Assembly (NCBI RefSeq): GCF_024345575.1
Contig: NZ_JAGQBJ010000012.1
Span: 1-64,000 of the forward strand
DNA length: 64,000 nucleotides
Source: Cyanobium sp. Morenito 9A2
GTDB taxonomy: Bacteria > Cyanobacteriota > Cyanobacteriia > PCC-6307 > Cyanobiaceae
Direction of reading: 5' to 3'
How positions within the stretch are numbered: position 1 is the first letter of the stretch; every line of letters starts with the position of its first letter. The notes beneath the pieces were generated by a model that made no database searches, was not told the DNA's origin, and was given only the letters and a program-made list of their open reading frames with translations. Shown here piece by piece: positions 1 to 64,000 of the stretch. Made by a program: the position numbers and the translations under genes.

Positions 1-1
1 C

Positions 2-2902
2 GTTGCCACCTACTCGTTTGAGCTCAAAACTCCCACCACCGATGGTCCAGGGGTTGAGAGCAACGTCTTTACCCTGAGCACGTCCGATGGCACCACCAGC
101 TCAGCGAATGCGACGCTGACCGTCAACATCACCGATGATGTGCCGGCGGCTATCACTGATCGTGTGGAGCTTGCGGGTGGTTCCATCACACCGGAGAAAC
201 CCAATATCCTCATGATTCTGGACTTTTCTGCCAGCATGCAGGGGAATAACTTTAGCGCTCTTAAGGCGGGTCTAACAACACTTGCAGAAGCCTATGAAGC
301 CAGAGGCGGCTTTACTATGGAAATTGTTGGATTTGGAGGATCCGCAACGGGTGTCAAATCAACGAACGGAACAACGTTCACTCCTACAACAATCCTTTCA
401 GAAACTTTTCTGTTTACAACTGCTGCACAAGTTAAAGCATTCATCAATTCAATCGCCAACACGACGACCGCACTTGACCCCTGGGGTCCAGGCAGTGGTA
501 CAAACTACGACGCAGCAGTACTGGGCGGTGTCAGGTACTGGGATTATGCCAAGTCACTCATTTCTGGAGAGACAACAGGAAATTCAGTTGCTTACTTCAT
601 ATCAGATGGGGCACCCAGCACTACCGCCAATCAACTCGACGCAACTCAACAGAGCAACTGGGAAACCTATGTCAACAACAATTTTTCTAAATCCATCGCG
701 ATTGGTATTGGGGCGTCAGCGCCAGCCGATGCCGATCTCCAAACAGTGGCTCATACTCCGGGGGGTCCGTCTGGGAACACTGATGACACAATTTATGGAG
801 CAAGTACGACAGATAACTCTGCTCTGATTCAAGCATTGCTCAATGCTTTGAATAGTGTTCCTACTGTTTCCTCCGGCAATTTGCTCCCCAACGACGTCCC
901 CGGAGCTGACGCTCCCCTGACACTTGTTTCAGTCACCTATGGATCTACCACGGTGACATTCAACTCAACCACCACATCCGCCAGCTTCGTTACGGCAGCA
1001 GGCAGCGTGGTGATCAACAACACTGGTGGTGTCACCATCACTGGCGTAACAGGTAATACTACTGGCCTTACAGATTCTATTTCATACATAGTCAAAGACG
1101 CAGACGGTGACGTAGCGACATCGACTTTAGTAATCAATCAAGGCGTCACATTGATTGGCACAAATGCCGTCAGCACTCTCACGGGAAGTTCTTATGCTGA
1201 TGTCCTTTATGGTGGACTCGGCTCTGACAGCATGACCGGAGGAGCCGGTGCCGATCGCTTCCTCTTCCTCAAAGGACAAGGTAGCGCAGCGGACATTGAC
1301 ACGATCACGGATTTCACCACTGGTGTTGATTCTATCGTGGTGCAAGGCTCAAGTATCTCTCAGGTTCAAGTATCAGCCGCGACAGTGACAGGCAGTGGGG
1401 CTACCACGGTCAGAGATTACACTGTGACCATCACTTACATCGATGGCACAGCTAACGACACGTTCAAGATCAAGCTGACAAACAACAATTCACTTACAGA
1501 CGGCAACAAGACAGGAACCATTGCTACTCCCAATGGCATTCAAATTTCCTCTACGTCGGCCACGATCGATGGCACCATCGTTGGCGCCACCCTCTACATC
1601 GACATCAACCAGAACAACCAGGAAGATAGCGGCGAACGTCTAGGCGTCACCGATGCCAAGGGCCATGTGGAATGGGTGGTCGATCTCGGCAAATTGGATG
1701 TCAACGGCGACGGCCAGTACACCCTTGGAGAAGCCCGAGCCGTTCAATCTGGTGGCCTTGACGTTGACACAGGCCTGACCTATGAGATCAATCTCTACGG
1801 TCAGGTGGGCGCCTCCATCGTCTCGCCTCTCACCAGCCTGCTGCAGACGCTGCTGGAATCTGGGAGCAGCCTCGCTTCGGCCAATGCCGAGCTCGCCCAG
1901 CATCTGGGTCTGCCTGTGGGAGCCGATCTCACCAGCTTGAACCCGATCGAGGGCAGCCATCAGGTGCTCGTCCAGAACGCGGCGGTGATGACCGCAGCCG
2001 TTCAGTTCTCTGAGTTGGCGGCTCTTCACCTCGCTACTGATGAGGGCCATGCCTCCTTCGCCGTGTTCCAGGCCATTTCCACGGCTATCACAGCTTTATC
2101 CGATGGTCAGGTGGCTGACTTCAGTGACGCGACTCTGCTCCAATCGATCTCCAGCCATCTTGGCCTCTCGGACTTTGCCGGGCAGGATGTGGTGGAGTTC
2201 ATGGTTGCCAGTCAGCTTGCTCTCCAGCACAGCATCGATAGCCTCCAGCCTGGCGACAATTCCCTTGCGGCGATCAGTGCTGTGCAGCAACTCACCCAAG
2301 GCTCCTATGCCGATGTGCTGCAATCTGTCGCGACCGGTGACCTCTCGGTCCATGCTCTTGATGACCTGACCCACACCCTCACGGCCTACAGCCAAGGGGA
2401 CATCAGCATCAGCCAGCTAAGCAGCTTCGATCATGCCTTGAATGCCGCTAACGCTGATGATCAGATCACTGATCTTGAGTTCACCCAAGCCCTTACCACA
2501 CTTCCTGGTCACACCGAACCTGCGGCCTTGGTGCTGGTTGCCGATGATGTACACGCTTTGGTCGATAACTTCCTCACCAACCTCCACACCAACGACAGCG
2601 ACGGTACTGTTCTTAGCCATAACGACGTGGTCTATGAATTGGATGTGGCGGTTAGCGCCTTCATCACGGACCACGGCATCACGGCCGATCAGTACCATGA
2701 CATCCACCAGCAGGTAATCGACCACATCGCCCAGGATCTTCAGGACCATGGTCTGGTTGATTCCACTGCCATCCAGCACGATCCCGCGGGCCATGCCGAT
2801 GGCAGCGATGTTATTGCGGCCCTGGACACCCACTTCCAGGACCTCTACGACACCCACGTCATTCACGATGTCCATGTCGACGATTATTCGTCGCATGTGT
2901 GA
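2..2902 (+). CDS. Giant secreted VWA/RTX adhesin-like protein, C-terminal part (5' truncated by window edge)
   Basis: The frame is open from the window edge, so the N-terminus lies outside; a GTG at 140 is only an internal in-frame codon. The first residues visible resemble a cadherin/VCBS-like repeat ending in the pattern ITDDVPAA. Counting from 140, a von Willebrand A domain follows (MIDAS DFSAS near residue 28, FISDGAPS near 152). Next come an RTX-type glycine-rich calcium repeat (near 348-375) and a DITDFTTGxDxI-like segment typical of type I secretion targets. About 500 further residues follow, with an EF-like DVNGDGQYT stretch and a His/Asp-rich end. By family it should be exported by a type I system and act at the cell surface; substrate or partner is unknown. 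Confidence 0.8.
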   Translation, partial: VATYSFELKTPTTDGPGVESNVFTLSTSDGTTSSANATLTVNITDDVPAAITDRVELAGGSITPEKPNILMILDFSASMQGNNFSALKAGLTTLAEAYEARGGFTMEIVGFGGSATGVKSTNGTTFTPTTILSETFLFTTAAQVKAFINSIANTTTALDPWGPGSGTNYDAAVLGGVRYWDYAKSLISGETTGNSVAYFISDGAPSTTANQLDATQQSNWETYVNNNFSKSIAIGIGASAPADADLQTVAHTPGGPSGNTDDTIYGASTTDNSALIQALLNALNSVPTVSSGNLLPNDVPGADAPLTLVSVTYGSTTVTFNSTTTSASFVTAAGSVVINNTGGVTITGVTGNTTGLTDSISYIVKDADGDVATSTLVINQGVTLIGTNAVSTLTGSSYADVLYGGLGSDSMTGGAGADRFLFLKGQGSAADIDTITDFTTGVDSIVVQGSSISQVQVSAATVTGSGATTVRDYTVTITYIDGTANDTFKIKLTNNNSLTDGNKTGTIATPNGIQISSTSATIDGTIVGATLYIDINQNNQEDSGERLGVTDAKGHVEWVVDLGKLDVNGDGQYTLGEARAVQSGGLDVDTGLTYEINLYGQVGASIVSPLTSLLQTLLESGSSLASANAELAQHLGLPVGADLTSLNPIEGSHQVLVQNAAVMTAAVQFSELAALHLATDEGHASFAVFQAISTAITALSDGQVADFSDATLLQSISSHLGLSDFAGQDVVEFMVASQLALQHSIDSLQPGDNSLAAISAVQQLTQGSYADVLQSVATGDLSVHALDDLTHTLTAYSQGDISISQLSSFDHALNAANADDQITDLEFTQALTTLPGHTEPAALVLVADDVHALVDNFLTNLHTNDSDGTVLSHNDVVYELDVAVSAFITDHGITADQYHDIHQQVIDHIAQDLQDHGLVDSTAIQHDPAGHADGSDVIAALDTHFQDLYDTHVIHDVHVDDYSSHV

Positions 2903-2940
2903 TTAGCTTGATCACAGGCCCAGTTTGCTTAAGCACCATA

Positions 2941-2969
2941 CCCCGATTGCTTCGCCTCTCGGGGCTTTT
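2941..2969 (+). terminator. Probable rho-independent terminator of the VWA/RTX gene
   Basis: CCCCGA at 2941-2946 pairs with TCGGGG at 2959-2964 around a 12-nt loop and is followed by CTTTTC. It lies 39 nt after the stop codon of the large surface protein. Confidence 0.6.
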
Positions 2970-3612
2970 CCTAAGCTTGCCTGTGACGGCGACGGCTTCC
3001 AATGCTGTACGCATTGAAACGATGGGCGCGCAGGCATCGCTTCATCAAGCTCCAGTTCGTCTCCTGGGTTAGCTCCGCCTGCAAGACGTCGCCGACCTCT
3101 GGCCATGGCGTTGATCAGTCCATCATTATCTGTTCCGCTGTCCTCAGACAGCCCGGTATCAATGACGTTGGCGGGAGTGATGGCTCCCGCCACTGATTCA
3201 ACGATTCATTCGTACCTGGGTTGTTTCCATTGTTATGTTGCGCTGATTTTTTCTGATCTCGAAAAGTTTTCATCAGCTGCCCACCACTTCTTCGGCACCT
3301 CCAACGTGTCAACCCGACATCCGTGGTTCTGTGGATCGGCATGCGCGCTCTTGCCAGGTCCTGCAGATCGTCCATCTGTCCGACGGACCCAGGAGTCGAT
3401 TGGTCGCGTCACACAGGTCGTTCGCCAGGGGTCCGTTGAGCTCACTCTGATATGTCCCCCCCCCCCCCTTGAGGCTCCAGGTGCCATGGGAGTGAGAGTC
3501 CATGCTGCAGCTGCTTCAACAGCCTCCAGGGGCCTTCGACGCCTGATGAGTTTGCCCTGGATCTGTGGATAGGTCGCTATGGGTCACGCCATGACCATCA
3601 GACTCTCCATCG
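2970..3612. other. Intergenic stretch without a supportable gene; contains a 13-C tract
   Basis: Short open frames occur on both strands, but none shows a recognisable domain or a convincing start. The notable element is an uninterrupted run of 13 C at 3456-3468. The stretch lies between the terminator of the surface protein and a decayed transposase, so it may be part of an insertion scar. Confidence 0.5.
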
Positions 3613-4883
3613 ATGACCTACCCCACCAAGCCCCGGTGCCGATTCACGGCGCTGCGGAAACAGGAGGCTGTCGCGTTCTGCCCCCAGGATGGCCTCTCCT
3701 GCTCCGCCGTCGCCCGGCGGCTCGGCCTTCCCTCCAGCAGCCTGGCCCGCTGGGTGCTCCAGGCCCGGATAGCCCGTGATGATGGCGGCCCCGGGACCCA
3801 GGGCCTGCTGACCATTGAGGAGAGGGCAGCGTTGAACAGGCTCCGCCAGGAGAACCGAGAGCACAGGAGGGAGAAGGATTTTCAGGCTGGCGGCAGCGCA
3901 CTTTGCGTAGTCCGCAGGTCTTCCCTTTGCGGTGAGAGCAGCTGCCGCCGAGAGGTTTCGGTTGATCCACCATCTGACGGTCCGCTTCTCCGTCTCCTGG
4001 CTGTGCCGGCAGCTTGGGGTGGCCCGCAGTGGCTCCTCCGCCTGGCTGCAGCGGCAGGAACACCCAGGACCCAGGGCTCGTGAGAACGCTGTGATCACCG
4101 CTGAGATTCAGGAGGTGCTCCAACGGCACCGTGGCTTTTACGGCTCCCCGCGCGTCCACCGGGAGTTGGCGGCTGGCGGCCACGAGGTCGGCCGCCACCG
4201 TGTGGCCGGGCTCATGAAACGCACTGACCTCAAGGCCAGGACCCGCAGGGGGTTGCGGCCCTGTCGCAAGGCCAGCAGCGGCGCCTGCGGAGTGGCGAAG
4301 AATCTGCAGCAGCAGGACTTCCAGCCTCCGGCTCCGTAGCCGCAGACTTCTCGCGCAGCGAGTATCGCTGCTGGGCTGGTGACATCACCTGCATCCGCAC
4401 CACGGCCGGCTGGAGGTACCTGGCCGTCTGGGTCGATCTGTTCAGTCGCCGGGTGGTCGGCTGGAAGATCGACCGCCGGATGGAGGCGTCTCTTGTGGTG
4501 GAGGCGCACAACCGGTCCCTTGGCCACCGGCAGGTGGAGCCAGAGCAACTTATCCTCCACACGGATCAGGGCAGCCAATACCGGGCTGCTGACTACCGCG
4601 ATCTGCTCAGGGAGCAGAAGATCGTCTGCAGCATGTCCGCCAAGGGCTGATGCTGGGACAACGTTGTGGTGGAGAGCTTTTTTCCACCCTCACACTGGAA
4701 TTGGACCTCGATGACAATCGAGAGGTGCTGATCTCACCCCAGCAGCTGCAGCGTGACCTGGCCTTCTGGGTTGATGGCTACTGCAACTGGGAGCGTCGCC
4801 ATTCAACAATCGGTTACCTCAGCCCGATTGATGATGGGCAACAGTTCATCACTGCCCTTCAACTCACCCCTGTGAAGCCCTGA
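3613..4883 (+). pseudogene. Degenerate IS3-family transposase (orfA + orfB remnants)
   Basis: The orfA part (from 3613) has a helix-turn-helix-like start with SCSAVARRLGLPSSSLARW. The orfB part, beginning near 3880, retains RHRGFYGSPRVHRELAAG, then VVGWKIDRRMEASLVVEA, the DDE-type segment ILHTDQGSQYRAADY, and the C-terminal block RRHSTIGYLSPID. Translation is interrupted several times. There is a stop in the orfA/orfB overlap (TAG where a lysine codon is expected), a stop at 4337-4339, a TGA at 4648-4650 just after SAKG, and a frameshift near 4680. A programmed frameshift between orfA and orfB is normal in IS3 elements; the other lesions are not, so the element should be inactive. Terminal repeats and target duplication could not be fixed. 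Confidence 0.85.
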
Positions 4884-4890
4884 GCGGTGT

Positions 4891-4909
4891 CCACGACATC
4901 GGGGCAACC
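4891..4909 (+). repeat. 19-bp exact repeat, copy 1 (just downstream of the IS3 remnant)
   Basis: The sequence ccacgacatcggggcaacc begins 7 nt after the transposase stop codon and recurs exactly at 25790-25808. Its position suggests part of the right end of the insertion sequence. Confidence 0.55.
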
Positions 4910-5385
4910 ACTGACCTATGCACCTCAGACCAGCGGCAAGGCCGAAGCTATGGCCTCCAGCCAACTTCGTCTACATCTAAACGGTCCTGGCGGAATGGAC
5001 TTGCGTGATCGCCAACCAGACATCAGATGAAAAAAATCAGCTGGCTACCACGCCATCTGGGGCCAGACGGGAGCAGAAGGTGTCACATGGTTCGCTATGG
5101 TCTTGTACTTCGGCAATGCCCCCAGGGGTTGCTGATTGCTTAATGAGTTAGTGGGAACAATGTCGATTTAGCTGTGACTTGCTGCAGCACTCCTGCGTTG
5201 CTGCGATCGGCGTGTACCGAGGACTGACAACCAATCGTCATCAAGTTCCGCTGCAATGGTTCTGCTGAATCAGGAGGTCATGATCGACGCGAACCGTTCA
5301 GTGTCCGTTCGCGTTCCCTGGAGCGTGCAAGTGAAATCCCCAGACAGGAGCAGGGGGTTGATGGAGGCGTGATCAGGCCAGATCC
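4910..5385. other. Gene-free spacer between IS remnant and hli cluster
   Basis: No open frame with coding character, RNA gene or clear repeat was recognised. It lies downstream of the second hli gene, so any terminator for that transcript would be here; only a weak 4-bp CCCC/GGGG stem near 5338-5357 is visible. Confidence 0.4.
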
Positions 5386-5622
5386 TCAGAAACAGAAGGG
5401 AAGAAACTGGGTATGGCAGGCGGTGTAGCCATCAACCAGAGGACCGAGACCGATCTGGTGGGCAATGCCGGCACCGGTCAATCCCTCTGTGATAATGCCG
5501 ATCACGATGCCGAGCATGGCTGCGCGGCCATTGAAAAGCTCAGCACGCTTGAGTTGCTCCATGTGGACCTGATGGATAGGGCCGTCCTGGAAGAAAGTCT
5601 TGTTGGCTGGGGTGTTGGTCAT
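5386..5622 (-). CDS. hli: High-light-inducible protein (Hlip/SCP), 78 aa
   Basis: This is a single-helix member of the chlorophyll a/b-binding superfamily. Hlips bind chlorophyll and carotenoid in thylakoid membranes, protect photosystem II assembly and quench energy under high light. The core RAELFNGRAAMLGIVIGI contains the family motif ExxNGRxAMxG, followed by a hydrophobic helix ending in GLTGAGIAHQIGLG. An extra C-terminal tail (about 15 residues, two cysteines) makes it longer than the 47-aa Hlip upstream. The start at 5622 (MTNTPANK) was preferred to a frame extension to 5730, because the extra 36 residues look non-coding and overlap the upstream micro-ORF. It is the last gene of a four-ORF minus-strand cluster. 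Confidence 0.9.
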   Translation of the reverse strand: MTNTPANKTFFQDGPIHQVHMEQLKRAELFNGRAAMLGIVIGIITEGLTGAGIAHQIGLGPLVDGYTACHTQFLPFCF

Positions 5623-5656
5623 TGATCTGAACAGATTTGTGGGAGGTGTTTGTGGG

Positions 5657-5734
5657 TCAGTCCGCGAATCTTGGCTGTAGCAGTGCAAGGCAAACCCAGG
5701 CACCGATGAGGACGATGCTGAGGGAGGCAATCAT
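5657..5734 (-). CDS. Putative 25-aa single-transmembrane micro-protein
   Basis: The peptide begins MIASLSIVLIGAWVC and ends LLQPRFAD, so one short hydrophobic helix makes up most of it. Its ATG overlaps the stop of the preceding 38-aa ORF in an ATGA junction, suggesting translational coupling, and it ends 34 nt before the second hli start. No family is recognised. Support is positional (co-directional, coupled, between two hli genes) plus the membrane-helix pattern, so it could still be chance. Confidence 0.45.
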   Translation of the reverse strand: MIASLSIVLIGAWVCLALLQPRFAD

Positions 5735-5847
5735 CGGTGCCTCGGCGCAAGGTCGCTCGGACGACTGAGCACATAGGTCACCATGGAGGTGAGGGCGAGG
5801 ACAAGGCCGATGACGGCGGTGATAGCTGTGGTGTAGTCGCTGCTCAT
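5731..5847 (-). CDS. Putative 38-aa single-transmembrane micro-protein
   Basis: The peptide starts MSSDYTTAITAVIGLVLAL and continues through a hydrophobic helix to a short basic tail (SRPSDLAPRHR). Its start lies 5 nt after the stop of the 47-aa Hlip, and its stop overlaps the next ATG. Layout and size resemble small single-helix photosystem accessory subunits, but no known Psb or Ycf family is matched. A role as an Hlip or photosystem partner is inference only. Confidence 0.55.
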   Translation of the reverse strand: MSSDYTTAITAVIGLVLALTSMVTYVLSRPSDLAPRHR

Positions 5848-5852
5848 GGCAA

Positions 5853-5996
5853 TCAGCCCAGACCGATCTGGGAAAGGATGCCCTGGCCGGTGAGCAGTTC
5901 GGTACCAAGTCCGATCACGAAGCCGAGCATGGCCAGACGGCCATTCCAGGTCTCAGCGAAAGCAACGAAACCAAAGCGCGGGGAGGAATCAGCCAT
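5853..5996 (-). CDS. hli: High-light-inducible protein (Hlip/SCP), 47 aa
   Basis: This compact one-helix Hlip has the motif ETWNGRLAMLGFVIGLGTEL in its centre and ends GQGILSQIGLG. The length matches the short HliC-type proteins. The start at 5996 (MADSSPRF) was chosen over an extension to 6068, which would run through an HLR1-like regulatory motif. It is the first gene of the cluster hli - 38 aa - 25 aa - hli. In other cyanobacteria Hlips are induced by high light and associate with chlorophyll synthase and photosystem II assembly complexes. Confidence 0.92.
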   Translation of the reverse strand: MADSSPRFGFVAFAETWNGRLAMLGFVIGLGTELLTGQGILSQIGLG

Positions 5997-6019
5997 GTCT
6001 GTTTCAAAATGTTTCGTGA

Positions 6020-6037
6020 ATTGTAACAGGTTGTAAA
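6020..6037 (-). promoter_or_regulatory. HLR1-like (RpaB-binding) direct repeat upstream of the hli cluster
   Basis: Read on the minus strand the site is TTTACAACCTGTTACAAT: two copies of (G/T)TTACA(A/T)(A/T) with a 2-nt spacer. It matches the published high-light regulatory 1 consensus except for one base (C for A/T at the last position of the first repeat). It ends 23 nt upstream of the 47-aa hli start codon. Known HLR1 sites bind the response regulator RpaB in front of light-regulated genes. At this distance a repressor position overlapping the promoter or leader is more likely than an activator position. Confidence 0.65.
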
Positions 6038-6407
6038 GGCAGGCGTGTGCGGCCGGTCGGGGAAGCACTTAGCCGATGGCCTGTGGCTGCTGCGCGAAGC
6101 CCAGCGCAGACGGCCCAGCCGCTGGGGCCCTGACGATCCAGAGATCCCGACCCGGGCTGCCGGTGAAGGTTTGGCCATCGTTCCCCTGGCCAAACCACGT
6201 AGACGACCTGGAGCCTGCAACAACTTGCTGATTGCTGAACGGCCGCCGGTGAACAGGATGGATCGGGTTGTTTCGGATTTGTGCCCGTCAGCCCACCCCG
6301 GTGGCCCTTGTCTGCGCAGGCAGGTCCTTGTGTTGAAGAATCCGCCATGTCAGCGTCAGCGGCAGCCTGCGCAGGCCACCCTGACCCCGGCTGAGCCCGC
6401 TGGCCGT

Positions 6408-7739
6408 TCAGCGCCGGCAGGGGCGCACCAACAGGCCCTGCTTCGGCGAGGGGCTGGGGATGAGGCTGAGCGTCAGGTCCTGATCCGGCTCCAGCTCCAC
6501 GCTCAGCTGTTTGAGCAGCCCCACCGCCAGCAGGCGGATCTCCAGCTCGGCCAGCGCCTTGCCCAGGCAGACCCGCTCACCACCTCCGTAGGGCAGCAGG
6601 GTGACGGTGCGCTCGACCGCCAGGTGACGCTGGGGCCGGAACACCTCCAGATCCTCGCTGCCGCTTCCGTAGCGATGGCTGGCGGCGATGCTGACCTGCA
6701 CCACCCGATCGGCCGGCACCAGCACACCCGCCAGGGCAATCGGCTCCCGGGTGCGGCGGAAGAAGCCCCCCACCGGCGGGGTGAGCCGCATCACTTCTTT
6801 CAGCGCCGCATCGAGGCGCGGGGCACGGCTGGCCTCAAAGGCGGTCACGGCCTCCCCGGGCGCTGGAGGCCAGGGCAAGCCGTCGAGTTCCTGCTGCAGC
6901 CAGGCCAGCTCGGCGGGGTGTTGCAGCAGGCTCAGCAGCAGGCAGCTCAGCGAAGAGGCGGTGGTTTCGTAGCCGGCGAACAGCAGCAGCAACAGCTGCT
7001 CGGCCACGTCGTCATCGCCCAGGGGAAGGCCAGCTTCATCCAGGCCACCGGCCAGCAGATCGAGCCCGCCGGCCGCGAGGGGCGCTCCAGCGGCTGCGGC
7101 GCTCTGCGCCTTCTTGAGCACGGCGCCCAGGCGTTGAAGCAGCCGTTGGCGGGCCTGAAGGGCTTGGGCGTAGGGGCTGCCGGGCAGGGCGAACGGCAGG
7201 GAAAACAGTCCCTGGCACCAGGTTTCGAAGTCCACGAACAGGGCCTCGCGATCGACGGGATCCAGCCCCAGCACCGTGCTGGCGATCACGCTGAAGGCGA
7301 AGCGCCTCAGCTTGGGCACCAGGGCCACGGGCGATGCGCCGCCGAGCAGCTCCCCGCTGAGCTCATCGACCAAAGCCACGATCGCCGGGCTGTAGCGCTT
7401 GAGGGCAGAGGAAGCGAACAGCTGGCCCACCACCCGACGACGGGCCTTGTGATCGACGCCGTTGCGGTTGGCCAGCGACAGGGGTCCCAGCAGCTTGCGC
7501 ACACTCTCCGGCCACCATCCCTCGACGGCATCGCCCTGGGCGAACAGGTCGCTGATCGCCTTCTCCCCCCGGATGAACACGGTGCGCTGCCCCAGAAGGG
7601 TGGTGCCGTACACATCGCCGTAGCGCTCGAAGCGGGAGCGGGCGAAATCTGGATCACGAAGGAAGGAGAGGGTCTCGAGCACCCCGCTCACAGCTGGCGT
7701 GATCGGCAGCGGCCGAAGGGTGGCGGGATCGAACAGCAA
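6408..7739 (-). CDS. Cytochrome P450 (CYP120-like)
   Basis: This is a 443-aa haem-thiolate monooxygenase. The haem-binding loop LPYGGGERVCLGKALAE carries the axial Cys391, the I-helix reads LLLLLFAGYETTASS (oxygen-activation AGxxT), and the K-helix ExxR is in LKEVMRLTPP. Overall it resembles cyanobacterial CYP120-type P450s, whose characterised member hydroxylates retinoids; substrate here is inference. There is no membrane anchor, so it is probably soluble and needs separate electron donors. It is transcribed divergently from a CRY-DASH gene across about 105 nt. Confidence 0.9.
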   Translation of the reverse strand: MLFDPATLRPLPITPAVSGVLETLSFLRDPDFARSRFERYGDVYGTTLLGQRTVFIRGEKAISDLFAQGDAVEGWWPESVRKLLGPLSLANRNGVDHKARRRVVGQLFASSALKRYSPAIVALVDELSGELLGGASPVALVPKLRRFAFSVIASTVLGLDPVDREALFVDFETWCQGLFSLPFALPGSPYAQALQARQRLLQRLGAVLKKAQSAAAAGAPLAAGGLDLLAGGLDEAGLPLGDDDVAEQLLLLLFAGYETTASSLSCLLLSLLQHPAELAWLQQELDGLPWPPAPGEAVTAFEASRAPRLDAALKEVMRLTPPVGGFFRRTREPIALAGVLVPADRVVQVSIAASHRYGSGSEDLEVFRPQRHLAVERTVTLLPYGGGERVCLGKALAELEIRLLAVGLLKQLSVELEPDQDLTLSLIPSPSPKQGLLVRPCRR

Positions 7740-7844
7740 CCAATGTCTTCCTCAGTGCTGACCAGACTGGCAGCGAGCAGCCGGCACTGCGAAGGCCCCG
7801 GCTGGCCGCGCAGCTGCCAGGCTGAATCGCCCTGCCAAGGAACC

Positions 7845-9062
7845 ATGGCGCCCAACGCGACCATCGCGGTGGCCCTGGAGGGGCAACTCCGGCTCGATGA
7901 CCAGCCCGCTTTCCACGGGGCCGTGGCGCTGGCTCGCCGCCATCGCGGCGGCCGCCTGGTCGTGCTCGCCTGCCGCCCTGAGCTCCAGCGCCTGCGGGGA
8001 GCCCCCCAACGACGCTTGGCCGCGGAGGCGATGGCTTCGTTGCAGGCTCGCCTGGCGGAGGCGGCCATCCCCCTGCTCCATGTCCCCCAACTCACCTGCG
8101 CAGCGGCGCTCGAAGCGAACCGTTCCCTGCTGCGCCACGATGCCGTGCTGCACTGCCGCGAGTGCCGGCTCTTCGCCGACTGGCCGGTGGCGGCCGAGAC
8201 GTTTCCTCGCATGTTCTCGGACTTCCGCCGTGGCCTGAGCCGAACTCCGGAGCCACCGTTGCCCCCAGCAGATCTCGCCGGGCTTGGCGGCGGGCTGCAG
8301 GACTGGCCCGAGGCCTGGCTCAGGCCGCCGGCACCAGGTCCGCCTCCAGCGGCCCACGGCGGCGATCTCCGCAGCGCCTTTCCCTTCAGCGGCGATGAGC
8401 CCAGCGCCCTGGCCCGGCTGCAGCACTACCTGTTCGGCTCCGATGGCCTGCGGACCTACAAGGCTACCCGCAATGGTCTGGTAGGCACGGAGTTTTCCTC
8501 GAAGTTCTCCCCCTTCCTGGGCATCGGCTCCCTCTCGGTGCGGCGAATCTGGCAGGAGCTGCTCCGTTACCAAGCGCTCCATGGCGCCGATGAGGGTTCC
8601 GAGTGGATGAAGCAGGAACTGCTCTGGCGTGAGTTCTTCCTCTGGTCGGAGCAGCGCCATGGCGCCGCCTTCCACGCCCCCGGCGGCCTCCAGAACCGGC
8701 CGCCGCAGTGGGACGCGGACCGGGAGCGCTTCGCCCGCTGGACCCGGGGCGAGAGCGGCCATCCCCTGATCGATGCCCAGCTGAACGAACTTCTGGCCAC
8801 GGGGTACCTCTCCAACCGGGGCCGCCAATGGGTGGCCTCCCATTTCGTCAACGAGCTGAGCCTGCCCTGGACCTGGGGCGCCCGCTTCTTCGAGTGGGCC
8901 CTGATCGATGCCCACCCCGCCGTGAACACCGGCAACTGGGCCTACCTGGCCGGTGTGGGCTCTGATCCCCGCAGCTTCGGCGGCCAGCCGCGCCGCTTTG
9001 ATCTCGAGCGCCAGGTGCGTCTCTACGACCCCGGCCAAACCCACCGCCAACGCTGGTCCTGA
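7845..9062 (+). CDS. Cryptochrome DASH
   Basis: The 405-aa protein has an N-terminal photolyase alpha/beta domain and a C-terminal FAD domain. FAD-domain signatures include SSKFSPFLGIGSLSVRRIW, ELLWREFFLW, and the DASH-type block GYLSNRGRQWVASHF followed by NTGNWAYLAGVGSDPR. CRY-DASH proteins bind FAD and an antenna folate and repair CPD lesions, mainly in single-stranded DNA, or act as blue-light sensors. The start at 7845 (MAPNATIAV) has an AAGGA box 5 nt upstream; the open frame extends far upstream only because it is antisense to the P450. A photolyase-related gene follows after 18 nt, suggesting co-transcription. Confidence 0.92.
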   Translation: MAPNATIAVALEGQLRLDDQPAFHGAVALARRHRGGRLVVLACRPELQRLRGAPQRRLAAEAMASLQARLAEAAIPLLHVPQLTCAAALEANRSLLRHDAVLHCRECRLFADWPVAAETFPRMFSDFRRGLSRTPEPPLPPADLAGLGGGLQDWPEAWLRPPAPGPPPAAHGGDLRSAFPFSGDEPSALARLQHYLFGSDGLRTYKATRNGLVGTEFSSKFSPFLGIGSLSVRRIWQELLRYQALHGADEGSEWMKQELLWREFFLWSEQRHGAAFHAPGGLQNRPPQWDADRERFARWTRGESGHPLIDAQLNELLATGYLSNRGRQWVASHFVNELSLPWTWGARFFEWALIDAHPAVNTGNWAYLAGVGSDPRSFGGQPRRFDLERQVRLYDPGQTHRQRWS

Positions 9063-9080
9063 CGCCATGGCCCTGACCCT

Positions 9081-10592
9081 GTGACTTTCACCCTGATCCT
9101 TGGCGATCAGCTGCACCGCGGCTGGTTCAGCCCCTCGCCCCTTCAGCTCGCTCCCGGCAGCCGGGTCTTGATGATCGAAGACCTGGCGGTGGCGTCCGCC
9201 TACCGCTACCACCAGCTGCGCCTGCTGCACACCTTCGTGGCGATGCGCAGCTTCCGCGATGCCCTGATCAAGCGTGGCGCCTTGGTGCATTACTTCGAGT
9301 TGCCGGCCTCGGCGGGTGTGTCCTTCTGGGAGCGGCTGGCGCTTGAGCTGGCCGGAGGCCAAGAGCTGCGGGTGGCGGAGATCGCCGACCGGAGCTTCGC
9401 GGCGCGGTTGGAGCGGTTCTGCCAGGAGCAGGCGGCGACCCTCACCGTGCTGCCCTCGCCCGCTTTCCTCGAATCGGGGGCCGAGAGCCGGGCCTGGTTT
9501 GAAGGCCGCCGCCGCCCCTTCATGAAAACCTTCTACGAACGTCAGCGCCGGCGCCTGGGACTGTTGCTCGAAGCCGACGGTTCGCCGACCGGCGGCCAGT
9601 GGAGCTTCGACGCGGACAACCGCCGGAAGCTGCCGAAGGGATACAGGGAGCCGCCGCTGCCGGCGGTGGCGGCCAGCCCCCATGAACCGGTGGTGCGGGC
9701 GCTGATTGCCAGCCACTTCGCCGATCACCCCGGAGAGCTGGGGCCGCTCTGGATTCCCTTCGATCACGCAGGGGCCCAGGCCTGGCTGCAGCAGTTCCTG
9801 ATCGAGCGATTGGAGGAGTTCGGCCCCTACGAAGACGCGCTGAGTGCCCACCACGACACCCTGAATCACTCCCTGCTCTCTCCCCTGCTCAACATCGGTC
9901 TGCTCACGCCCGCCGGCGTGATCGAGGCGACCCTGGCCCACGCGCAGAGCCGGCAGACCAGCGACCGACCGGTCCCGATCGCCTCGCTGGAGGGGTTCCT
10001 GCGCCAGGTGATCGGCTGGCGTGAGTTCGTGCGCGGCATCGACCTGGTGCACGGCCAGCGCCAGGCGAGCAGCAACTTCTGGAACCACCGGCGCCGCCTG
10101 GCCCCCTGCTGGAGCGAGGGCAGCACCGGCCTGCCACCTCTGGATGCCGCGATTGAGCGGCTGAATCGCCTGGGCTACAACCACCACATCGAGCGGCTGA
10201 TGGTGATCAGCAACCTGATGCTGCTCTCGGAGATCCATCCCGGCGAGGTGCACCGCTGGTTCATGGAGCGCTACCTCGATTCCTACGAGTGGGTGATGGG
10301 CCCCAATGTGTACGGCATGGGTCTGATGAGCGATGGCGGCCTCTTTGCCACCAAGCCCTACATCAGCGGCTCCAACTACATACTCAAGATGGGCGATTTC
10401 AGGAAGGGGCCCTGGTGCGAGATCTGGGACGGTCTCTACTGGCGCTTCATCGAGCGGAACCAGGGGTTCTTCCGCGGGAACCCCCGCCTCTCGATGATGG
10501 TTCGCCTGCTGGAGAGGATGGATCCCCTGCGGCGGCAGGGGTTGAACACCGCAGCGGAGGCGTTCCTGGAGCGGGCGACCTTGGGGGCCTAG
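9081..10592 (+). CDS. Photolyase/cryptochrome-related protein (PhrB/DPRP-like, FeS cysteines missing)
   Basis: The 503-aa product starts at GTG (MTFTLILGDQLH), the typical start of the deoxyribodipyrimidine photolyase-related family (FeS-BCP, prokaryotic 6-4 photolyases). Family features include TKPYISGSNYILKMGDF near the C-terminus and the conserved FAD region around residues 300-420. Characterised FeS-BCPs carry a [4Fe-4S] cluster on four cysteines, several in a CxxC-containing loop after this motif. Here the loop reads FRKGPWCEIWDGLYW, with a single Cys, so a cluster is unlikely. It follows CRY-DASH by 18 nt. It probably binds flavin and repairs DNA or senses light; the exact lesion is unknown. 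Confidence 0.85.
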   Translation: MTFTLILGDQLHRGWFSPSPLQLAPGSRVLMIEDLAVASAYRYHQLRLLHTFVAMRSFRDALIKRGALVHYFELPASAGVSFWERLALELAGGQELRVAEIADRSFAARLERFCQEQAATLTVLPSPAFLESGAESRAWFEGRRRPFMKTFYERQRRRLGLLLEADGSPTGGQWSFDADNRRKLPKGYREPPLPAVAASPHEPVVRALIASHFADHPGELGPLWIPFDHAGAQAWLQQFLIERLEEFGPYEDALSAHHDTLNHSLLSPLLNIGLLTPAGVIEATLAHAQSRQTSDRPVPIASLEGFLRQVIGWREFVRGIDLVHGQRQASSNFWNHRRRLAPCWSEGSTGLPPLDAAIERLNRLGYNHHIERLMVISNLMLLSEIHPGEVHRWFMERYLDSYEWVMGPNVYGMGLMSDGGLFATKPYISGSNYILKMGDFRKGPWCEIWDGLYWRFIERNQGFFRGNPRLSMMVRLLERMDPLRRQGLNTAAEAFLERATLGA

Positions 10593-10801
10593 TGAGTCGA
10601 CCACGACCCCGCTCAGGAACGACGACACCCGGCTCGAGCACTCAAGGAACTTCAGCCTCCACGGCGTTTCGGCCACCATGGCCCGACCGCTCCACGTCCA
10701 GGATCCTTTCCTCTGCTGCTTCCTGTGGGGGGTGTGCCTCGGGCCGGGTCAGGACTGATGGACAGGTGCAGGAGGATGTCAGGCCAGATCCACATCCACC
10801 G

Positions 10802-10975
10802 ATGGCACTGATCCCGCGCTGGCGCTACATGAGCGAAGAGGCGAAGGCGCTGACCAAGCGAACGGCTGTGTCGGCTCTGGTGGTGCTGCTGGTGGTTCTG
10901 ATCTTCCGGGCGCTGCTCCCCTGGGTGGTTGTCGCACTGGCGGCCTGGTGGATGTGGAAGGCAGTGGGCAAGTAG
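10802..10975 (+). CDS. Small membrane protein, 57 aa
   Basis: The product starts MALIPRWRYMSEEAKALTK and has one long or two short hydrophobic segments (about residues 22-53), ending WMWKAVGK. No domain is recognised. The start at 10802 was chosen because the longer open frame upstream is antisense-like sequence overlapping the photolyase-related gene. The pattern (charged amphipathic start, membrane hairpin, short basic tail) supports a real membrane protein of unknown role. Confidence 0.55.
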   Translation: MALIPRWRYMSEEAKALTKRTAVSALVVLLVVLIFRALLPWVVVALAAWWMWKAVGK

Positions 10976-11031
10976 GTCTCCTTGGCTCCGCCGTGGGGAA
11001 GGGGCAAGCCCTGCCCCTCTGGACTCCTCCA

Positions 11032-11152
11032 TCAACCGTTCGCCCAGATCCGTTCCAAAGCTTTGCGATTGATCCACCAGACCCGCAGACCGCCGAAAAC
11101 CAGGGCAAGCAGAGCGCGTGGGAGCGAGCCCCCCGTTCAGGTGGTCGATCAC
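11032..11152 (-). pseudogene. Possible frameshifted small membrane ORF
   Basis: A GTG at 11152 overlaps the stop of the upstream small gene (GTGA) and opens [16 protein letters not shown] one-base shift then joins LLALVFGGLRVWWINRKALERIWANG with a proper stop at 11032-11034. Neither frame alone gives a sensible protein, but the joined one does. The ending ALERIWANG resembles SLERQWAKG at the end of the neighbour, hinting at a tandem duplicate. Confidence 0.3.
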
Positions 11153-11385
11153 GCCGCCTGCCGGCCCTTCGCCCATTGGCGCTCCAGAGACGCGCGAAAC
11201 AGCTCCACACCATTCGCTGCTGGCACAGGGTGTCTGACGGCCCAGTAGATCCGCCAGACCTTCAGAGCCACGGCCAAAGAAAAGACGGCCCAAGGCCCCA
11301 GGATCCAGAGTGAAGACTCCATCTCTCCATTCTGGCCCAGGAGCCCGGGCACCGCTTCGTCTGCTGGTGTTGTCTGACTGACCAT
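11149..11385 (-). CDS. Small membrane-associated hypothetical protein, 78 aa
   Basis: The product begins [14 protein letters not shown], has a hydrophobic helix around [19 protein letters not shown], and ends with a basic amphipathic stretch [25 protein letters not shown] box lies upstream of 11385; a later ATG at 11322 is also possible. It is divergent from the DUF2256 gene at 11401. No family is recognised. Confidence 0.45.
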
Positions 11386-11400
11386 GGGTTCTCTTCCCTG

Positions 11401-12141
11401 ATGCCCCATCCCATCGACCACCCCACCAAGCTTTGCCTGGTCTGTGGGCGACCCTTTCAATGGCGCAAGAAATGGAAAGACGTTTGGGAGGAGGTGCGTT
11501 ACTGCTCAGGGCGCTGCCGCCAAAACCGCCACCGGAGGACCTCCTTGGAAGCTTCGACGGGTGGTTCCACGACGACGCCCGAGCTCACCCCCCCCAGGTC
11601 CCTCCCCCTAGGGTCGAGGACCTCGATGTTTCAGGCCTCCCATGCAATCTCCGATGCGCTCCGGCGCAGACAACGGCTTGGGCGGCCTCTGGCAGCTGAC
11701 CGTTGCGGCGATTCTGGTCGTGCTGCTGCTGCTGTCGCAGACGGTGTTCATTGTTCCGGCGGGCACCGTCGCGGTGGTCACCACCCTCGGCAAGGTCACC
11801 GGTGTGCCGCGGCAGCCGGGGGCCAACTTCAAGATCCCCTTGGCCCAGAACACCTCGCTGTTCGATGTGCGCACCCAGGTGAAGCCGGAGCAGTTCTCCA
11901 CCCTCACCAAGGATCTGCAGGTGATCCAGGCCACCGCCACGGTGAAGTACGCCATGAAGCCCGACGAGGCGGGCCGCATCTACGAAACGATCGCCACGGA
12001 CGACCAGCAGATCTATCCGCGGGTGATTCAGCCCTCGCTGCTCAAAGCGCTCAAGTCTGTGTTCTCCCAGTACGAACTGGTGACGATCGCCACGGAGTGG
12101 AACTCCATCTCCGAACTGGTGCAGGAGAAGGTCGCCGATGA
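11401..12141 (+). CDS. DUF2256 zinc-ribbon-like protein, reading frame over-extended at 3' end
   Basis: The first ~50 residues are a complete DUF2256 domain: [20 protein letters not shown] then [13 protein letters not shown], with four cysteines likely binding zinc. Family members are usually only 45-60 aa. Here no stop occurs until 12141, so the frame runs 500 nt into the SPFH gene in a different frame. The real product probably ends near 11550 and a frameshift or lost stop has extended it; the tail has no protein character. Confidence 0.45.
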
Positions 12142-12445
12142 GCTTCGCAAGTTCGACTACGTGACCGTCCAGGGTCTGGATCTGACCGGTCTGCAGATCG
12201 CTGAGGAGTACCGCGCCGCGATCGAGCAGAAGCAGATCGCCGAGCAGCAGCTGCTGCGGGCCCAGACGGAAGTGCTGATCGCTGAACAGGAGGCCAAGCG
12301 ATACCAGACCCTCAACTCCAGCCTCGATGACCAGGTGCTCTACAAACTGTTCCTCGACAAGTGGGATGGCCAGACCTCGGTGGTGCCCGCCCTGCCGGGA
12401 GCGGCCGGGGGCGGCAATCCGGTGATCGTCAACGGGCGCCGTTGA
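11642..12445 (+). CDS. SPFH/prohibitin-family membrane protein
   Basis: This 267-aa protein has one N-terminal transmembrane helix (about residues 16-36, [20 protein letters not shown]) followed by an SPFH/band 7 domain ([18 protein letters not shown] to about residue 190). A helical region rich in Glu/Gln ([19 protein letters not shown]) comes next. Prohibitin-like proteins oligomerise at membranes and scaffold proteases or microdomains. Length and architecture fit cyanobacterial prohibitin 1-type proteins. A second start at 11654 is possible. Confidence 0.85.
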
Positions 12446-12527
12446 TCTCCGTGCTGGTGACGGCCCAGCAACGTCGTTCACCGCGATCCCCGCCAGGATC
12501 GAGCTCCTTTCGCCACCCCCCCCGCCC

Positions 12528-13148
12528 GTGTCCAGCTTCGATCGCCGATCCGTCCTGCTGGCCCACAACGCCGGCGTCTGGGAGGGCTGTTTCATCCGTC
12601 TGGATGGACGCGGCGTTGAGAGCGAGCGCTTCGGCACACGCCTGCTGGTGCAGGAAACAGGCGGCCAGATCGAAGCGGCCCTCACCTACCTGAACACCGG
12701 CAAGCTGGCCACCATGGGCTTTACCGAGCCGCCGGATCTGATGGCGATCAGCCCCGAGGGCCACTGGAGCCTCGGCCCCGACAGGACCGGCCCCTGGCCC
12801 GCGGTGATGGAGCTCTGCCTGGTGGACGGCGAGCGCCGCCGGCGGGTGGTGGTGCGCCACGGCGCCGAACGGCTCGAGAGCGTGGTGGTGGTGGTGGAGG
12901 CCCGTCCCGGGGTGGCGGATCCGGCTCCGGCGGCGCCCCTGCGGGCGGCGGTCCTGATGGGGGGCGATGGCCCTGCCTGCACCTGGCAGCTCAGCGCCGA
13001 CCTCACCCTCACCACAGCGCTGGAGCGGCGCATCGGCGCCCCCCTGGCGGTGACGCTCCGCTGGCAGAGCACGCCCGGCCGGGAGCTGGTGCTGGAGCGG
13101 GCCTATGGCGCCAACGGCCTGCCCCAGGTGGCGCCTGCGCTGGTGTGA
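12528..13148 (+). CDS. DUF3598 family protein
   Basis: The 206-aa product starts at GTG (MSSFDRRSVLLAHNAG). The segment HNAGVWEGCFIRLDGRG matches the N-terminal signature of cyanobacterial DUF3598 proteins, which are predicted to have a calycin-like beta-barrel similar to bilin lyases. No enzymatic residues can be assigned and function is unknown. Confidence 0.7.
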   Translation: MSSFDRRSVLLAHNAGVWEGCFIRLDGRGVESERFGTRLLVQETGGQIEAALTYLNTGKLATMGFTEPPDLMAISPEGHWSLGPDRTGPWPAVMELCLVDGERRRRVVVRHGAERLESVVVVVEARPGVADPAPAAPLRAAVLMGGDGPACTWQLSADLTLTTALERRIGAPLAVTLRWQSTPGRELVLERAYGANGLPQVAPALV

Positions 13149-13220
13149 GCGCGCACGGGGGCCTTCCAGTGTGATCATCACCATCGACGTCCACCGAGCT
13201 CCCCTGAGGGAGCGCATGCC

Positions 13221-13652
13221 ATGACGACCCCGCCTCCGACTGGCGTTCCAACGGCGCTCTCCGGCCTCGGTGGCTTGGCCCACATCGGGATCCGCGTTCA
13301 CGACCTGGAGCGATCGGCGGCCTTCTACGCCCGGCTCGGCTTTCAGTTCGTGGCTGGGCCGATCGGCCCTGAACCGGTGGCGATCCTCAGCCACCCCAGC
13401 GGCCTGGAACTCAATCTGATCCTCAATGCGCCCACGGCGGCGGCGGCCAACGTCCTGATGGACGGCCCGGACAAGCCGGCGGGCCTCACCCACTTCGCCC
13501 TGCTCTGCAACGACCTGGACACCGCGATCAAGGAGCTGCGGGCCGTGGGCCTGGAGCCGAGCGCCGGGCCGGTGGACTTCGGCGGCCAGGCCCGCGGCCT
13601 GTTCCTGCGCGATCCCGACCGCAACGTGATCGAGCTGCACCAGCGGCTCTGA
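13221..13652 (+). CDS. VOC-superfamily (glyoxalase-like) protein
   Basis: The 143-aa protein shows a single vicinal-oxygen-chelate module pair: LAHIGIRVHDLERSAAFYARLGF at the N-terminal half and LTHFALLCNDLDTAIKELRA then FLRDPDRNVIEL at the C-terminal half. Candidate metal ligands are the His of the first strand, the His of LTHFAL and the Glu of VIEL. It may be a lactoylglutathione lyase or dioxygenase-like enzyme; substrate cannot be deduced. Confidence 0.85.
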   Translation: MTTPPPTGVPTALSGLGGLAHIGIRVHDLERSAAFYARLGFQFVAGPIGPEPVAILSHPSGLELNLILNAPTAAAANVLMDGPDKPAGLTHFALLCNDLDTAIKELRAVGLEPSAGPVDFGGQARGLFLRDPDRNVIELHQRL

Positions 13653-13775
13653 TCTGAGGTTCTTTTCTGAGTCCCTGGTCGGGGCAGTGGAGCGGTGAGG
13701 AAACGTGAAGCCGCTGCTGAGCCGCGGGAGTGGCCCCGACAATGGGAGCCAGGGACGTCAGGATCCTTCGGTTTG

Positions 13776-14501
13776 ATGCCCATGAAGGCGCCCCTGAGTG
13801 AGCGAGAGAACGAGCGGCTGGAAGCTCTTCGCGACTACCGCATCCTCGACACAGCGCCCGAGCGGGCCTACGACGATCTGACGGCCCTGGCGGCCTACAT
13901 TTGCGATGTGCCCATCGCCCTGGTCAGCCTGGTCGACACGGACCGGCAGTGGTTCAAATCGAGGTTCGGCCTGGAGGCCACAGAAACCAGCCGGGACGTC
14001 TCCTTCTGTGCCCACGCCATTCTCGAAGACGACATCCTGGTGGTCCAGGACACCCACCGCGATGCCCGCTTCGTCGCCAATCCCCTGGTCACCTCGGAGC
14101 CCCACATCCGCTTCTATGCGGGCGTCCCCTTGCTCTCGCCTGAGGCCTTGCCCCTGGGCACCCTCTGCGTGATCGACCACAGGCCAAGGGAGCTCAATGC
14201 CGCCCAGATCCGGGCCTTGGAGGGGATCGCCCGCCAGGTGGTGACCGAGCTGGAGCTGCGGCGGGTGTCCGCCCGGCTGGCTGAGGCCCTGGAGACGATC
14301 AACCTGATCGAGGGGCTGATCCCGATCTGTTCCTATTGCAAGGCGATCCGCAACGACGCCGGCTACTGGTCGAGCGTGGAGGCCTTCATCAAGCAGCATG
14401 CCGATGTGTCCTTCACCCATGGGGTGTGCGAGGCCTGCATCGACAAGCACTTTCCTGAGGTGGCTGAGGCGATGCGCCAGCAGGACGCCGGGCGTCCTTG
14501 A
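13776..14501 (+). CDS. GAF-domain protein with C-terminal CxxC motif
   Basis: The product starts MPMKAPLSERENERLEALRDYRILDTAPE, a hallmark of GAF sensor proteins, followed by the GAF core (DRQWFKSRFGLEATETSRD, FCAHAI, FYAGVPL, GTLCVID). The C-terminus carries the IPICSYCKAIRNDAGYW segment and a later CEAC, found at the ends of several signalling proteins. No output kinase or cyclase domain is present. The upstream 27 residues of the open frame look non-coding, so 13776 is preferred. A small-molecule or redox sensor role is inferred. Confidence 0.8.
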   Translation: MPMKAPLSERENERLEALRDYRILDTAPERAYDDLTALAAYICDVPIALVSLVDTDRQWFKSRFGLEATETSRDVSFCAHAILEDDILVVQDTHRDARFVANPLVTSEPHIRFYAGVPLLSPEALPLGTLCVIDHRPRELNAAQIRALEGIARQVVTELELRRVSARLAEALETINLIEGLIPICSYCKAIRNDAGYWSSVEAFIKQHADVSFTHGVCEACIDKHFPEVAEAMRQQDAGRP

Positions 14502-14658
14502 CGCGCTGGCCAGGGCTCACGGCGCCGGTGCCCACGCCCAGCGCCAGCGAACTGGGAGGCGGCGAGATGGGGTGCCGCACGACGTCCGCCGGTCGCAGGA
14601 GACAGACGCGATGATCAGAAGCCGGTGCGGGCCAAACTCCATCGCCCACCCTTGATCC

Positions 14659-15420
14659 GTGCGTTCAACACCACAAAGGCGAGCAACCGCCAGGGAACTG
14701 GCGCGATCCCCGGGCCCCATCGGCTCCAGGCTTGTTCTCGCCCTGCTGGCGGCGCTGACCCTGCTCCCCGCCGCCCTGGCCCAGCCGGGGATCCCCATCC
14801 CCCTGGCGGAGCCCCGGGGCCAGACCCTGCTGCTGCAGAGCAGCGACCGCGCCGACTACGGACCGCTGGCCGAGCAGTTCCTCACCCAGGCCAACCCAGC
14901 CTACTGCGGCGTGGCCAGCACGGTGATGGTGCTCAGCAGCCTGGCGGTGCCGGCCCCGGCGGCGGCGGGTTACGGCCGCTACCGCTTCTGGACCCAGGAG
15001 AATGTGTTTGAAGCCGCCGCCACCCGGGCGGTGCTCAGCCCCGAGCGGGTCCGCCGCCAGGGCATGACCCTGGAGGAGCTGCGGGCGCTGCTGGCCAGCC
15101 ATGGACTGCAGGCGCGGGCTGTCCCTGGCGATCGCCTCAGCCTGGCCCAGTTCCGGCTGATGCTGCGCAGCAACCTCAGCGAGGGGGGCGATCGCCTGCT
15201 GGTGAACTACGACCGCAGGGCCCTCGGCCAGGCCGGTGGCGGCCACATCTCCCCCCTGGCCGCCTACCACGCCCCGACGGATCGGGTGCTGATTCTCGAT
15301 GTGGCCCGCTACCGCTATCCATCGGTGTGGGTGCCCCTGGCGGATCTGTGGCAGGCGATCCGCACGATCGACCGCAGCTCCGGCCGCAGCCGCGGGGTGG
15401 TGGTGGCGCGGCCGATCTGA
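14659..15420 (+). CDS. Phytochelatin synthase-like cysteine peptidase, exported
   Basis: The 253-aa protein begins with a signal or anchor segment (LVLALLAALTLLPAALAQ). It then shows the PF05023 catalytic triad: Cys in NPAYCGVASTVMVL, His in GGGHISPLAAYH, Asp in VLILDVARY. Short bacterial homologues mainly cleave glycine from glutathione or glutathione conjugates rather than make long phytochelatins. The start is GTG at 14659. A role in thiol or metal detoxification outside the cytoplasm is plausible. Confidence 0.85.
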   Translation: MRSTPQRRATARELARSPGPIGSRLVLALLAALTLLPAALAQPGIPIPLAEPRGQTLLLQSSDRADYGPLAEQFLTQANPAYCGVASTVMVLSSLAVPAPAAAGYGRYRFWTQENVFEAAATRAVLSPERVRRQGMTLEELRALLASHGLQARAVPGDRLSLAQFRLMLRSNLSEGGDRLLVNYDRRALGQAGGGHISPLAAYHAPTDRVLILDVARYRYPSVWVPLADLWQAIRTIDRSSGRSRGVVVARPI

Positions 15421-15471
15421 CGGGGAGACCTCCGTAGGCTTGGGACGGCGGTGTGACTCCCCGGGCTGACG

Positions 15472-16347
15472 ATGCTCTTTCAGATCAGGCATGCCCTGCG
15501 CTACGTCTACGACCGCCCGGTGTTCCTGGAGCCGATGACGGTGCGGCTCACCCCGCAGCAGAACGGCCACCAGCGGCTGTTGCAGCATCACCTGCGCGTC
15601 ATGGCCGAGCCCGCCGGCCTGAGCCGGATCGTGGAACCCGACGGCACCGATGCGCTCGTGGTCTGGTTCGACCGGGAGCGGGCGGAACTGGAGATCGAGA
15701 TGGAATCGGTGGTGGAAACCCTGCTCGAGAACCCCTTCGGCTGGATCGAGACCCATGGGGCGGCCCAGAAGCTCCCCGTGGCCTACCCGATCGAGGCGGC
15801 CGACTCCCTGGCGCCGACCATGGGAGCGGCGACATCAGGGTCGGTGCGGGTCTGGGCGGAGACCCTGGCCGAGGCGGCCGATCGATCAACCACGGCCTTT
15901 CTGGTGCGGCTGGCCGATGAGATCCACGCGGGCTTTCACCATGTCGGACGGCTCGATGGCGATCCGATGACGGCGGAGCAGACCTTGCAGACCCGAAGCG
16001 GTGCCTGCCGCGACACGGCCACTCTGTTCGTGGAGGCCTGCCGCAGCCAGGGCCTGGCGGCCCGCTTCGTGAGCGGCTATTCGATGCACCATCCGCCGGA
16101 AGTGAGCGAACACGAGCTGCATGCCTGGGCGGAGGTCTACCTGCCGGGGGGCGGCTGGCGCGGCTACGACCCCAGCCTCGGCCTCGCCGTCGCCGATGGC
16201 CATGTGGCCCTCGCCGCCGCGCCCGATCACCGCCTGGCGGCACCGGTCACGGGCACCTACCGCGGCACGGGCGTGGGCTCACAGATGACCTACAGCGTGA
16301 GCGTCAAGGCGACGGAGGCGGAGCCTGAGCTGGAGTGGACACCTTGA
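15472..16347 (+). CDS. Transglutaminase-like cysteine protease family protein
   Basis: The 291-aa protein has the bacterial transglutaminase-like N-terminal region (QIRHALRYVYDRPVFLEPM) and the transglutaminase core. Catalytic Cys lies in TRSGACRDTATLFVEACR, His in ELHAWAEVYLPGGGW, Asp in GYDPSLG. Proteins of this type are mostly peptidases or amide hydrolases of unknown substrate. It begins 51 nt after the phytochelatin synthase-like gene on the same strand. Confidence 0.85.
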   Translation: MLFQIRHALRYVYDRPVFLEPMTVRLTPQQNGHQRLLQHHLRVMAEPAGLSRIVEPDGTDALVVWFDRERAELEIEMESVVETLLENPFGWIETHGAAQKLPVAYPIEAADSLAPTMGAATSGSVRVWAETLAEAADRSTTAFLVRLADEIHAGFHHVGRLDGDPMTAEQTLQTRSGACRDTATLFVEACRSQGLAARFVSGYSMHHPPEVSEHELHAWAEVYLPGGGWRGYDPSLGLAVADGHVALAAAPDHRLAAPVTGTYRGTGVGSQMTYSVSVKATEAEPELEWTP

Positions 16348-16406
16348 TCAGCAACGGCTAGCGGGCGACGGAAGGAAGCGAGGCCCTCGCCGTCGTCCTG
16401 GCTCCC

Positions 16407-16721
16407 TTAGTCGTCCTGAACTGTCGCTCGATGGGGAGGTTGGCGCCATTCCTTCAGCCGGTCCCGCAGCTTGTGCTGAAGAATCAGGCCGGCCAGCACG
16501 ACGGTGACGGCATTGGCGACCATCAGCGGGCCGTTCCGCGTCAACACGCCGTAGACCAGCCAGAGGGCAATGCCGCTGGTGAACAGGCTGTACATGCCCA
16601 GGGAGATGCCACGGGTGTCCCCGCGCCTCAGTGTTTTGATCGCCTGCGGAATGAAGCTCAGGGTGGTCAGCGTGGCGGCCCCATAGCCCAGCAGGTCAAT
16701 GGTTGTTGATGGTGGAGCCAT
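16407..16721 (-). CDS. SemiSWEET/MtN3-type small transporter
   Basis: The 104-aa protein has three predicted helices, the first with the PQ motif in LSFIPQAIKTLRRGDTRGIS. This size and layout match bacterial SemiSWEETs, which dimerise to move sugars across the inner membrane by facilitated diffusion. The start at 16721 (MAPPSTTIDLLGYG) was preferred to the open extension to 16838, which has no membrane-protein character. Confidence 0.85.
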   Translation of the reverse strand: MAPPSTTIDLLGYGAATLTTLSFIPQAIKTLRRGDTRGISLGMYSLFTSGIALWLVYGVLTRNGPLMVANAVTVVLAGLILQHKLRDRLKEWRQPPHRATVQDD

Positions 16722-16879
16722 GGAGGTTGTCAGGGCTTTGAGGCTAGGGCGAAAGGTGGCTGGGGCTGATTGCAGCGGTTGCCAGGTCTTTGGCTGATTC
16801 GTCGTCAGCTGGGCCCCCGCAACTGGGCGCCTTGCCATCGCGAGTCTTGGCTGAGCGGTTGTTTATCGCGGAAGCCCGG

Positions 16880-17245
16880 GGGCAGGGGATGCCTCTGCCC
16901 CTGGCCACGCGCCGCAGCGGTGCCGGCTGCTCAGGCGTCTCCGACGCCCGATCCTCCTGGGCCTCGCACTGGCTCAGACGCGGGCGGTTGGTGGAGCCGC
17001 AGGCCCGCAGTTTGGAGTGGACAAGCCGTCTTCCGCCAGCACAAGGTTGATGGCCCGCCACCGATCACCTCTGCAATGGTGGGGCCATGCTGCTGGCCCT
17101 GCTGCACGCGGATGGTGTCGCCGACACCGATCGAGAGCACCGTGGCGGAGCGTTGTTGGTTGGCCTGCGCCGTGCCTACATAGAAAACGTTGCCCCACCC
17201 AGCGATGAACGCAGCGGCACCGATCAGCAGCCACCTGATCAAAGG
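16880..17245 (-). pseudogene. Decayed secreted thermonuclease (SNase-like) gene
   Basis: The first part encodes a signal-like helix (RWLLIGAAAFIAG) and the first strands of a staphylococcal-nuclease fold (SATVLSIGVGDTIRVQQGQQ). Then an internal segment is missing, and the homology resumes one frame away with RAINLVLAEDGL. The deleted middle includes the usual catalytic Arg/Glu region. Coordinates are approximate; the likely TTG start overlaps the stop of the HEPN remnant. Confidence 0.6.
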
Positions 17246-17521
17246 CTGAGCACAGGCTCGATCTGCTCCAGCAGCGCTGGCAATGGCTCGCTCAACGTGA
17301 TCCACACCTCTTCGAAGTCCCCGCGGTCCGAGGCATGGATCAGCCCATCCCGCATCTCGGCCATCTCCCGCCAGGGAATCTGCGGATGGTGCTGAGGTCA
17401 GGAGTCACTCAGACGCTTTGCTGGCCACGAACGTCTCGCGATCGGGGATGGGGAATCCTTGAACCCGACGGATCGCGGTCAGGATGTCGGCCATGGCATC
17501 ACGGTCCCTTGGCTTGATCAC
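17239..17521 (-). pseudogene. Decayed HEPN-domain toxin gene (MNT/HEPN pair)
   Basis: A GTG at 17521 overlaps the stop of the nucleotidyltransferase remnant. It opens DRDAMADILTAIRRVQGF, typical of HEPN/DUF86 proteins, but stops at KASE after ~40 codons. The C-terminal half continues in another frame: HPQIPWREMAEMRDGLIH with the RNase-type motif RDGLIH (RX4H), then LPALLEQIEPVLSL and a stop at 17239. A stretch between the halves, about 35 codons in homologues, is lost. In intact systems the HEPN toxin is neutralised by adenylylation from its MNT partner. Confidence 0.7.
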
Positions 17522-17812
17522 AGGGGAATGGCGTCCCGCTCGGCAGAAGCCAGGACAGCAGGCTTGAGATTGCGTCGGCGAATCAGATCCACGCGGCAGT
17601 GCAGCTTGTCCTCCAGAGCCAGCTTCAGGGCAATGCGCCCCAGCAGACCGGTGCGGGGGGGGGGGGGGGATGTCCACGAGGAGATCCATGTCACTGTCAG
17701 CTCAAGCCTGATCACGGGCCACCGAGCCAAATGCCGCCACATTGCTGGCGCCGTGCGCCGTTGCGATCTCCCTGATTCTTGGAGCCTGAGCCAGCAGGTC
17801 GTCCAGGCGCAT
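17518..17812 (-). pseudogene. Decayed MNT nucleotidyltransferase antitoxin gene
   Basis: Starting at 17812 (MRLDDLLAQAPRIREIATAHG), the frame shows the polymerase-beta motif VAAFGSVARDQA, then a TGA codon, then ADSDMDLLVDI, so the nonsense codon sits inside the catalytic GS...DxD motif. A run of 15 C (coding strand) then shifts the frame before GLLGRIALKLALEDKLHCRV and RRRNLKPAVLASAERDAI. Two independent lesions argue for inactivation, though the homopolymer could in principle be a slippage site. Confidence 0.7.
17655..17669. repeat. Homopolymer of 15 G (15 C on coding strand)
   Basis: An uninterrupted 15-base run lies inside the MNT antitoxin remnant and separates two reading frames of that gene. 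Such tracts are prone to slippage and sequencing error. Confidence 0.8.
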
Positions 17813-17907
17813 GGCTACCCAGAAGCCATGGCCAGCCTAAGAGAGACAGCTCAGCTCGGCACGTCTCCTCGCGGCCTTGTTAGGGCCGAACTCAGTTCCA
17901 ATGAGAA

Positions 17908-17929
17908 GGGCGCCCCCTGTCGGGCGCCC
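17908..17929. other. Strong GC hairpin, possible terminator without T-run
   Basis: GGGCGCCC at 17908-17915 and again at 17922-17929 can pair across the loop CCTGTC. It lies between the MNT remnant and the metallothionein gene. No T-run follows on either strand, so the role is open. Confidence 0.4.
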
Positions 17930-18078
17930 TCGGCCGGTTGCAGGGAACTGACTTGAACAGCCCTGGTCGAGGCCTCTGATTCATGGATAGAGCCGCCTGC
18001 CATGGTTGTGAGGACGGCAAGCCGATCCTCCCGAGCGCCGGCGGGGGGAGTCTGGATTCATCGCTATTAAGCCTGGAT

Positions 18079-18091
18079 TGAACGCCATTCA
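18079..18091 (+). promoter_or_regulatory. Candidate SmtB/ArsR-type operator upstream of metallothionein
   Basis: TGAACGCCATTCA is an inverted TGAA-N5-TTCA element, similar in core to SmtB-family operators that control smtA in Synechococcus. It lies 13 nt before the start codon and touches the ribosome-binding region. The match is short, and no smtB gene is in this window. Confidence 0.3.
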
Positions 18092-18104
18092 GCAAGGAGA
18101 GGCC

Positions 18105-18287
18105 ATGACCACGACCCTGGAGAGACCCACCACGCTTCAATGCGACTGCCCGAGCTGCCACTGCACGCTGCAGCCAGATAGCCCGTGCCGCAACGGCGTC
18201 CTGCGCTTCTGCAGTGACGCCTGCGCCAAGGGCCATCCCAACCAGGAACCCTGCCCCGCAGGTTGCGGCTGCGACTGCCACGGCTGA
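18105..18287 (+). CDS. smtA: Bacterial metallothionein (SmtA-like)
   Basis: This 60-aa cysteine-rich protein resembles Synechococcus SmtA, which binds Zn and Cd through Cys and His. Visible pattern: CDCPSCHC at residues 22-29, Cys at 37, CSDAC at 45-49, then CPAGCGCDCHG at the end, giving 11 cysteines against 9 in classical SmtA. The middle keeps the RNG...FCSDACAKGH zinc-finger-like element of the family. An AAGGAG box lies 5 nt upstream of the start at 18105. It stands intact between pseudogenes. Confidence 0.92.
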   Translation: MTTTLERPTTLQCDCPSCHCTLQPDSPCRNGVLRFCSDACAKGHPNQEPCPAGCGCDCHG

Positions 18288-18311
18288 GGCCTGGGGTTTG
18301 TCCTGCCGAGC

Positions 18312-19350
18312 TCAGCGATCGGCTTCGATCAGCTGCCTCGATCCGCCCGGCGTCGACAGCGGCCTGGAGGCTGGCGTGATCGCGCTCCGTTTGGTCGGCA
18401 TAGGCGGTGGCGAAGCGTTCGATCGCCCGGTCGGCCGCCTCCCCCACACCCAGGTAGCCGCTGATCATGGCAGCGTCACCGCCGCGGGCGTGGGCGTGGG
18501 CGCGGGCCAGCGACCGGCCGCAGTCGTCGGCGTCATCGTGGAGTCGCAGGGGGGAGATGTCCTCGATCGGGTACGACAGTTTCATGTCACACGGCTGCAG
18601 CACGAAACAGTCGTTGCCGATCCGGCTGCGGAACCAGCCGAGAAACAGATCGTTGCCGGATTGCATCAGCCGCTGGCCCATCACGACGCGCTGGCCGTGG
18701 TTGGTCAGGGTGTAGGGCTCCAGCACCGACGGGTTGGCCTGCTTGATCTGCAGGATCAGGGGATGGCCATCCTCGGAGACGTGCAGGGCCACCAGGCAGC
18801 GGGTGCCGACGCTGCCGATTCACACCACCTTGAGGGCCACATCCTCGAGGGTGTAGCGATCCAGCAACACACGCAGCTCATCGGACAGGGAGAGTCGATA
18901 GTCCTCCAGGTCTTCGCTGATCCCCTGCTCCAGTTCTCCATGGCAGACATGGGTGAGCACGGGAGGTTGGTCGGTGAGCCGGCAAGGGCCATTCGCCAGG
19001 GTGGTGATCTTGGGGAACAGCTGATCCGCGATCCGCCGGCCGGCCTTGGCGGTGATCGACTGGCGTGACGTTCTGATGGCCTTGGTCGGTGCGGCCTCGA
19101 TCAGATCGTCGGCATCAAAACGGGCCTATCAGACCTCAAGCGGGCTGGCATGGATGTATTTCCGCAGATGCTGCCGGTAGGAGCGGACGTAGCGCCGGGC
19201 GGCTTTGCGGCACTCCGCTTCGTAATGGTTGTTGTCGCGGCCGGCCAGCACGAAGCTGGTGGCCAGACGCCTCACGTCCCACTCCCAGGGGGCGGGGATG
19301 GGGATCATCCGGGCTGTGATTGTCTCGCCGCCGCCGCTGAAGCGAACCAT
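18312..19350 (-). pseudogene. DUF2252 protein gene with in-frame stops
   Basis: Family-typical segments occur in one continuous frame: APWEWDVRRLATSFVLAGRD, HGELEQGISEDLEDYRLSLS, LQIKQANPSVLEPY, NHGQRVVMGQRLMQ, CGRSLARAHAHARGGDAA, AYADQTERDH. The frame is broken by adjacent TGA and TAG at 19131-19126 (after HASPLEV) and a TGA at 18822-18820 (after ALKVV). A one-base shift restores an expected IEADR end near 18312. The N-terminal third, with the nucleotide-binding-like part, is absent. Function of the family is unknown. Confidence 0.75.
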
Positions 19351-19653
19351 CTACTGAACGCCGGCGGAGATGCTCGCACAACGGGAGAGAACCGCGGCCC
19401 AGTGAAGAGGTGCTGAACATGGATTGAGCCACTGCGCGACAGTGGGCACCCCGAAAGCAGAAGGCACTCTGCGCGATGAAGCACAACTACAGTTGGCACC
19501 ATGGCTCACAAAGCCTATGACCGATTGGGTCGATTAATGATCATGCCAACTTTCCCCCAGTGATTCACATAAGCCCCGGTCAGTGGTACCTGGGTCTCAA
19601 AGCAGGCCAGTCACAAGCCCGAAGTCCATCAACTATCAGCAAAGGAGTTCACG
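19351..19653. other. Spacer between DUF2252 remnant and sulfatase; no gene seen
   Basis: No coding frame is convincing. The stretch becomes more AT-rich towards 19500-19640, consistent with a leader for the sulfatase gene, and ends in its ribosome-binding site. Confidence 0.4.
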
Positions 19654-21120
19654 ATGAGTCAAACAAGCAAGCCCAACATCCTGATCATCTGGGGCGACGA
19701 CGTCGGCATGTGGAACATCAGCGCCTACCACCGCGGGATGATGGGTGGCAGCACGCCGAACATCGACAGCATCGGCAGGGAGGGCCTGATCTTCATGGAT
19801 CATTACGGCGAGGCCTCCTGCACCGCCGGACGCGCGGCCTTCATCACCGGGCAGTATCCGATCCGGGTGGGTCTGGCCACCGTGGGCCTGCCTGGAGCGG
19901 AACAGGGCCTCAGTAAGGCGGATCCAACGCTGGCCAGCCTGATCAAACCGCTCGGTTACACCACGGGACAGTTTGGCAAGAACCACCTCGGCGATCGCGA
20001 TGAGCACCTGCCCACCGCCCACGGCTTCGATGAGTTCTTCGGGATCCTGTATCACCTCAATGCTGGGGAATACACAGAGCAGTATGACTTTCCGAAAGAC
20101 CCCGAAGTCGCCAAGCAGTTCGCGCAGCGCGGCGTGATTCACTCCTGGGCGAATCCCGATGGCACCCAGAAGATTGAAGACAAAGGCCCGTTCGGGCAGC
20201 AGCGCCAGCGCACGTTGGATGCTGAGATCCTCGTCGAATCCAAGCGCTTCATCCACGAGGCGGTCGAGGCTGAGAAACCGTTCTTCGTCTGGCACAACAC
20301 CACGCGGATGCACTACCGCACCAACCTGTCGCCCGAGTACGAGGGCAAGAGTGGCTATGGCCTCTATGCCGACGGCATGATGGAACTCGACGACACGGTC
20401 GGCGAACTCCTCAAGCAGCTCGACGACCTGGGCGTCGCGGACAATACGATCGTGATGTTCTCCACCGACAACGGCCCGGCCATGAACAGTTGGCCCGATG
20501 GCGGTAACACCCCATTCGGCGGTGAGAAAGGTGTCGGCGGTAAGGAAGGTGGCTTCCGCGTGCCGATGCTCGTGAAGTGGCCCGGCAGGATCCCCGCGGG
20601 CCAGACGACCGGTGAGTTCATGACCATGCAGGACTGGATTCCCACCCTGATGGCCGCTGTCGGTGAGCCGAATGTGAAGGAGAAACTCCTCACCAGTTAC
20701 CAGGCGGGCAAGCAGACCTACACCCACATCCACCTCGATGGGTACGACCAGACCGAACTGATCACCGGTAAGGGCAAGTCCAAACGCAAGGAGTTCTACT
20801 ACTTCACAGAGACCAAGCTGCACGGCATCCGCTTCGGTGACTGGAAGTTCCTGTTCGTCAAGCAGGACAAGTGGTTTAACGGCGTCCAGCAGAACATGCT
20901 GACGCCGCTCGTCACCAACCTGAAGCTTGATCCGTTCGAGCGCATGCATGAGGCACGCGGTTTCGACGAATGGCAGGAGAACCACGCCTGGACCTATGCG
21001 CCCGCCTTTGCTCAGGTCGGCGTACTGATCAAGTCGCTCAAGGACTATCCCCCGCGCATGGCGAGCCTGGACTTCAACATCGACGAAGCCATGAAGGCGC
21101 TCACGCCCAGGGGGGATTGA
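19654..21120 (+). CDS. Arylsulfatase (type I sulfatase family, CTAGR motif)
   Basis: The 488-aa alkaline-phosphatase-fold sulfatase has the metal-binding start NILIIWGDDVGMW and the active-site segment EASCTAGRAAFITGQYP. Further signatures are TGQFGKNHLGD and STDNGPAMNSWPDGG. Cysteine of CTAGR would be converted to formylglycine; the classical FGE motif is CxPxR, whereas CxAxR fits the anaerobic-type (radical SAM) maturase or a divergent FGE. No signal peptide is visible, so it looks cytoplasmic. AAAGGAG lies 6 nt upstream. It heads a group with two DUF1254/DUF1214 genes and is less GC-rich at third positions than nearby core genes, suggesting acquisition. Confidence 0.9.
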   Translation: MSQTSKPNILIIWGDDVGMWNISAYHRGMMGGSTPNIDSIGREGLIFMDHYGEASCTAGRAAFITGQYPIRVGLATVGLPGAEQGLSKADPTLASLIKPLGYTTGQFGKNHLGDRDEHLPTAHGFDEFFGILYHLNAGEYTEQYDFPKDPEVAKQFAQRGVIHSWANPDGTQKIEDKGPFGQQRQRTLDAEILVESKRFIHEAVEAEKPFFVWHNTTRMHYRTNLSPEYEGKSGYGLYADGMMELDDTVGELLKQLDDLGVADNTIVMFSTDNGPAMNSWPDGGNTPFGGEKGVGGKEGGFRVPMLVKWPGRIPAGQTTGEFMTMQDWIPTLMAAVGEPNVKEKLLTSYQAGKQTYTHIHLDGYDQTELITGKGKSKRKEFYYFTETKLHGIRFGDWKFLFVKQDKWFNGVQQNMLTPLVTNLKLDPFERMHEARGFDEWQENHAWTYAPAFAQVGVLIKSLKDYPPRMASLDFNIDEAMKALTPRGD

Positions 21121-21141
21121 GAACGCTCCCTGTCGTTGGTG

Positions 21142-21178
21142 ATTGAGCCAGCAGAACCGTTGCGTTAGCTGGCTCAAT
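21142..21178. terminator. Inverted repeat after the sulfatase gene
   Basis: ATTGAGCCAGC at 21142-21152 is the exact reverse complement of GCTGGCTCAAT at 21168-21178, giving an 11-bp stem with a 15-nt loop 21 nt after the stop codon. No long T-run follows, so it may be an attenuating stem or an element scar rather than a standard terminator. Confidence 0.5.
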
Positions 21179-21213
21179 GACATAGATTAAAAAAATCAAC
21201 CCGATCGATTCGG

Positions 21214-22290
21214 ATGAAACAAATCACCCTGAAGGTCTTGAACCTCGCGGGCGTTGTGATGGCACTCGGCATAGTAGCCATCGCCCAGCCGGTTAGCGCG
21301 CAAAGTCCCGTTCCCAAGCAGAAGATTACGCACCAACGCGCCTCTGAAGCTGGCGTCAAGGTGACGCCGGAAACCTACATCCGCGCAGAAACCGATCGGC
21401 AGTTTGCCGAGATTGTAAAAATGGCTGGAGGCGTCAATCGCTTCTATCACTTCCGCACTCCCACGCCGCTCGACAAGCAGAACGTCGTGCGGATGAACCG
21501 CGATACGCTTTACTCCATGGGTATTGTCGATACCTCCAAGGGCGCAACGATTTCTGTCCCTGAACTGCCAAAAGGTCGCTATGCGTCAGTGTACCTCGTG
21601 GACAACGACCACTACACACCCTTCGTGATCTACACCGCGGGAACTCACGAACTACCGAAAGACACCAGATACCTGGGCGTCGGAGTACGCATCCAGGTGC
21701 TCAATCCGAAAGACCCGGACGAAATTGCCTTGATCAATAAGTTGCAGGATCAGTTCGTCATCAAGGCTGGCAACGCCGATCCACTGCCCACATTCAAGTG
21801 GGATCGCCCCTCTCTGAAGACCTTGACCGCGCAGTATGAAAAGGATTCAGCGCAGTACAGCAGTTGGAAGGGGATGCAGGGACCGCGCGGTAAGGTTGAT
21901 GAAACGACCCGTCACATTGCGGCTGCGGCGGCCTGGGGGCTCTTCCCAGAATGGGACGCCACCTACCTGAACTACAGCGGCGGCCATGATCCAAAGGTTT
22001 GCCACACAGCCACCTACAAGGTGCCGGAGAACAAAGCCTTCTGGTCCATTTTGATTTACGGCAACGATGGCTTCATCAAGAGCGAGAACAGTCTGGTCAA
22101 TTCCTCGAATGTGAAGCTCAATGCCGACGGCACGTTCACCGTGTCTTTCGGATCAAAGCAACTGTGTGGTGCCGTTCCGAACCGGCTGGATGTGACCGAA
22201 GGATGGAACTTCCTCATGCGTGTGTATCGTCCAGGGCCATCCGTCCTGGATGGAAGTTACAAGCTGCCTAAGGCAACGCCAATTCAATGA
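21214..22290 (+). CDS. Exported DUF1254/DUF1214 protein
   Basis: The 358-aa protein begins with a Sec-type signal (KQITLKVLNLAGVVMALGIV, cleavage near VSAQ). The N-terminal DUF1254 part includes FYHFRTPTPLDKQNVVRMNR and DTLYSMGIVD. The C-terminal DUF1214 part includes ENKAFWSILIYGNDGFIKS and NFLMRVYRPGPSVLDGSYKL. Proteins of this family are secreted and of uncertain role. Spacing of 6 nt to the next DUF1254-like gene indicates an operon. Confidence 0.85.
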   Translation: MKQITLKVLNLAGVVMALGIVAIAQPVSAQSPVPKQKITHQRASEAGVKVTPETYIRAETDRQFAEIVKMAGGVNRFYHFRTPTPLDKQNVVRMNRDTLYSMGIVDTSKGATISVPELPKGRYASVYLVDNDHYTPFVIYTAGTHELPKDTRYLGVGVRIQVLNPKDPDEIALINKLQDQFVIKAGNADPLPTFKWDRPSLKTLTAQYEKDSAQYSSWKGMQGPRGKVDETTRHIAAAAAWGLFPEWDATYLNYSGGHDPKVCHTATYKVPENKAFWSILIYGNDGFIKSENSLVNSSNVKLNADGTFTVSFGSKQLCGAVPNRLDVTEGWNFLMRVYRPGPSVLDGSYKLPKATPIQ

Positions 22291-22296
22291 GCTGAG

Positions 22297-23295
22297 ATGA
22301 CAAACTCAACATTCGCTTCACCGTCTGATTTTGGAGTGACGGACACCGCTTACAAAGTCTCGGAGACCGATTTCAACATCAAACGAAGCCTTGTCAAGGC
22401 GGGCATCAACACCTGGGCGCACCAACGCGATGTCAGCAACGTCAAGACACAGCAGGTCATCCGGGAGAACCAGGATGTCCTCTATTCCAGCGCTGTGGTT
22501 GACGTGCGGAGCGGAGCGACCTTCTCCGTACCCACAAGCACTACCTATCACATCATCGAAGTCATCGATCAACAGAACTACATCGTCGGCGTGGTGTACC
22601 CCGGCGAAACATTCTCCATTACGCCCGACAATCTATCTTACGGCTACTACGTTTACCTCAACATGCGCATTCGAAAGCTTCCGGATACGCAAGGTGGACT
22701 CACTGCCACCCACCCACTTCAGGAGATGGCAGCCATCGAGGCAGCCTCAGCGATTCCCTATGTAACTCCTGACATTGTGATCGATCAGCCACAGATGGAG
22801 GCGATCCGCATGGCCCTGATCAAGGACGTTCAGGCTGGAAAGCTGCCTGATACCAGCAGGGCTCAAGGCGGGGTGACGGATACCGAACCGCAGGCGCATC
22901 TTTACGCCACCGCCTACGGATGGGGTGGTCTCTCGGTGGAACATGCCGCCTACGCTCCGATCGCGAATCGTACGGAGATCAAGGAGGGCAAGGCTGCGCC
23001 ATCGAGCATCACATTCACGCCGCCGGAAATCGATGCTGAGCGAGGCGGTTTCTGGTCGATCACCACGTACAACAGTGAGGGCTGGCTGGCCAGGGACAAA
23101 GCCGCCATTTCGAATTCTGAGGCCATCCCTAACCCAGACGGTTCTTTCACGATTCGGTTCAATTCTACGGGCAGCCCGAACAACGTCGAGACACCTTCAC
23201 CCTTTACCGCTCTGCTTCGAATTTACGTCCCCAGGTCAAAGGAGATTGCGATTCAATATCTAAACGACGAGGCCAAGAACTTGTTAATCAAGTAG
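22297..23295 (+). CDS. DUF1254/DUF1214 family protein, no signal peptide
   Basis: The 332-aa product carries the same two-part layout as its upstream neighbour: TQQVIRENQDVLYSSAVVD, then RGGFWSITTYNSEGWLARD and TALLRIYVPRSKEIA. It lacks an N-terminal export signal. The two proteins are diverged paralogues, and codon use is less GC-biased than in the surrounding core genome. Together with the sulfatase this suggests a cassette acquired by transfer. Confidence 0.8.
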   Translation: MTNSTFASPSDFGVTDTAYKVSETDFNIKRSLVKAGINTWAHQRDVSNVKTQQVIRENQDVLYSSAVVDVRSGATFSVPTSTTYHIIEVIDQQNYIVGVVYPGETFSITPDNLSYGYYVYLNMRIRKLPDTQGGLTATHPLQEMAAIEAASAIPYVTPDIVIDQPQMEAIRMALIKDVQAGKLPDTSRAQGGVTDTEPQAHLYATAYGWGGLSVEHAAYAPIANRTEIKEGKAAPSSITFTPPEIDAERGGFWSITTYNSEGWLARDKAAISNSEAIPNPDGSFTIRFNSTGSPNNVETPSPFTALLRIYVPRSKEIAIQYLNDEAKNLLIK

Positions 23296-24061
23296 TTCCA
23301 CTCTCGTCAACGAGGCCGAACTGACCAAGCGCGACACCGGCGGCCCCAGGGACACGCCGTCAGGGCCACACAGGCTGGCGTGGTTGATGGGGCCAAGGGA
23401 CCCCCTCCCAGGCGGTGCGGTGGCGCCATGGGTGCTGAGCCAACTTTCCAGCCCTCTGCCTGCAGCGCCAACACAGCGACAGAACAGGCGTTCTGAATCT
23501 CCCTCGATGCGTGTCCATGGGCACCAGCTCCCGTGACACCACCTGGCGCGGCGGGTCATACAGCCTTTGAGGCGCCCAACCTGCTGCGGGCAGCTCAAGA
23601 GCATGAAAACAACCACTGTGAGCGACTCTGCCCCTCCATCCATTGATCAGCCATCCATTGATCTGCCAGCGATGGGGGGACGCCTGGGCTGTGCTCAACG
23701 TGCCACGGAGTTCTTGGGCAACGCGAGCCATCGCCCCTGGTTTCTGCATCGCCGTTGGGCGCCCCACACGGGACGCCCCTTGCATGGCCTTAACAAAGCG
23801 CCCCAGAGAAGCTCCCAGGGAGATCAGACTCCCCACTGCCGCCCTCTCTTCGCTCGCCCATGGGCCTTGCTGGAGACGCCGGCGCTGGAGCGGACCGCCA
23901 GGCGGAGCCAGCCGACGGTCCCGCGCAGGCCAGCGCTGACGACAGCACGGGGAGGAGCGCTGTGGTGCCAACACGCATCAGGGCCCGATCGAGGCGCAGC
24001 GATCTCCGAGCGGAAGCCCATGGGCCCATCGTGGAACCATGGTCATCCTTGAAGTGTCCGC
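23296..24061. other. 766-bp region without a supportable gene
   Basis: Open frames exist on both strands but share no recognisable domain. A short direct repeat, CCATCCATTGATCAG / CCATCCATTGATCTG, lies around 23634-23664. The stretch probably marks the downstream boundary of the acquired sulfatase/DUF1254 segment. Confidence 0.45.
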
Positions 24062-24541
24062 ATGGAAGCCTCAGCAGCGGAGAACGTCGCCGACTACCCC
24101 CGGCCTCCGGCCCTGCGCGTCAGCCACTCCCATGTCCTGGTCCGAGCCCTCGGTGAGCTGCTCTGCGAGACCCACCAGTCGTTGCAGGTGCTCGAAACCT
24201 TCCATCCACCCACCTACTACCTGCCGCCGGAGGCGATCGCGCGGCATTGGCTTGAGCCGGCGCCCGGCCGCAGCTTCTGTGAGTGGAAGGGTGTGGCCCA
24301 GTACTTCGATCTGGTGGTGGGGACACGACGGATCGAGCGGGCCCTCTGGCACTACCCCGAGCCGAGCGCGGCCTTCGCGGCCCTGGCGGGCTGGTTTTCC
24401 CTCTATCCAGCCCAAATGGACGGCTGCTGGGTGGACGGTGAGCTGGTGCGCCCCCAGCAAGGGGGCTTCTATGGCGGCTGGATCACCAGCACCGTCAGCG
24501 GCCCCTTCAAAGGTGATCCCCTCCACCCGGAACTGGTCTGA
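24062..24541 (+). CDS. DUF427 family protein
   Basis: This 159-aa protein contains the DUF427 signature: TYYLPPEAIARHWLEPAP, FCEWKGVAQYFDLV and AFAALAGWFSLYP. The fold is a small beta-barrel with unknown ligand; some members occur near nucleotide or sugar enzymes. Its length is usual for single-domain members. Confidence 0.88.
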   Translation: MEASAAENVADYPRPPALRVSHSHVLVRALGELLCETHQSLQVLETFHPPTYYLPPEAIARHWLEPAPGRSFCEWKGVAQYFDLVVGTRRIERALWHYPEPSAAFAALAGWFSLYPAQMDGCWVDGELVRPQQGGFYGGWITSTVSGPFKGDPLHPELV

Positions 24542-24730
24542 ACGACCACGCTTCACCGATGAGCCGCCATCAGCCCAGGCGCTGGCAGCTGGGGGACCAG
24601 TGGGCCAAGCCCCCGGTGGGTCTGTTGAACCCATCCAATCGATCGACGTCCCCTGCGTTCGCCAGCCACTGGGCATCTGAACCATCGGGGTGGGCTCGGC
24701 CCTGGGGTCAGCACCGCGGGAGGAACCGGG

Positions 24731-25009
24731 GTGTCAAGCGCCAACCGCAGGATTGGATCGATCCCGCCCTGTAAAGGCGATCATCGATCGCTGCAGATAC
24801 AATCGATTGGATCCACTGTTGCCGCTCACTTGCAGACATTTGTGGGACCACTCCGCAGGGCCTTGATCTATGGCCTGATCAGCTATGTGGGACTTGTTCT
24901 GATCAACAACTCAGAGCTGGAACTCCGCAACATGTGGATAGCCTATCTGCCGATGTTCGTCGGTGTCTATGTGGTGACGCAGTGGCTGGACAGGAGGTTC
25001 GGAAGCTGA
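24731..25009 (+). CDS. Small membrane protein, 92 aa
   Basis: The open frame starts at GTG 24731, preceded by a strong GGGAGGA box at optimal spacing. Membrane character is in the C-terminal half: RRALIYGLISYVGLVLINN and WIAYLPMFVGVYVVTQWLDR. Later starts (TTG 24830, GTG 24842) would give a shorter two-helix protein but lack ribosome-binding sites. No family recognised. Confidence 0.45.
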   Translation: MSSANRRIGSIPPCKGDHRSLQIQSIGSTVAAHLQTFVGPLRRALIYGLISYVGLVLINNSELELRNMWIAYLPMFVGVYVVTQWLDRRFGS

Positions 25010-25971
25010 GGGCCAGGCAGCCATGCCACCTCACCGCAAGGCCGACGCCTGCGCCTGGGTGGTCACGTTTGTGAGTTGGTCCAACCCACCAGCACCGCCA
25101 CGGCGGCATCCGATTCGTGACGCCCCACCAGCGTCAGCGTGGCCAGGCCGACGAGATCTGTCTCCGCCGGGCCCCTGCCGACGAGCTAGCTCGCCAGCGC
25201 TACCCCCGTCGTTGGACACGATGGTCCCGCTGGCGCTGTCAGGCCGAGGTGATCTGGTTCAATCCACCACGTCCTGTCATTGACGCCGAACCAGGCTCGT
25301 AGGCCATGGTCCCCTGATGAACAACAGGGGCATCAACGTCTTTGGCAGGGGGGGCAGGATGGGCAGGGCCTCAACTACAGAGCTGTGACACCGCTTTGGG
25401 CTGTGTAGTTTCGCTTGCCCAGGTCCCATTGCTTCCGGTAAGCCTGCGGCTGGGGCCTGGAAGGTTCAAGCTCGGCCTGGGCAGGAAGCTTCTCCTCCTT
25501 GGGAGCTGCCTTCGGCGAGAGACGGGCGTTTTGTTTCTCCAGCTGGAACAGCTGTTTGGCTTCTTCGACCTGCATCCCTTCCTGCGGCTGACGTCAGCGG
25601 TGGAGGGTCGGGTCGGTCGGCTTGGATCGCGCCGATGGCCCAGCAGCCATCGGCGACGCCCTTGCCCTGGGCGATCTGCTGCTTGGCTGTTTCGTTTCCT
25701 GGTGCATCCCAGGCCCAGCCGGGCTGGATGGGCGGGGTCCACGTCACTCCGATGACGCTTCCGCTCCCCTGGGGACCCCTGATCGCTGCCCACGACATCG
25801 GGGCAACCCAAGGTCCAGAGAGACCTTGCATCGAGTCGCCCATCCCGGCTGAGCATCGGCGCAACGGCGATGGGCAGATGGAACGGCAGTAGCCGATTCG
25901 CCCTGGCCTCGCCTGTGACGACCATGGAACATGGCACCGAACCCCTGGCTCAAGGGGCCTGGGTGCCCCGC
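25010..25971. other. Decayed accessory DNA, no intact gene
   Basis: On the minus strand coding-like fragments appear in shifted frames: IVSNDGGSAGELA then TDLVGLATLTLVGRHESDA near 25080-25230, and EEAKQLFQLEKQNARL near 25530-25560. None joins into a recognised protein. CCCCTG/CAGGGG at 25311-25330 forms a small hairpin. Copy 2 of the 19-bp IS-associated repeat is at 25790-25808. Confidence 0.45.
25790..25808 (+). repeat. 19-bp exact repeat, copy 2
   Basis: This copy is identical to 4891-4909 next to the IS3 remnant. No transposase reading frame accompanies it, so it may be the end of a deleted element copy. Confidence 0.5.
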
Positions 25972-27198
25972 TCAGACCAGGTTTCTACGCCTGGGATTCA
26001 AGAGCGCCACCAACGGCAGTCCTGCCAGACAGAGCACCCCCATCAGCGACCACAGGCCCACTGCGTGGCCCTGGCTGTCCAGCAGTTGACCGGCCAGGAG
26101 TGGCGCCAGGAAGGCACTGAGGGCGAAGCATTGTGAGAACAGGGCCATCGCCAGCCCTTGGTGCTCCGGTGGGGTGAGCTCCACCACAGCTTCGGTGGCG
26201 GTGGGCAGAAACGCCGCCTCCCCCAGGGCCAGGGGCAGCTGCGCCAGCAGAAGCACGGCGCCACTGGCCAGTCCCAGAGCGGAAAGCGCCAGCAGGGCAT
26301 TGCCCAGGGCAAAACAAACCAAGCTGAGTCCCAGGCCGAAGCGCACCGGCCGGTCCGCCAAGGTGCGCCCCACCGGCCACTGGAGCGCCAGCAGCAGAAT
26401 CAGTTGCAGCCCGATCAGCAGGCTGCCCAGCTGCTCGCCCATCGCCGGACGGCCCAGTCCGCCCCGGAGCAGGTCGAGGGGGAGGGCGCTCTGCAGCAGG
26501 GCCGGCATTGCCGTGGCCAGCACCGTTACCCCCAGCATGGGCAGCAGTGGTGTCCACCAGCGCTTCGCCCCAGCGATGCCTGCGGCAGCGGCCCGGGGTG
26601 GGGCCAGGGGCAGGGGGCGCAGGCCCAGCACCGCGATCAGCACCACCATGCAGATGATGTCGACCAGGTAGATGCCGCGCAGCTGGCCGAGCTGCGCGAG
26701 CAGCGCCCCCAGCAGTGCCCCGGTGGCGATCCCGGCGGCATCGGCGCTCCGGGCCAGGGCATACCCCCGGCTGGAGGGGAACGAGCCGCAACACTGCGCC
26801 ACGGCCAGCTCGATTGCGGGCCAGTAGAGCCCCATCGCCATCCCCAGCAGCAGCTGGCCGCGCAGGTAGCCGCCGAAGCCATCCGCCAGCACCAGCTGGG
26901 TGTCGGCCAAGAGCGAGAACAGGGCTGCGAGCTGCACCGGCACGGAGCCCTTGAGCCCCCGATCCAGCAGCCAGCCGCTCAGGAAGCGCCCCACGGTGCC
27001 GGCCAGGGCCGCTGCGGCCAGGCCGCGGCCCACACCGGTGGCCGAGACGTGCAACGCATGGAACACCATCGGCGTCAGGTAGAGCACCCCGCCCGCCCCC
27101 ACGCTCGCGATCATTCGGATCAGAGCGACTTCGCGCAGCGGCACGGGAAACTGGCACCACCAGGCCCTGGCCCTGGATTCCGCACGAGGCTGTGTCAA
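25972..27198 (-). CDS. Major facilitator superfamily transporter
   Basis: The 408-aa protein has about twelve hydrophobic helices in two halves. Typical loop features include a GRFLSGWLLDRGLKG segment between helices 2 and 3. The start is TTG at 27198, or an internal ATG about 28 residues later (MIASVGAGGVLYL), which would shorten a hydrophilic N-terminus. Substrate cannot be predicted; drug or metabolite efflux is common in this branch. Its start region overlaps the divergent hydrolase gene. Confidence 0.82.
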   Translation of the reverse strand: MTQPRAESRARAWWCQFPVPLREVALIRMIASVGAGGVLYLTPMVFHALHVSATGVGRGLAAAALAGTVGRFLSGWLLDRGLKGSVPVQLAALFSLLADTQLVLADGFGGYLRGQLLLGMAMGLYWPAIELAVAQCCGSFPSSRGYALARSADAAGIATGALLGALLAQLGQLRGIYLVDIICMVVLIAVLGLRPLPLAPPRAAAAGIAGAKRWWTPLLPMLGVTVLATAMPALLQSALPLDLLRGGLGRPAMGEQLGSLLIGLQLILLLALQWPVGRTLADRPVRFGLGLSLVCFALGNALLALSALGLASGAVLLLAQLPLALGEAAFLPTATEAVVELTPPEHQGLAMALFSQCFALSAFLAPLLAGQLLDSQGHAVGLWSLMGVLCLAGLPLVALLNPRRRNLV

Positions 27199-28760
27199 AC
27201 CGCTCCCGCTGGTTGTCGATGCTGCTCAGCAGTCTGCTGCTGGGGGGCGCCCCCGCTGGGGCTGCCGAGCAGCTCGACGTGCACCTCGACGGGCTCATTC
27301 TGCCCTTGGACCTCCGTCAGCTGGAGGACTGGAGCCGTTCCCCCACCAGCCCCCAGGGGGACCTGGGGGTGTGGATGACGGCGCTTGATGCGGGAAGCCG
27401 CGAGGACTTGGCGCGGTTGCTGCGGGCGCCGCTGCTACGCGATCGCAGCCTTGGCCAGCAATTGCTTCAGAGCTGGGCAGGACGCCAGGTGGTGGCGGAA
27501 GTGGGGGAGCTGATCAGCGCCGAGGGCGGCGGCAGCGGCGAACTGCTGCTCTCCTCGTTGCGGGAGCTCCTGCGGCGACAGGCGCAGGTGAATGTGCTCG
27601 ATCTCCTGCGGGCCGTGCCGGTGCAACGGCTGACGCTGCAGCTCGATGGCCTGATCAGTCTGGCGGACCGGTGGCGCCATCAGTTGCAGGAGCAGGGGCG
27701 GGCGATGGAACGGTTGCGGCAGTTGTCCCTGCCGCTGACGGTTTCGCCCGCCGAGGCGACCGCTGGCGGCCGGGTCGGTTCTGGGGACCTGGCGGATCGT
27801 CCCCCTGCCCCCGAGCGCCTGTCGTTGCCGGTGGCCCACCGGCCAGGTCCCCTCCCGTTGCTGCTTTGGCGCGCCCGGCCTGAGCGCCAGCGCCATTGGG
27901 TGTTGCTGATGCCCGGCCTGGGGGGCAGCGCTGAACAGTTGGACTGGCTGGGGGCCGAACTGGCGGCCAGGGGCTGGTCGGTGGTGGCCCTGGAGCACCC
28001 CGGCAGTGACGAAAAGGCCGTCAAAGAGTTGCTCGATGGCCGACGGCCCTTGCCGGGGGCAGAAACCCTGCCCGATCGGCTGGCGGATCTGGAGGCGGTG
28101 CTCGACGCTGAACGCAGCGGCCGGCTGCCCCGGCTTGGCGATTCGGTGGTGTTGATGGGCCATTCCCTTGGCGGACTCTCGGCACTGCTGGCGGCGGGGT
28201 TGCGCCCGGAACCGGGCCTGGGTCGCCGTTGCCAAAGGGCGCTTGATGCCATCCCTTTGATCAACCTTTCGCGGCTGTTGCAGTGTCAGCTGGAACAGGT
28301 CAACCTGCCCCCCGCCCGAACGAGCGTGCCGGTGGCTGGTGTGGTGGCCTTCAACGGTTTTGGCAGCCTGCTCTGGCCCCACAGGGGTCTGCAGCGCTTG
28401 AAGGTTCCTGTGCTGCTGCTGGGGGGCAGTCTCGATCTGGTCACACCACCGGTGACGGAGCAGCTGGATCTATTCCTGCCCGCCAACCACCCCCTCAGCC
28501 GTCTGGTGGTTGTCGATGGGGCCAGCCATTTCTCGCCCGTGCGTCTCCCCTCAAGGGAGCAGGCCCTGTTCAAGATCGGCGACGCCCTCGTAGGGGTGGA
28601 GCCCTTGCAGGCCCAGGCGCTGATGCTGCAGCTCACCACGGGTTTCCTCGCCGGACTTGATCAGGGCAGGGGCTTGCCCGCCCAGAAACTCCAACGGGAG
28701 CGTGTGACCGCCTACGTGCTCGATGCTGAGGCCGCCGAGCACTGGCGGCTGGGACCCTGA
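27192..28760 (+). CDS. Exported alpha/beta hydrolase with DUF1400 N-terminal domain
   Basis: The 522-aa product begins with a signal peptide (LSMLLSSLLLGGAPAGAAEQ). An all-helical DUF1400 domain follows (residues ~25-170, LDLRQLEDWSRS to VQRLTLQLDG), then an alpha/beta hydrolase with nucleophile elbow VVLMGHSLGGLSAL and a late His in DGASHFSPV. This architecture is typical of cyanobacterial periplasmic lipase or esterase-like proteins. The start is GTG 27192; an internal ATG at 27219 is possible. It is convergent with the ABC permease gene, with 3 nt between stops. Confidence 0.85.
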   Translation: MSNRSRWLSMLLSSLLLGGAPAGAAEQLDVHLDGLILPLDLRQLEDWSRSPTSPQGDLGVWMTALDAGSREDLARLLRAPLLRDRSLGQQLLQSWAGRQVVAEVGELISAEGGGSGELLLSSLRELLRRQAQVNVLDLLRAVPVQRLTLQLDGLISLADRWRHQLQEQGRAMERLRQLSLPLTVSPAEATAGGRVGSGDLADRPPAPERLSLPVAHRPGPLPLLLWRARPERQRHWVLLMPGLGGSAEQLDWLGAELAARGWSVVALEHPGSDEKAVKELLDGRRPLPGAETLPDRLADLEAVLDAERSGRLPRLGDSVVLMGHSLGGLSALLAAGLRPEPGLGRRCQRALDAIPLINLSRLLQCQLEQVNLPPARTSVPVAGVVAFNGFGSLLWPHRGLQRLKVPVLLLGGSLDLVTPPVTEQLDLFLPANHPLSRLVVVDGASHFSPVRLPSREQALFKIGDALVGVEPLQAQALMLQLTTGFLAGLDQGRGLPAQKLQRERVTAYVLDAEAAEHWRLGP

Positions 28761-28763
28761 GGC

Positions 28764-29783
28764 TCAGAAGCGGATGCGTGGATCCAGCAGCGCCACGAGC
28801 ACATCCACCGTCACGCTCACAAGCACCACCAGGGCCGCCACCACCACCACGATCCCTTGCACGAGGTTGTAGTCGCGCTGGCTGATCGCCTCCTGCAGCC
28901 GGAAGGCAATACCAGGCCAGGAGAAGGTGACCTCGATCAGCAGCGCCCCACCGATGAGCGAGGCCACGGTGATGCCGGTGATCGTGAGCACGGGCAGCAG
29001 GGCGTTGGGCAGGGCATGGCGCAGCACCACCTGCCGTTCGCCGATCCCCCGGCTGCGGGCCGCCTCCACATAGTCGGAGCGCAGGGCGCGGCGCAGATTC
29101 AGGCGCAGGGCGTTGTCAAAGATGCCGCTGAGCAGCAGACCGAGGGTGGCCGCCGGCAACACCAGGTGGCGCAGGCTGCCGAGCAGTTGTTGGCTGTTGC
29201 CCGCCAGCAGGCTGTCGAGCAGGTAGAAGCCCGTGCCGCCCGGGGGCATCAGGGTGGGAGGGAAGCGGCCGCCCACGGGAAACCACCCCAGACCGACCGC
29301 AAAGATCAGCTGGACCACCATCGCCGCCCAGAAGGGGGGTAGGGCGTAGGTGCCGATGCCATACAGCCGCCCGGCCAGGTCGAGCTTGCCTTCGGGCCTC
29401 GCGATGCCGCTGAACCCAGCCGCCAGCCCCAGGACCGCCGCGATCAGCAGCGCCACCACCCCCAGCTCCAGGCTGGCGGGCAAGCTCTGGCGAATCACCT
29501 CGGCCACAGGGGTCTGGTTCGTGAGTGATTCGCCCAGGTTTCCCCGCACCAGATCGTTGAGGAAATGGCCGTACTGCACCAACAAGGGCTGATCGAGACC
29601 GAGCTGCTGGCGCAGGGCGGCGCGGGCCGCCTCCGGGGCGCGGGTGCCCAGCAGGGCGTCGATGGGATCCCCCGGCGCCACCCGCAGCAGCAGGAACACC
29701 AGACTGGCGATCAACCACAGCATGATCGGCGCCAGGGCCAGGCGGGCACCCACGTAGCGCACGAGCTCCCGGCGGCGGCTCAT
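28764..29783 (-). CDS. Peptide/nickel-type ABC transporter permease (DppB/OppB family)
   Basis: The 339-aa inner-membrane protein has the N-terminal helix and DppB signature (LRVAPGDPIDALLGTRAPE) and six helices. The cytoplasmic EAA loop is YVEAARSRGIGERQVVLRHA. It forms the pore for uptake of oligopeptides or similar substrates with a second permease and ATPases not present here. Its ATGA start overlaps the stop of the upstream substrate-binding protein gene. Confidence 0.9.
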   Translation of the reverse strand: MSRRRELVRYVGARLALAPIMLWLIASLVFLLLRVAPGDPIDALLGTRAPEAARAALRQQLGLDQPLLVQYGHFLNDLVRGNLGESLTNQTPVAEVIRQSLPASLELGVVALLIAAVLGLAAGFSGIARPEGKLDLAGRLYGIGTYALPPFWAAMVVQLIFAVGLGWFPVGGRFPPTLMPPGGTGFYLLDSLLAGNSQQLLGSLRHLVLPAATLGLLLSGIFDNALRLNLRRALRSDYVEAARSRGIGERQVVLRHALPNALLPVLTITGITVASLIGGALLIEVTFSWPGIAFRLQEAISQRDYNLVQGIVVVVAALVVLVSVTVDVLVALLDPRIRF

Positions 29784-31372
29784 GGCTTGGGGCCTCCCAT
29801 TCGCTGTTGGCGCAGGCGGCTCAGCACCACTCGGCCGGAGCCATCGAAGGCGGGCTTGCTGATGGTCGGCCGGCTCCAGGCCCGTGGCGCCACGAGCCAG
29901 ACCGGCAGGTAGGGCACCGCCGCGGCCGCCTCGGCCTGGATCGCATGGATCAGGGCCAGCCGCTCTGGCCCTGAGATCCCTTCGCTGCGCCGCAGATCGG
30001 CCTCCAGGCCGGGGCGGGTCCAGAAACTGCCGCTGGCGGCACTGGGCCCTTTGAGGCAGTGGTTGCCCTGGGCCTGGTCACAGCCCAGCAGGGGGGTCAG
30101 GTAGTTGCCGGCATCGGGGAAATCTCCCATCCAATCCAGCAGGATCAACGGGAAGGCCCCATCCCCCAGCTGGCGGTAGGCGGTGGTGGCCTCCATGCCT
30201 GTGATCTCCAGGCGGACGCAATCGCCCAGGTCCCGTTGCAGCTGGGCCTGCCAGGTGAGCGCGAAGAGGCGATCGGAGGGGACGTTGGAGCGAAAGGTGA
30301 GCGGCAGCTCAAGGGTGCGGCCGCGGCAGTAACCCGCCTGGCTGAAGAGCCGGCGGGCGGCGGCCGGGTCGTAATCGGGCCAGGCCCGGGGGCTGGAGCC
30401 TTTCAAGCTGGGCGGCACCAGGTCGCGCAGGGGGACGCGCAGCCCCCGGCTGACGCGTTCACTGATCAGGTGCCGGTCGAGGCTCAGGGCCACGGCCCGC
30501 CGCAGTGTGAGCCTGTTGAGGGGGGGCTGGTCGGTGAGCAGGCTGAGGTAGCCGATCTCCAGGGCTGGTCCCACCCCCTCGTTCAGTTGGCCCTGCGCAG
30601 CGGCCTGGTGCAGGGCCTGTTGCTGGTCCCCATCGAGGCTGGTGGAGAGCAGCACATCCACTTCACCGCTGCGCAGGGCCCCGTAAAGGGCGGTGGAGTT
30701 GGCAAGGCTGACTAAATCAAGGCCGCTGTTGGCGGGACGTTCGCTCCAGTAGCGATCAAACGGCTCCAGCCGCTGCTGCTGATCGTTGGCGCTGGTCAGT
30801 CGGTAGGGGCCGGTGCCGATGAAGCGGTCGTTGAGAAAGCGCTTGCCGTAGGCCCGATAGGCCGCAGGGGAGAGGGGGGTGAGGTTGACGGCGCTGAGCA
30901 GCTCCGGCAGGGCCGCGAACGGTCGTCTCAGTCGCAGTTCCAGTTCGTAGGGGCCGCTGGCGCGCACGGCGCTGAGCCGATCCCCCACCAGGTAGCTGAG
31001 CTTGCCGATCGCCATGAACCGCTGGAGCGTGAACACCATGGCGGCGGCATCGAAGCGGCTGCCGTCGTGGAAATGCACGCCCTGGCGGAGGGGCACCCAG
31101 GCGGTGAGTCGATCGGCACTCAGCCGGGGCAGGGCCGTGGCCAGCCGAGGCACGATCTGGCCCTGTTCATCGATCGCGTACAGGGGGTCACCCAGGGCGC
31201 TCAGCAGCTGCATGGCCCCGAAGCTGTAGGCCTGGGCCGGATCCACCGAGTCGATGCGGTTCTTGCTGGCTACCACCAGGCGGCCGGATTGACGCGGAAT
31301 CTGGCAGGCGGCCAAGGGAAGGAGAAGCGCCCCGGTGAGGGCGATTTGGGCCAGCCTGTTCAGCGCGCGCAA
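29780..31372 (-). CDS. ABC transporter substrate-binding lipoprotein (SBP family 5)
   Basis: This roughly 530-aa protein has a lipoprotein signal ending LLLPLAAC and the family-5 fold (NRIDSVDPAQAYSFGAM, VHFHDGSRFDAAAMVFTLQ, PPSLKGSSPRAWPDYDPAAA). It would capture peptides or related oligomers for the permease encoded downstream, with which it overlaps by 4 nt. The open frame reaches 31531, but the extra 53 residues are non-native-looking and overlap the 67-aa gene before it. A TTG at 31372 directly precedes the signal peptide and starts 26 nt after that gene ends. Confidence 0.85.
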   Translation of the reverse strand: MRALNRLAQIALTGALLLPLAACQIPRQSGRLVVASKNRIDSVDPAQAYSFGAMQLLSALGDPLYAIDEQGQIVPRLATALPRLSADRLTAWVPLRQGVHFHDGSRFDAAAMVFTLQRFMAIGKLSYLVGDRLSAVRASGPYELELRLRRPFAALPELLSAVNLTPLSPAAYRAYGKRFLNDRFIGTGPYRLTSANDQQQRLEPFDRYWSERPANSGLDLVSLANSTALYGALRSGEVDVLLSTSLDGDQQQALHQAAAQGQLNEGVGPALEIGYLSLLTDQPPLNRLTLRRAVALSLDRHLISERVSRGLRVPLRDLVPPSLKGSSPRAWPDYDPAAARRLFSQAGYCRGRTLELPLTFRSNVPSDRLFALTWQAQLQRDLGDCVRLEITGMEATTAYRQLGDGAFPLILLDWMGDFPDAGNYLTPLLGCDQAQGNHCLKGPSAASGSFWTRPGLEADLRRSEGISGPERLALIHAIQAEAAAAVPYLPVWLVAPRAWSRPTISKPAFDGSGRVVLSRLRQQRMGGPKP

Positions 31373-31397
31373 GCCCGTAGGTTCAGCAGCCTGCCAT

Positions 31398-31601
31398 TCA
31401 AGACCGCTGCAGGCTGCGGCGGGGCAGTGGATGGCGTTCGTTGGCCACCTGCTGGAGGGAGATTTCAAAGACGGGCGATCCGTGGGGTGCCAGGGGCCAG
31501 GCGCGCACCCAGCAACGTTCCTCCCTGTCATCGACTCCGATCACCTGATACAGCTGTTCGTCAGTTTGGAGACGGATGCAATCGCCTTGGTGAAGTGTCA
31601 T
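31398..31601 (-). CDS. Small conserved-type cyanobacterial protein, 67 aa
   Basis: The product begins MTLHQGDCIRLQTDEQLYQV and includes RCWVRAWPLAPHGSPVFEIS, a compact beta-rich SH3-like pattern common among short cyanobacterial hypothetical proteins. The start at 31601 avoids a proline-rich non-coding extension. It lies directly upstream of the peptide-binding protein gene. No function known. Confidence 0.6.
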   Translation of the reverse strand: MTLHQGDCIRLQTDEQLYQVIGVDDREERCWVRAWPLAPHGSPVFEISLQQVANERHPLPRRSLQRS

Positions 31602-31771
31602 AGGGGCGGCTTCGCTCGAAAAGAGTTGGTTGGGATTCAGGGGTGGAGAGAAGAGGTGCGTGAGGCCAGGGCTGCTGGGCTGGTGCCTGGATGGGGGTGG
31701 GTGCCGATCGCTGGGAGCTGATGGTTGACCCGATGGAGCGAGCAAACTCTTAAGGATTCCTTCCATCTTGG

Positions 31772-31805
31772 CCCACCAGCAGGGGCCATGGCCCCTGCTG
31801 GTGGG
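31772..31805. terminator. Perfect 34-bp palindrome downstream of hom
   Basis: CCCACCAGCAGGGGCC (31772-31787) and its exact reverse complement (31790-31805) are separated by only AT. It starts 5 nt beyond the hom stop codon. TTTT follows on the plus strand, whereas hom is on the minus strand, so for hom it would act as a GC stem without U-tail. It could be a bidirectional terminator. Confidence 0.6.
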
Positions 31806-31810
31806 TTTTG

Positions 31811-33115
31811 TCAGAGAGTCCTGAGCGTTGCGGCCACTGTCTGCACCTCAGGCAGATCAGCGATGGCGGCCAGGGCGGCCCGGAAGCTGGCCTCACTCAC
31901 CTCGTGGGTGATCACCACGATTTCAGCGGCCCCGCCGGAGGTCTCGAACTGCACGATCGACTGGATCGACACCTGCTCACGGCCGAAACAGGTGCCGATC
32001 CGGCCGATCACCCCCGCCTCGTCGGTGGTCTCCAGGCGCACGTAGTTGCGGTGCTGGGTGAGGCCGCTCTCCACCAGCCGGCATTGGCGCCAGCTGCCGG
32101 CCGCCAGGAGCGGGTCAAGGGCGCCGTTCGCTCCGGCGGCCTGGCGGATGCCGGCGATGTTCAAGATGTCGGCCACCACCGCCGAAGACGTGGGCCCGGC
32201 GCCGGCGCCGGGTCCGTAGAACATCACCTGGCCCACGGGCTCGCCCTCCACCAGGATCGCGTTGTTCACCCCGTGGACCCCCGCCAGGGGGTGGTCTTTG
32301 GGCAGCAGGGTGGGGTGCACCCGCACATCCAGCTGCTCGGTGCCATCGGGGTCGCTGCCCAGGTGCTCGGCCACCGCCAGCAGCTTGACGACGAACCCCA
32401 GCTGGGCGGCGTAGTCGACGTCGCGGGCCTCCAGGCGGCTGATCCCTTCGGTGGGGATGGCGCTGCGCTCAATGCTGCCCCCATAGGCCAGGGTGGCCAG
32501 GATCGAGATCTTGTCGGCGGCATCGCCCCCTTCCACATCCGCAGCGGGATCGGCCTCGGCGTAGCCCAGCCGCTGGGCCTCGGCCAGCACATCGCCATAG
32601 GCGGCCCCTTCGGAGGCCATGCGGCTGAGGATGTAGTTGGTGGTGCCGTTGATGATCCCGCTCACGCGCTGAATCCTGTTGGCTCCCAGGGATTGCTTCA
32701 ACGGTTCGATGATCGGGATGCCCCCGCCCACGGCCGCCTCGATCAACACATAGACCCCCCGGGCGGCGGCGGCGGCGGCGATCTCCTGGCCGTAGCGGGC
32801 GATCACGGCCTTGTTGGCGGTGACCACAGGCTTGCCCGCGGCAATCGCCCGCAGGATCAGGCTGCGGGCCGGCTCAAGCCCCCCGATCACCTCCACCACG
32901 ATGTCCACGGCCGGATCGTCCACCACCGCCTCGGGGTCGGTGGTGAGCAGGTGATCGGCGAGGGCCACCGGGCGGGGCCGCGACACATCACGCACCGCCA
33001 CCCGGCGCAACTCCAGCTGGCCCACCAGGGGATGGCGCCCTGAGGGGTTGGACAGGATGTCGGCCACACCGGCTCCGACCGTGCCCAGACCGAGCAATCC
33101 GACGCCGATGGTCAT
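31811..33115 (-). CDS. hom: Homoserine dehydrogenase
   Basis: The enzyme reduces aspartate semialdehyde to homoserine for threonine and methionine synthesis. The 434-aa protein has the NAD(P) Rossmann motif GLLGLGTVGAGVADIL, the catalytic region (YILSRMASEGAAYGDVLAEA, GYAEADPAADVEGGDAADK) and a C-terminal ACT domain (VRLETTDEAGVIGRIGTCF) for threonine feedback control. Length is standard for the monofunctional enzyme. It is followed by the 34-bp palindrome and preceded by sufE. Confidence 0.95.
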   Translation of the reverse strand: MTIGVGLLGLGTVGAGVADILSNPSGRHPLVGQLELRRVAVRDVSRPRPVALADHLLTTDPEAVVDDPAVDIVVEVIGGLEPARSLILRAIAAGKPVVTANKAVIARYGQEIAAAAAARGVYVLIEAAVGGGIPIIEPLKQSLGANRIQRVSGIINGTTNYILSRMASEGAAYGDVLAEAQRLGYAEADPAADVEGGDAADKISILATLAYGGSIERSAIPTEGISRLEARDVDYAAQLGFVVKLLAVAEHLGSDPDGTEQLDVRVHPTLLPKDHPLAGVHGVNNAILVEGEPVGQVMFYGPGAGAGPTSSAVVADILNIAGIRQAAGANGALDPLLAAGSWRQCRLVESGLTQHRNYVRLETTDEAGVIGRIGTCFGREQVSIQSIVQFETSGGAAEIVVITHEVSEASFRAALAAIADLPEVQTVAATLRTL

Positions 33116-33157
33116 GCCGTTGGACCCCGCAAACCCCTGATCCTAGAAATCCCCTGG

Positions 33158-33580
33158 TCAGGCAGCTGGCTCTAGGCCACGGGCCTGGGCCTGCATCGCC
33201 TTGAGGATGTTCAGAAAGCCATTGGCTCGGGAGGGCGTGAGGCTGGCCTGGAGCCCGGTGTCGGCCAGAAACGCCGCATCGATCGCCGCCGCTTCGCTGG
33301 GGCTGAGCCCCTCAAGTCCTTCGATCAGCAGGGCCAGCAGACCCTTGGTGATCTGGGCATCGGAATCCCCTTGCCAGTGCAGGCGGCCCTCCACAAGTTG
33401 CGCCACCACGTACACCTGGGAGACGCAGCCGCGCACCTTGAAGACGTCCTGGCGCAGCTCCTCGGGGAAGGGGGCGAGCTTGCGCGCCAACCAGAGCACG
33501 TATTCGTAGCGGCGCTTCGGGTCACTGGTGCCCCGGAGCCGGGTCACGATCCGATCGAGCGCCTCACTGCCGGTGGCCAT
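33158..33580 (-). CDS. sufE: SufE-like cysteine desulfurase activator
   Basis: The 140-aa protein accepts sulfur from the SufS cysteine desulfurase for Fe-S cluster assembly. The persulfide-carrying Cys is in VFKVRGCVSQVYVV (about residue 52). The opening IVTRLRGTSDPKRRYEYVLWL is typical. A GTG directly before the ATG (33583) is an alternative start. Confidence 0.9.
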   Translation of the reverse strand: MATGSEALDRIVTRLRGTSDPKRRYEYVLWLARKLAPFPEELRQDVFKVRGCVSQVYVVAQLVEGRLHWQGDSDAQITKGLLALLIEGLEGLSPSEAAAIDAAFLADTGLQASLTPSRANGFLNILKAMQAQARGLEPAA

Positions 33581-33588
33581 CACTCCAC

Positions 33589-34170
33589 TCAGGTGCGGGG
33601 GCCGCGCCGCGCGAGCCGCTCGGCCGCCAGCACGCCCCCCAGGCCGCCCAAGCTACCGAGCAGCAGCAGGCCGTGCAGGGGCGTGAGGCCGAAGGGAGCG
33701 TTAGCGGGGCTGGACTGCTGGCTCAGGCGGTCCAGCTGGGCCGTGCCTGTGGTCACGGGCAGCTCGAGGTAGTCGCGGTGGCCGGGGCCGCCGTCCACCT
33801 GAACTTCCCAGGTGCCGTTGGCTCCTTTGGGCAACGCGAAACTGAGGCGGCCACTGCCGTCGGTGCGGCCCACCTCGATGGCCGGACCCCCACCGGGGGG
33901 CACCAGGCGCACCAGGGCGTTGGCGGTGGGGTCACCGCTCGAGAAGTGGCTTTGCAAGGTGAGCCCATCGCGCACCGACTGCAGGCGCTCGAGGCTGCTT
34001 TCAATTGCGTGGGCTCGGGCTGCCCCGCCGTCGAGGCCACTAGCCATGGTGACCGTCAGGGCCAGGCCACCCCAGAGGCCTGAGCTCCACAGGCTGCCTG
34101 CAAGGCCACCGGCGTAGGGAGAGCCGACGCGAAGCGACGATGATCCAGCTGGTAGAAAACGATGGGCCAT
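33589..34170 (-). CDS. Membrane-anchored carboxypeptidase-regulatory-like domain protein
   Basis: The 193-aa protein has an N-terminal hydrophobic segment (LWGGLALTVTMASG), a beta-sandwich extracytoplasmic region with ALVRLVPPGGGPAIEVGR and GRLSFALPKGANGTWEVQV, and a C-terminal helix (LHGLLLLGSLGGLGGVLAAE) with basic tail. This arrangement resembles the NikL-type accessory component of nickel ECF transporters, but the partners are not here. The start at 34170 omits an 86-residue open stretch with no protein character. Confidence 0.6.
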   Translation of the reverse strand: MAHRFLPAGSSSLRVGSPYAGGLAGSLWSSGLWGGLALTVTMASGLDGGAARAHAIESSLERLQSVRDGLTLQSHFSSGDPTANALVRLVPPGGGPAIEVGRTDGSGRLSFALPKGANGTWEVQVDGGPGHRDYLELPVTTGTAQLDRLSQQSSPANAPFGLTPLHGLLLLGSLGGLGGVLAAERLARRGPRT

Positions 34171-34211
34171 CGGAGGGCTGTCGCGCTTCGGTGATCCAGT
34201 CAAGCGCAGGC

Positions 34212-34397
34212 TCAGGAGGCGGACCAACGGCCGCTGCTGCCTTGGCCAGCCTGGACCATCCGCACCATCGAGCTGACCATCAGCGAGAGCGCTTCGCTGG
34301 TTTGATCGCGATGGCGCAATTCGGCGGCGATCACCCGATCGGCGGCGGAACCTTTGCCGCTGATCGCGGTGGAGGTGCGGGCGGCCGGGGAAAGCAT
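34212..34397 (-). CDS. Small hypothetical protein, 61 aa
   Basis: The product starts MLSPAARTSTAISGKGSAAD and is mainly helical (ALSLMVSSMVRMVQAG) without a membrane segment. The longer open frame to 34550 runs antisense to no gene but lacks protein character. It lies between the folate enzyme and the NikL-like gene on the same strand. Function unknown. Confidence 0.5.
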   Translation of the reverse strand: MLSPAARTSTAISGKGSAADRVIAAELRHRDQTSEALSLMVSSMVRMVQAGQGSSGRWSAS

Positions 34398-34491
34398 CTG
34401 ACCGACCGATGGTGATTCCACAGAGCAAGCCTTGCGCGCAGACAAGATCTTGGCAAATGAGCGATCCAAACGCTCGTGGGGGAGCAAGCCC

Positions 34492-35091
34492 TTACACAGG
34501 TTGCAACCAATGGAGCCCGTTTTCATCCAACCTGCCGTCGAAGGGCACATCCCAGGGATCAGCCGGAAGGGTTGGCACGGAGCATCCGGCTGGGGCGACG
34601 ATCAAGGCGGGGACGGCCCGCCAGGCGGGCTCCTGCCGCAGCCGGTCGTACCAGCCGCCCCCTGAGCCCAGGCGCAGTCCGCGGCCATCGAAGGCCAGGG
34701 CCGGCACCAGCATCAGCGCCAGTTCTGCCGGCTCCAGGGCTCGGCCGGCGGCCGGGGCGGGCACCCCACAGCCATCGCTTTTGAGTGGTTCAGCGGGATT
34801 CCAGGCGCGATAGGTGAGTTTCAGGTGGGAATCGACGTTCCGTGCCACCACCGCTGGCAAGGCGAGGCGCCCAGGCAGCCGCTCCGCCAGGGCGAGCAGG
34901 TCGGGCTCGCCGGCCAGGGGCCAGTAGAGCCCCAGGCGTTGACCTGGGCCCACCAAGGGGGGCACCACCACAAGGGCGACGTTCAACAGTGCCTGCTGGG
35001 ATGCTTCCAGCAGCGCCAGGCGCCGTGGCCGCCACTGCCGGCGCAGGGCAGTCTTGGCGGTCCCGGAGGCCTGCGGCCAGTCGTTGTTCAT
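34492..35091 (-). CDS. 5-formyltetrahydrofolate cyclo-ligase
   Basis: The enzyme converts 5-formyl-THF to 5,10-methenyl-THF using ATP. The 199-aa protein shows the family end signature [19 protein letters not shown] and the substrate region [13 protein letters not shown]. Its start overlaps the ruvC stop by 4 nt (ATGA), placing it last in the tight cytM-to-folate operon. Confidence 0.9.
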
Positions 35092-35552
35092 CGCTGGAAC
35101 CAGCCCGTGAGCGCCACCGCCAGGGCATCGGCAGCATCATCGGGCCGGGGCGGTTGCTCCAGGTTCAGCTCCCGCATCACCGCTACAAGCACCTCGTCCT
35201 TGGCGGCGTGGCCGGAGCCGGTGAGGGCCAGCTTCACCTGCATGGGTGGAAACTCCACCGCCGGCACGTTCAGGCGGGCCAGGGTCATCATCACCACCCC
35301 CCGGGCCTGCACCACGGAAATGGTTGTGCTGGAGCGGTAGAAGAAGAACTTCTCCACCGCCGCCAGTTGGGGGCGCCAGGTGCGCACCAGGGCACGCAGG
35401 TCCCGGGCGATCTCGACCAGGCGCTCCCCCTCGGGTTGGCCGGCCTCGGTCTGGATCACGCCGCAATCCACCAGAACCTGGCGGCCGGCGGCGATGTCGA
35501 TGACCCCATAACCGACCCGGGCCAGGCCGGGGTCGATGCCCAGGATCCTCAC
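35088..35552 (-). CDS. ruvC: Crossover junction endodeoxyribonuclease RuvC
   Basis: RuvC resolves Holliday junctions with RuvAB during recombination. The 154-aa protein has catalytic acidic residues at D7 ([15 protein letters not shown]), the Glu of [12 protein letters not shown], and the C-terminal [13 protein letters not shown]. It overlaps by 4 nt both chlI upstream and the cyclo-ligase gene downstream. Confidence 0.95.
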
Positions 35553-36637
35553 CCCGCCAGCACGAGGCTGAAGGCGCTGCGATCGCTGGGCTCGGGTCGC
35601 TCGAACACCTTGCAGAACACCTTCACCACCCGATCGCCGGAATCGATCTGTTCGAGCGGGTCCTTGCGCAGCCGGTGGCGCAGGCAGCAGGCCACCACCC
35701 GGGCCACGTCGTCGTCAGTGACTTCACTGCGCCCTTCGAAGGCAGCCAGGGCCCGGGCCGCCCGGTTGGTGACGATGTCGCCGCGCAGGCCGTCCACATC
35801 CAGTTCACCGCAGACCGCCGAGATGCGCAGGCGCAGGTCGGGGTCGAGGGCCACTTGGGGAAGGCGTTGCTGGGCCTCCAACACCTTCTGCTGCAGGGCG
35901 TCCTGGGTGGGCTGCACTCGGTCGTTGAAGCCATCGGGGTCGGCATCGAAGCCCGTGCGCTGGTCCACCACCTGCACGCGCAGCTCCGGCTCGCGCACGG
36001 TGCGCACTTCGACGCTCATGCCGAAGCGATCGAGCAGCTGGGGCCTGAGTTCGCCCTCCTCAGGGTTGCCTGAGCCGATCAGCACGAAGCGGGCAGGGTG
36101 GCGCACCGACACCCCTTCGCGCTCCACGGTGTTCCAGCCGGAGGCGGCCGAATCGAGCAGCACGTCCACCAGGTGGTCGTCGAGCAGGTTCACCTCATCG
36201 ACGTAGAGCAGGCCGCGGTTGGCTTTGGCCAGCAGCCCGGGCTCGAAGGCGCGGATGCCTTCGCTGAGGGCCTTTTCGATGTCGATGGTTCCGCAGAGCC
36301 GGTCTTCGGTGGCCCCCAGGGGCAGGTCGACCATCGGCACCTGGCGGGGTTCCACAGGCAGGGTTTCGCCGCCATTGGCCCGCTGGCGCACCTCGGCGCT
36401 TTGCAGGTCGGGATCCGTGGGGGAGCTGTTGTAGGGATCACCCGCCACCACGTCGATCTCGGGAAGCAGGTCGGCGAGGGCCCGGATCGCCGTGGATTTG
36501 CCCGTTCCCCGGTCGCCCATGATCATCACGCCGCCGATGCGGGGATCGATCACATTCAGCAGCAGGGCCAGCTTCATCTCCTCCTGGCCGACGATGGCGG
36601 TGAAGGGGAAGACCCTGCGCTTCCGGTTCGGACTCAC
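35549..36637 (-). CDS. chlI: Magnesium chelatase ATPase subunit I
   Basis: ChlI is the AAA+ motor subunit that with ChlD and ChlH inserts Mg into protoporphyrin IX, the first committed step of chlorophyll synthesis. The 362-aa protein has Walker [11 protein letters not shown] (about residues 40-49), Walker [15 protein letters not shown], and the conserved [20 protein letters not shown]. It is embedded by 4-nt overlaps between a DUF3370 gene and ruvC. Confidence 0.96.
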
Positions 36638-38106
36638 GGCGTGCCTGGGGAAACTCCGGATTGTTTCACAGCCGGCTTTGGCCCTCCTGCCTGAACCGGC
36701 TCAGCCAAGGGCAGCAAGCTCAGCGCCTGGGGCGGGGTGGCATCGGCTGGATAGATCAGGCGCACGCGCAGGCGCCGCTGCTCCCGGGGCTCGAGGCTGA
36801 CCGTGCCGAGGGCCGGACCGCTCTGGCCCTGGCGCAGCACGAGGTGGAAGCCCTGGGGGCCCATGGGGCGGCCGGAGGCGCCATCGAGGCCCCGCACTTC
36901 GATCAGGCCGCGGAAGGTCACGGCCCGGGGCGGGGTGGTGTTGAAGCGCAGCCCACCGATCGGGGCGTCGCCCTTGAGGGGAGAGTCGAGGGCCAGCTGC
37001 AGGCGCACCGGGGCGCCGGTGTCGTTGACCAGGGGCAGGGTGAGGTCGTATTCGATGCCGTAGTTGCCGTGGGCGGCCCAGGCGGTGTCGGGGTAGCGGC
37101 TTTTCAGGGGGGCGGTCTGCACCTGACCGCTGCCGAGGCGGCCCCGCTCCAGGCTGCTGATCGGCCAGGACACGGGGGCACTGCGCACCGAAAGGGTGGC
37201 CCTGCCCGGGTCGGTGAGGCTGGCGCGCCAGAGGCTGCCCTGCTGGAGACCGCTCACGCGCGAGTAGATGATCGGCCCGCTGGTGCCCAGCGGCGAGGGG
37301 GGGTGCTCCTTGGGGCTGAGCTCGCCCTGGAGCAGCCTCAGCCATTCCGCTGTGGCGGGCGGTTGGTCACCGCCCAGGCTGGCCAGGGTGGCCACAGACA
37401 CCGGTCCATCGCTTTCAAGGCGCAGCTGCAGGTTGCGGCCATTGAGCAGCGGGTCGAGGCCGCGCACCGGCAGGGGCAAGGCCAGCAGGGTGGTGAGCTC
37501 GCCGGGGGCCAGGGTCCATTGCTCCGGCAGCAGCGGGTTGCGGGGTTGACGGGTGAGCAGTTCTCCCGCCACACGGCTGCCAGGGCCGGCGTAGGGGCCC
37601 TCGCCGTTCTGGGCGAGCAGGGGGGGCAGGGGAAGGAAGGGGGCGGCCGGCTGACGCGGATCACTGGATTGGGAGAGGGCCGTGGCACCGGCCAGCAGGC
37701 GCAGGCGCACGGGCCGGTGGCTCCGGGGAGCGGCCACCACCCCCAGCCAGAGGGTGGACGCCGCCGTTTCCGGCCGACCGGCGTAGACGTGGTGGCTGAA
37801 CAGTTCGAAGCGGCCTTGAAGGGGCAGATCCAGGTGGGCTCCGGGCACCGCCAGCGGTTGGCCGCCCAGCACCGCCTTGGGCTCGAAGCTGGAGAAAAGA
37901 ATCCCGGGGCTTCGGATCAGTTCGGGGTTGTTGTCGTTGATCACCAGCACCGGATCAAGCCTCCCCGGCAGCGGCCTGACCTGCTGGGGTCTCAGCACCA
38001 CCTCGGGTGAGGGATTCGCCCCCGCCAGGAGGGTCTGGGCCCCGCCGGGGCCAGCGACGATCAGGGGCAGAGCCAGCAGTGCGGCAACGACAAGTGGTCG
38101 GTTCAT
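36634..38106 (-). CDS. DUF3370 family exported protein
   Basis: The 490-aa cyanobacterial family protein has an N-terminal signal (LVVAALLALPLIVAGPGGAQ). Conserved regions include VVLRPQQVRPLPGRLDPVLV, a central SPLGTSGPIIYSRVSGLQQG, and AWAAHGNYGIEYDLTLPLVN. Family function is unknown; a periplasmic or outer-surface location is predicted. It overlaps its neighbours on both sides by 4 nt. Confidence 0.85.
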   Translation of the reverse strand: MNRPLVVAALLALPLIVAGPGGAQTLLAGANPSPEVVLRPQQVRPLPGRLDPVLVINDNNPELIRSPGILFSSFEPKAVLGGQPLAVPGAHLDLPLQGRFELFSHHVYAGRPETAASTLWLGVVAAPRSHRPVRLRLLAGATALSQSSDPRQPAAPFLPLPPLLAQNGEGPYAGPGSRVAGELLTRQPRNPLLPEQWTLAPGELTTLLALPLPVRGLDPLLNGRNLQLRLESDGPVSVATLASLGGDQPPATAEWLRLLQGELSPKEHPPSPLGTSGPIIYSRVSGLQQGSLWRASLTDPGRATLSVRSAPVSWPISSLERGRLGSGQVQTAPLKSRYPDTAWAAHGNYGIEYDLTLPLVNDTGAPVRLQLALDSPLKGDAPIGGLRFNTTPPRAVTFRGLIEVRGLDGASGRPMGPQGFHLVLRQGQSGPALGTVSLEPREQRRLRVRLIYPADATPPQALSLLPLAEPVQAGGPKPAVKQSGVSPGTP

Positions 38107-39194
38107 GGGGATGGTGCGCTGGCGGCCTTGGGATCCACCAGGCTTTGGGCCGCGGCCGCGGCCATGGCCCTGATCAGGTCGGTGGAGCGGGGATCGTTGA
38201 AGGGGCCTTTGACCATGAAGGCGGCCACGGCCCGATGGCCATTGGGCAACTCGATCAGGCCGGCGTCGGCGTAGGCGATGCCGATGTCGCCGGTCTTGTT
38301 GTAGATGGTGATGCCCTTGGCCAGCAGTTCGCTGTCGGGGTCGGAGGAATCCCCTCCCAGTCCCTGCAGGACCCCGAGGGGGATCAAGGTGTTGGTGCGT
38401 GATTTCCCCATGATCTCCCGGAAGAGGTCCCGGGCCCGGGGGCTGAGCTTGTCTCCGGTGTCCACCAGGGCGATGGTGCGGGCCAGATCATGGGCACTGG
38501 TGGTGTTGGTGCCCTCGAGATCCGGCAGCCAGTTGTTGATCACCGAGGCCCCCAGCCCCAGCGCCTGGAAGCGGGCGTTGAGGGTCACCTTGCCCCCCAG
38601 ACGCTTGATCAGCAAGTTGGTGGCGCTGTTGTCGCTGACCCGGATCATTTCGGTGGCCGCCTCGTAAAAGGGAAACCGTGTGCCGAGCGGTTTGTTGGCC
38701 ATCCAGCCGGCACCGGCGCCGATCACCTCCTTGCTGAGGATCAGGGGCTCGTTCCAGCGCAATTTGCCTTCATCGAGATCCTCCAGGGCCGCCAGCAGAA
38801 TGGGGCTCTTGATCGAGCTGGCGGCCGGCAGGGGGGTGTCGGCATTGAGCTGGGCGTAACGACCGTCATCGAGCACCAGCAGGAATCCTGAGGTCTGCAG
38901 ACCCTTCTGGGCTGCAGCGAGGGCGGCCCAGCGCTGGCTGAGCTCCGTGAGTTCGGTCTTGGTCTCGAAGCGACCCAGGGGCAGACCCCGAGGCAGGCCA
39001 CGTTCCAACCCAGGCACAGGGGGAAGTTTCGGAGGCGTCAGGCCATTGACCCCCGCCAGTCGGGGGGCCAGCACCTTGAGGGTGGTGCCGGTGATCACCC
39101 CCAGACCCACGCCGATCACCAGCAATCGCAGCACCAGCCGCAGGGGACGTCCCCAGCTGCCTGAACCTGGGCGGGTGGAGCGGCCGGAACTCAC
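38103..39194 (-). CDS. Class A beta-lactamase-like serine hydrolase
   Basis: The 363-aa protein has an N-terminal membrane anchor (LVLRLLVIGVGLGVITG) and a periplasmic penicillin-interacting domain. Active-site motifs are S126-S-I-K129, S187-D-N189, an omega-loop-like EGTN near 227-230, and K300-T-G302. In cyanobacteria such chromosomal proteins may be true beta-lactamases or cell-wall enzymes. Its place in a chlI/ruvC operon favours a housekeeping role, but that is inference. Confidence 0.85.
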   Translation of the reverse strand: MSSGRSTRPGSGSWGRPLRLVLRLLVIGVGLGVITGTTLKVLAPRLAGVNGLTPPKLPPVPGLERGLPRGLPLGRFETKTELTELSQRWAALAAAQKGLQTSGFLLVLDDGRYAQLNADTPLPAASSIKSPILLAALEDLDEGKLRWNEPLILSKEVIGAGAGWMANKPLGTRFPFYEAATEMIRVSDNSATNLLIKRLGGKVTLNARFQALGLGASVINNWLPDLEGTNTTSAHDLARTIALVDTGDKLSPRARDLFREIMGKSRTNTLIPLGVLQGLGGDSSDPDSELLAKGITIYNKTGDIGIAYADAGLIELPNGHRAVAAFMVKGPFNDPRSTDLIRAMAAAAAQSLVDPKAASAPSP

Positions 39195-39226
39195 GGTCGG
39201 AGGTGTTGCCGGGAACTGGGGCGACC

Positions 39227-39985
39227 CTAAGGGGTTGGCCTGCGGCTCGCCCAGCGCAGTTGCCGGACCATGCCCCGGACCAGGGCCACTTCCTCGCTGC
39301 TGATCTGCGCCCGTTGCAGCAGGGTGCGCACCTTGGCCATGCGGGCATGGCGGGTGTGGGGCAGCAGGAATCCCACCTCCAGCAGCAGGTTCTCGGCATC
39401 GCTCAAAGTGGCTTCCAGGTCACCGCGCAGTGCCGGATCGTCGATTGACCCAGGGGCGCTCAGCGCGGCAGGTCCTGGCGCTGCGGGGGGAAACTCCGCG
39501 AGCCGCCGCAGCTCGTGCAGGGCGATCGCCACCGCGTGGGAGAGGTTCAAGGAGGGGTAGCCGTCGTCCGTGGCGATGCGCAGAACCCGGCCCGCCAGCA
39601 GCAGCTCATCGGTGCTCAGGCCCCGGTCCTCGCGGCCGAACACCAGGGCGGTGGGGGCGTTCTGCTCCGTGGCCCGCAGCCAGGCCAGGGCGTCCACCGG
39701 CGCCTCCACCGGCACGGCAGCGGAATCCACGCGACCGCTGCAGGCCACCACCCGGCGGCAATCGGTCAGGGCAGCGGCCAGGTCGTCAAACAACTGTGCT
39801 TGCTCCAGCAGGGGTTGGGCGTGCACGGCCATGCGCCGGGCCTCTTCCCCCAGGTGATCGCAGCGGGGTGCGACCAGCCGCAGGTGCTGAAGCCCGAAGT
39901 TGGCGGCCAGGCGGGCGACGCTGCCCACGTTCAAGGGGCCGGCTGGCTCCACCAGCACCAGCACGGGTTGGACCGCGCTGTTCAC
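39227..39985 (-). CDS. TrmJ-like SPOUT tRNA/rRNA methyltransferase
   Basis: The 252-aa SAM-dependent 2'-O-methyltransferase carries the SPOUT motifs VLVEPAGPLNVGSVARLAAN, ALVFGREDRGLSTDEL and YPSLNLSHAVAIALHEL. The C-terminal extension (NLLLEVGFLLPHTRHARMAK, then RTLLQRAQISSEEVALVRGM) matches TrmJ, which modifies position 32 of tRNAs. The start overlaps the cytochrome gene stop by 4 nt. Confidence 0.88.
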   Translation of the reverse strand: MNSAVQPVLVLVEPAGPLNVGSVARLAANFGLQHLRLVAPRCDHLGEEARRMAVHAQPLLEQAQLFDDLAAALTDCRRVVACSGRVDSAAVPVEAPVDALAWLRATEQNAPTALVFGREDRGLSTDELLLAGRVLRIATDDGYPSLNLSHAVAIALHELRRLAEFPPAAPGPAALSAPGSIDDPALRGDLEATLSDAENLLLEVGFLLPHTRHARMAKVRTLLQRAQISSEEVALVRGMVRQLRWASRRPTP

Positions 39986-40389
39986 ACGAGGCTGTGCAGG
40001 TAGGCCAGCAGATCGGCCATCGCCTGGGGTTCGGGCTGGAACTTGGGCATCGGTGGGGTGCTGCCGCTGACCACCTGGTGGATCAAACGCGCATCGGAGC
40101 GGCGCTGGCTGACCCCATGCAGGTTGGGGCCCACCAGGCCCTGGGCGGCGATGCCGTGACAGCCGGCGCAGTTGATCAGGAACAGGCGGCCGCCGTTCTC
40201 GGCTGAACCCGTGTGCTCCAGGGTGCTGACGGTGTAGGGATCGCTGCGGGAGGCAGGGAGCACCACCAGCACGAGAAGTAGGCAGGCGGCGCTGGCCAGC
40301 AGCAGCAGGGCGGCGATCAGGCCGCGACGCGGCGGCGCAGGAGTGGTGCCGTCGGCTGTGCCGGTGGCAGCGACGGGCGGGCTGGTCAC
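39982..40389 (-). CDS. cytM: Cytochrome cM-like c-type cytochrome
   Basis: The product, about 135 aa, has an N-terminal transmembrane anchor (GLIAALLLLASAACLLLVLV) and one class I haem site, CAGCH, with the Met ligand in PPMPKFQPEPQAM. The layout fits cytochrome cM, which modulates electron transfer between photosynthesis and respiration. A GTG at 40389 was chosen because the longer open frame overlaps petG antisense. It is divergent from petG, 76 nt away. Confidence 0.7.
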   Translation of the reverse strand: MTSPPVAATGTADGTTPAPPRRGLIAALLLLASAACLLLVLVVLPASRSDPYTVSTLEHTGSAENGGRLFLINCAGCHGIAAQGLVGPNLHGVSQRRSDARLIHQVVSGSTPPMPKFQPEPQAMADLLAYLHSLV

Positions 40390-40465
40390 GGTTATGGAGG
40401 GTTGATTAACAAGCCTGCCTCGGCCATGGAAGAATTGTGCATCGAAGCCTCCGCCAGCTCCCTCC

Positions 40466-40579
40466 ATGATCGAACCCCTGCTCTGCGGCATCGTGCTCGG
40501 TCTGATCCCCGTGACGCTGCTGGGTCTGTTCGTGGCTGCCTGGAACCAGTACCGCCGCGGCAGTGCCCTCGAGGGCTGA
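40466..40579 (+). CDS. petG: Cytochrome b6f complex subunit PetG
   Basis: This 37-aa single-helix subunit begins [20 protein letters not shown] and ends with a short stromal-side tail ([12 protein letters not shown]). PetG is a small peripheral helix needed for stability of the cytochrome b6f complex in thylakoids. The start is ATG at 40466 and the stop is TGA at 40577-40579. Confidence 0.93.
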
Positions 40580-40609
40580 AGTCGTACCAACCCCCAAGCG
40601 GCTGGCTCC

Positions 40610-41164
40610 TCAGCGGCTGAGGATCAACAGACTTGTGCTGCCATAACGGCGTTGGCCGCGGAGGGCCCAGCCATCCGGTACGTCGGGGATGGCGGTGCTG
40701 GAGCATTCCCACACCATGCGGCCCTCCGGTGTCAGCCAGCCGCGCTGGGCGATCCGTTCGGCCACCGGTCCGTGGAGGCCTGCTCCGTAGGGCGGATCGG
40801 CGTAGATCAGATCGAAGGCTGTCACTGGCGCTGATTCCAGCCAACCCAACACCTCCCGGGCTTCCAGCTGGGTGCTGGGGCGCTTCCCCGACCCTGCCAG
40901 GCCCAGGGCCACCGCCTCCAGGTTGCGCCGGGCAGCGGCGGCCACCCGGTGATGCCGTTCAACCGCCACCACGGCTGCGGCCCCCCGCTGCAGGGCCTCG
41001 CAGCCCATCACGCCACTGCCACAGAACAGATCCAGCCAGCGGCAACCGGCCAGGTCCGGCGCCAGCAGGTTCATCACCGCCAGGCGAACGCGGGCGGTGG
41101 TGGGGCGGGCGATCTCCCCAGGCGGACTTATCAGCTTGCGGCCGCCACTCAGCCGCAGGCTCAT
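40610..41164 (-). CDS. rsmD: 16S rRNA (guanine-966-N2)-methyltransferase RsmD
   Basis: RsmD methylates G966 of 16S rRNA in assembled small subunits. The 184-aa protein has SAM motifs WLDLFCGSGVMGCEALQRGA and the catalytic DPPYG in FDLIYADPPYGAG. The start at 41164 (MSLRLSGGRKL) overlaps hisH stop by 4 nt and matches family N-termini better than the 41194 alternative. Confidence 0.92.
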   Translation of the reverse strand: MSLRLSGGRKLISPPGEIARPTTARVRLAVMNLLAPDLAGCRWLDLFCGSGVMGCEALQRGAAAVVAVERHHRVAAAARRNLEAVALGLAGSGKRPSTQLEAREVLGWLESAPVTAFDLIYADPPYGAGLHGPVAERIAQRGWLTPEGRMVWECSSTAIPDVPDGWALRGQRRYGSTSLLILSR

Positions 41165-41796
41165 CGCACCAGCGCCGCAGGTCGCTCCACCCACGCGAGC
41201 CAGCGGCGCAGCAGCGCCTGGCCATCGCTGGAGGATTTCTCAGGGTGGAACTGGCAGGCGGCGATGGGGCCCGCCCAGATGGCGGCGGCCACCTCGGTGG
41301 CGCCGAAGGCCACCCGGGCCGTGATGCAGGCGGGATCGCTGGGGTCGGCGGCGTAGGAATGCACGAAGTAGACCCAGCTGGGCGATTCGGCGGTGATCAG
41401 CGGGCTGGGGGTTGCCGGAATCAACGGGGCCCAGCCCATGTGCGGCACAGGATGGCCGGGGCTGCGGGGCAGGGCGCGTACCCGACCCTTGATCAGGCCC
41501 AGGCCTTTGGACTGGCCTTCGTCGCTGCCCTCGAACAGCAGTTGCAGCCCCAGGCAGATCCCCAGCAGGGGGCGCCCGGCGCGGGTCCAGGCCTCCAGGG
41601 CCGGCACCAGCCCCGAGCCCTGCAATCGCTCCATCGCCGGATCAAAGGCTCCCACTCCCGGCAGAACCAGGGCCTGGCAGTCGGCGAAGGCCCCAGGCCG
41701 TTGCAGCAGCACCACCTCGGCCCCCAGGCGCTCGAAGGCCCGGGTGACGGAATGGAGGTTGCCCATGCCGTAGTCGATCAGGCCGATGCGGCTCAT
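41161..41796 (-). CDS. hisH: Imidazole glycerol phosphate synthase subunit HisH
   Basis: HisH is the glutaminase that supplies ammonia to HisF in histidine synthesis. The 211-aa protein shows the nucleophile Cys in LLGICLGLQLLF, the His-Glu pair in ACQFHPEKS, and the start IGLIDYGMGNLHSV. It overlaps a LOG-family gene upstream and rsmD downstream, each by 4 nt. Confidence 0.95.
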   Translation of the reverse strand: MSRIGLIDYGMGNLHSVTRAFERLGAEVVLLQRPGAFADCQALVLPGVGAFDPAMERLQGSGLVPALEAWTRAGRPLLGICLGLQLLFEGSDEGQSKGLGLIKGRVRALPRSPGHPVPHMGWAPLIPATPSPLITAESPSWVYFVHSYAADPSDPACITARVAFGATEVAAAIWAGPIAACQFHPEKSSSDGQALLRRWLAWVERPAALVR

Positions 41797-42779
41797 GGTT
41801 CCACGGCGCAGAGCCGCTCGCCTGGATGTTCCAGGGCTCCGCAGGGGGGCAACTCAAGGCTGTTGAGACGGTCGATCAGCTGGTAGAGCCTGCCGATGCG
41901 GCGCTTGTCGATCTGAAGGCGCAGGCAGGGCCGCAGGATGCCGTTGTCATCGCAGCTCTCGCCCGGCTGGATCGATCCCTCCTCCAACAGGTCGGCGAAG
42001 GCGTGGTTGAGCTGGCCCAGCTGGCTGCTGGGGAAGGGCACGTGCAGCAGCAATTCCAGTCGGTCGGCGCCGAACTGGGCGGTGTGGAAGACCCGGTAGA
42101 AGCGGCAGATCAGCTCGATGGCCCCATGGGCGGAGCGGGCTCGCATCAGCAAGGAGCTGTCCTCCGGGGAGATCAGCCCCCGCTGGGCCAGGCCCTCATG
42201 CACGTGGCGCTCCCAGCCCTCCCAGAAATCGTCACCCTCCGGGGCCAGCAGCACCAGGGGAATCGGCGGGGTGCGGCCCGTCTGGATCAAGGTGAGGGAT
42301 TCGAACAGTTCATCGAGGGTGCCGAAGCCCCCGGGCAAGACCACCAGGGCGTCGCTTTCGCGCAGGAAGAAGAGCTTGCGGGTGAAGAAGTAACGGAAAT
42401 GCAGCAACCGGCCATCGCAGCCACTGACGTAGCGATTGGCGTGCTGCTCGAAGGGCAGGTCCACATTCAGACCGATGCTGTTCTCACAGCCTGCGCCCTG
42501 GTTGGCGGCCTCCATCACGCCGCCGCCAGCACCGGTCATCACCTCGAAACCCTGGGCTACCGCCACCTCCGCCAACTCCTTGGCGACCGCATAGGCCGGC
42601 TCGCCGCGTGCCGTGCGGGCCGAGCCGAACACGGTGATCTTGCGGGTGGCCCGGTGGGGATGAAAGACCGCCAGGGCCTCGCTGATGTCGGCGAGGGAAC
42701 CGCTGATCAACCGCCAGCTGTCTTCGTCCGATTCATTGCGGCTGATCTCCAACAGGCTTACCAAAGCCCGCTGGATCAA
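41793..42779 (-). CDS. LOG family protein (TIGR00730-type Rossmann fold)
   Basis: The 328-aa protein shows the LOG motif PGGFGTLDELFE, preceded by VMTGAGGGVMEAANQGA. LOG proteins release free cytokinin bases or, more generally, hydrolyse nucleoside monophosphates. This long form, with ~50 extra N-terminal and ~100 C-terminal residues, is common in cyanobacteria. The start is TTG at 42779; coding-like sequence (SPLEALRTALQGHPQRR) continues in frame upstream without an ATG, so the true start may be earlier. Confidence 0.8.
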   Translation of the reverse strand: MIQRALVSLLEISRNESDEDSWRLISGSLADISEALAVFHPHRATRKITVFGSARTARGEPAYAVAKELAEVAVAQGFEVMTGAGGGVMEAANQGAGCENSIGLNVDLPFEQHANRYVSGCDGRLLHFRYFFTRKLFFLRESDALVVLPGGFGTLDELFESLTLIQTGRTPPIPLVLLAPEGDDFWEGWERHVHEGLAQRGLISPEDSSLLMRARSAHGAIELICRFYRVFHTAQFGADRLELLLHVPFPSSQLGQLNHAFADLLEEGSIQPGESCDDNGILRPCLRLQIDKRRIGRLYQLIDRLNSLELPPCGALEHPGERLCAVEP

Positions 42780-42865
42780 GCGCCGTTGGGGGTGCCCCTG
42801 CAGCGCGGTCCTGAGGGCCTCCAGGGGACTCTGACCAGGCAGATGGGGAGGGGTGGAGAAAGCGC

Positions 42866-43189
42866 TCAGAGGTATTTGGTGATAGTGCCGGAGAGGGTCG
42901 TCTTGGGCACAGCGCCCACCACGGTGTCGACCTTCTGGCCACCCTTGAAGACCATCAGGGTGGGGATGCTGCGGATGCCGTACTGGCTGGCAACGTTGGG
43001 GTTCTCGTCGGTGTTGAGTTTGAACACCTTGATGCGTCCTTCGAATTCCTTGGCGATCTCATCGACGATCGGCGCCACCATCCGGCAGGGGCCGCACCAG
43101 GGGGCCCAAAAGTCCACCAGCACGGGAACGTCGCTCTTGAGCACGTCCAGCTCAAAGGAGGCGTCGGTGACGGCAGCAGCGCTGGACAT
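42866..43189 (-). CDS. trxA: Thioredoxin (m-type)
   Basis: The 107-aa protein has the redox site WCGPC at residues 31-35 within [18 protein letters not shown] and the cis-Pro loop [11 protein letters not shown]. It reduces disulfides of photosynthetic and metabolic enzymes using ferredoxin- or NADPH-derived electrons. The length is standard. The terminator of the upstream guaB-type gene lies before it, so it probably has its own promoter in 43190-43260. Confidence 0.95.
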
Positions 43190-43261
43190 CCGAAGGGAGA
43201 TCAGGGTTGTTGGAATCTAGCAACCCTGTATGCGCAGACTCTCACGCCCGCGGCAAGGTGA

Positions 43262-43288
43262 AAGACAAAAGGCCCGGACGCGCCGGGC
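43262..43288 (-). terminator. Rho-independent terminator of the GuaB3-type gene
   Basis: On the minus strand GCCCGG and CCGGGC (43272-43288) form a GC stem, followed directly by TTTTGTCTTTC. It lies 94 nt beyond the GuaB3-type stop codon and before trxA. Confidence 0.75.
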
Positions 43289-43381
43289 TGGGGGGTGTGA
43301 GGAGTGTGTGAGCCGTAGCCCCCACAGCCCCAGGCTACGCCCGACTCGGATCGTTTATGTGTCGTTTGCGTGTGGGACGCA

Positions 43382-44572
43382 TCACTTACCCATGCCCAGT
43401 TGCTGGGCCTTCTGGTACACCTTGCCTTCGGTCAGCAGGGACGGTGCCACCACCACCTCGACCCGCTGCATCTCTTTGATGGTGCGGGCCCCCAGGGTGC
43501 CCATGGAGGTGCGCAGAGCCCCCAGCAGATTCTGGGTGCCGTCATCGAGACCGGCGGGGCCGCGCAGGATTTTTTCGAGCGAGCCTGTGGTGCCGACCTT
43601 GATGCGCGTGCCGCGGGGCAGCACCGGGCTGGGGGTGGCCATTCCCCAGTGGAAGCCACGGCCGGGGGCTTCGCTGGCCCGGGCAATCGGTGAGCCGATC
43701 ATCACGGCGTCGGCGCCGCAGGCGATGCATTTGCAGATGTCGCCCCCCGTGACGATGCCACCATCGGCCACGACCGGCACGTAGCGGCCGCTCTCCCGTT
43801 CGTAATCGTCGCGGGCGGAGGCGCAGTCAGCCACCGCCGTGGCCTGGGGGATGCCCACGCCGAGCACGCCACGGGAGGTGCAGGCGGCCCCGGGGCCAAT
43901 GCCCACCAACACGGCCGCGGCTCCGGCCCGCATCAATTCAAGAGCCACTTCGTAAGTGACACAATTGCCGATTGCCACGGGCACGCCCAGGTCCCGGCAG
44001 AGCGCCTTGAGGTCGAGGGTTTCGCGGCCCTCGGGGCCGACGTGCTCGGTGGAGACGACAGTGGCTTGCACGAACAGGAGATCGGCGCCGGCCTCGGCGA
44101 TGGCCTGACCGAAGCGCAGGGCGGCCACGGGGGTGGCGCTGACCGCGGCGATGCCCCCACCGGCCTTGATCTCGCCGATGCGCTGGCGGATCAGGTCTTC
44201 GCGCACGGGCACGCTGTAAAGCTCCTGCATCAGGGGCACGAAGGCCTCCTTGCCCACGGCAGTGATCCGATCCAGCACGGGGTTGGGATCGTCATAGCGG
44301 GTCTGAACGCCCTCCAGATTGAGCACCCCAAGGGCACCCAGGCGCGAGAGCTCGATGGCCACAGCCACATCCACCACGCCATCCATGGCACTGGCGATGA
44401 TCGGTATCTCCCGCTCGAAGCCCCCCACTCTCCAGCTGCTGTCGGTGACGTCAGGGTCCACCGTCCGTCCGCCCGGCACCAGGGCGATTTCGTCGATCCC
44501 GTAGGCACGACGCACGGTTCGGGAACGACCTAACTGAATGTCCACCGGTGTGCGCTGTGACAGTCGGGCCAA
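43382..44572 (-). CDS. guaB3: IMP dehydrogenase-like GuaB3
   Basis: The 396-aa barrel protein belongs to the GuaB3 branch, which lacks the CBS pair of classical IMPDH. Key segments are [18 protein letters not shown] and the catalytic loop [19 protein letters not shown] with active-site Cys. The nucleotide site includes [20 protein letters not shown]. The family converts IMP to XMP or acts on related nucleotides in guanine metabolism. Confidence 0.88.
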
Positions 44573-44621
44573 GCTATCAACCGGCCTGTCACCAATCGCA
44601 AGGCAAAAGCCGAAGCTGGGA

Positions 44622-45317
44622 TCAGTGGCTGCCCAGGAAGGCGTTCCAGCGTTGTTGGAGTTCGCTCAGGAGCGCTTGGCGGTCGCGGCTGCGCACCAAG
44701 TGGGTGACCCCGAAGCGGGCCAGCCAGATCACTCCGGTGAGCTCCAGCAGGCCGCCCACCAACGGCAGGCTGTCGATGGCCCCGAGGAGGGCCCCGTAAA
44801 CCCGCAGCACCAGCACCAGAGCGAGGAAGGCCCCCAGGGCCAGCAGGGGGGTGCGGCTGCGCCGGAGGGCGCCCTGCAGTTCACCGCTCTGAAGCCAGTG
44901 CTGGATCTTGTTGACCAGCAGCTCCCATTCGCCGCCGCCTCCGTTGTCGGCCTCGGGGTTGGCTGGCACCTCGATGCTGCTCAGGAAAGTGGGATCGCCC
45001 AGGGTCGCCGGAGCCGTTTGGGGTTCAAGGGCCGGCGCGCTCGCCACCGCTGGGGTGGGCTCCGGGGCAGGGACTTCCTGTGCCGGCTCGGGGGCGATGG
45101 GTTCCGCGCTGTTGTCGGCGGCGGATTGGCCCCAGGGCTGCAGGGTGGGCCCGGGGGTGGCCGCAGGGGCAGCCGCACCGGGGGCACTGGTTTCGCTGCC
45201 GTCTTCCATGCTGGTTTCGTGGCTGAGCCCGCTGTCCGGCCCGTCGCTGGGTTCCCTGGGCGGGGCGGGAGTGGAGGCGGTGAATTCCCCGTTCCCGGGG
45301 GCGCTGGACTCGACCAT
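44622..45317 (-). CDS. CAAD-domain / CurT-like thylakoid protein
   Basis: The 231-aa protein has a 110-residue Pro/Ala-rich, acidic, disordered N-terminus, then a CAAD domain. An amphipathic helix (WELLVNKIQHWLQSGE) is followed by two membrane helices (PLLALGAFLALVLVLRVYGA and PLVGGLLELTGVIWLARFG) and a basic C-terminal helix. CAAD/CURT1 proteins bend thylakoid membranes; the domain is also appended to some cyanobacterial aminoacyl-tRNA synthetases. This is the stand-alone form. It lies directly upstream of GuaB3 on the same strand. Confidence 0.8.
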   Translation of the reverse strand: MVESSAPGNGEFTASTPAPPREPSDGPDSGLSHETSMEDGSETSAPGAAAPAATPGPTLQPWGQSAADNSAEPIAPEPAQEVPAPEPTPAVASAPALEPQTAPATLGDPTFLSSIEVPANPEADNGGGGEWELLVNKIQHWLQSGELQGALRRSRTPLLALGAFLALVLVLRVYGALLGAIDSLPLVGGLLELTGVIWLARFGVTHLVRSRDRQALLSELQQRWNAFLGSH

Positions 45318-45384
45318 CGGTCGCCTGGTGTGCCGTCGCCCGGGAGCTTACGGCCGTTTCCCCGGGCTGGTCTGGGGCGGTGGA

Positions 45385-46539
45385 TCAGCTTTCCAGGGGG
45401 ATCAAAGCGGAGCGCCCGCTGAGCGACAGTGCCGGCAACCGCAGGGGGAAGTGGCCGGAGAGCAACCGCTCGATCAGTTCGATGGCGATGCTCTCCGCCA
45501 GCCTTGGGCTGTGGGCCGGGGCGCAGCTGAGTTGGCGGCCGTCCACCTGAATCCGGCCCGAGAGCAGCTGGCTGTAGGGCACACCGCCGAAGCCCGGTTT
45601 GATGCGCCGCGGGATCGAGAAATCCAGCACCGGAGCCTCCAGCTGGTCGTTCGCCGCCGTCGCCTGGAGCGCCACGGTGGCGTTGGTCAGGGGCACGGGG
45701 GCGGCGATCGCCACCAGCAGACCGCTGCCGTGGCCTTCAAAGAAGCAGGGCCGCACCCATTCGGAGTTCAGTCCATGCAGATCGGCGCTCACGGCCGCCA
45801 CGGCGCCAGGCACCCGGGCGTGGCCGCTGGGCAACCGTCGGGTGTGGGGCATGTGGCCACTGCCGGCGCCGCTCACCCAGCCCAGGGCTCCCCCCACCAG
45901 CACCGGCGAGCCTGGCCCCAGCAAGGACAGCCCCGGCATGGTCAGGCCGATGCTGCCGCTCCCGGCGCAGGTGTAGAGGGCCGTGACATAGGGGCCCAGC
46001 AGGGGACCGAACGGGCTGCGGGTGAGGCCCTCGGCACTGCTGACGGCCACGACCCCGTTCTCGCCGATACCCCGGTGCAGCAGCAACCGGCCGCAGCCGA
46101 TGCGCTCCAGGCTCAGCCTGCTTTCCAGCTCCCTACGGGGATGGAGTGTGGTGGCCTCACCGCTGGCCACCAGTGCCACGTCGTCGCCGGCCAACAGGGC
46201 AGCCAACACCTGGGCTCCGCCCTGGCGCAGGGGCTCGCCCAGTCCGCCGCCGATCGGCAACAGCAGCTCGGTGCTACCGTGGCCACCGCGTCCCTCCACC
46301 CCGCCCAGGTGGAACTCGCGCACCCGTATCGGTGGATCCGAGGGCCCAAGGCTGAGTTGGAGCGTGGCTTGGTCGGTGAACTCCGCATTGCTGGCCACCA
46401 CCACGTCGGTGGCGGCATAGGCGGCCTCAAGCCCCCGTTCGGCCACCAGAGCCCTGTAGGCCGCTGCGCTGCGCACCTGCAGGTCGCCGCGTCGCTGGCG
46501 CTCCTGCAGTTCGGCTTCCGTGCGGGGTGTCAGAGGCAT
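45385..46539 (-). CDS. Homocysteine biosynthesis protein family (HcyBio/DUF39)
   Basis: The 384-aa protein matches PF01837 over most of its length: TDVVVASNAEFTDQATLQLS, LYTCAGSGSIGLTMPGLSLL, LVGGALGWVSGAGSGHMPHT. In methanogens the related protein helps make homocysteine from aspartate semialdehyde and sulfide. The cyanobacterial members lack the C-terminal ferredoxin/CBS additions. It is divergent from gyrA, with 46 nt between starts. Confidence 0.8.
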   Translation of the reverse strand: MPLTPRTEAELQERQRRGDLQVRSAAAYRALVAERGLEAAYAATDVVVASNAEFTDQATLQLSLGPSDPPIRVREFHLGGVEGRGGHGSTELLLPIGGGLGEPLRQGGAQVLAALLAGDDVALVASGEATTLHPRRELESRLSLERIGCGRLLLHRGIGENGVVAVSSAEGLTRSPFGPLLGPYVTALYTCAGSGSIGLTMPGLSLLGPGSPVLVGGALGWVSGAGSGHMPHTRRLPSGHARVPGAVAAVSADLHGLNSEWVRPCFFEGHGSGLLVAIAAPVPLTNATVALQATAANDQLEAPVLDFSIPRRIKPGFGGVPYSQLLSGRIQVDGRQLSCAPAHSPRLAESIAIELIERLLSGHFPLRLPALSLSGRSALIPLES

Positions 46540-46585
46540 CGGCGCAGGGTTTCGTTAAACTGCTAGTTGGTTAAGACGGTCATGC

Positions 46586-49243
<2,658 letters not shown>

Positions 49244-49254
49244 GGATCCGCCCC

Positions 49255-50526
49255 TTGAGTGTTCTGGGCTCAGTGGCTTCTGCTGACGGCTTCTTGCCCG
49301 TGGATGTGCTCGTGGTGGGGGCGGGTCCGGCGGCCCTGGCCATCGCCACCGCTCTGCTGGAACAGGGTGTCAGCGTCGCGGCGCTCGCCCTCGGTGACCC
49401 CCAGGAGCGCTGGCCCAACACTTACGGCATCTGGGGAGAGGAGGTGGATCGGCTCGGCCTGGCCCACCTGCTCGCCCACCGCTGGTCGAACACGCTCAGC
49501 TGGTTTGGCGACGCGTCCTGTCCCCATGGCCGCGATTACGGACTGTTTGACAAGGACCGGCTCCAGCGCCATTGGCTCGATCGGGCGGAGGCCGCGGGGC
49601 TGATCTGGCACCGTGGCCGGGCGGTGGCGATTCACCACACCTCCAACCAATCGGCGGTGTGCACCGATGGCGGCTCAGACATCTGGGCGCGCCTGGTGGT
49701 GGATGCCAGTGGCCACGATCCGGTGTTCGTGCGCCGCCCCGATGAAGGCCCCGTGGCCGGTCAGGCCGCCTACGGAATCGTGGGCCGCTTCAGCGCGCCG
49801 CCGGTGGAGCCCGGGCAGTTCGTGCTGATGGATTACCACTCAGGCCACCTCACCCCAGATGAGCGCCTTGGGCCACCCACCTTTCTCTACGCCATGGACC
49901 TCGGCGATGGGGTGTTCTTCGTCGAGGAGACTTCCCTGGCCCAGGCCCCGCCCCTGCCCTTGGCCGTTCTCAAGGAACGGCTGACGCGCCGACTGGCGGC
50001 CCGGGGGGTCGAGGCGCTCGAGGTGCAGCACGAGGAGCACTGCCTGTTTCCGATGAACCTGCCCCTGCCGGATCTGGAGCAGCCGGTGGTGGGCTTCGGG
50101 GGGGCGGCTTCGATGGTGCATCCGGCATCGGGGTACATGGTGGGTGCCCTGCTGCGGCGGGCACCTGATCTGGCCGCGGCGATCGCCGCCGGGCTGGCCG
50201 ATCCCGAGCTCTGCAGCGCCGAGCTGGCCCGCAGGGCCTGGGCGGGCCTCTGGCCCCTGGAGCTGCGCCGCAAGCACGCCCTTTACCGCTTTGGCCTCGA
50301 GAAGTTGATGCGCTTCCCGGAGGCTCAGCTGCGCGCCTTTTTCGCCACCTTCTTCGCCCTGCCAGCGGAGCAGTGGTATGGGTTTCTCACCAATACCCTT
50401 TCCCTGCCGGACCTGGTGGCGGCGATGCTGCGGCTGTTCGTCACTGCCCCGGGTTCCGTGCGCTGGGGTTTGATGGAAATGAAGGGGCGGGAGCTGGGTC
50501 TGCTGGGGCGGTTGCTGCGCCCCTGA
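49255..50526 (+). CDS. crtL: Lycopene beta-cyclase (CrtL type)
   Basis: The enzyme cyclises lycopene to beta-carotene in the membrane using a reduced flavin. The 423-aa protein has the dinucleotide motif VLVVGAGPAALAIATALLEQ, the family motif NTYGIWGEEVDRLG, and VVGFGGAASMVHPASGYMVG. The start is TTG at 49255, 11 nt after the gyrA stop, so it is probably co-transcribed with gyrA. Confidence 0.92.
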   Translation: MSVLGSVASADGFLPVDVLVVGAGPAALAIATALLEQGVSVAALALGDPQERWPNTYGIWGEEVDRLGLAHLLAHRWSNTLSWFGDASCPHGRDYGLFDKDRLQRHWLDRAEAAGLIWHRGRAVAIHHTSNQSAVCTDGGSDIWARLVVDASGHDPVFVRRPDEGPVAGQAAYGIVGRFSAPPVEPGQFVLMDYHSGHLTPDERLGPPTFLYAMDLGDGVFFVEETSLAQAPPLPLAVLKERLTRRLAARGVEALEVQHEEHCLFPMNLPLPDLEQPVVGFGGAASMVHPASGYMVGALLRRAPDLAAAIAAGLADPELCSAELARRAWAGLWPLELRRKHALYRFGLEKLMRFPEAQLRAFFATFFALPAEQWYGFLTNTLSLPDLVAAMLRLFVTAPGSVRWGLMEMKGRELGLLGRLLRP

Positions 50527-50556
50527 CCCTGATCTGGTGCGCCTGCAGCTCGTGGC

Positions 50557-51591
50557 TCAGGAGGCGGTGGCCCCGGCGCAGGAGCTGCCCTGGCCGGCGC
50601 TGCAGCCGTAGCAGTGGTTGCCCCAGGCGATCGGGCTTCCTTCCAGTTCACCGCTGGTGAGGTCGGCGATGGTGCGCTCTATGGGCTTCCCTCCGGCCAG
50701 GGGCAGATCGAGCATCTGGTTGAAGTCACAGTCGTGAAGGTCCCCATCGGGGGCCACCGAGAGGGTGTCGCGGCACATGAGGCCGCCGAGGGCCCCGGGG
50801 TTGAAGGCCCCCTGCAGCAGCTTCAGATAGTCGTTGACAAGCCCATCACGCTGCAGCTGCTGCAGGAAGCGGGCGATCGGCATGTTGTTGAGGCCGATCA
50901 GGCGATCGAAGCGCACCCCATGGGCCTCCAGCAGCTGGCGCTTCCAGCGCTGCTCGTCGCAGGCGGTGAGCTGTTGCAGCCGGGTGCCCGCCGGGTTGCT
51001 CATCAAGGTGAGCGGGCGAGCCGGATCCCCCTGGCCATAGCCAAGGGCATTCAGTTTTCGGAGGGCCTCGATCGAGGCGGCCCAGGTGCCCTCGCCCCGC
51101 TGGACATCGGTGGGGCCGGCCTCGGGGTCCGGCAGGCTGGCGACGATCTCCACTTCCTGCGCGGCCAGAAAGGCGCCCAGATCCGCCATGGCCGGAAGCA
51201 GCAGCACGGTCAGGTTTGATCGATCGATCACGTGGCAGCCCTGCCCACGGGCGGCGCGCACCAGATCGCGGAAGCGGCCGTGCAGCTCAGGGGCCCCGCC
51301 GGTGAGGTCCACCACCTTCGGGCGCAGGCGCTCGATGGCCGCGAGGCATTGCTCCACCACCGCTTCGCCCATCTGGGTGGCGCCCTGATCAGGACCGGCA
51401 TCCACGTGGCAGTGGTGGCAGCGCATGTTGCAGAGGCGGCCGAGGTTGAGCTGCAGCACGCGCAGGGGCCCACGGAGCGGGGGCTCCAACGCGCGACGGC
51501 TGAGGTTGCTGGCGAAGCTGACCTCCCGGGGCAGGGCCCCCTGGAGCAGATGGCGCTGCAGCGTGGGTTCGAGGGCGGCATCGCGGCGCAT
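50557..51591 (-). CDS. arsS: Radical SAM protein ArsS-like (arsenosugar biosynthesis family)
   Basis: The 344-aa protein has the radical SAM cluster motif CNMRCHHCHVDAG (CxxxCxxC) and the C-terminal cysteine-rich YGCSAGQGSSC. ArsS transfers adenosyl groups in arsenosugar formation, and related proteins modify other substrates. The start at 51591 (MRRDAALEPTL) shares one base with the stop of the upstream glucanotransferase-like gene. Arsenic genes are not nearby, so the substrate is uncertain. Confidence 0.82.
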   Translation of the reverse strand: MRRDAALEPTLQRHLLQGALPREVSFASNLSRRALEPPLRGPLRVLQLNLGRLCNMRCHHCHVDAGPDQGATQMGEAVVEQCLAAIERLRPKVVDLTGGAPELHGRFRDLVRAARGQGCHVIDRSNLTVLLLPAMADLGAFLAAQEVEIVASLPDPEAGPTDVQRGEGTWAASIEALRKLNALGYGQGDPARPLTLMSNPAGTRLQQLTACDEQRWKRQLLEAHGVRFDRLIGLNNMPIARFLQQLQRDGLVNDYLKLLQGAFNPGALGGLMCRDTLSVAPDGDLHDCDFNQMLDLPLAGGKPIERTIADLTSGELEGSPIAWGNHCYGCSAGQGSSCAGATAS

Positions 51592-53156
51592 CAGCGGCTG
51601 GCCCAGTCGGCCGCGTTCAGCTGGGGGAAGAGGCTGTCCTCGACCTTCACGGCGTTCAGCCAATGGGCAGGGGGCTCCACACCGCGCTCGATCGCATTCA
51701 GCAGCCGCCAGAAGCGGTCCAGGTGGCGATCGATGCGCTCGCGGGCCAGCTCGGTGGTGGTGCCCGCCCGCAGGATGAAGCTCCAGTCAGAACTCTGAGC
51801 CAGCAGCAGTTCGCGACCCGCCTGGGCCAGCAGCTCCCGTTGACGGACACTGCCCACCCCCCGGTTCACACGGCTGACCATCGCGCTGGAGGCCCGGTGC
51901 CACTCCGGCACCACCCAGGCGTTGCTCTCGTTGAGCCAGTAATGGTGGTAGCCCCCCTGGCCCCAACTCGAGGGGGAAGGGCGGCAAAGCTGGAGCTCGC
52001 CAGGGCGTTCCAGCACCTGGCGCAGGGTCACCAGGCCCACGCCGGCGGCCGGCGCCTGGCGGAACAGCTCCGCCAGGAACGTGGGGCCCTCGTACCACCA
52101 GTGGCCGAACAGCTCGGCGTCGAAGGGAGCCACCAGCAGCGGGCACTCCATGGCCTGAGCCAACCCGGAGAGCTGCTCAGCGCGCCCCGCCAGATAGTGG
52201 CCGGCATCTGCGGCCGCCTTGGCCTGGGCAGCGGCGGGGGCGTAGGGCTGTTTCTGATTGAGCGGGCAACTCTGGGCGGTGACCCGGTGCAGCTTGAGGC
52301 CCAGGGGCCGGCGACTGCCGATGCCCTGCTCCGAGAGGGCTTCGTCGCTCAGGTCCCAGCCGAGGTCCCGGTGGAATTCGCGGTAGACACCATCACCCGG
52401 GTAGCCGCTGCTGGCGGACCACACCGGCAGGGTGGCATCGCCGTCACGGGCGAAGAAGGCCACCCCGCCTGGGGAACAGATGGGTGCGTAGACCCCGTAG
52501 CGGGGCCGCGGCAGGGCATGCAACAGCCCGTGGGCATCGAGCACGGCATAGCGCAGGCCGCTATCGGCCAGCAGCTGGTCGAGGCCCTCGAAGTAGGCGC
52601 ACTCCGGCAGCCAGATGCCCTGGGGGCGAACACCGAGCAGGCGCTCGTGTTCGCGCACGGCGTTGAGCAGTTGGGCGCGTACCGCTTCGGGGTTGTCCCG
52701 CAACAACGGCAGGTAGCCGTGGGTGGCGGCGCAGGTGAGCAGATCGAGCACGCCCTGCTGCTGCAGGCGCCGGAACCGCGGCAGAAGATCGCCCTTGCAG
52801 GCCCGCCACTGGCGCTCGACGCGCTTCAGCTGAGTGGCCAGGGCTGAGGCCGCTTCCTGCAGCTGGCCGGGTGCCTGCCGCAGCAGCTCCAGGCGCCGCT
52901 CCAGCCAGGGGGAGAAGCGTTCGCGCAGGTCGGGGGCGATCAGCAGTGAGAGCAGGGTGGGCGAAAGCCCGAGGCTGAGGCGGGGGGTCTGGGCACGGTC
53001 TTCGGCGCTGGCCTCGAGCACCTCCAGCAGGGGCAGGTAGCTCTCGAGCAGCGCCTGGAAGAACCAGTCTTCCTCCAGGGAGCCGGGCTCGCTGGAGCGC
53101 ACGTAGGGAAGATGGGCGTGGAAGACCAGGGCCAGATCGCCTGCGGCCATGGACAT
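51591..53156 (-). CDS. Glycoside hydrolase family 57 protein (DUF1957, branching-enzyme-like)
   Basis: The 521-aa GH57 protein has the nucleophile Glu in GIWLPECAYFEGLDQL and the acid/base Asp in VAPFDAELFGHWWYEGP. The start ALVFHAHLPYVRSSEPGSLE is typical. The closest characterised members are glycogen branching enzymes that form alpha-1,6 links. It ends with the DUF1957 C-terminal helices. Start overlaps no plus-strand gene; leuA begins 119 nt away divergently. Confidence 0.9.
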   Translation of the reverse strand: MSMAAGDLALVFHAHLPYVRSSEPGSLEEDWFFQALLESYLPLLEVLEASAEDRAQTPRLSLGLSPTLLSLLIAPDLRERFSPWLERRLELLRQAPGQLQEAASALATQLKRVERQWRACKGDLLPRFRRLQQQGVLDLLTCAATHGYLPLLRDNPEAVRAQLLNAVREHERLLGVRPQGIWLPECAYFEGLDQLLADSGLRYAVLDAHGLLHALPRPRYGVYAPICSPGGVAFFARDGDATLPVWSASSGYPGDGVYREFHRDLGWDLSDEALSEQGIGSRRPLGLKLHRVTAQSCPLNQKQPYAPAAAQAKAAADAGHYLAGRAEQLSGLAQAMECPLLVAPFDAELFGHWWYEGPTFLAELFRQAPAAGVGLVTLRQVLERPGELQLCRPSPSSWGQGGYHHYWLNESNAWVVPEWHRASSAMVSRVNRGVGSVRQRELLAQAGRELLLAQSSDWSFILRAGTTTELARERIDRHLDRFWRLLNAIERGVEPPAHWLNAVKVEDSLFPQLNAADWASR

Positions 53157-53274
53157 CCTTTGCAGGGTCTGCAGTTTAAAGGTGTCGCGGCCGGGCCATG
53201 GTCGGCCCCGGGCTCAAGGTGCCCACCGGCCCCTAGACTGAGTCAACTCATACTCACTTCGACTTGTAGCGGTC

Positions 53275-54950
<1,676 letters not shown>

Positions 54951-54951
<1 letters not shown>

Positions 54952-55820
54952 TGGGAACGGGGCGGTTGGGGCCAGGGCAGTTGCGAGCGGGCCGGTCGGG
55001 TACAACAGGGGTTCCGGCGCTGCAGCTGGTCCTGCTGCTGCTGGTGGCGCTGCTGATGCTGCTGCCGCTGCTGTGGCTGCTGAGCACCTCGCTCAAGGGT
55101 CCAGCGGAAGACATCTTCACCACCCCGCCGGCCCTGCTGCCGCAGCAGCCCAGCCTGCAGGCCTACGGCCGCCTGTTCAACGACAACCCCCTGGGCCAGT
55201 ACCTGCTCAACAGCACGGTGGTCAGCGCCCTGGCGGTGGTCGCCAACCTGTTGTTCTGCTCCCTGGCGGCCTACCCCCTGGCGCGGTTGCGCTTCAAGGG
55301 GCGCGGCCTGGTGCTGGCCCTGGTGGTGGCGACGATCCTGATCCCCTTTCAGGTGGTGATGATCCCGCTCTATCTGCTGATGGTGCAGCTGGGGTTGCGT
55401 AACACTCTCTGGGCTCTGATCCTGCCCCAGGCGGCCACCGCCTTCGGCATCTTCCTGCTGCGCCAGAGCTTCATGGGGGTGCCGGTGGAGCTGGAGGAGG
55501 CGGCCCGGATCGATGGCTGCACGCCCCTGGGCGAGTGGTGGAACGTGATGATCCCGGCGGCCCGGGCGGATCTGATCACCCTGGCGATGTTCGTGTTCAT
55601 CGGCACCTGGAGTGATTTCCTCTGGCCGCTGATCATCCTGGATGACCCCAAGCTCTACACCCTGCCCCTGGGGCTGCAGCAGCTGGCGAGCAGCTTCTCG
55701 CTGGATTGGCGGCTGGTGGCCGCGGGTGCGGTGGTCTCGATCCTGCCGGTGCTGGCGCTGTTCATCGGCCTGCAGCGGTTCATCCTGCCCAGCGCCAGTG
55801 GCGATGCGGTCAAGGGTTGA
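54951..55820 (+). CDS. Carbohydrate ABC transporter permease (MalG type)
   Basis: The 289-aa inner-membrane permease has six helices and the EAA loop VELEEAARIDGCTPLGEWWN. The MalG-type end (WSDFLWPLIILDDPKLYTLP) is conserved. It would import sugars or glucosylglycerol-like osmolytes with a second permease, ATPase and binding protein not adjacent here. It follows leuA with a 1-base overlap, an unusual but conserved-looking pairing. Confidence 0.9.
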
Positions 55821-55830
55821 GGCTGAAGGC

Positions 55831-56589
55831 TCAGCTGCCGTTGCCGTAGGCCACCAGGCAGGCGGCATTGAGAAGTTGGGCCTGATCGGCCGTGCTCGGT
55901 GGCGCGCCATTGAGCCACCCCTGCTGGCAGTCCACCTGCGCAGCGAGGGGAGCCCCCCCCTCCAGGTAGGTGAAGCTGGCGCCGTAGGGGGCCACCGCCT
56001 GCAGGGAGGCGTAGTCAAGCTGATAGCTCGTGCTGGGCACCGTGAAGGCGGTGGCCTGGGCCGCCACCGCCTGATCCACCATGGAACTGACCGCGGCGGC
56101 GGTCGCCAGACTGGTGGCTCCCCAGGCGAGGGAACTGGGTCCCCACCAGTGCCAGGCCACTGGATTCACCCGATACCAGCCGACCCTCCAGGGCCGGGAG
56201 CCCCAATAACCCCTCTGGCCCCAGGCGGGATTCCAGACGCCCCGGGCCCCGGGCGCCCGGGTGAGCCCCACTCCGGGGGCGCCGAAGCCCGCACCCGGTC
56301 GCACCCCGGCGCCTGAGGCCGGTCCGCCCAGACCGCCAGGGTTGACGCCTGGGGCCCGGGTGTAGCCAGCGCCCGGAGCACCCACGCCCGCGCCGGGGCG
56401 CACCCCAGCGCCTGAGGCCGGCCCCCCCAATCCCCCAGGGTTGACGCCCCTGACTCCGCCAACACCCGCGCCGCCGCCGCCTCTCCCCCCGCCCCCGCGG
56501 GCCTGGACGGCGATCGGCGCACAGAAGCTGGCCACCAGGGCGGCCAAGGTCAGGGCTCTCCAGCAGGTGACTGCGGTGGGGTTCCTCAT
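55831..56589 (-). CDS. Secreted Gly-rich protein with a tandem 33-residue repeat
   Basis: The 252-aa product starts with a signal peptide (ALTLAALVASFCAPIAVQA), then a Gly-rich stretch and two near-identical 33-residue repeats (GVNPGGLGGPASGAGVRPGA...). A Trp/Tyr-rich segment (GYWGSRPWRVGWYRVNPVAW) and a C-terminal domain with two Cys (QVDCQQGW, NAACLVAYG) follow. No family is assigned; similar low-complexity exported proteins occur in picocyanobacterial genomes. It is convergent with the sugar permease gene. Confidence 0.65.
   Translation of the reverse strand: MRNPTAVTCWRALTLAALVASFCAPIAVQARGGGGRGGGGAGVGGVRGVNPGGLGGPASGAGVRPGAGVGAPGAGYTRAPGVNPGGLGGPASGAGVRPGAGFGAPGVGLTRAPGARGVWNPAWGQRGYWGSRPWRVGWYRVNPVAWHWWGPSSLAWGATSLATAAAVSSMVDQAVAAQATAFTVPSTSYQLDYASLQAVAPYGASFTYLEGGAPLAAQVDCQQGWLNGAPPSTADQAQLLNAACLVAYGNGS
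56251..56448. repeat. Two 99-bp in-frame tandem repeats
   Basis: The repeats encode residues 48-80 and 81-113 of the exported Gly-rich protein. The copies differ at only a few codons, suggesting recent duplication or gene conversion. Confidence 0.75.
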
Positions 56590-56616
56590 GGCACGGCCTG
56601 CGTTTCTCCCTTCGTC

Positions 56617-57183
56617 CTAGCCGGGTATCGGGCTGCTCGGGGGCGAAGTGAGAAGCCGAAACACCTCGCGGCGATGGAAATCAGGCTCAGCGCCTGGGTG
56701 GGCCAGGGCCCAGTAGCCGATCGGGCCCGAACGGAGCTCGATCACGGCGCAGATCGCCGCCTCCAGCTGGACCGGGGCGGCCAGAGGCCTAGGCAGCGTG
56801 CAGTTCAGCGTCAGTTCCAGGCTTCCCTCCCTGCGACTCACCTCGAAGGGGAAGCTGGTGAAGGCCGCCTCTGGTTTGAGAGTGCGCCGGTAGCCCTCCA
56901 GGCGGTAGACGTTCCAATCGCCGCCGGGCGAGAGGTTGAACTCCCAGTAGGACTCCTGCCCCGCCGCGGCCAGGAAGACCTCCAGGCAGGTGGTCTGCCA
57001 GAGGCCGTCGCGGCGCTCGGGCCGGGCGGCACTCGGGGCGATCACGAGCTCAGCAAGGTCACCGCGGAGCAGGAACCGGACGGAGAGATCGGCGCCCTCC
57101 CGTCGAAGCTCACCCGTGATCGCGAGCGAGGGGAACGCCAGGCCATCGTCGAAGCGTTGGAGCTGGAAGGAAAGCTCGCTCAT
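56617..57183 (-). CDS. DOMON-like (CBM9-type) domain protein
   Basis: The 188-aa beta-sandwich protein has the signature DGLWQTTCLEVFLAAAGQES and YWEFNLSPGGDWNVYRLEGY. Family members may bind sugars or heme. No signal peptide is present, so it is cytoplasmic. It overlaps the upstream kinase-like gene by 4 nt, suggesting a joint role in sugar handling. Confidence 0.8.
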   Translation of the reverse strand: MSELSFQLQRFDDGLAFPSLAITGELRREGADLSVRFLLRGDLAELVIAPSAARPERRDGLWQTTCLEVFLAAAGQESYWEFNLSPGGDWNVYRLEGYRRTLKPEAAFTSFPFEVSRREGSLELTLNCTLPRPLAAPVQLEAAICAVIELRSGPIGYWALAHPGAEPDFHRREVFRLLTSPPSSPIPG

Positions 57184-58349
57184 CGCAGCCGCTCGATCAG
57201 GGCGCGAATCGCCTCCTCCTGGGCCTCGATGCTGGCGGTGAGCTGAAATTGCACCAGGGCTCGATCGAGATTCTGCCCCGCCTCTCGCGTCTTGAAGTAG
57301 ACGTCGCCCTGCAGGTGATCGGTGAGGAAGCGCAGGCCCAGCTCGAAGGCGATCAGGCGGATCGCATCGAACAGGTAGGCGATGTCCTCAGTGGTGAGGG
57401 AGCCCCGGGCGGCGTTGAGGTAGCCCGCCAGGATCGCCTCGCAGCGGCCGGGATCGAAGCACACGGCTTGCCAGTCCTTGGTCTCCTCCCCCAGGGGGTT
57501 GCAGCCCGAGCGGCAGCAGTCGCCGATGTCGTAGTGGATCAGTCCGGGTTTGACCGTGTCCAGGTCCACCAGGGCGACGGCTGCGCCGCTGGCCGCATCG
57601 AGCATCACGTTGTTGACCTTCGGGTCGCCGTGGATCGGCCGCAGCCGCAGGACGCCTTGGTCCTTGGCGGTCTCGAGCACCCCCGCCAGGGCGCTGCGCT
57701 CGGCCACGAAGGCCTGGCAGAAGCTGAGTTCCTCGCAGGAGGCCGCCGTGCTGCAGGCCAGGGCCCGTTCGTAGGCCGCCAGGTACGCGGGGGTGATGTG
57801 GAAGCCTTCGAGGGTGTCGGCCAGCGCCTCGATCGGCAGATCACTCAGTAGCCGATGGAAGGTGCCCAGACCGAAGCCCAGCTGCCAGGCCTGGGCCTCG
57901 GTGGCCACGGTCTCCAGGCATTGGGCGCCTTCGATGAAGGTGGTGAGGCGCCAGACGTCGTTGCCGTCCTGCAGCCAGTGCTTCTCTGCGCCAAGGGGGG
58001 CGATCAGCCGCGGCACCTCCCAGCGGCGGCCGGGGCCGGCAGCTTCCTGGGCCAGGCGGCCCTCCAGGTGGTTCCCCAGGGCCGCGATGTTGCCCATCAC
58101 CCGCTCCGGATGGGGGAACACCGTGGTGTTCAGGCGCTGCAGCACGAAACGACGTGCGGGGTCCCCGCTCAGGGTGACGCGGTAGGTGTCGTTGACGTTG
58201 CCGTTGCCCAGGGGCTCGATCGCGGCGATGGCGCCCCCGAGGTCAAAGCGTGCGGCGATCCGCCGGAGCTGGGCGCCCTGCTGGTCGACGGATCCTGACC
58301 CTGGCCCGGCCATGGCTGCGCTGCGCTCGGAGATCGGAGCCTGGATCAT
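57180..58349 (-). CDS. Aminoglycoside phosphotransferase-fold kinase (NahK-like)
   Basis: The 389-aa kinase-like protein has a nucleotide-loop region (LGNGNVNDTYRVTLSG), the catalytic HGDPKVNNVMLD, and the metal-binding VDLDTVKPG. It resembles N-acetylhexosamine kinases and homoserine kinase-like sugar kinases. The adjacent CBM9-like protein supports a carbohydrate substrate, which remains inference. The gene overlaps rsmE by 4 nt. Confidence 0.82.
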   Translation of the reverse strand: MIQAPISERSAAMAGPGSGSVDQQGAQLRRIAARFDLGGAIAAIEPLGNGNVNDTYRVTLSGDPARRFVLQRLNTTVFPHPERVMGNIAALGNHLEGRLAQEAAGPGRRWEVPRLIAPLGAEKHWLQDGNDVWRLTTFIEGAQCLETVATEAQAWQLGFGLGTFHRLLSDLPIEALADTLEGFHITPAYLAAYERALACSTAASCEELSFCQAFVAERSALAGVLETAKDQGVLRLRPIHGDPKVNNVMLDAASGAAVALVDLDTVKPGLIHYDIGDCCRSGCNPLGEETKDWQAVCFDPGRCEAILAGYLNAARGSLTTEDIAYLFDAIRLIAFELGLRFLTDHLQGDVYFKTREAGQNLDRALVQFQLTASIEAQEEAIRALIERLR

Positions 58350-59143
58350 CGCAGCGCCATTGGATCGCCCCTGTTCTCGCCCCAGTCTTCGCCCCGGCTC
58401 GTGCCCGCTCCGGCACGCCAGTGGTCGAGAACGGCCAGGCCCGCCACCGCCGCGGTGGAGCAGCGCAGGATGCGGGGCCCCAGGCTCACGAACCGCCAGC
58501 CGCTGGCGCTGGCGGCCACCTCTTCGGCCCCACTCCAGCCCCCCTCCGGTCCGCAGGCCAGGGTGAGGGTGGCGGGAGGCCGCGGCCCAAGCTCACTCAG
58601 CACCTCGCCCAGCAGCGGCAACCCCTGCTGACGGGTGGTGCTCAGCAGACGCAGCGCACCCCCTTGGGCCGCGGCCCCCAGCCAGGGGCCGGCCGGCTCG
58701 GGTGGCGCCAGCTCGGGCAGCCAGAGCCGCTCGCACTGCTCGCTGGCCTCCCGCAGGATCGCCTCCCAGCGCTCGTTTTTTTGGCTGCCCACCAGGGCGC
58801 TGTTCTCCGCCCGCAGGGGCTGCAGCCGGTCCACCCCCAGCTCACAGGCCATGCGCACCACCAGGTCCATGTCCCGCTTGGGTACCGCGATCGCCAGCTC
58901 CAGGCGCAGGGCCGGCGGCGGTTCCCGGCGCAGGGGCCGCCCGAGCGGCTGCTCCAGAGCCAGGCGATCCTTGCCGATCAGGGAGGCGCTCCAGAGGCCG
59001 CCGGCCCCATCCGTGAGTTCGACCCGATCGCCCGGGCCGTAGCGCAGCACCCGCGTGAGGTAGCGGATTTCCTCAGGCCTTAGAGCCAGCTCGGGGGCGA
59101 GCCGCGCCGGATCGATCAGCAGACGCCGCAGTTCCCGGGCCAC
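58346..59143 (-). CDS. rsmE: 16S rRNA (uracil-1498-N3)-methyltransferase RsmE
   Basis: RsmE methylates U1498 of 16S rRNA. The 265-aa SPOUT protein has an N-terminal PUA-like domain (EIRYLTRVLRYGPGDRVEL) and the C-terminal knot with LACGPEGGWSGAEEV and SLGPRILRCSTAAVAGLAVL. The length is slightly above average owing to a polar C-terminal tail. Confidence 0.93.
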   Translation of the reverse strand: MARELRRLLIDPARLAPELALRPEEIRYLTRVLRYGPGDRVELTDGAGGLWSASLIGKDRLALEQPLGRPLRREPPPALRLELAIAVPKRDMDLVVRMACELGVDRLQPLRAENSALVGSQKNERWEAILREASEQCERLWLPELAPPEPAGPWLGAAAQGGALRLLSTTRQQGLPLLGEVLSELGPRPPATLTLACGPEGGWSGAEEVAASASGWRFVSLGPRILRCSTAAVAGLAVLDHWRAGAGTSRGEDWGENRGDPMALR

Positions 59144-59146
59144 GGT

Positions 59147-59677
59147 TCAGTGCTTCTTGCGTGTTCGGTTGGGCGCTTCATCATCCTCTGATTCATTTTC
59201 GTCCTCGTTTTTGCTCTCGTCGTCGGAGAAGGCCAGGGGGGAGAAGTCTCGATCGGGCTGGTCCTCCACCGGCCAGTCCTCGTTGACGCCGCCCACCACC
59301 AGCTCCTCGATCCGCACCAGGTCGTTGTCGAGCTGGCGCAGCACGTTGAACAGCACATCGAGGGCCAGGGCGTCGCTGGTGCCCAGGTCCACCCAGCAGC
59401 GGCCCCAGTTGTCCTGGTACTCCAGGGGGCCGAGGTTGTGCATCAGGGCCGGCAGCGCCCCTTCCGCCTCCTCGTTCTCATAGGCCATCCAGCCCAGGTC
59501 GACCCCCTCCTCATGCGCCTGCAGGCTCTCGGCGTTGAAGCCGCCCAACTTGCCGAGCACGAACCAGCTGTCAAAGACGGTGTCGAGGTAGCCGCGCTCG
59601 CCCGAACCGGGGGGGTGCTCGAAGCGCAGCCACAGCCAGCAGTTGAACGGATCGAAGGAGCGGAAGCGGACCTCCAC
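59147..59677 (-). CDS. DUF3531 family protein
   Basis: The ~176-aa protein occurs in cyanobacteria and plastids. Conserved segments are VRFRSFDPFNCWLWLRF, LDTVFDSWFVLGKLGGFNAE and DNWGRCWVDLGTSDALALDV. The acidic C-terminus (DDESKNEDENESEDDE) ends in RTRKKH. A GTG at 59677 was chosen, because the extension to 59725 would intrude on the divergent ABC promoter. Function unknown. Confidence 0.85.
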   Translation of the reverse strand: MEVRFRSFDPFNCWLWLRFEHPPGSGERGYLDTVFDSWFVLGKLGGFNAESLQAHEEGVDLGWMAYENEEAEGALPALMHNLGPLEYQDNWGRCWVDLGTSDALALDVLFNVLRQLDNDLVRIEELVVGGVNEDWPVEDQPDRDFSPLAFSDDESKNEDENESEDDEAPNRTRKKH

Positions 59678-59748
59678 GGTGGGGCATCGGCAGCGCCCCC
59701 CCACTCCAACACGGCCGGCAGGCAAGCTGGAACCACGACGGCCTCGCC

Positions 59749-60396
59749 ATGCTCGAACTGCGTTCGCTGGGGTACCACCCGGCCACGGCGGCAGCGCCGG
59801 TGCTGGAGGGGCTGAACCTGAAGCTCCTGACCGGGCAGCCGGCGCTGGTGGCGGGCCGGAGCGGCAGCGGCAAGACCACCCTGCTGGAGCTGCTCAGCGG
59901 CCTGGCCGAGCCCAGCAGCGGCTCGATCCTCTGGAATGGCGAGACCCTCAAGGGCCGCCAGCGCCGCTGGCTCTGCGGGCTGGTCTTCCAGTTCCCGGAG
60001 CGCCATTTCCTTGGTCTCACGGTGGGTCAGGAACTGAAGCTCGGCCAGCGGCGCCTGGGCAGCGAGCGGGTGCAGGAGGTGCTGGAGCAGGTGGGGCTTG
60101 GGGCGCTCTCGTTTCAGCAGGCGCCGGAGCGGCTCAGCGGCGGCCAGCAGCGGCGGCTGGCCCTGGCGGTGCAGTTGCTGCGGGAGCCCAAGGTGCTGCT
60201 GCTCGATGAGCCCACCGCCGGCCTGGATTGGTCGGTGCGCGATGGGGTGCTGCAGTTGATCGGGCGGCTCAGCCGGGACCGGGTGCTGCTGGTGGTGACC
60301 CACGAGCCGGAGCTGTTCCGGGGGCTGATCGAACGGGGCTGGGAGCTGCGGGACGGGGCGCTTAGACCCCTGCCGGCCCTCCGTACGATGCCCTGA
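59749..60396 (+). CDS. ABC transporter ATP-binding protein (ECF-like)
   Basis: The 215-aa ATPase has Walker A in VAGRSGSGKTTLLELLSGLA, the Q-loop in GLVFQFPERHFLGLTVGQEL, signature LSGGQQRRLALAVQLL, and Walker B VLLLDEPTAGLDW. The FPERHFLGLTV Q-loop region resembles ECF-type ATPases. No permease is adjacent; hslO follows by 3 nt. Confidence 0.9.
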   Translation: MLELRSLGYHPATAAAPVLEGLNLKLLTGQPALVAGRSGSGKTTLLELLSGLAEPSSGSILWNGETLKGRQRRWLCGLVFQFPERHFLGLTVGQELKLGQRRLGSERVQEVLEQVGLGALSFQQAPERLSGGQQRRLALAVQLLREPKVLLLDEPTAGLDWSVRDGVLQLIGRLSRDRVLLVVTHEPELFRGLIERGWELRDGALRPLPALRTMP

Positions 60397-60399
60397 GAC

Positions 60400-61347
60400 A
60401 TGGCAGGGGCGATGGCGGATCAGTTGGTGCGGGCCACCGCGGCCGGGGGCGGCATCCGCCTGGTGGCCGCCACCACCACGGTCACCAGCCGCTACGCCCG
60501 CCGCCGCCATGGGCTCTCCTTCCTGACCACCGCCCTGCTGGGTCGGGCGATGACCGCCGGCCTGCTGCTGGCCAGCTCGATGAAGGTGCGCCACGGGCGG
60601 GTGAACCTGCGCATCCAATCCGATGGTCCGCTGCGGGGGCTGATGGTGGATGCGGGCCGCGACGGCAGCGTCCGTGGCCATGTGGGCAACCCAGGCCTGG
60701 AGCTGGATCTGGTGGAGCGCGACCCGGCGGACCACGGGGACGTGCCGGTGGGTTTTGATTTCCGCAAGGCCACGGGCACCGGCTACCTCCACGTGGTGCG
60801 CGACCTCGGCAAGGGTGAACCGTTCAGCAGCACGGTGGAGCTGGTGAGCGGTGGCATCGGCGATGACGTGGCCTCCTATCTGGTGCACTCCGAGCAGACC
60901 CCCTCGGCCCTGTTCGTGGGGGAGCAGATCGACAGCAGCGGCGTGCGCTGCGCCGGTGGCGTGCTGGTGCAGGTGTTGCCCAAGGCGGCCCAGGAGCCGG
61001 CTCTGGTGGCGCTGCTCGAAGACCGCTGTCGTGAGATTCGCGATTTCAGCAACCGCCTGGCGGCCAGCACCGGTGATCTGAAGCGTCTGCTCGAAGACAT
61101 CTTTCCCGATCTCGATCCCCAACTCCTGGAGGACGCCGAAGCCCAGCAGGCCGTGAGCTTCCACTGCCCCTGCACCCGCCGCCGCAGCGTGAGCGCCCTC
61201 AAGTTGCTGGGCCGCGACGAACTCAGCGAGATGCTCCGTGACGAGGGTCACGCTGAGCTCACCTGCCACTTCTGCAACGAGGTCTACCGGGTGGAGGAAG
61301 GCGAGCTGCGGGAGCTGATCGCCGAGCTGGAGCCGGTGGTGGGGTGA
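60400..61347 (+). CDS. hslO: Redox-regulated chaperone Hsp33
   Basis: Hsp33 is a holdase activated by oxidation. The 315-aa protein keeps the redox zinc switch: CPC in [16 protein letters not shown] and CHFC in [13 protein letters not shown]. The core domain starts [20 protein letters not shown]. It is just downstream of an ABC ATPase, possibly in one transcript. Confidence 0.94.
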
Positions 61348-61365
61348 GGCTGTCGGCTGAAACGC

Positions 61366-61563
61366 TCAGTCGCAGTTGAACGGCCCTACAACCTCGATCC
61401 GCTCGGCCAGGGCCAGGCAGGCATCCATCTCCGCCCACAGCAGCTCCCGCCGGCTGGCCTCCACCCCGTAGGAGCGGTGGTGCAGATCCCTGCCCAGGTA
61501 GCGCAGGGCGTCGCGGATCCGGTGCCAGTCGGCGGGGCTGAGATCGAGGGGAGGGGTTGCCAT
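61366..61563 (-). CDS. Small cyanobacterial hypothetical protein, 65 aa
   Basis: The product starts MATPPLDLSPADWHRIRDAL and is helical (LLWAEMDACLALAERIEVVG). The longer open frame upstream to 61827 overlaps the HDAC gene in another frame. It is convergent with hslO and lies after the deacetylase gene on the same strand. No domain is recognised. Confidence 0.6.
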   Translation of the reverse strand: MATPPLDLSPADWHRIRDALRYLGRDLHHRSYGVEASRRELLWAEMDACLALAERIEVVGPFNCD

Positions 61564-61633
61564 CGGGTGATCATCGGCGGTGTCAGGGTTGGGCGGGACC
61601 GTGGGGCTGGTCCCTCGGGTCGCCCCAATTGGA

Positions 61634-62581
61634 TCAGGGCTCCAGCAGGGCGCGCCCATGGGCGGCGACGGCCAGCCCCAGGCCCTCCAGCCCATAGCCC
61701 CCCTCCAGACTCGACACCAGGCGGCCTGAGCAATGGCGCGCGGCGATCGCCATGGCGATCCGGGTGAGCGTGTGGAAGTCGTCGTCATTGAGCCGCTGGT
61801 GGCCGAGCGGATCGCCGAGCCGGGCATCGAAGCCGGCGGAGATCAGCACCAGCTCCGGTTCGAAGCGCTCGGCGGCGGGCAGCAACTGCTCCTCGAGGGC
61901 CGCGAGCACCGCGGCGCCGCCGCTGCCGGGGGGCAGGGGGACGTTGATCGTGAACCCTTCGCCTTCCCCCGCGCCCCGCTCGCTGGCGGCGCCGCTGCCG
62001 GGGTAGAGGGGCGATTCGTGCACGCTGAAGACGAGCACGCTGGGGTCGCGCCAGAAGATCTCCTGGCTGCCGTTGCCGTGGTGCACATCCCAGTCAAGGA
62101 TCAGGACCCGCCGCAGCCCCTGCACCGCCTGGGCATAGCGCGCCGCCACGGCCACGTTGTTGAAGAGGCAGAAGCCCATGCCCCGGTTCGATTCGGCGTG
62201 GTGTCCCGGCGGTCGCACGGCGCAGAAAGCGTTGCGCACCGCCCCAGCCATCACGGCGTCCAGCGCCGCCAGCAGGCCCCCCGCCGCCAGCCGGGCCACC
62301 GCTTCAGAGTGCTCGGAAACGGCCGTGTCGCCGGTGGAGAGCTGATCGAGGCCCGAGCGGATGTCCCGGCGGACGCTGGCCAGGTAGGCGCGGCTGTGGC
62401 AGCGCAGCAGGTCGTCATTCGTGGCGGGCCGCGGGGGGATGGGCAGGAAGTGCTCAAGCAGGCCACTGTGCCGCAGCTCCCCGATCACGGCCTCCAGCCG
62501 CCGGGGCGATTCCGGGTGGCCCCAGCCGGGGTCATGGAGTCGGAAGTCGGCGTGGGACACCAATCCGGAGGAGGCAACCAT
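61634..62581 (-). CDS. Histone deacetylase family amidohydrolase (AcuC/HDAC-like)
   Basis: The 315-aa Zn-dependent deacetylase shows RPPGHHAESNRGMGFCLFNN (catalytic His pair), ILDWDVHHGNGSQEIF (metal ligands) and LISAGFDARLGDPLG. Bacterial homologues act on acetylpolyamines or acetylated proteins; the substrate here is unknown. Confidence 0.92.
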   Translation of the reverse strand: MVASSGLVSHADFRLHDPGWGHPESPRRLEAVIGELRHSGLLEHFLPIPPRPATNDDLLRCHSRAYLASVRRDIRSGLDQLSTGDTAVSEHSEAVARLAAGGLLAALDAVMAGAVRNAFCAVRPPGHHAESNRGMGFCLFNNVAVAARYAQAVQGLRRVLILDWDVHHGNGSQEIFWRDPSVLVFSVHESPLYPGSGAASERGAGEGEGFTINVPLPPGSGGAAVLAALEEQLLPAAERFEPELVLISAGFDARLGDPLGHQRLNDDDFHTLTRIAMAIAARHCSGRLVSSLEGGYGLEGLGLAVAAHGRALLEP

Positions 62582-62589
62582 GGGCGAGC

Positions 62590-63440
62590 TTCAGGCCTCT
62601 CCAGGATGATCCGGTCCCGGGCCATGGACCTCCGTGGAGCAGCCCTCCGCCCTCCGCCCTCCGCCCTTCAACGCCCATCCGCGTGGGCGCCTATCGCTGA
62701 GCGGTCCAGAACAGTTTCGGCCAGCTCCCCGTCTGAGCCAGGGTCCTTGCCATCGGCGGGGCGGTCCCCGCTCGGCGGCGCCGGCCTCCAGCCGCAGCTG
62801 CTGGAAGCCCACCAGCCTCCGTCGGGGGTTCTCCAGCACCTGGTCGGGGACGCCTGCGGGAAGCTGCGCGACCTCCTCGGCCAGCAACGCCCGGTGATAC
62901 GCCCGCTCAGCTCCAGCCGCAGCGGCGCGATCGCGCCAGTCTTGCGGTCGAGGGTCACCTCCCGTTCGCCATGCACAACGATCGCGTCGGAGCGCCCGAA
63001 GCCCAACGGCACGGCGGCGGCATGGCCGGCAGACCCAGGCACCGGTCGCTGTGCCAGAGGTCGCGGCTGAACCGCTGGGCGCGGGGATCGAACTCGGGCA
63101 GAGGCCTGTGGTCGGTGGGCACGCTGATGGGCAGCCGCTGCGAGGGCGCCATGTGCCCGAACAGCCCCACGATCGCCGGCACCGCCGGGATCCGCGCCTT
63201 CTGATCGGCGACCAGACCACAGCGATGGCGTCGCGGTTGAAGGGTTTGGCCCCGTCCTTCCTGTCGAGGCCGACCGCCATGGGTGCTGTGGTGGTTCTGA
63301 ACCGTCGTCGCAGCGGATGGCCGTGGCGGGATCAGGGGCTGGTGCCAGCCCTGCGGCGCGTGGACCTTGCCAAGGGTCACCGAAGTCGGCCGGGTAGCGG
63401 AGGAGCCGCGATCGCCCAGGATGGGACCCATCGCCAGCCG
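62590..63440 (-). pseudogene. Possible decayed gene spread over three frames
   Basis: Protein-like pieces follow each other in shifted frames: DRKDGAKPFNRDAIAVVWSP; GLFGHMAPSQRLPISVP; SDAIVVHGEREVTLDRKTGA; RAYHRALLAEEVAQLPAGVP. The order is collinear on the minus strand, which suggests one old gene with several indels. The family is not recognised. Confidence 0.35.
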
Positions 63441-63449
63441 CTCTGGCGC

Positions 63450-64000
63450 TCACGTTTCAACATGACCGCCTTGGTGGTCGCCTCCAGGGCCAGGGCGCAG
63501 CCAGCAGCCTCTTGAAGGGCTTAGCCCGGTCGAGGCCCACCCTCTCAGTCCAGGCCCATCGCGCGGGTCGAGGCTGACACCGGGGAGCGCGAGGACCAGG
63601 CAGCCCCGGCGAGGCTTGAGAATCTCCGTGAGCAGCAGCGGGTTCTGGCCGCACCGCTGGCTGTTGATGCTGTTGGAGGCCGTCCTCACCGCCCTCGCCC
63701 CGACCTTGTGGCAGTCACGGAACCAGGGCAGGTCGCGTTCATGCGGCCCGCGCGCGGGGTCACTCCCGTCAGCGCGAAAACCGGCGCTGTCGATCGCATT
63801 GAGGGCGCAGAGCTTGACGCAGGCGATCGCGTGGCGCTGCTTGCCGCGGCCCAGGGCCACCACCAGGGCGGCCCCGTGGAGGGGAACGGCGCTCTCGCTC
63901 TCCCGGGCCCGAGCCCCTACCGGGGAGGGAGGCGCAGGTTGACGTCCCCCCCCCGCCGCAGAGGTTGGCCCCCCACCTGCGGACCACGCGGCCCATCGAG
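63450..64000 (-). other. Open frame running off the window edge, possibly a partial gene
   Basis: The minus-strand frame is open from the window edge to 63450 and includes GAALVVALGRGKQRHAIACV and GQNPLLLTEILKPRRGCLVL. The 5' end is outside the window. No family is recognised. The 3' third looks less protein-like, so a truncated or decayed gene is possible. Confidence 0.3.

What the first reader, a model, noticed from the sequence alone, without database searches (positions are those of the whole stretch)
5657..5847. Two translationally coupled single-helix micro-ORFs between two hli genes
A 38-aa and a 25-aa membrane peptide are encoded back-to-back (ATGA overlap). They begin 5 nt after a 47-aa Hlip and end 34 nt before a 78-aa Hlip. 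All four ORFs share one strand and apparently one promoter. Small single-helix proteins are typical of photosystem assembly and antenna complexes, so these could be undescribed Hlip partners.
Basis: partly seen in the sequence, partly recalled or inferred. Interest (0 to 1): 0.65.

Follow-up and report, generated by a model that had tools for sequence, protein, structure and literature searches.

The report
Hidden small proteins beside light-protection genes
Between two genes for light-protection proteins (Hlips), this Synechococcus/Cyanobium-type cyanobacterium carries two tiny overlapping genes for one-helix membrane proteins; the larger belongs to a conserved, unnamed family with high-light-type promoters, so it is probably an overlooked helper of photosystem protection or repair.

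Summary
On the minus strand, Hlip47, a 5-nt gap, a 38-aa ORF, an ATGA overlap, a 25-aa ORF, a 34-nt gap and Hlip78 follow each other. Both small ORFs look like real genes. The 38-aa protein belongs to a family with invariant D-Y and P-[S/T]-D (103 distinct sequences), found in 142 of 300 genomes of the window's family and not credibly elsewhere in its class. Pfam, NCBIfam, PHROGs and the PDB hold no credible match. Both ORFs show purifying selection: median dN/dS 0.25 (38 aa) and 0.32 (25 aa). In the Cyanobium-type group, 60 of 64 copies lie beside an hli gene and 45 lie between two; 28 carry the 25-aa partner. An HLR1 (RpaB high-light) element stands at -41 of Hlip47 in 44 of 53 loci and precedes many copies without an upstream hli. 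Marine paralogues are mostly separate from hli but often keep HLR1. Best explanation: a high-light-induced, non-pigment, single-helix accessory subunit made together with Hlips. That it binds Hlips or a photosystem assembly complex is inference; no expression or interaction data were available.

The parts
6020..6037 (-). HLR1-like direct repeat TTTACAAC-CT-GTTACAAT, 41 nt upstream of the Hlip47 ATG; presumed RpaB site
   Evidence: 15 of 16 consensus positions; the only match in the window, expected 0.01; at -41 in 44 of 53 hli-led Cyanobium-type loci. Consensus from PMC11633204; Synechocystis ssl2542 has its HLR1 at -42 (PMC6331805).
5853..5996 (-). Hlip47, 47 aa, HliC-like high-light-inducible protein
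   Evidence: Pfam PF00504 E 2e-4; matches solved HliD chains 9sau/9sas at E 5e-8/2e-7; same length as Synechocystis HliC (47 aa, PMC5126843).
5731..5847 (-). 38-aa single-helix protein, the conserved family member
   Evidence: helix at residues 2-27, mean pLDDT 89.6.
5657..5734 (-). 25-aa hydrophobic peptide, coupled to the 38-aa ORF by ATGA
   Evidence: Same overlap and sequence pattern in 25 loci; median dN/dS 0.32.
5386..5622 (-). Hlip78, 78 aa, high-light-inducible protein with conserved C-terminus CHTQFLPFCF
   Evidence: Pfam PF00504 E 4e-5; a Hlip lies within 150 nt downstream in 52 of 64 Cyanobium-type loci.

Best explanation
The 38-aa ORF encodes a single-pass, presumably thylakoid, membrane protein of a family specific to the Synechococcus/Cyanobium lineage. 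It is repressed by RpaB in low light and released in high light together with a HliC-like Hlip; translation passes from Hlip47 through the 38-aa and 25-aa ORFs towards Hlip78 by short-gap and ATGA coupling, so the four proteins are made together. Having no chlorophyll-binding motif, the 38-aa protein most likely serves as an accessory helix beside Hlips on a photosystem assembly or repair complex, in the manner of Psb34 or Psb35, with the 25-aa peptide as an optional second helix. Shown here: reading frames, selection, synteny and promoter element. Inferred: the induction itself, the coupling, thylakoid location, and the binding partner.
For: Family in 142/300 genomes and 19/59 genera of the window's family. 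In the Cyanobium-type group 53/64 sit directly after a 47-49-aa Hlip, 49 of them with exactly 5 nt between, and 45/64 lie between two Hlips; WH 5701 and other named strains are among them. In genomes with several copies (e.g. Cyanobium T1B-Tous, ATX 6A2) the copies examined lie beside hli genes. Marine copies beside Hlips mostly overlap the Hlip stop by 1 nt. HLR1 score of at least 13/16 in 68 of 83 members against 0.8% of shuffles, also where the 38-aa gene leads the operon. dN/dS 0.23-0.25 and 0.32. Invariant D4, Y5, P30, D32. Helix 2-27 with high confidence. HLR1 close to the start is the arrangement of derepressed-in-high-light hli genes (PMC6331805, PMC11633204).
Against: No transcript, protein or interaction data. 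39 of 49 sampled marine paralogues are not next to hli, and 18 of the 49 do not reach HLR1 13/16, so the function need not require Hlips. Many hliC copies have no 38-aa gene beside them: three solo copies in the window's own genome, and one genome keeps Hlip47-Hlip78 without the cassette. The family is absent from the small Prochlorococcus-sized genomes listed, most of which still carry HliC-like genes.
Confidence: 0.55

Rival explanations
1. A SliP4-like electron-transport accessory: the 38-aa protein helps NDH-1 associate with photosystems for cyclic electron flow in high light and shares only its promoter with hli genes.
For: SliP4 is also a 37-aa, single-helix, RpaB-controlled high-light protein (PMC12850537; PMC5126843). 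Many marine paralogues have HLR1 but no hli neighbour.
Against: 60/64 Cyanobium-type copies are beside hli genes, mostly with fixed 3-5 nt spacing, tighter than shared regulation needs. The ends of SliP4 readable from the published primers (MSNLIAVA......SLNLPE) lack the DY and P[ST]DL motifs.
Confidence: 0.2
2. A structural or assembly subunit of a photosystem or the cytochrome b6f complex in this lineage, a distant PsbN-like or other small subunit, not specific to Hlips.
For: Single helix and photosynthesis-type regulation; weak profile similarity to PsbN over 40 columns (hhalign E 0.003, probability 10%).
Against: 15 of 150 column-shuffled PsbN profiles score as high. A separate true PsbN is present in the genome. 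No PDB small subunit matches (best E 7.1). High-light-type promoter and patchy presence are unlike a core subunit.
Confidence: 0.15
3. The 25-aa ORF acts mainly as a translational relay or spacer that sets the Hlip78 level, its peptide being of little importance, while the 38-aa protein is functional.
For: The 25-aa ORF was not found in 36 of 64 Cyanobium-type loci; in L004, L034, L077 and L088 a downstream Hlip itself overlaps the 38-aa stop by ATGA.
Against: Median dN/dS 0.32, with the GAW...LLQP core largely kept. Some marine copies carry other 31-aa hydrophobic partners at the same place.
Confidence: 0.1

Closest known systems
Psb34 (Ssl1498 / Tsl0063)
   Same: Small single-helix protein without chlorophyll ligands; works alongside Hlips, modulating their binding to CP47-containing PSII intermediates (PMC9458560)
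   Different: Psb34 has an N-terminal arm like that of HliA/B; the 38-aa protein has almost no N-terminus before its helix and no detectable similarity to any PDB chain
Psb35 (Ssl2148)
   Same: Small membrane protein that stabilises the CP47 module and its Hlips (PMC9145668)
   Different: Described in that review as an Hlip/one-helix homologue; the 38-aa family has no Hlip similarity (hhalign probability 0.6%).
SliP4 / HliR1 of Synechocystis
   Same: 37 aa, one helix, strongly high-light induced, RpaB controlled
   Different: Different terminal sequences; gene lies upstream of sodB, not in an hli operon; reported only from Synechocystis in the 2016 paper
High-light-inducible proteins (Hlip/Scp)
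   Same: Same operon, same promoter type, one helix
   Different: The ExxNxR chlorophyll-binding motif is absent from the 38-aa and 25-aa proteins
PsbN (PF02468)
   Same: One helix followed by a PS..L segment
   Different: Similarity not beyond shuffled controls; the true PsbN is a separate gene

Membership tests
Hlip / CAB-ELIP-HLIP superfamily | ExxNxR (ExxNGR) chlorophyll-binding motif in the helix | tested here: not met
   Absent from the 103 distinct 38-aa-type and 27 distinct 25-aa-type sequences listed; Pfam PF00504 matches neither window ORF
Hlip / CAB-ELIP-HLIP superfamily | profile similarity to Hlips | tested here: not met
   hhalign probability 0.6% and 0.4% for 38 aa, 0.1% for 25 aa; Hlip47 against Hlip78 as positive control 98.9%
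PsbN | match to PF02468 or profile similarity above chance | tested here: not met
   No Pfam match; hhalign E 0.003, equalled by 15/150 shuffles
Psb34 | sequence similarity to solved Psb34 chains | tested here: not met
   Profile search of all PDB chains gives no match below E 7.1; assumes the Psb34 chains of the T. elongatus intermediates are in that set
Psb34 | HliA/B-like N-terminal arm that binds CP47 | tested here: not met
   The predicted helix starts at residue 2; only a few residues precede the hydrophobic stretch
SliP4 | sequence homology | tested here: inconclusive
   Only the ends, read from published primers, could be compared; the DY and P[ST]DL motifs are not in them
Psb35 | sequence homology to Ssl2148 | not tested
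   The sequence and the original paper were not available
RpaB high-light regulon | HLR1 element near the start of the transcript | tested here: met
   Window copy 15/16; 68/83 members at 13/16 or better against 0.8% of shuffles. Transcript start itself not mapped
RpaB high-light regulon | RpaB binding and induction in high light | not testable with these tools
   No ChIP or expression data held for these genomes

The most novel reading that the evidence does not exclude
A lineage-specific class of high-light-induced single-helix proteins, expanded to up to six copies per genome, works as dedicated non-pigment partners of Hlips, copies bringing their own second small membrane protein (25-aa, 31-aa 'SLP', 31-aa 'TQDLL', or DUF2973), giving Synechococcus and Cyanobium a modular photosystem-repair toolkit that other cyanobacteria lack.
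Probability: 0.25. Interest if true: 0.8.

Novelty: new variant of a known kind. Interest (0 to 1): 0.58.

Why it matters
Hlips bind chlorophyll and carotenoid as dimers and take part in delivering chlorophyll to newly made PSII, but the small helices that accompany them are known mainly from Synechocystis and Thermosynechococcus. Here is a protein family, unnamed in the libraries searched, that is co-encoded with HliC-like genes at fixed spacing and placed behind a high-light element across Synechococcus/Cyanobium, with paralogues in marine Synechococcus. It gives a direct gene list for pull-downs and mutants in an ecologically dominant group, and shows that ORFs under 40 aa in photosynthesis operons can escape the family libraries.

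Tried and rejected
PsbN homology: the hhalign hit (E 0.003) was matched by 10% of column-shuffled PsbN profiles. Degenerate Hlip: no profile similarity. Phage origin: no match in 50,697 phage records or in IMG/VR contigs. Chance ORFs: rejected by conservation and dN/dS. The first profile (A1) was too diverse for the contig scans; the closer alignment A2 worked. A literature search for DUF2973 found nothing, and the Psb35 paper is not held, so whether DUF2973 and Psb35 are one family could not be tested. Sigma-70 promoter scan: no site found. A structure search with the predicted helix was not run because a lone helix is uninformative.

Full report
Observation. The window holds, on the minus strand, Hlip47 (5996..5853), 5 nt, a 38-aa ORF (5847..5731), an ATGA overlap, a 25-aa ORF (5734..5657), 34 nt, and Hlip78 (5622..5386). 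The two Hlips are confirmed by Pfam Chloroa_b-bind, and Hlip47 also matches the solved HliD chains 9sau and 9sas. Hlip47 has the length and short N-terminus of HliC (47 aa in PMC5126843); calling it HliC-like is inference.

The 38-aa protein is a conserved family. A single-sequence search of 60 relatives gave matches in 14 genomes, the weakest of them doubtful; a profile (A1) found 142 of 300 genomes of the window's family, 116 of 197 high-quality ones and 19 of 59 genera, with up to six copies. In 291 genomes of the class, all strong matches lay in the window's own family; the weak ones elsewhere (E 0.001-0.1) are mostly in long unrelated frames. Many small genomes of Prochlorococcus size have none. 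Named carriers of the Cyanobium-type branch include Synechococcus sp. WH 5701, Cyanobium spp., Vulcanococcus limneticus and many MAGs. Some unnamed marine genomes have contig lengths that I recall as those of Synechococcus CC9311 (G244), CC9902 (G264), CC9605 (G238) and RCC307 (G025); that is memory, not a test. Over 103 distinct sequences M1, D4, Y5, P30 and D32 are invariant; A8, I9, L27 and L33 are in about 94% or more. Pfam, NCBIfam, PHROGs and PDB give no credible match. AlphaFold gives one helix, residues 2-27, mean pLDDT 89.6.

Both ORFs are under protein-level selection. For 16 loci with a 25-aa partner, pN/pS is 0.42 and median dN/dS 0.32, against 0.62 and 2.4 in the +1 and +2 frames. 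The 38-aa ORF gives a median of 0.23 in the same loci, 0.25 over 59 Cyanobium-type sequences and 0.21 over 18 marine ones. These are pairwise counts among related sequences, so no significance is attached to them.

Synteny. Loci were collected by the 38-aa protein alone, not by hli. Of 64 Cyanobium-type members, 53 lie directly after a Hlip of about 47 aa (49 with exactly 5 nt, 3 with 4, 1 with 3), 52 have a Hlip within 150 nt downstream, 45 have both and 60 have either. The 25-aa partner is in 28, with the ATGA overlap in 25. In L004, L034, L077 and L088 the downstream Hlip itself overlaps the 38-aa stop by ATGA. Of 49 sampled marine-type members, 10 follow a Hlip (9 with a 1-nt overlap, 1 with a 9-nt gap); nine are followed by a 31-aa 'SLP' peptide, nine by a 31-aa 'TQDLL' peptide and three by a DUF2973 protein at 0-4 nt. 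The marine sample was chosen from the listed matches and is not random.

Regulation. The HLR1 consensus (G/T)TTACA(T/A)(T/A)NN(G/T)TTACA(T/A)(T/A) (PMC11633204) occurs once in the window with up to two mismatches, at 6020-6037 minus, 41 nt before the Hlip47 ATG; 0.01 are expected. It is at -41 in 44 of 53 hli-led Cyanobium-type loci. Over 83 members 68 score at least 13/16, against 0.8% of shuffles. Where no Hlip leads, HLR1 often sits right before the 38-aa gene. In Synechocystis, ssl2542 has HLR1 at -42, and HLR1 near the transcription start means repression by RpaB in low light and release in high light (PMC6331805). Induction in the present organism is therefore predicted, not shown.

The cassette is optional. 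The window's genome has other HliC-like genes without a 38-aa neighbour (L216-L218), and genome G019 carries Hlip47-55 nt-Hlip78 without the cassette, a natural empty arrangement. A decayed second cassette, with the 38-aa start codon replaced by CTG at the same 5-nt spacing, lies at G000 contig 1, 626-885.

Mechanism. The 38-aa protein has no chlorophyll ligand motif, a very short N-terminus and, in most members, a positively charged C-terminal tail; by the positive-inside rule the C-terminus should face the cytoplasm (inference). HliC is the stress-induced Hlip that forms heterodimers with HliD, HliA and HliB on ChlG/Ycf39 and on PSII intermediates (PMC12142464), and small non-pigment helices such as Psb34 adjust Hlip binding to CP47 (PMC9458560). 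Making the 38-aa protein in step with an HliC-like protein fits a role as accessory helix on such complexes. The main rival is a SliP4-like role in cyclic electron flow. Nothing here decides between them; the fixed coupling to hli favours the first, the hli-free marine paralogues favour the second.

Verdict. The finding is real and stronger than first stated: two conserved micro-genes, the larger a family of its own, placed behind a high-light element. Physical partnership with Hlips remains a hypothesis. I searched three family libraries, the PDB, phage and viral collections and eight literature queries; ORFs of this size may already carry 'hypothetical protein' labels in genome records or Cyanorak clusters that I could not see.

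Noticed in passing
L132, L136, L149: Marine paralogues of the 38-aa protein are followed at 0-4 nt by a DUF2973 (PF11189) small membrane protein; L132 and L136 have HLR1 upstream. Whether DUF2973 is related to Psb35 could not be tested.
   Followed up: partly
L008, L056, L057, L064, L065, L146, L150, L155, L158 (SLP type); L011, L018, L060, L126-L130, L135 (TQDLL type): Two further conserved 31-aa hydrophobic peptides follow marine 38-aa genes; neither type matches Pfam, and the TQDLL type also had no NCBIfam or PHROGs match.
   Followed up: partly
L019, L020, L021, L235-L241: A paralogous subfamily ending QPNDDDFGD, homologous to the 38-aa family by profile (97%); the three copies examined have neither an hli neighbour nor HLR1; in 242 genomes of the class it was found only in the two marine genera g5 and g35.
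   Followed up: partly
L215:626-885 (G000 contig 1): Decayed second hli-38aa cassette in the window's own genome: Hlip with NGH instead of NGR, and a 38-aa remnant without a start codon.
   Followed up: partly
L216, L223, L230, L234: Solo HliC-like genes of several genomes are followed by a similar larger gene (begins MAHALVFVLAPQE or alike), a different hliC neighbourhood.
   Followed up: no
window 3613-4883: Overlapping frames resembling a broken IS3-type transposase lie about 500 nt from the downstream end of the hli operon; identified by eye only.
   Followed up: no
window 6408-7739 (-): 443-aa ORF with cytochrome P450 signatures (GGGERVCLG) upstream of the hli operon, next to an ORF on the other strand resembling a photolyase/cryptochrome; identified by eye only.
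   Followed up: no
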